14,207 nt of DNA from Rubrivirga sp. (lineage in GTDB: Bacteria; Bacteroidota; Rhodothermia; Rhodothermales; Rubricoccaceae). The position numbers and the translations under genes are program-made. Shown piece after piece: positions 1 to 14,207 of the stretch. The notes below the pieces were generated by a model, which was not told the DNA's origin, ran no database searches, and saw only the letters and a program-made list of their open reading frames with translations. The stretch lies in NCBI GenBank assembly GCA_012269805.1, contig JAAXJP010000295.1, positions 1 through 14,207 of the forward strand, written 5' to 3'. Within the stretch, counting starts at the first letter, position 1. Each line of letters begins with the position of its first letter.

Positions 1-3
1 ACC

Positions 4-492
4 ATGGCCCTCTTCCGCTCCGACCCCACCCCCGACGACATGGCCAAGACCCGAGCGCTCCCCGTTAGCACCGCCAACAACCCCGCCGAGCAGCACAACA
101 TCATCGGCGCCTCAACCACGGTCGAGGGCACGCTCCGATCGAGCGGCAATGTCAACATCTCCGGCACCGTCAACGGCAACGTCGAGGTCGAGGGCCGGAC
201 GATGGTGATGCCGGGCGGCGTGGTCGACGGCGAAGTCGCCACCACGAGCGCCGAGATCGCGGGGACCGTCCGCGGCCAGGTCAAGGTCAAGGAGCGGCTC
301 GTCCTGAAGTCCTCGGCCATCGTCGAGGGCGACATCCGGACGGGCAAGCTCGTCGTCGAGGACGGCGCGACGTTCAACGGCCAGTGCCAGATGGGCGCGA
401 CGGTCGGCGCGGCGTCCGGCGACCGGAAGCCCGAGCGCGGCGGTGGAGCGTCCGTCGTCGGCGCCGTGGGCAAGGGCGCCGACGCCGCCTAG
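4..492 (+). CDS. Bactofilin (polymer-forming cytoskeletal protein)
   Basis: Bactofilins self-assemble without nucleotide into membrane-associated filaments that scaffold cell-shape, wall-synthesis or polar functions. The 162-residue product fits the family's usual small size. A low-complexity N-terminal tail (about 1-30) is followed by a right-handed beta-helix core (about 31-130) with the typical short Gly/Val-rich turns: IIGASTTVEGTLRSSGNVNI, then SGTVNGNVEVEGR, GGVVDGEV, AGTVRGQVKVKERLVL and SSAIVEGDI. A Gly/Ala-rich tail (about 131-162) follows. The ATG at 4 is the first available in the window. An in-frame start further upstream cannot be excluded because only three bases precede it, and Met13 is a later alternative. 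The stop lies 2 nt before the AtpZ-like gene, suggesting co-transcription. The family call is firm; the cellular role is not visible from sequence. Confidence 0.9.
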   Translation: MALFRSDPTPDDMAKTRALPVSTANNPAEQHNIIGASTTVEGTLRSSGNVNISGTVNGNVEVEGRTMVMPGGVVDGEVATTSAEIAGTVRGQVKVKERLVLKSSAIVEGDIRTGKLVVEDGATFNGQCQMGATVGAASGDRKPERGGGASVVGAVGKGADAA

Positions 493-494
493 CC

Positions 495-899
495 GTGGCC
501 GACGACACCGCCCGCCCGGACGGGCGCCCGCCCAACGACGACCCGTGGGCGGACGCCCCCGATCGCTTCGAGGAGTCCGACCAGGCGTGGGACGCCAAGT
601 GGGCCGACCGCGAGCCCGAGGCGGACGGCATCGCGCCCCCGCAGGCCGGCTACCGCAACAAGCGCGTGACGGCCAGCAGCGTCGGCGACGCCTACGGCGA
701 CGGGATGCGGGCGGCCGGCGAGCACCTCGGCACCGGCATGCAGATCGGCGCGGCGATGGTGTTCTTCGTCGGCCTCGGCATCGTCGTGGACCGGTGGCTC
801 GACATCACCCCGTGGGGCACGATCGTGGGCGCCTGCCTCGGGATGGTCGGCGTGATGGTCCTCGTCCTCCGCATGGCGAAGGAGGGGAGTGGGAAGTAG
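495..899 (+). CDS. AtpZ/AtpI-like small membrane protein
   Basis: This is a 134-residue protein with a hydrophilic, Asp/Pro-rich N-terminal half (about 1-70). Two C-terminal transmembrane segments follow: roughly MQIGAAMVFFVGLGIVVDRW, then WGTIVGACLGMVGVMVLVL, joined by a short turn and ending in a basic tail. The first helix with a V-D-R-W-L exit and a second Gly-rich helix are typical of AtpZ/AtpI proteins (ATPase_gene1 family). These accompany F-type ATP synthase and have been linked to Mg2+ handling or c-ring assembly. The reading frame opens back to an ATG at 384, but that part overlaps the bactofilin out of frame and is Arg-rich antisense-like noise. I therefore chose the GTG at 495, 2 nt after the bactofilin stop. 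No Shine-Dalgarno is visible, so translation is probably coupled. The usual downstream atp genes are absent here; the next gene is convergent. Confidence 0.72.
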   Translation: MADDTARPDGRPPNDDPWADAPDRFEESDQAWDAKWADREPEADGIAPPQAGYRNKRVTASSVGDAYGDGMRAAGEHLGTGMQIGAAMVFFVGLGIVVDRWLDITPWGTIVGACLGMVGVMVLVLRMAKEGSGK

Positions 900-963
900 G
901 AGTTGGGGGACTGGGAGACTGCGAATCTGCCCTCCGCCGGTTCCCATCTCCCCAGTTCCCATC
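887..963. repeat. Imperfect long inverted repeat at convergent gene ends
   Basis: The left arm (887-909, gagtgggaagtaggagttgg...) covers the AtpZ-like stop codon. It pairs imperfectly with the right arm (939-963, ggttcccatctccccagttc...), which reaches into the stop of the carboxyltransferase. A second left-hand copy (904-919, ggggactgggagactg) can pair with the same right arm. There is no T tract on either side, so this is at best a bidirectional, non-canonical terminator or a dispersed intergenic repeat. Confidence 0.4.
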
Positions 964-2671
964 ACGTCTGGAGCACGCCGACCTTGAAGTCGGCCATGTC
1001 CGGGTTGTGGTCGGCCATCTCGAGGCCGGTCGCCAGCCAGTCGCGCGTCTCGCGGGGGTCGATGATCGCGTCCACCCAGAGCCGGGCGGCGGCGTAGGTC
1101 GGCGACGTCTGCTCGGCGTAGCGGGCCTCGATCTCGTCGAGCCGCCGCCGGCGGTCCTCGTCGGAGAGCTCGATGCCCTGCTTCGTCAGCTTCCGCTCCT
1201 CGATCGACAGGAGCGTCTTGGCCGCCTGGCTCCCGCCCATGACCGCGATCTGCGCGCTCGGCCACGCCAGGAACAGGCGCGGGTCGTAGGCCCGGCCGTT
1301 GAGCGCGTAGTTGGCCGCCCCGAACGAGTTGCCCACGACGACCGTGAACGTCGGGACGACCGAGTTGGCGACGGCGTTGACCAGCTTCGCCCCGTCCTTG
1401 ATGATCCCGCCCTGCTCGGCCCGCGTGCCGACCATGAAGCCGGTCGCGTCCTGGAAAAAGATGAGCGGGATCCGCTTCTGGTTGCACTGCATCACGAACC
1501 GCGCCGCCTTGTCGGCCGCGTCGCCGTAGATCACGCCGCCGATCTGCATCTCGGAGGCCTTCCCCTTCGGCGCCTTAGCACGGACGACCTGGCGTTGGCT
1601 CGCCACGATCCCGACCGACCAGCCGTCGAGGCGGGCGTACCCGCACACGAGCGTCTGCCCGTAGCCGGCCTTGACCTCCGTCCATGAGTCGGCGTCGACG
1701 ATGCGGGCCAGGAGCTCGCGCGTGTCGTAGGGCTGCTGGCGGCTCTCGGGGAAGACGCCGAACAGCTCGTCGGCGTCGAAGGCGGGCGCCTCGGGCTCGC
1801 TGCGGGTGAACCCGAAGCGGGGGAGCGGCCCGAGCCCGGCGACGAGGTCGCGGACCGTCGCGAGGCACGTCTCGTCGTCCGGCATCTTGTACTCGCAGAC
1901 GCCCGAGATGTCGGTCTGCGTCGTCGCCCCGCCGAGCGTCTCGGCGTCCGTCTCCTCGCCGATGGCGGCCTGCACGAGGAACGGGCCGGCCAGGAACACG
2001 GAGCCCGTGCCGTCCACGATCAGGCTCTCGTCCGACATGATGGGGAGGTAGGCGCCGCCGGCCACGCAACTCCCCATGATGGCCGCGATCTGCGGGACGC
2101 CCAGCGCGCTGAGGCGCGCGTTGTTGCGGAAGATCCGCCCGAAGTGGTCGCGGTCGGGGAAGATCTCGTCCTGCATCGGCAGGAACACGCCGGCCGAGTC
2201 GACGAGGTAGAGGATGGGGACGCGGTTCTCGAGGGCGATCTCCTGGGCGCGGAGGTTCTTCTTGGCCGTGATCGGAAACCACGCGCCGGCCTTCACGGTG
2301 GCGTCGTTGGCGACGATCATGCACAACCGCCCGGCCACGTGGCCGAGCCCCATGACGGTGCCGCCCGCCGGGCAGCCGCCCTCGTCTTCGTACATCCCGC
2401 GCCCGGCGAACAGGCCGATCTCGCGGAAGCCGTCCGGGTCGTCGAGGAGCGCGTCGATCCGCTCGCGGGCGGTCAGCTTGCCGCGGTCGTGCTGGCGCTC
2501 GATGGCCCGGGCGCCGCCGCCCCGGCGGACCTCGGCGGCCTGCTGCTCCAGGGCCCCCAGTTGGCGCTGGTGGAACGCGACGCGCTTGTCGTAGGCCTCG
2601 CGCTGGGCCCCGTCGTCGGGCGCGGGCGAGCCGAGGGGGAACGGGCGGGCGGACGTGTCGGTCTCGGACAT
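962..2671 (-). CDS. Acyl-CoA carboxylase carboxyltransferase (beta) subunit, methylcrotonyl-CoA carboxylase-like
   Basis: The beta subunit of a biotin-dependent acyl-CoA carboxylase transfers CO2 from biotin on a partner alpha subunit to an acyl-CoA in the cytoplasm. The 569 residues span two crotonase-like domains. The N-domain has VKAGAWFPITAKKNLRAQEI (126-145), YLVDSAGVFLPMQDEIFPD and the acyl-CoA oxyanion loop SCVAGGAYLP (201-210). The C-domain has FFQDATGFMVG (405-415) and the loop GNSFGAANYALNGRAYDP (447-464). FPDRDHFGRIF and the C-domain MVG...GGIIKDGAKLV resemble methylcrotonyl-CoA carboxylase beta more than propionyl- or acetyl-CoA carboxylase, suggesting leucine or isoprenoid degradation. 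The length is near the family's roughly 535 residues plus an N-terminal extension. The ATG at 2671 gives MSETDTSARPF with no Shine-Dalgarno. The biotin carboxylase/BCCP partner is not in the window, so the substrate is inferred. Confidence 0.93.
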   Translation of the reverse strand: MSETDTSARPFPLGSPAPDDGAQREAYDKRVAFHQRQLGALEQQAAEVRRGGGARAIERQHDRGKLTARERIDALLDDPDGFREIGLFAGRGMYEDEGGCPAGGTVMGLGHVAGRLCMIVANDATVKAGAWFPITAKKNLRAQEIALENRVPILYLVDSAGVFLPMQDEIFPDRDHFGRIFRNNARLSALGVPQIAAIMGSCVAGGAYLPIMSDESLIVDGTGSVFLAGPFLVQAAIGEETDAETLGGATTQTDISGVCEYKMPDDETCLATVRDLVAGLGPLPRFGFTRSEPEAPAFDADELFGVFPESRQQPYDTRELLARIVDADSWTEVKAGYGQTLVCGYARLDGWSVGIVASQRQVVRAKAPKGKASEMQIGGVIYGDAADKAARFVMQCNQKRIPLIFFQDATGFMVGTRAEQGGIIKDGAKLVNAVANSVVPTFTVVVGNSFGAANYALNGRAYDPRLFLAWPSAQIAVMGGSQAAKTLLSIEERKLTKQGIELSDEDRRRRLDEIEARYAEQTSPTYAAARLWVDAIIDPRETRDWLATGLEMADHNPDMADFKVGVLQT

Positions 2672-2770
2672 GGGCGCAGGGGAGAGGGCGGCAAGCTAGT
2701 GGGGCCCGGAAGCGCTTCGGGCGAAGACGCCACGGAGCGCGGACCGCCGCTCCACCGCGAGGGACGCCCC

Positions 2771-2788
2771 CGCCTCGGCGTCGAGGCG
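2771..2788. repeat. Perfect hairpin CGCCTCG-gcgt-CGAGGCG
   Basis: A 7-bp perfect stem with a 4-nt loop, lying in the gap upstream of the carboxyltransferase. Its sequence is nearly the same as the hairpin after the transglycosylase at 12788-12809 (cccgcctcg-gcgg-cgaggcggg), which suggests a repeated intergenic element. No T tract follows. Confidence 0.45.
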
Positions 2789-2801
2789 AGCAGGGGAAAC
2801 C

Positions 2802-2839
2802 AAAAAAAGCGGCGCGCCCCGGTCCCGGGAGCGCGCCGC
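2802..2839 (-). terminator. Rho-independent terminator of the CsbD-like gene
   Basis: Read on the minus strand, an 8-bp perfect GC stem (GCGGCGCG / CGCGCCGC, 2832-2839 with 2809-2816) extends inward by further pairs with one bulge. It is followed at once by seven Ts (2802-2808). It begins 21 nt after the CsbD-like stop. This is the clearest intrinsic terminator in the window and insulates that gene from the carboxyltransferase. Confidence 0.88.
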
Positions 2840-2860
2840 GATGTCGGAAGCCGTCGGGGC

Positions 2861-3049
2861 CTACAGGAAGGCCGACATCTTGCGCATGATGATCTGTCGG
2901 TCCTCCCCCGTCTGGGAGTGGATAAGGTTGACCATCTGGCCGAGGTTGCCCCGCGCCTTCTTCATCTCGGACTCGTCGAGGTCGCCCCACGTCGAGAGGA
3001 TCTGCGCCTTCATGCGCTCCCAGTTGTCGGTCATGCGCTGCTTGCCCAT
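2861..3049 (-). CDS. CsbD-like general stress protein
   Basis: This is a 62-residue hydrophilic, mostly helical protein. The pattern NWERMKAQILSTWGDLDESE, followed by a helix with GNLGQMVNLIHSQTGEDRQI, matches the CsbD family layout (W-x-x-L/M-K-x-x-I-x-x-x-W/F-G-x-L-x-D/E, then an I/L-x-x-x-T-G helix). CsbD proteins are abundant under general stress in Bacillus, but their biochemical role is unknown. The frame is open to 3130. I chose the ATG at 3049 (MGKQRMTDN) because it lies just downstream of a promoter candidate, while the longer form would encode promoter and palindrome sequence. The ATG at 3034 (MTDNWERMK) is an alternative. A weak AAGAAG lies before the ATG. It is a single-gene unit with its own promoter and terminator. 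Confidence 0.72.
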   Translation of the reverse strand: MGKQRMTDNWERMKAQILSTWGDLDESEMKKARGNLGQMVNLIHSQTGEDRQIIMRKMSAFL

Positions 3050-3065
3050 GGTGCTTCTTGGCTGT

Positions 3066-3079
3066 GTCCGGCGCCGGAC
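3066..3079. promoter_or_regulatory. 14-bp perfect palindrome in the CsbD-like gene leader
   Basis: gtccggcgccggac is a perfect inverted repeat. It lies between the predicted transcription start (about 3094) and the ATG at 3049. A second, shorter palindrome, gaacgttc, is at 3083-3090. Both are placed where a repressor could bind, or the first could form an RNA hairpin near the start codon. No known operator is recognised. Confidence 0.4.
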
Positions 3080-3100
3080 GGTGAACGTTCGTGTGTAGGG

Positions 3101-3130
3101 AATGTACGGCGCGGGGCCGCTTCCAGACAA
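3101..3130 (-). promoter_or_regulatory. Sigma70-like promoter for the CsbD-like gene
   Basis: On the minus strand, TTGTCT (3125-3130) and TACATT (3101-3106) are separated by 18 nt. They are close to the -35 and -10 consensus boxes and stand out in very GC-rich DNA. The predicted start near 3094 would leave a leader of about 45 nt containing two palindromes. Confidence 0.5.
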
Positions 3131-3175
3131 CGAATCCCCTGCTGAGGCTCGTGCCCCCGGCCTCCCAAACGCCCG

Positions 3176-4024
3176 CTAGAGCTCGACTTCCAGGCCCTCC
3201 ATCGCGAGCCCGGTCTCGGCGAACCGCTCCCGGGCGAGGCCGCAGATCCGGCCCAGGGCGTCGTCGTCGTGCGACGGGTCGTGGTGGAACAGGAGCAGCC
3301 GGCCGACCTCGGCGCGCTCGGCGAGTGCCGTCGCGTGCTCCCAGGTCGTATGGCCCCAGCCCCGGCGGAGGGCGTACTCGTCGGGCGTGTACTGGGCGTC
3401 CGAGATGAGGAGGTCCGCCCCGTGGGCCACCTCGCGGAGGCCCTCGTCGTGGGCCGCCGAGCCGTGCTCGTAGTCCGTCGCGTAGACGACGGCCGCCCCG
3501 TCGACCTCGATCCGGAAGCCGTGGGCGCCCTGCGGGTGGTGGAGGGGGAACGGCCGGACGGTCATCGGGCCCACCTCGAACGGCTCGCCGTCGCGGACCC
3601 GGACCGTCTCGGTGGCCGCCGCGAGGTCGCCGAAGGGGACCGGGAAGTACGGCGTCGTCATCTGGCCCCGGAGCAAGGCGAGGAGCCGGTCGTCGTCGGT
3701 GGCGGCGTAGAACCGGACCGTCTGGCCCGGTGCGTAGAGCGGGGCGAAAAACGGGAGGCCCTGGAGGTGGTCCCAGTGGAAGTGCGAGAGGGCGAGGTGG
3801 ACCTCGCCGGGCTCGCCGGCGGCCTCGGCCGCGAGCGCGTAGCCGAGCCCCCGGATGCCGGTCCCCGCGTCGAGCACGAGCGCCGTTCCGTCGGCGGCGC
3901 GGATCTCGACGCACGCCGTGTTGCCGCCGACCCTCAGAAACCCGGCGTCGGGCGTGGGGATCGAGCCGCGGACGCCCCAGAAGCGGACGGTCAGGCGGGG
4001 GGACTCGGGGGTGGAGAGCGACAT
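3176..4024 (-). CDS. MBL-fold metallo-hydrolase
   Basis: This 282-residue metallo-beta-lactamase-fold protein carries the full two-metal set. HFHWDH (81-86) is the HxHxDH motif, HHPQ (162-165) follows beta-strand seven, D184 sits in ATDYEH, and the C-terminal HHDPSHDDD is at 247-255. The opening VRFWGVRGSIPTP (13-25) and GGNTACVEI mark the large RNase Z/PhnP-like subgroup of hydrolases of unknown substrate. These include candidate phosphodiesterases and nucleases. There is no signal peptide, so it is cytoplasmic. The frame runs far upstream, but I placed the start at the ATG at 4024 because the domain begins there and it lies 50 nt after the AI-2E gene stop. It is probably the last gene of a three-gene operon with the cyclic-nucleotide receptor, so a phosphodiesterase role is possible but unproven. 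Confidence 0.88.
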   Translation of the reverse strand: MSLSTPESPRLTVRFWGVRGSIPTPDAGFLRVGGNTACVEIRAADGTALVLDAGTGIRGLGYALAAEAAGEPGEVHLALSHFHWDHLQGLPFFAPLYAPGQTVRFYAATDDDRLLALLRGQMTTPYFPVPFGDLAAATETVRVRDGEPFEVGPMTVRPFPLHHPQGAHGFRIEVDGAAVVYATDYEHGSAAHDEGLREVAHGADLLISDAQYTPDEYALRRGWGHTTWEHATALAERAEVGRLLLFHHDPSHDDDALGRICGLARERFAETGLAMEGLEVEL

Positions 4025-4074
4025 CAACAGAGGGAAACTCGCAACCGGTCGCGGCGGCCGCCACGAAGGCGACT

Positions 4075-5202
4075 CTAGAGATGGTAGCGGCGGAGTCCGA
4101 CGACGGTCTCTAGGAACACCACCTTCAGCACGGCCGCGGTCGGCACGCCGAGCGCCATCCCCATGATGCCGGCCACGCGGCCGCCGATGAGGATCGCCAG
4201 GAGCACCATGACCGGGTGCATCGAGACGTTCCTCCCCGTGATCCACGGCTGGAACACGACGTTCTCGGTCGTCTGCAGCACGACGAACAGGATGAGCACG
4301 GCGGCCACCTGCGACGTCCCCCCCGTCGTCACGATCGAGACGACGACGCAGAGGGTGGCCGAGACCACGAACCCGACGTACGGGACGAAGTTGGCGAGGC
4401 CCGTCACGAGCCCCAGCACGAGGTAGTAGTCGACGCCGAGGAGGGCGAGGCCGAGGGCCGTCGAGGCGCCGACGAGGACGGCGATGAAGGCCTGGCCCCG
4501 GAGGTAGCCGCCGAGGTGGGCGTCGGCCTTGTAGACGACCGTCATCCCGAACTCGAAGTACCGGTTCGGAACGACCGACAGGAGCCGCTTGCGGAGCGTC
4601 GGGCCGTCCTTCAAGAGGGCGAACAGGACGAACGGGACGATGAACGCGTTGCCCATCGTCTCGAGCGCGTCCGGGACGTAGCCGATGAGCGGGCCGGTGT
4701 CGGCGCGGATCGCCTCGCGCACGGAGGCGACGAGGCCGAGGTCGCTGGGCTCGACGAACCCGAGCTTCGAGGCCAGCGCGGCCTCCATGTCGCTCACGAG
4801 CCCGAGCAGCTCGCCGCTCTCCCACCGGGCCTGGAGCGAGCCGAGCTGGTCGAGCACGGCCGGCAGCGCGAGCGCGACGACGGCCCCCGTCACGGCGAGG
4901 AGGACGGCGAGGACGAGCGTCGTCGCCCGCGTCCGGCCCATCCCGCGCCGCTCGAGGCCGTTGACGAGCGGGACGAGGAGGTAGGCCGCGACGGCGCCGA
5001 GCACGATGAGCCCGGCGATGTCGCTGGCCACGACGACGAGGGCGACGACGCCCGCGAGCGTGAGGAGCCAGACCCAGCGGCTGAGCTGGCTGGCCGGGAC
5101 CGGGGCGGGCGCCGCGGGATCGGGCGGCCCGGGGACCGGCCGCGTAGACTTCGGGGGAGGGGTGGCCTCGACCGGGGGCGCCTCGGCGAGCGTCTCAGCC
5201 AT
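4075..5202 (-). CDS. AI-2E family transporter (PF01594-type permease)
   Basis: This is a 375-residue multi-pass inner-membrane protein. A Pro/Ala-rich cytoplasmic tail (1-40) leads into two helices (about 42-82), a third (about 94-117), a soluble segment with amphipathic helices (118-180), then five or so helices to the end. Family signatures are GGYLRGQAFIAVLVG (231-245), LANFVPYVGFVVS (269-281) and PWITGRNVSMHPVMVLLAIL (319-338), followed by GIMGMALGVPTAAVLKVV. The family includes E. coli TqsA (AI-2 export) and Na+/H+ antiporters, so the substrate cannot be named. Its ATG overlaps the stop of the upstream cyclic-nucleotide-binding gene by 8 nt, implying translational coupling and perhaps control of the permease by that receptor. 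Confidence 0.92.
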   Translation of the reverse strand: MAETLAEAPPVEATPPPKSTRPVPGPPDPAAPAPVPASQLSRWVWLLTLAGVVALVVVASDIAGLIVLGAVAAYLLVPLVNGLERRGMGRTRATTLVLAVLLAVTGAVVALALPAVLDQLGSLQARWESGELLGLVSDMEAALASKLGFVEPSDLGLVASVREAIRADTGPLIGYVPDALETMGNAFIVPFVLFALLKDGPTLRKRLLSVVPNRYFEFGMTVVYKADAHLGGYLRGQAFIAVLVGASTALGLALLGVDYYLVLGLVTGLANFVPYVGFVVSATLCVVVSIVTTGGTSQVAAVLILFVVLQTTENVVFQPWITGRNVSMHPVMVLLAILIGGRVAGIMGMALGVPTAAVLKVVFLETVVGLRRYHL

Positions 5203-5725
5203 CCCCGTCGGCGACGCCCGCGGCCTCGCGGAGCTCCTCGCACTCGCGCGTCAGCGCCTCGACCTCGTCCGAGACCTCGACGAGGCGGAGGCCCACGAGC
5301 CGCGCCAGCGACAGGAGCACCTTCACGCCGAGCCGGGGGTTCCGGTCGAGGAGGCTCAGGAGGTCCGGCTGGAACAGGCTGAGGAGCGTGCAGTCGGTCT
5401 TGGCCCGCGCCGTGGCCGTCCGGATCACCTCGTTGAGGAGGGCGATCTCGCCGAAAAAGTCGCCGTCGACGAGCTCGACGAGCTCGCGGCCGCTCGGCTC
5501 GGACTGGATCGAGACCGCGCCGCGGACGATGATGTACATCCCCAGGCCCGGCTCGCCCTGGATGAAGATGGACTCGCCCGCGACGTAGTCGCGGCGGTGG
5601 AGCAGCCGCTGGATGGCGTCGAGCTCGCGCGACGTGAGGTCCTCGAACAGGGGGACCGCCCCGAGGAGGTCGTCCTCGTTGGCGCCGGAGGCGCCGCCGA
5701 GCAGGCTCTTCCAGAGGCTTTGCAT
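5195..5725 (-). CDS. Single-domain cyclic-nucleotide-binding protein
   Basis: This 176-residue cytoplasmic protein has one cNMP-binding domain (about 25-145) and no DNA-binding helix-turn-helix, so it is not a CRP-type regulator. The beta-barrel shows LFEDLTSRELDAIQRLL, ESIFIQGEPGLGMYIIVRG and the phosphate-binding cassette FGEIALLNEVIRTATARA (91-108). The ribose-contacting Glu93 and phosphate-contacting Arg102 are both present. The residue after that Arg is Thr103, as in cGMP-dependent protein kinases, although R-T-A-T is also common in bacterial members. A short amphipathic N-terminus (MQSLWKSLLGG) and a C-terminal Glu-rich helix flank the domain. It is the first gene of the operon with the AI-2E permease (8-nt overlap) and the MBL hydrolase. 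It may gate the permease directly; this is inferred from linkage only. Confidence 0.88.
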   Translation of the reverse strand: MQSLWKSLLGGASGANEDDLLGAVPLFEDLTSRELDAIQRLLHRRDYVAGESIFIQGEPGLGMYIIVRGAVSIQSEPSGRELVELVDGDFFGEIALLNEVIRTATARAKTDCTLLSLFQPDLLSLLDRNPRLGVKVLLSLARLVGLRLVEVSDEVEALTRECEELREAAGVADGDG

Positions 5726-5829
5726 GGGCGTGGCGGGGGGAGGGGCGGCCTGTACGATAAGAGGGGCCGCCCTGATCCGCCCGCGTTCGTAGCCTTGCTT
5801 GAGAGGCCCCGCCCCACCGCCCGACCGTC
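5726..5829. promoter_or_regulatory. Divergent promoter region (cNMP operon / lipoprotein)
   Basis: These 104 bases separate two divergent genes, so both promoters should lie here. On the plus strand TAGCCTTG (5790-5797) has one mismatch to TAnnTTTG and lies 33 nt before the lipoprotein ATG. On the minus strand TATCGT (5754-5759) is a weak -10-like box without a good partner. Neither is convincing alone. Confidence 0.3.
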
Positions 5830-6597
5830 ATGCCGCGCCACCGCCTGTCTCTCGTCGTTCTCGTCAGCTTGGTGGCCCTGTCCGCCTGCGACACCGAGGC
5901 GCCCCCGCCGCCCGCCGGCACCGCGACCTACCAGGGCGTCGACGTCGAAGCCGAGGGCGACGCCGCCCTGACCGTCGAGGCGGACGGGCTCCTCGTCTCC
6001 GGGCTCGGCGGCACCCGCGAGGGTGGGTTCGCCGTCGGCGGCACGCCCGACCGCGTCGACGTCGAGATCGACCCGCTGCCGATCCCGGCCGGCGCGCGGT
6101 TCGGCGTCGAGGTCCGCGACGGCGACGACGTGGTGGCGTCGCTGTACAACGAGGGCGTCGGCGAGGGCCGGGTCGAGCTCCGGTTCGACTTTCCCGATCT
6201 CCTCGGCGTCACGGCCGCGACGGTCCGCTACAGGTTCCAAGGCCAACTCGTGTTCGAGGCCCGCGTCGGGTTCGAGGCGGGCCGGGCGCGTGGCCAGCGA
6301 CGCGAGACGAGCGCCGGCACCGGCGAGGGCGACACGGGCTCGACGCACGTCATCCGCGACCGGGGCCGCTACATCGTCGTGTCCGACTCGGACGGCGACG
6401 GCGGGCGCCGCGCGAGCGCGTGCGCCGGCTTCCTCATGACGCCCCCGCCCCCGTTCGACGTCGAGCTGGAGGCGCCGATCTGCGCCGACTGGGTCGAGGT
6501 CGAGCCCGTCCTCACGGCGCAGGTCCCGCGCGGCGTGGTCGCCGTGCGCGGGCGGGGCGTCGGGTCGTTCTGGGTGCGCGAGCTCGCGGCGGAGTAG
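5830..6597 (+). CDS. Secreted lipoprotein of unknown function
   Basis: I do not recognise a family. The 255-residue product begins with a basic n-region and a hydrophobic stretch (MPRHRLSLVVLVSLVAL) ending in the lipobox LSAC. Cys20 is the predicted lipidation site, and Asp21 follows it; Asp at +2 retains lipoproteins in the inner membrane of E. coli but that rule is not general. A Pro-rich linker (24-28) leads into Val- and Gly-rich, probably all-beta segments (about 34-150). A Gly/Arg/Thr-rich linker (150-172) and a second beta segment (172-251) complete the protein. A D-x-D-x-D-G loop (186-191) resembles calcium-binding loops, and Cys198 and Cys218 could form a disulfide. The ATG at 5830 gives a complete signal peptide. 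It is monocistronic, divergent from the cNMP operon and convergent with the kinase, with only 6 nt between stops. Confidence 0.75.
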   Translation: MPRHRLSLVVLVSLVALSACDTEAPPPPAGTATYQGVDVEAEGDAALTVEADGLLVSGLGGTREGGFAVGGTPDRVDVEIDPLPIPAGARFGVEVRDGDDVVASLYNEGVGEGRVELRFDFPDLLGVTAATVRYRFQGQLVFEARVGFEAGRARGQRRETSAGTGEGDTGSTHVIRDRGRYIVVSDSDGDGGRRASACAGFLMTPPPPFDVELEAPICADWVEVEPVLTAQVPRGVVAVRGRGVGSFWVRELAAE

Positions 6598-6614
6598 CCT
6601 GGCCTACTCCGCCG
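6587..6614. terminator. Hairpin spanning both convergent stop codons
   Basis: An 11-bp perfect stem (cggcggagtag 6587-6597 / ctactccgccg 6604-6614) has a 6-nt loop, cctggc. Each arm contains the last codons and TAG stop of one gene, so the whole 6-nt intergenic gap is the loop. There is no T tract. It is a candidate bidirectional transcription terminator or mRNA-end stabiliser built from coding sequence. Confidence 0.5.
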
Positions 6615-9600
6615 GCCCGCCTCGGCCCGCCGGTTCGGCGTCGAGGTCGACCGGCTCGGGGGCCCCTGCTGCGACCGGGAGCGCGACGTGGAACGTCGTG
6701 CCCTCGCCGTCGACGCTGTCGACGGACATCGACCCGTTGTGGACGCCCGTTACGATGTCGTGGGCGAGCGAGAGCCCGAGGCCGGTGCCCTCACCGGTCG
6801 GCTTCGTGGTGAAGAACGGCTCGAAGATCCGGCCCTTGACGGCGTCCGGGATCCCGGTCCCGTTGTCCTCGACGTCGATCCGAACGACGTCGCCGTCGCG
6901 GCGCGTGCGGAGGGTGACGGTGGGGGCGAAGCCGGGCTCGGCGCCCGCGGCCCGCTTCTGGACGGCGTGGAAGGCGTTCGTGAGCAGGTTGATGAGGACC
7001 CGCCCGAACTCCTGCGGCACGACCTCGACCTCGCCCGTGTCGTCGGCGAAGTCCTTCACGATCTCGACGTTGAAGTCGGAGTCGTTGGCCCGGGCGCCGT
7101 GGAAGGCGAGGTTGGCGTACTCGTCGATAAAGCGCGCGAGGTCGACGCGCCCGCGCTCCGACGAGCCGCCCCGGCTGTGGAGCAGCATCGAGCGGACGAT
7201 CCGGTCGGCCCGCTGGCCGTGCTCGCGGATCCGCCGGCAGTTTTCCTGGAGGTCGTCGATGAGGTCGCCGACCTCGTCGAGCACCTGGGCGGCCGGCTTG
7301 TCGGGCGCCTCGGTCATCTCGTCGCGGAGCTCCTGGGCCAGCTCGACCGAGAGGTCGGCGAAGTTGTTGACGAAGTTGAGCGGGTTCTTGATCTCGTGCG
7401 CGATCCCGGCCGTGAGCTGGCCGAGCGACGCGAGCTTCTCGCTCTGCACGAGCTGGGCCTGCGTCGCCTTCAGCTCACGGAGCGACGTCTCGAGTTGGCT
7501 GTTGGCCGCGGCCAGCTTGGCGTTGGCGGCCTCGACCTCGCGCGTGCGCTCGAGCTCGGCGGCCTTCCGCTCGTTCTCGGCCTTGAGCACGGCCGCCTCG
7601 GCGCGCTGGCGGTCGGCCTCGGCCGACGCCTTCCGCTGCTCGGCCTCGGCCGTCTCCGCCCGGAGCTCGGCCTCGCGCCGCTCGGCCCGCTCGCGCTCCT
7701 GACGGAGCAGCCGCGCCCGCTGCCACCGGTCGGCGCGGACGAGCGCGAACACGGCGAGCGCGGCGAAGCCGAGCAGCGCCCACCACGTCCGCCACCACGG
7801 CGGGTGGACCACCAGGTCGATCGTCGCGCTCTGGTCGCTCCAGACGCCGTCGGCGTTGGCGGCCTGGACCTCGAACGTGTAGCGGCCCGCGCCGAGGTCG
7901 GGGAACGTCACGTCGCGCCGGGTCCCGACCTCGTCCCACTCGTCGACGATGCCCGGCATCCGGTAGCGGTACGTGTTCTGCGCGGGGTCCGAAAAGTGGA
8001 GGCCGACGTACTCGATGGTGACGTAGCCCTCGTCGGGGCCGAGCTCGATCTCGTCGGCGACCGGCGCGGCCGCGTCCAGGATGTCGCCGTCCTCAGGTCC
8101 GACGGGTTGGCCGTTGACCTCGACGCCCGTGATCGCGACCTCCGGCGGGTTCGCGTTGCGCGCGGACAGGGTCTGGGGGTAGAAGGCGAGCAGGCCACGC
8201 TCGCTGCCGAAAAAGAGCTGGCCGTCCGGCGACCGCGCGGCGGCCCCGCTGAGGGCGCGCTCGGCGTCCTGGCCCTCGAGTCGCCGGTGGAACGTCTCGG
8301 TCACGGGCTCGAAGCGGGTGAGGCCGCCGCTCGTGCTGAGCCACAGGAACCCGGCGTCGTCCTCGACGATGGCGTAGACCGCGTCCCCTGGGAGGTCGGT
8401 CTCTTCGGCGGTGTACCGCGTGAGGCCAGCGCCCACGTCGCGGGTGTCGAGCCGGTGGAGGCCCCGGGGGGTCCCGACCCACAGGGAGCCGTTCGTGCGT
8501 GCGTGGAGCGAGAGGATGTCGTCGCTGGCGAGGCGCGTCGGCTCAGCGGGGTCGGCTCGGAGGCACACGAAGCGGGCCCCTTCGGCGGCGTCGCCGAGGC
8601 GGCAGAGGCCGGCGTCGGTGCCTGCCCAGAGCGCTCCGTCGGCGTCCTCGGCCAAGGCCCGGACGCGGTCGCTGCTGAGGCCGCTCGCCCCCCTGCGCAG
8701 GAACTCGGCCGTCCCCTCGGCCCGGTCATAGCGGACGAGGCCGTTCGCGAGCGTCCCGATCCAGAAGTCCCCTGCTTCTCGTTCAAGGATGGAGGCGATG
8801 GCGAACCGGGCGGGAGTCGGACCGGGCAGCGAGACACGTTGGATCTCGCCGTCGTCGTCGATCCGGTGGAGCCCGGCGCCCTCCGTGCCCACCCAGACGG
8901 TTCCCTCGCGGTCCTCGTAGAGCGCGCGGACGGGGTGCGCGTCGAGGTCATTGGCGTCCCCGATCCGTGTGTGCTCGAACGTCCGCCCGTCGGCGCTCCG
9001 GTCGAGCGTCTGGTCGGTGCCCACGTAGAGCATCCCGTCGCGGGCGGCCAGCACGGCGCGGACGTCGTTGCTCGCCAGCGACGCCGGGTCGTCGGTGTGC
9101 CGGAGGCGGACGGCCGTCCCGCGCGCTCGGTCGAACCGGTCGAGCCCGCCGTAGGTCGCGACCCAGAGGACCCCCTGGCGGTCCTCGTGGAGCGCCGACA
9201 CGTCGTCGTCGACCAGCGAGCTCGGGTCCTCGGCGACCGACCGGTAGATCCGAACGCCCTCGACGCCGGGCGTGAGGCGCCGGAGGCCGCCGGAGAGCGT
9301 GCCCACCCAGACCGTCCCGCTCGGGTCCTCGTGGACGTCGGTCACGTTCTGGGCGTTGATGTCGCCGCCGAGGTCGAGGCGGGCGAACGTCCCCGAGGCG
9401 GGGTCGAACGAGAGGAGCCCGTCGCCGAACGTGCCGAGCAGGAGGCTCCCGCGGCCGCTCGGCGTAATGGCCGTGACGGAGAACGCGCCCAACAGCGAGT
9501 CGGGGCGGACGGTCTGGAACGCGCCATCGCGGCGGCGGGCGAGGCCGTCGCCGGTGCCCACCCAGAGGTCGCCGCCGGACGTGAGGTAGAGCGCCTCGAC

Positions 9601-10161
9601 GACGTCGTCGGGCAGGCTGGCCCGGTCGGCCGCGTCGTGGCGCTCGACGGCGGCCACGGTCCCGTCGGCCTCGACGAAGGCCAGCCCGGCCGTCGTGCCT
9701 ACCCACACGTTGCCGGCCCCGTCGGCCTCGAGCGCGACGACGTCGTCGGCGGGGAGGCCCGAGATGCGGAGGAAGCGGTCGGTCGCCGGGTCGTAGCGGT
9801 TGAGGCCGGCGCCCGTCCCCACCCAGAGCGCGCCGCCCGCCGCCGGCTCCAGCACCTGGACCACGTTGCCGCTCAGCGACGTCGAGTCGGCCGTCCGGCG
9901 GTACTGGACCACCTCGTACCCGTCGTAGCGGACGAGGCCCTCGTCGGTCCCGGCCCACACGAAGCCGAGCGCGTCCTGCGTCACGTCGAGGACGGCGCTG
10001 CTCGGGAGGTCGTTCTCGACCGTGAGGTGGCGGAACGTGATCGCGTCGTCGTCCGGGAGCTCGGCGTCCGGCTGGGCCGCCACGAGGTCCGGCCCGAGAA
10101 CGGCGATCGACGCGAGAGTGGCCGCGGCGGCCGCGGCAGCGAGCAGGCGGAGGCGGCTCAC
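6604..10161 (-). CDS. Two-propeller (Reg_prop/Y_Y_Y) sensor histidine kinase
   Basis: This 1185-residue membrane kinase has a signal peptide (about 1-30, ending AAQ). Fourteen propeller repeats with the core LWVGT-x-x-GL-x-R-Y/F-D lie at about 66-662, enough for two seven-bladed beta-propellers. A Y_Y_Y domain (about 710-785, YVTIEYVGLHFSDPAQNTYR) and one transmembrane helix (about 789-808) follow. A long Glu/Arg/Ala coiled coil (810-905) leads to HisKA with phospho-acceptor His922 in GIAHEIKNPLNFVNNFADLS. The ATPase has an N box with Asn1062, a G1 box (DVEDNGTGIP, Asp1099), IFEPFFTTKP and GEGTGLGLS. Unlike Bacteroides hybrid systems it lacks a receiver or AraC domain; the receiver lies in the upstream gene. 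The GTG start at 10161 overlaps that gene's TGA by 4 nt (GTGA). The ligand is unknown; polysaccharide-derived ligands are known for relatives. Confidence 0.94.
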   Translation of the reverse strand: MSRLRLLAAAAAAATLASIAVLGPDLVAAQPDAELPDDDAITFRHLTVENDLPSSAVLDVTQDALGFVWAGTDEGLVRYDGYEVVQYRRTADSTSLSGNVVQVLEPAAGGALWVGTGAGLNRYDPATDRFLRISGLPADDVVALEADGAGNVWVGTTAGLAFVEADGTVAAVERHDAADRASLPDDVVEALYLTSGGDLWVGTGDGLARRRDGAFQTVRPDSLLGAFSVTAITPSGRGSLLLGTFGDGLLSFDPASGTFARLDLGGDINAQNVTDVHEDPSGTVWVGTLSGGLRRLTPGVEGVRIYRSVAEDPSSLVDDDVSALHEDRQGVLWVATYGGLDRFDRARGTAVRLRHTDDPASLASNDVRAVLAARDGMLYVGTDQTLDRSADGRTFEHTRIGDANDLDAHPVRALYEDREGTVWVGTEGAGLHRIDDDGEIQRVSLPGPTPARFAIASILEREAGDFWIGTLANGLVRYDRAEGTAEFLRRGASGLSSDRVRALAEDADGALWAGTDAGLCRLGDAAEGARFVCLRADPAEPTRLASDDILSLHARTNGSLWVGTPRGLHRLDTRDVGAGLTRYTAEETDLPGDAVYAIVEDDAGFLWLSTSGGLTRFEPVTETFHRRLEGQDAERALSGAAARSPDGQLFFGSERGLLAFYPQTLSARNANPPEVAITGVEVNGQPVGPEDGDILDAAAPVADEIELGPDEGYVTIEYVGLHFSDPAQNTYRYRMPGIVDEWDEVGTRRDVTFPDLGAGRYTFEVQAANADGVWSDQSATIDLVVHPPWWRTWWALLGFAALAVFALVRADRWQRARLLRQERERAERREAELRAETAEAEQRKASAEADRQRAEAAVLKAENERKAAELERTREVEAANAKLAAANSQLETSLRELKATQAQLVQSEKLASLGQLTAGIAHEIKNPLNFVNNFADLSVELAQELRDEMTEAPDKPAAQVLDEVGDLIDDLQENCRRIREHGQRADRIVRSMLLHSRGGSSERGRVDLARFIDEYANLAFHGARANDSDFNVEIVKDFADDTGEVEVVPQEFGRVLINLLTNAFHAVQKRAAGAEPGFAPTVTLRTRRDGDVVRIDVEDNGTGIPDAVKGRIFEPFFTTKPTGEGTGLGLSLAHDIVTGVHNGSMSVDSVDGEGTTFHVALPVAAGAPEPVDLDAEPAGRGGPAE

Positions 10162-11573
10162 GACAGGATCCGGGCGAACGCCTCGGTCGCGGCCGGCGGG
10201 ACGGACGAGAACCGGAGGTGGGCCTCGCAGCCCCCGTCCCCGGCGTCGACGACTTCCAGGACCTTCGCGTAGATCGTGGCCGGGCCGCCCTCGAGCTCGA
10301 ACGTCAGGCGGACGTCCGTCCGCGGGTCGATCTCGGTCCCGATCCTCGCGCGCGCGCCGGTCTGCGACAGCTCGACGACCTCGCCGGCGTGGTCGGCGTT
10401 CGTGATCTCCTTGCCGTCGAGGACCGCGAGGCCAAACGGGATCGGGTCGTCGATCGGCGCGAGGGCGTCCTCGTCGTGCGGCACGGTCCCCCCGTGCTCG
10501 CCCTCGACGCGCTCGACGCTGTGGATCGCGATGGGCTCGGCGAACCCCTTGAGCGAGACGCGCCGCGTGCCCTCCAGCTTGAGCGGTCCGCTCTCGCCGC
10601 CGGCCGCCTGATAGGTCGGGTCCGAGATGAGGACCTCGCCCGGCACCGCGAGGGTCTGGATCCGCGCGGTCAGGTTCACGGCGCTCCCCACGACGCCGTA
10701 CTTGGCGCGCTTCTCCGACCCGATCGTCCCGACGACGACCTCGCCCGAGTTCACGGCCGCCGTCATCTCGAGCGTCGGGAGACCGCGGGCCTCGAGCTCC
10801 TCGTTGACGGCGCCCATCCGGGACTGCATGGCCACGGCGCAGGCCGTCGCGCGCGTCGCGTGGTCCTCCATCTCGAGCGGGGCCCCGAAGATGACGAGGA
10901 CGGCGTCGCCGATAAACTCGTCGATGGCGCCCTCGTGCGCGTCGACCACCTCGGTCATCGCGCCGAGGTAGACGTTGAGGAGCTCGACGACCCGCTCGGG
11001 CTCCAGCCGCTCGGCGAGCTGGCTGAACCCGGAGATGTCGGACATCAGCACGGACACCTCGCGCTTCTCGCTCGACCCCGTCGCGTGGGGGTCGGCGAGG
11101 ACGGCCCGGGCGATCTTGTCGGAGAGGTAGCGCGTGATGGTCCGGCGGACGCGGTCGGCCTCGCGGTCGCGCTCGACGGCCTCGCGGGCCTGGGCGAGCG
11201 TGATCTGGAGGTCGTCCATGTCGATCGGCTTCGTGAGGAAGTCGAACGCGCCCTTGTTCATGGCCGTCCGGATGTTCTCCATGTCGCCGTAGGCCGTGAC
11301 CACGACGGCCCGCGTGCGCCGGCCGAGGTCGCCGAGCTCGCCGAGCAGCGTCAGCCCGTCCATCCGGGGCATGTTGATGTCGGTCACGACGACCTCGATG
11401 TCGGAGTCCTCTTGGAGGTGCTCGAGGGCCTCGACGCCATCGGAGGCGAACACGAGGGCGACCTCGCCGGACCGGACCTGCGACCGGAACTTCTGCCGGA
11501 TGAGCGGGACCAGGTCCGGCTCGTCGTCGACGAACAGGATCTTGATGGCCTCAGAAGGGGGCGCCTCGGACAT
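10158..11573 (-). CDS. Response regulator with class III nucleotidyl cyclase and PilZ-like domain
   Basis: This is a 471-residue cytoplasmic signalling protein. The receiver (about 9-130) has Asp16/Asp17, phospho-acceptor Asp65 in VTDINMPRMDG, Thr93 and Lys115. A linker helix leads to a class III cyclase (about 170-350) with metal-binding Asp179 (MSDISGFS) and Asp223 (FIGDAVLVIFG). The transition-state residues Asn300 and Arg304 lie in VVGSAVNLTARI, so the domain looks catalytically complete as a homodimer. Where adenylate cyclases have Lys (K-x-x-G-D) it has Glu219, and the usual Asp/Thr seven residues before Asn300 is Gly293, which favours GTP as substrate. The C-terminus (about 378-470; ELSQTGARARI, AHLRFSSVPPAATEAFARIL) resembles PilZ but lacks the RxxxR motif. 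The start is the ATG at 11573; the frame further upstream is non-coding-like. The 4-nt overlap with the kinase makes them a cognate pair. Confidence 0.9.
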   Translation of the reverse strand: MSEAPPSEAIKILFVDDEPDLVPLIRQKFRSQVRSGEVALVFASDGVEALEHLQEDSDIEVVVTDINMPRMDGLTLLGELGDLGRRTRAVVVTAYGDMENIRTAMNKGAFDFLTKPIDMDDLQITLAQAREAVERDREADRVRRTITRYLSDKIARAVLADPHATGSSEKREVSVLMSDISGFSQLAERLEPERVVELLNVYLGAMTEVVDAHEGAIDEFIGDAVLVIFGAPLEMEDHATRATACAVAMQSRMGAVNEELEARGLPTLEMTAAVNSGEVVVGTIGSEKRAKYGVVGSAVNLTARIQTLAVPGEVLISDPTYQAAGGESGPLKLEGTRRVSLKGFAEPIAIHSVERVEGEHGGTVPHDEDALAPIDDPIPFGLAVLDGKEITNADHAGEVVELSQTGARARIGTEIDPRTDVRLTFELEGGPATIYAKVLEVVDAGDGGCEAHLRFSSVPPAATEAFARILS

Positions 11574-11656
11574 GGACGGGAGGGGGGACTGGCCTGCGGG
11601 CGGCTCGAAAGTAGCGGCGGACGGACCGTACGCCCCACGGCCCCGCGAGTGTCCGG

Positions 11657-11664
11657 TACCTTTG
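11657..11664 (+). promoter_or_regulatory. Bacteroidota-type -7 box (TACCTTTG) before the transglycosylase
   Basis: TACCTTTG matches exactly the TAnnTTTG -7 consensus known for Bacteroidota housekeeping sigma factors and is one of very few AT-containing words in this gap. No clear TTG-type -33 element lies upstream, so support is partial. The start would fall near 11670, giving a leader of about 95 nt. Confidence 0.4.
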
Positions 11665-11702
11665 GAATCCGCGCGCGGACCCCGTGAAAGCCGGCCCGCG
11701 CG

Positions 11703-11722
11703 CCGTCCGGAGATACGGACGG
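11703..11722 (+). promoter_or_regulatory. Hairpin in the transglycosylase 5' leader
   Basis: ccgtccg-gagata-cggacgg forms a perfect 7-bp stem with a 6-nt loop, 43 nt before the ATG. It could act as an RNA structure or a dyad operator. No known regulator site is recognised. Confidence 0.35.
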
Positions 11723-11765
11723 ACTCCGCCAGGGGGTTCTGGCCCCGTCGATCCCACCACACCGT

Positions 11766-12782
11766 ATGCCGACGCTCCGCGCCGCGCTGGCCGCCCTGTC
11801 CCTTCTCGCCGCCCTCGCGCCGGCCACTGATGCCCGAGGCGTCTCCGGCGACCGAGGCGTCTCCGGGGACTCGACCGAGACGGCGGGCCCAGACGACCCG
11901 ATGGCTTGGGCCCGTGCCGTCGTCCGCGCCCGCCACGCCGTGCAGGCCGCCGAGGCCGAGGCCGACCCCGAGGCGGCCGCCGACTTGGCCGCCGCCGCCG
12001 TCCGCGCCGTCGACGCGCTCGCGGCCGACCCCGCCGCGGTCGCGTCGCTCCGCGACCTCCGGCTCCGCGCACAGGCGGCCTACGAGGCCCATCACGGCCC
12101 GGTCGCCGGCGACGCCCTCGCGCCCGCCGAGTGGGCCGCGCTCCGCGGCCCGGCCCTCGCCGCCCTCGGCACGAACTACGCCCCGACGCTCCGGGACCCG
12201 GCCGTCGTGGCGGCCGAGCGCGCCGAGGCCGAGCGGGCCGCGGGCCCGGCGTGGCTGTTCTACCCCGCCGAGGCCGCCGCCGAGATCGACCGTCAGCGCG
12301 GCGCGGCCGGCCGCCTGTCGCGCTCCGCCCGCCGGAACCCGTCGCTCCTCCGCCAGATCCGGCGGACGCTCGCGCGACGCGGCGTCCCGGAGGACCTCCA
12401 GTACGTGGCCGTCATCGAGAGCGCCCTGAACCCGCGCGCGGAGAGCTGGGCCGGCGCCCGGGGCCTCTGGCAGTTCATGCCCGCGACGGCCGCCGACTAC
12501 GGGCTCGACTCGCTGTCCGTGTTCGAGACCGGCCCCGCGACGGACGCCGCCGCGCGCTACCTCCGCTGGCTCAACGGCCGGTTCGACGGCGACTGGCACC
12601 TCGCGCTGGCCGCCTACAACTGTGGCGTCGGCCGCGTCGAGCGGATCGTGCGGGAGGCCCGCGCCGAGCTCGGCCGCGAGCCGACGTTCTGGGACGTCCG
12701 CGATGCGTTGCCGCGCGAGACGCGGGAGTACGTCCCGCGCTTCCTCGCCGTCGCCGAGGCCATGGGCGCGCGCTCGGCCTAG
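11766..12782 (+). CDS. Secreted lytic transglycosylase, MltD-like (GH23/SLT)
   Basis: This enzyme cleaves the MurNAc-GlcNAc bond of peptidoglycan to leave 1,6-anhydro-MurNAc ends. The 338-residue protein has a signal peptide (about 1-23, no lipobox), then an Ala/Glu/Asp-rich helical region (about 45-160). A C-terminal SLT domain (about 195-335) follows. Catalytic Glu218 lies in YVAVIESALNPRAES, followed by WAGARGLWQFMPATAADYGL (228-247) and ALAAYNCGVGRVERI (280-294), all hallmarks of the MltD branch. Classical MltD proteins carry C-terminal LysM wall-binding repeats; none are present here, so the helical N-terminal half may replace them. The ATG at 11766 gives the signal peptide directly. It is divergent from the cyclase gene and probably monocistronic. 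A hexapeptide duplication (RGVSGD twice) lies just after the signal peptide. Confidence 0.92.
   Translation: MPTLRAALAALSLLAALAPATDARGVSGDRGVSGDSTETAGPDDPMAWARAVVRARHAVQAAEAEADPEAAADLAAAAVRAVDALAADPAAVASLRDLRLRAQAAYEAHHGPVAGDALAPAEWAALRGPALAALGTNYAPTLRDPAVVAAERAEAERAAGPAWLFYPAEAAAEIDRQRGAAGRLSRSARRNPSLLRQIRRTLARRGVPEDLQYVAVIESALNPRAESWAGARGLWQFMPATAADYGLDSLSVFETGPATDAAARYLRWLNGRFDGDWHLALAAYNCGVGRVERIVREARAELGREPTFWDVRDALPRETREYVPRFLAVAEAMGARSA
11835..11870 (+). repeat. Tandem 18-bp duplication inside the transglycosylase gene
   Basis: Two adjacent 18-bp units, starting cgaggcgtctccgg at 11835 and 11853, differ at one base (17/18). They encode RGVSGD twice, directly after the signal peptide. 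The unit is in frame, so copy number could vary without breaking the gene. Confidence 0.85.
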
Positions 12783-12787
12783 CCCCC

Positions 12788-12809
12788 CCCGCCTCGGCGG
12801 CGAGGCGGG
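12788..12809 (+). terminator. Hairpin just after the transglycosylase stop
   Basis: A 9-bp perfect stem (cccgcctcg / cgaggcggg) with a gcgg loop begins 6 nt after the stop codon. It is well placed for termination, but no T run follows. The same hairpin core appears at 2771-2788. Confidence 0.5.
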
Positions 12810-12861
12810 CGGCGTCAACGTGGGACGTTGTCGCCCTGCGGTGACGGACTACGGGGCTGGA

Positions 12862-12888
12862 CCCCCCGCGCAACCGGAAGGCGGGGGG
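12862..12888. terminator. Second GC hairpin before the sugar dehydrogenase gene
   Basis: ccccccgc and gcgggggg form an 8-bp stem around an 11-nt loop (gcaaccggaag), followed by gttgac with no T tract. It lies between the transglycosylase and the next start. It may be a second terminator or part of the downstream leader. Confidence 0.4.
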
Positions 12889-12922
12889 GTTGACGGACGG
12901 GGGGCCGGCATCCCCGGTCCCC

Positions 12923-14207
12923 ATGCGTCGCCTCCCTGTTGTCCTGATGGCCGCCGCGCTCGCGGCGGGCGCGTCCGCCCAGTCGACCGTCGACGGGTTC
13001 TACCTCGAAGACGCGGTCGACGCCGCGTTCCACCTCCCCGTCGGGGCGGCCTTCGGCCCGGGCGGGCGGATGTTCGTGCTCGAGAAGCGGGGGGTCGTGT
13101 GGGTCGTCCAAGACGGCGTCCTCGCGCCCGAGCCGTTCGTGGACCTCCGCGACGAGGTGCTCAACCACCACGACCGCGGGCTCCTCGGCATCGCCGTCGA
13201 CCCCGACTTCGAGACCACGCGGCGCGTCGTGCTCTCGTACACCGTCGACCCCGCGTTCGAAGAGGGCGGGCCGCGGGACGAGTCTCGCAGGGACGCCTTC
13301 GCTCGCGTGACGAGCTACGCGGGCTCCGTTGGCGACCCGGGCGTGGCGGACCCGAGCTCCCGCCGCGTGCTCCTCGGCGCGACCCGGGAGACCGGGATCC
13401 CCTCGTGCTACTACAGCCACACCATCGGCTCCCTCGCGTTCGGAGCGGACGGGACGCTCATCGTCGGCGCCGGCGACGGCGCGGATTACACGCGCGCGGA
13501 CGCCGGCGGGTTGTACCCGGAGTGCTTCGGGGAGGGACGGCTCCCGGCCTCCGAGGACATCGGATCGTTCCGGAGCCAGCGGGTCGAAAGCCTCGCCGGG
13601 AAGCTGCTCCGGATCGACCCCGAGACGGGGAGGGGGCTCCCGTCGAACCCGTTCTACACGGGCGACCCCGACGACGCGGCGTCGAAGGTGTGGGCGCTGG
13701 GGCTCCGCAACCCGTACCGCTTCTCTCTCGACCCTCTCGGCGGATCGGCGGACCCTGCTGAGGGGCGGCCCGGCCCGGTCTACGTCGGGGACGTCGGGTG
13801 GAACGCCTACGAGGATCTCCACGTGGCGCTCGGCGGCGAGAACTTCGGCTGGCCGTGTATCGAGGGGCCAGAGCCCAACGCGGCGTACCAGGCCGCCGAG
13901 CCGGCCACGAACGGGTGCGGGGAACCGATGACGGGCTCGCTGACCGGGCCCGACTTTACCTGGCACCACAACGACCCGACCCGGTCGTCGCCCGCCGGGC
14001 GGCGCGCCGCGTCGATCGTCGGTGGGGCGGTGTACCGGGGGGAGCGGTACCCGGAGGTCTATCGCGGGCGCTACTTTTTCGGCGACTACGCACGCGGCTG
14101 GGCCGGCACGGTCGCGACCGAGCCCGGGGGCGGGTTCGTCGGCGCGCCCGGGGTCGCCGACGGCGTGGGCGTCCTCGTGGCCTACGTCTACGACCCGTTC
14201 TCAGAGT
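12923..14207 (+). CDS. Secreted PQQ-dependent sugar dehydrogenase (glucose/sorbosone dehydrogenase family), 3' truncated by window
   Basis: The frame is open from the ATG at 12923 to the window end (428 residues seen), so the C-terminus is missing. A signal peptide (1-19, ending ASA-Q) predicts export. The body matches the six-bladed soluble PQQ dehydrogenase (GSDH) propeller: DRGLLGIAVDPDF (84-96), HTIGSLAFGADGTLIVGAGD (166-185), GKLLRIDPETG (226-236), WALGLRNPYRFSLDP (257-271), VGDVGWNAYEDLHVALGGEN (288-307) and SIVGGAVYRG...YRGRYFFGDY. Such enzymes oxidise aldoses using PQQ and calcium in the periplasm, but many relatives are uncharacterised and some are fused to adhesion or sorting domains, which could lie beyond the window. 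Four cysteines (162, 201, 312, 332) may form disulfides. No Shine-Dalgarno precedes the ATG. The substrate is not inferable. Confidence 0.88.
   Translation, partial: MRRLPVVLMAAALAAGASAQSTVDGFYLEDAVDAAFHLPVGAAFGPGGRMFVLEKRGVVWVVQDGVLAPEPFVDLRDEVLNHHDRGLLGIAVDPDFETTRRVVLSYTVDPAFEEGGPRDESRRDAFARVTSYAGSVGDPGVADPSSRRVLLGATRETGIPSCYYSHTIGSLAFGADGTLIVGAGDGADYTRADAGGLYPECFGEGRLPASEDIGSFRSQRVESLAGKLLRIDPETGRGLPSNPFYTGDPDDAASKVWALGLRNPYRFSLDPLGGSADPAEGRPGPVYVGDVGWNAYEDLHVALGGENFGWPCIEGPEPNAAYQAAEPATNGCGEPMTGSLTGPDFTWHHNDPTRSSPAGRRAASIVGGAVYRGERYPEVYRGRYFFGDYARGWAGTVATEPGGGFVGAPGVADGVGVLVAYVYDPFSE

Follow-up and report, generated by a model that had tools for sequence, protein, structure and literature searches.

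A probable receiver-linked guanylate cyclase of the Cya2 class with a PilZ-fold tail in the marine bacterium Rubrivirga sp.

The product of a gene on contig JAAXJP010000295.1 of Rubrivirga sp., a marine bacterium, is quite probably a Cya2-class guanylate cyclase built as a response regulator and controlled by phosphorylation; the whole stretch analysed, 14,207 nucleotides, is referred to below as the window. A preference for GTP is suggested by its purine-site residues, its clade and its predicted fold. The features of the protein are as follows:
10158..11573, minus strand: whole gene of the receiver–class III cyclase–PilZ-like protein, a 471-aa open reading frame
11202..11540, minus strand: receiver domain, residues 12-124, phospho-acceptor D65 (Pfam PF00072, 3.3e-23)
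11070..11201, minus strand: linker helices, residues 125-168, with RYLSD (model helices 119-149 and 152-160; alignment)
10506..11069, minus strand: cyclase homology domain, residues 169-356
10917..10919, minus strand: Glu219 codon, first purine-reading site, Cya2 Glu488 (alignment and structural offset)
10701..10703, minus strand: Lys291 codon, co-varying charge-swap partner (alignment)
10695..10697, minus strand: Gly293 codon, second purine-reading site (alignment)
10161..10505, minus strand: C-terminal PilZ-fold domain, residues 357-471, without RxxxR (PF07238, 9.5e-7; model and PDB matches)

The coordinates given for this gene in the preliminary description hold and delimit the 471-aa frame; the strand, which had been left unstated, is the minus strand (11573..10158). 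A plus-strand gene over the same span was rejected as an open antisense frame in GC-rich DNA. The residue numbering proposed earlier is exact for D179, E219, D223, G293, N300 and R304, and the metal aspartates D179/D223 and the transition-state pair N300/R304 are present, in agreement with the class III fold and with a Guanylate_cyc match in the whole-protein Pfam scan (PF00211, residues 169-343, 4e-24). The sequence, Pfam and the model thus contain the two metal Asp, the Asn, the Arg and the cyclase fold of a class III nucleotidyl cyclase. That description did not mention the PilZ-like tail, Lys291 with its covariation, or the surrounding genes.

The closest characterized relative is Cya2 (sll0646 of Synechocystis PCC 6803, PDB 2w01), in which the Glu and the Gly at the purine sites are both identical; the link to Cya2 made in the preliminary description is correct. 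The best PDB sequence matches are the engineered Cya2 fusion 6fht and Cya2 2w01, with the adenylyl cyclase CyaB far behind, and in these alignments the purine site reads DEF in Cya2 and DKF in 6fht. The cyclase domain is 45% identical to Cya2 over 197 aligned residues, and the predicted model superposes at 1.2 Å on Cya2, its best structural match. E219 falls on Cya2 E488, so that the sequence mark of guanylate cyclases, a Glu replacing the adenine-reading Lys, is present; a Lys at the purine site of a structural alignment, which had been named beforehand as contrary evidence, was looked for and not seen. It has been reported that the E-G pair characterizes Cya2 (PMC4215837) and that E488K turns Cya2 into an adenylate cyclase (PMC5995499). 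The match to the Cya2 residues and the structural alignment support the earlier proposal of a candidate guanylate cyclase, for which GTP would be the probable substrate.

The same residues are kept among close relatives. In an alignment of the window protein with 120 homologues, the best 120 of 7526 matches among 8000 scored candidates and therefore close kin rather than an independent sample, residue 219 is E and the pair D179/D223 is kept in 121/121 rows, N300 and R304 are present in 120/120 readable rows, and position 293 holds G in 117 rows and A in 3, with 1 row unreadable. Named close homologues come from Rubrivirga, Rubricoccus marinus and Rubricoccaceae, and the protein was found in 9/9 Rubricoccaceae genomes examined, with one copy (L015) cut at residue 346 by a contig end. 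Across 108 distinct cyclase domains from fetched loci, rows collected with three kinds of query (the window protein, a small alignment of relatives, and Cya2) that form no census, the 219/293 pairs are E/G in 45, K/T in 40, Q/K in 8, E/A in 4, E/S in 2 and R/D in 2, with single cases of E/T, A/G, K/S, H/A, Q/G, Q/A and K/D; residue 293 thus varies to A, S or T inside the Glu-type class.

From 110 cyclase domains, a tree drawn with a midpoint root was computed by a 'quick' method after removal of the two purine columns; it excludes L015, L021, L108 and the minus-strand ORF of L083, set aside in advance, and contains only 4 of the listed homologue proteins. It was found that 56 Glu-type rows and one Ala/Gly row (L161) form a 57-row group on one side of a branch with an SH-aLRT of 99, apart from the Lys-type, adenylate-cyclase-like rows, several of which are long-branched, as is L161, and for which the program warned of long branches meeting. 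Cya2 lies inside the Glu group, whose clustering does not need the purine columns; the window protein joins kin of its family and order in a subgroup of 8 rows (support 96), and Glu against not-Glu at 219 takes 2 changes on the tree. A plain adenylate cyclase with a lucky substitution was rejected because Glu and Lys291 are invariant in readable close kin and because the clade holds without the purine columns.

The main doubt about the substrate comes from residue 303. Cya2 has a Tyr next to its catalytic Arg, a trait of that enzyme rather than an established mark of the class; this Tyr was looked for in the window protein and is absent, with Ala303 at its site. It has been reported that this Tyr raises the guanylate cyclase activity of Cya2 (PMC4215837), and Ala303 may lower GTP turnover or discrimination; moreover, the GTP preference of Cya2 is a matter of turnover, not binding (PMC4284465), and matching of residues may therefore transfer incompletely. 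An enzyme of dual specificity, or an adenylate cyclase despite Glu219, could be envisaged, which without Tyr303 would not discriminate and would make mainly cAMP since ATP is more abundant. Besides Ala303 and the kinetic nature of specificity in the class, an engineered Ma1120 (K to E, D to G, A to Y) that became indifferent to ATP or GTP (PMC4215837) speaks for it; we consider it unlikely, however, as Glu219 and Lys291 are invariant among readable close homologues, the genome already contains a separate K/T adenylate-type cyclase, and Cya2, which needed E488K to become an adenylate cyclase, lies inside the clade. Tyr occurs at the 303-equivalent in 32/52 Glu-type loci rows and in 0/120 readable close homologues of the best-120 alignment; the window protein is therefore regarded as a variant within the Cya2 class.

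The purine site includes a further position that changes together with 219. Lys291 stands two residues before Gly293, and Cya2 also has a Lys two residues before its Gly. E219 is paired with K291 in 172/172 readable rows (52/52 loci rows and 120/120 homologues, with 1 unreadable), and K219 is paired with D or E at 291 in 36/42 rows; a later, partly overlapping row set gave E-K in 67/67 Glu rows. This swap of charges suggests, from covariation, that the two positions act together. The position equivalent to 291 is basic in animal guanylyl cyclases. In the proposed pocket, Glu219 would read the guanine edge, and Lys291 and the small Gly293 would complete the site. The Ala/Gly row of the Glu clade, from the genome of a Myxococcales locus (L080), carries Ala/Gln/Gly at 219/291/293 together with a PilZ-like tail, and is possibly an inactive or altered-substrate variant.

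In sequence, Cya2-like cyclases are less rare than the preliminary description had held bacterial cGMP synthesis to be: matches were found in 54/386 genomes of the phylum sample around a cyanobacterium (Cya2 domain, 1e-60), in 14/247 around a Desulfobacteraceae genome (window protein, 1e-55) and in 5/198 around a Leptospiraceae genome (Cya2 domain, 1e-50), and Glu was confirmed, in fetched loci only, in 30/30, 21/22 (with one Asp) and 4/4 cases of these samples, respectively. In the same-phylum sample, 24/296 genomes match at 1e-60; 19 of the 24 are Lys/Thr receiver-cyclases, and 5, the window's own included, are Glu-type. Among the best 80 of 451 relatives in a genome scan, 13 Glu-type loci (L070-L082) come, by their record titles, from Acidobacteria, Cyanobacteria, Desulfobacteraceae, Deltaproteobacteria, Leptospiraceae, Myxococcales, Halieaceae, Gammaproteobacteria and Pseudohalioglobus. 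Receiver, CHASE2 and Cache domains were found as input domains on members of the class.

Control by phosphorylation is plausible from the complete receiver, which keeps D16, D17, D65, T93 and K115, and from an overlapping kinase gene:
6604..10161, minus strand: probable cognate sensor histidine kinase with Reg_prop propeller, Y_Y_Y, HisKA and HATPase (Pfam; signal peptide by eye)
The GTG start of the kinase overlaps the cyclase stop as GTGA, and the kinase adjoins the cyclase in 7/7 other Rubricoccaceae loci that contain this flank (one further locus, L043, breaks off at the contig boundary). At L229, from another family of the order, a kinase with a core 43% identical lies immediately upstream of the orthologue, a receiver-like stretch occupying the interval, and in a second family (L230) a core 50% identical lies about 2.5 kb downstream. 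The L229 row comprises a kinase with, by eye, TPR-like repeats, the receiver-like stretch, the receiver-guanylate cyclase-PilZ protein and a receiver plus phosphatase-like protein, the phosphatase-like domain again read by eye. These gene orders argue against a cyclase that has some partner other than the adjacent kinase or is regulated independently of phosphorylation, an alternative that appears improbable to us even though a receiver by itself is no proof of phosphorylation by the 6604..10161 product, the more distant loci L231-L234 have generic kinase matches only or none near the cyclase, and the cyanobacterial members scanned (L170, L190, L072) carry CHASE2 in place of a receiver. For the two-component arrangement, a mechanism can be proposed in which the neighbouring kinase would phosphorylate Asp65, and the phosphorylated receiver would re-set the helical linker between two protomers; in the direction of control suggested here, both composite active sites formed by the dimeric cyclase would then close and convert GTP to cGMP. 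The linker, residues 125-168, is likely the cyclase transducer element: its RYLSD reads FGRYLSD in many relatives, and an -FGRY- motif is named in PMC5995499.

The last 115 residues adopt, in the model and in PDB matches, the six-stranded barrel with C-terminal helix of the PilZ fold. Scanned alone, the tail scores 29.5 bits with PF07238 against a cut-off of 22.5, with the match beginning at profile position 22; it is unlisted in the whole-protein scan. PilZ domains that bind c-di-GMP are marked by RxxxR and D/NxSxxG motifs. RxxxR is absent from the window tail, which has ELSQTG at the D/NxSxxG site, and a classical c-di-GMP receptor was rejected on this ground; among 169 tails, an RxxxR occurs within the first 60 residues of 33 and a D/NxSxxG in 5, and 1 tail combines the two motifs at the spacing of PilZ domains. 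The tail was found in 48/52 Glu-type rows and in 0/42 Lys-type rows, 27 of which end too early to contain one, and the same tail stands at the C-terminus of Cya2 orthologues. It has been reported that the 118-aa C-terminal extension of Cya2 boosts activity and is structurally uncharacterised; the core without the extension reportedly keeps some activity. Because of this partly active core, and because three gammaproteobacterial Glu-type proteins end 10 (L078), 8 (L082) or 49 residues (L081, no match) after the cyclase without such a tail, the tail seems dispensable in places. The tail would thus be a built-in part that supports or tunes activity rather than a classical c-di-GMP receptor. That it is a ligand-gated switch, for c-di-GMP or another nucleotide, which ties cGMP synthesis to c-di-GMP is quite unlikely: the PilZ fold itself, 2 GGDEF matches in the window's own genome and the cross-talk from cGMP to c-di-GMP in Xanthomonas (PMC3770947) are in its favour, but the missing RxxxR, the ELSQTG, the near absence of both motifs from the 169 tails and the late start of the profile match weigh against it. 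We suppose instead that the tail supports or tunes the cyclase from within.

Further genes lie nearby on the same strand:
5195..5725, minus strand: stand-alone cyclic-nucleotide-binding protein, 176 aa, Arg102-Thr103 in the phosphate cassette (Pfam, alignment)
4075..5202, minus strand: AI-2E family transporter, overlapping the binding-protein gene (ORF, Pfam)
3176..4024, minus strand: metallo-beta-lactamase-fold hydrolase (best NCBIfam match a cyclic nucleotide-degrading phosphodiesterase model)
The binding protein, 4.4 kb from the cyclase gene, could serve as a cGMP receptor; it retains an intact phosphate cassette, in which residue 103 is Thr in 100/121 rows and Ser in 21/121. Each of 9 Rubricoccaceae genomes contains a single match: in 7 of them it is no more than 8 kb from the cyclase, in G004 about 3 Mb of one contig separates the two, and in G001 they lie on different contigs. 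Identities within the genus are 99, 92 and 90% for the binding protein, above the 95, 85 and 80% of the nearby cyclase. The hydrolase, near the transporter and the binding protein, scores 70.5 bits with the phosphodiesterase model, whose cut-off is 400, and is matched in the three other loci of the genus. The genome encodes two further class III cyclases, the first of K/T and the second of Q/K type, and cAMP is therefore probably made too. In the former (L045/L003, contig C221), a Reg_prop and Y_Y_Y-like sensor is, by eye, apparently fused directly to the cyclase, which makes it a one-component counterpart to the kinase and guanylate cyclase that form two components in the window. The latter (L044/L001, contig C228) forms with L022, L023, L024, L025, L027 and L029 one 7-row tree group of class III cyclases with Gln/Lys at the purine sites.

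To our knowledge, Cya2 is the sole tested member of the Glu219/Lys291 class. As a broader reading, which we hold tentatively and find about as doubtful as credible, bacterial cGMP synthases largely form one old, widespread class, recognizable by Glu219, Lys291, a small side chain at 293 and a PilZ-like allosteric tail that is almost always required. In Rubricoccaceae, Desulfobacterota, Acidobacteria and others, the two-component forms of this class would place cGMP under the control of sensor kinases, and in Rubricoccaceae a conserved stand-alone receptor for cGMP would lie nearby. A simple sequence signature would then pick out probable guanylate cyclases across several phyla, the PilZ fold would give an identity to the unexplained activity-boosting end of Cya2, and together they would make a scattered question directly testable; Rubricoccaceae would offer sensor kinase, synthase and candidate receptor in one locus. 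Bacterial cGMP signalling is presented in PMC3770947, PMC4215837 and PMC4284465 as poorly understood, with few proven enzymes, and a group of putative bacterial guanylate cyclases already appears in a figure legend of PMC2576301. The present analysis adds the 219/291 charge swap, the PilZ-fold tail common to Cya2 orthologues, and the neighbourhood of kinase and binding protein. Neither a PilZ domain on a guanylate cyclase nor a bacterial receiver-guanylate cyclase was found in titles or abstract beginnings, in a search with subscription papers mostly outside it.

Compared with known systems, the window protein shares with Cya2 the clade, the E/G pair and, in Cya2 orthologues, a homologous C-terminal domain, but Cya2 has a CHASE2 transmembrane sensor (read on orthologue L170) instead of a receiver, and Tyr at the site of Ala303. 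The adenylate-type cyclases L051-L069, from the same phylum, likewise join a receiver to a class III cyclase and are 38-41% identical, but carry Lys and Thr at the purine sites in 19/19 and at most 28 residues after the cyclase domain. In PilZ receptors of c-di-GMP, such as the CesA PilZ domain (4i86), YcgR and Alg44, RxxxR is present, unlike in the window tail. XC_0250/XC_0249 of Xanthomonas campestris are similar in that a bacterium makes cGMP and has a cyclic-nucleotide-binding protein linked to this synthesis (PMC3770947); by description, XC_0250 is set apart by tetratricopeptide repeats, with no receiver mentioned, and the Xanthomonas receptor carries a GGDEF domain, whereas the window's is a bare binding domain.
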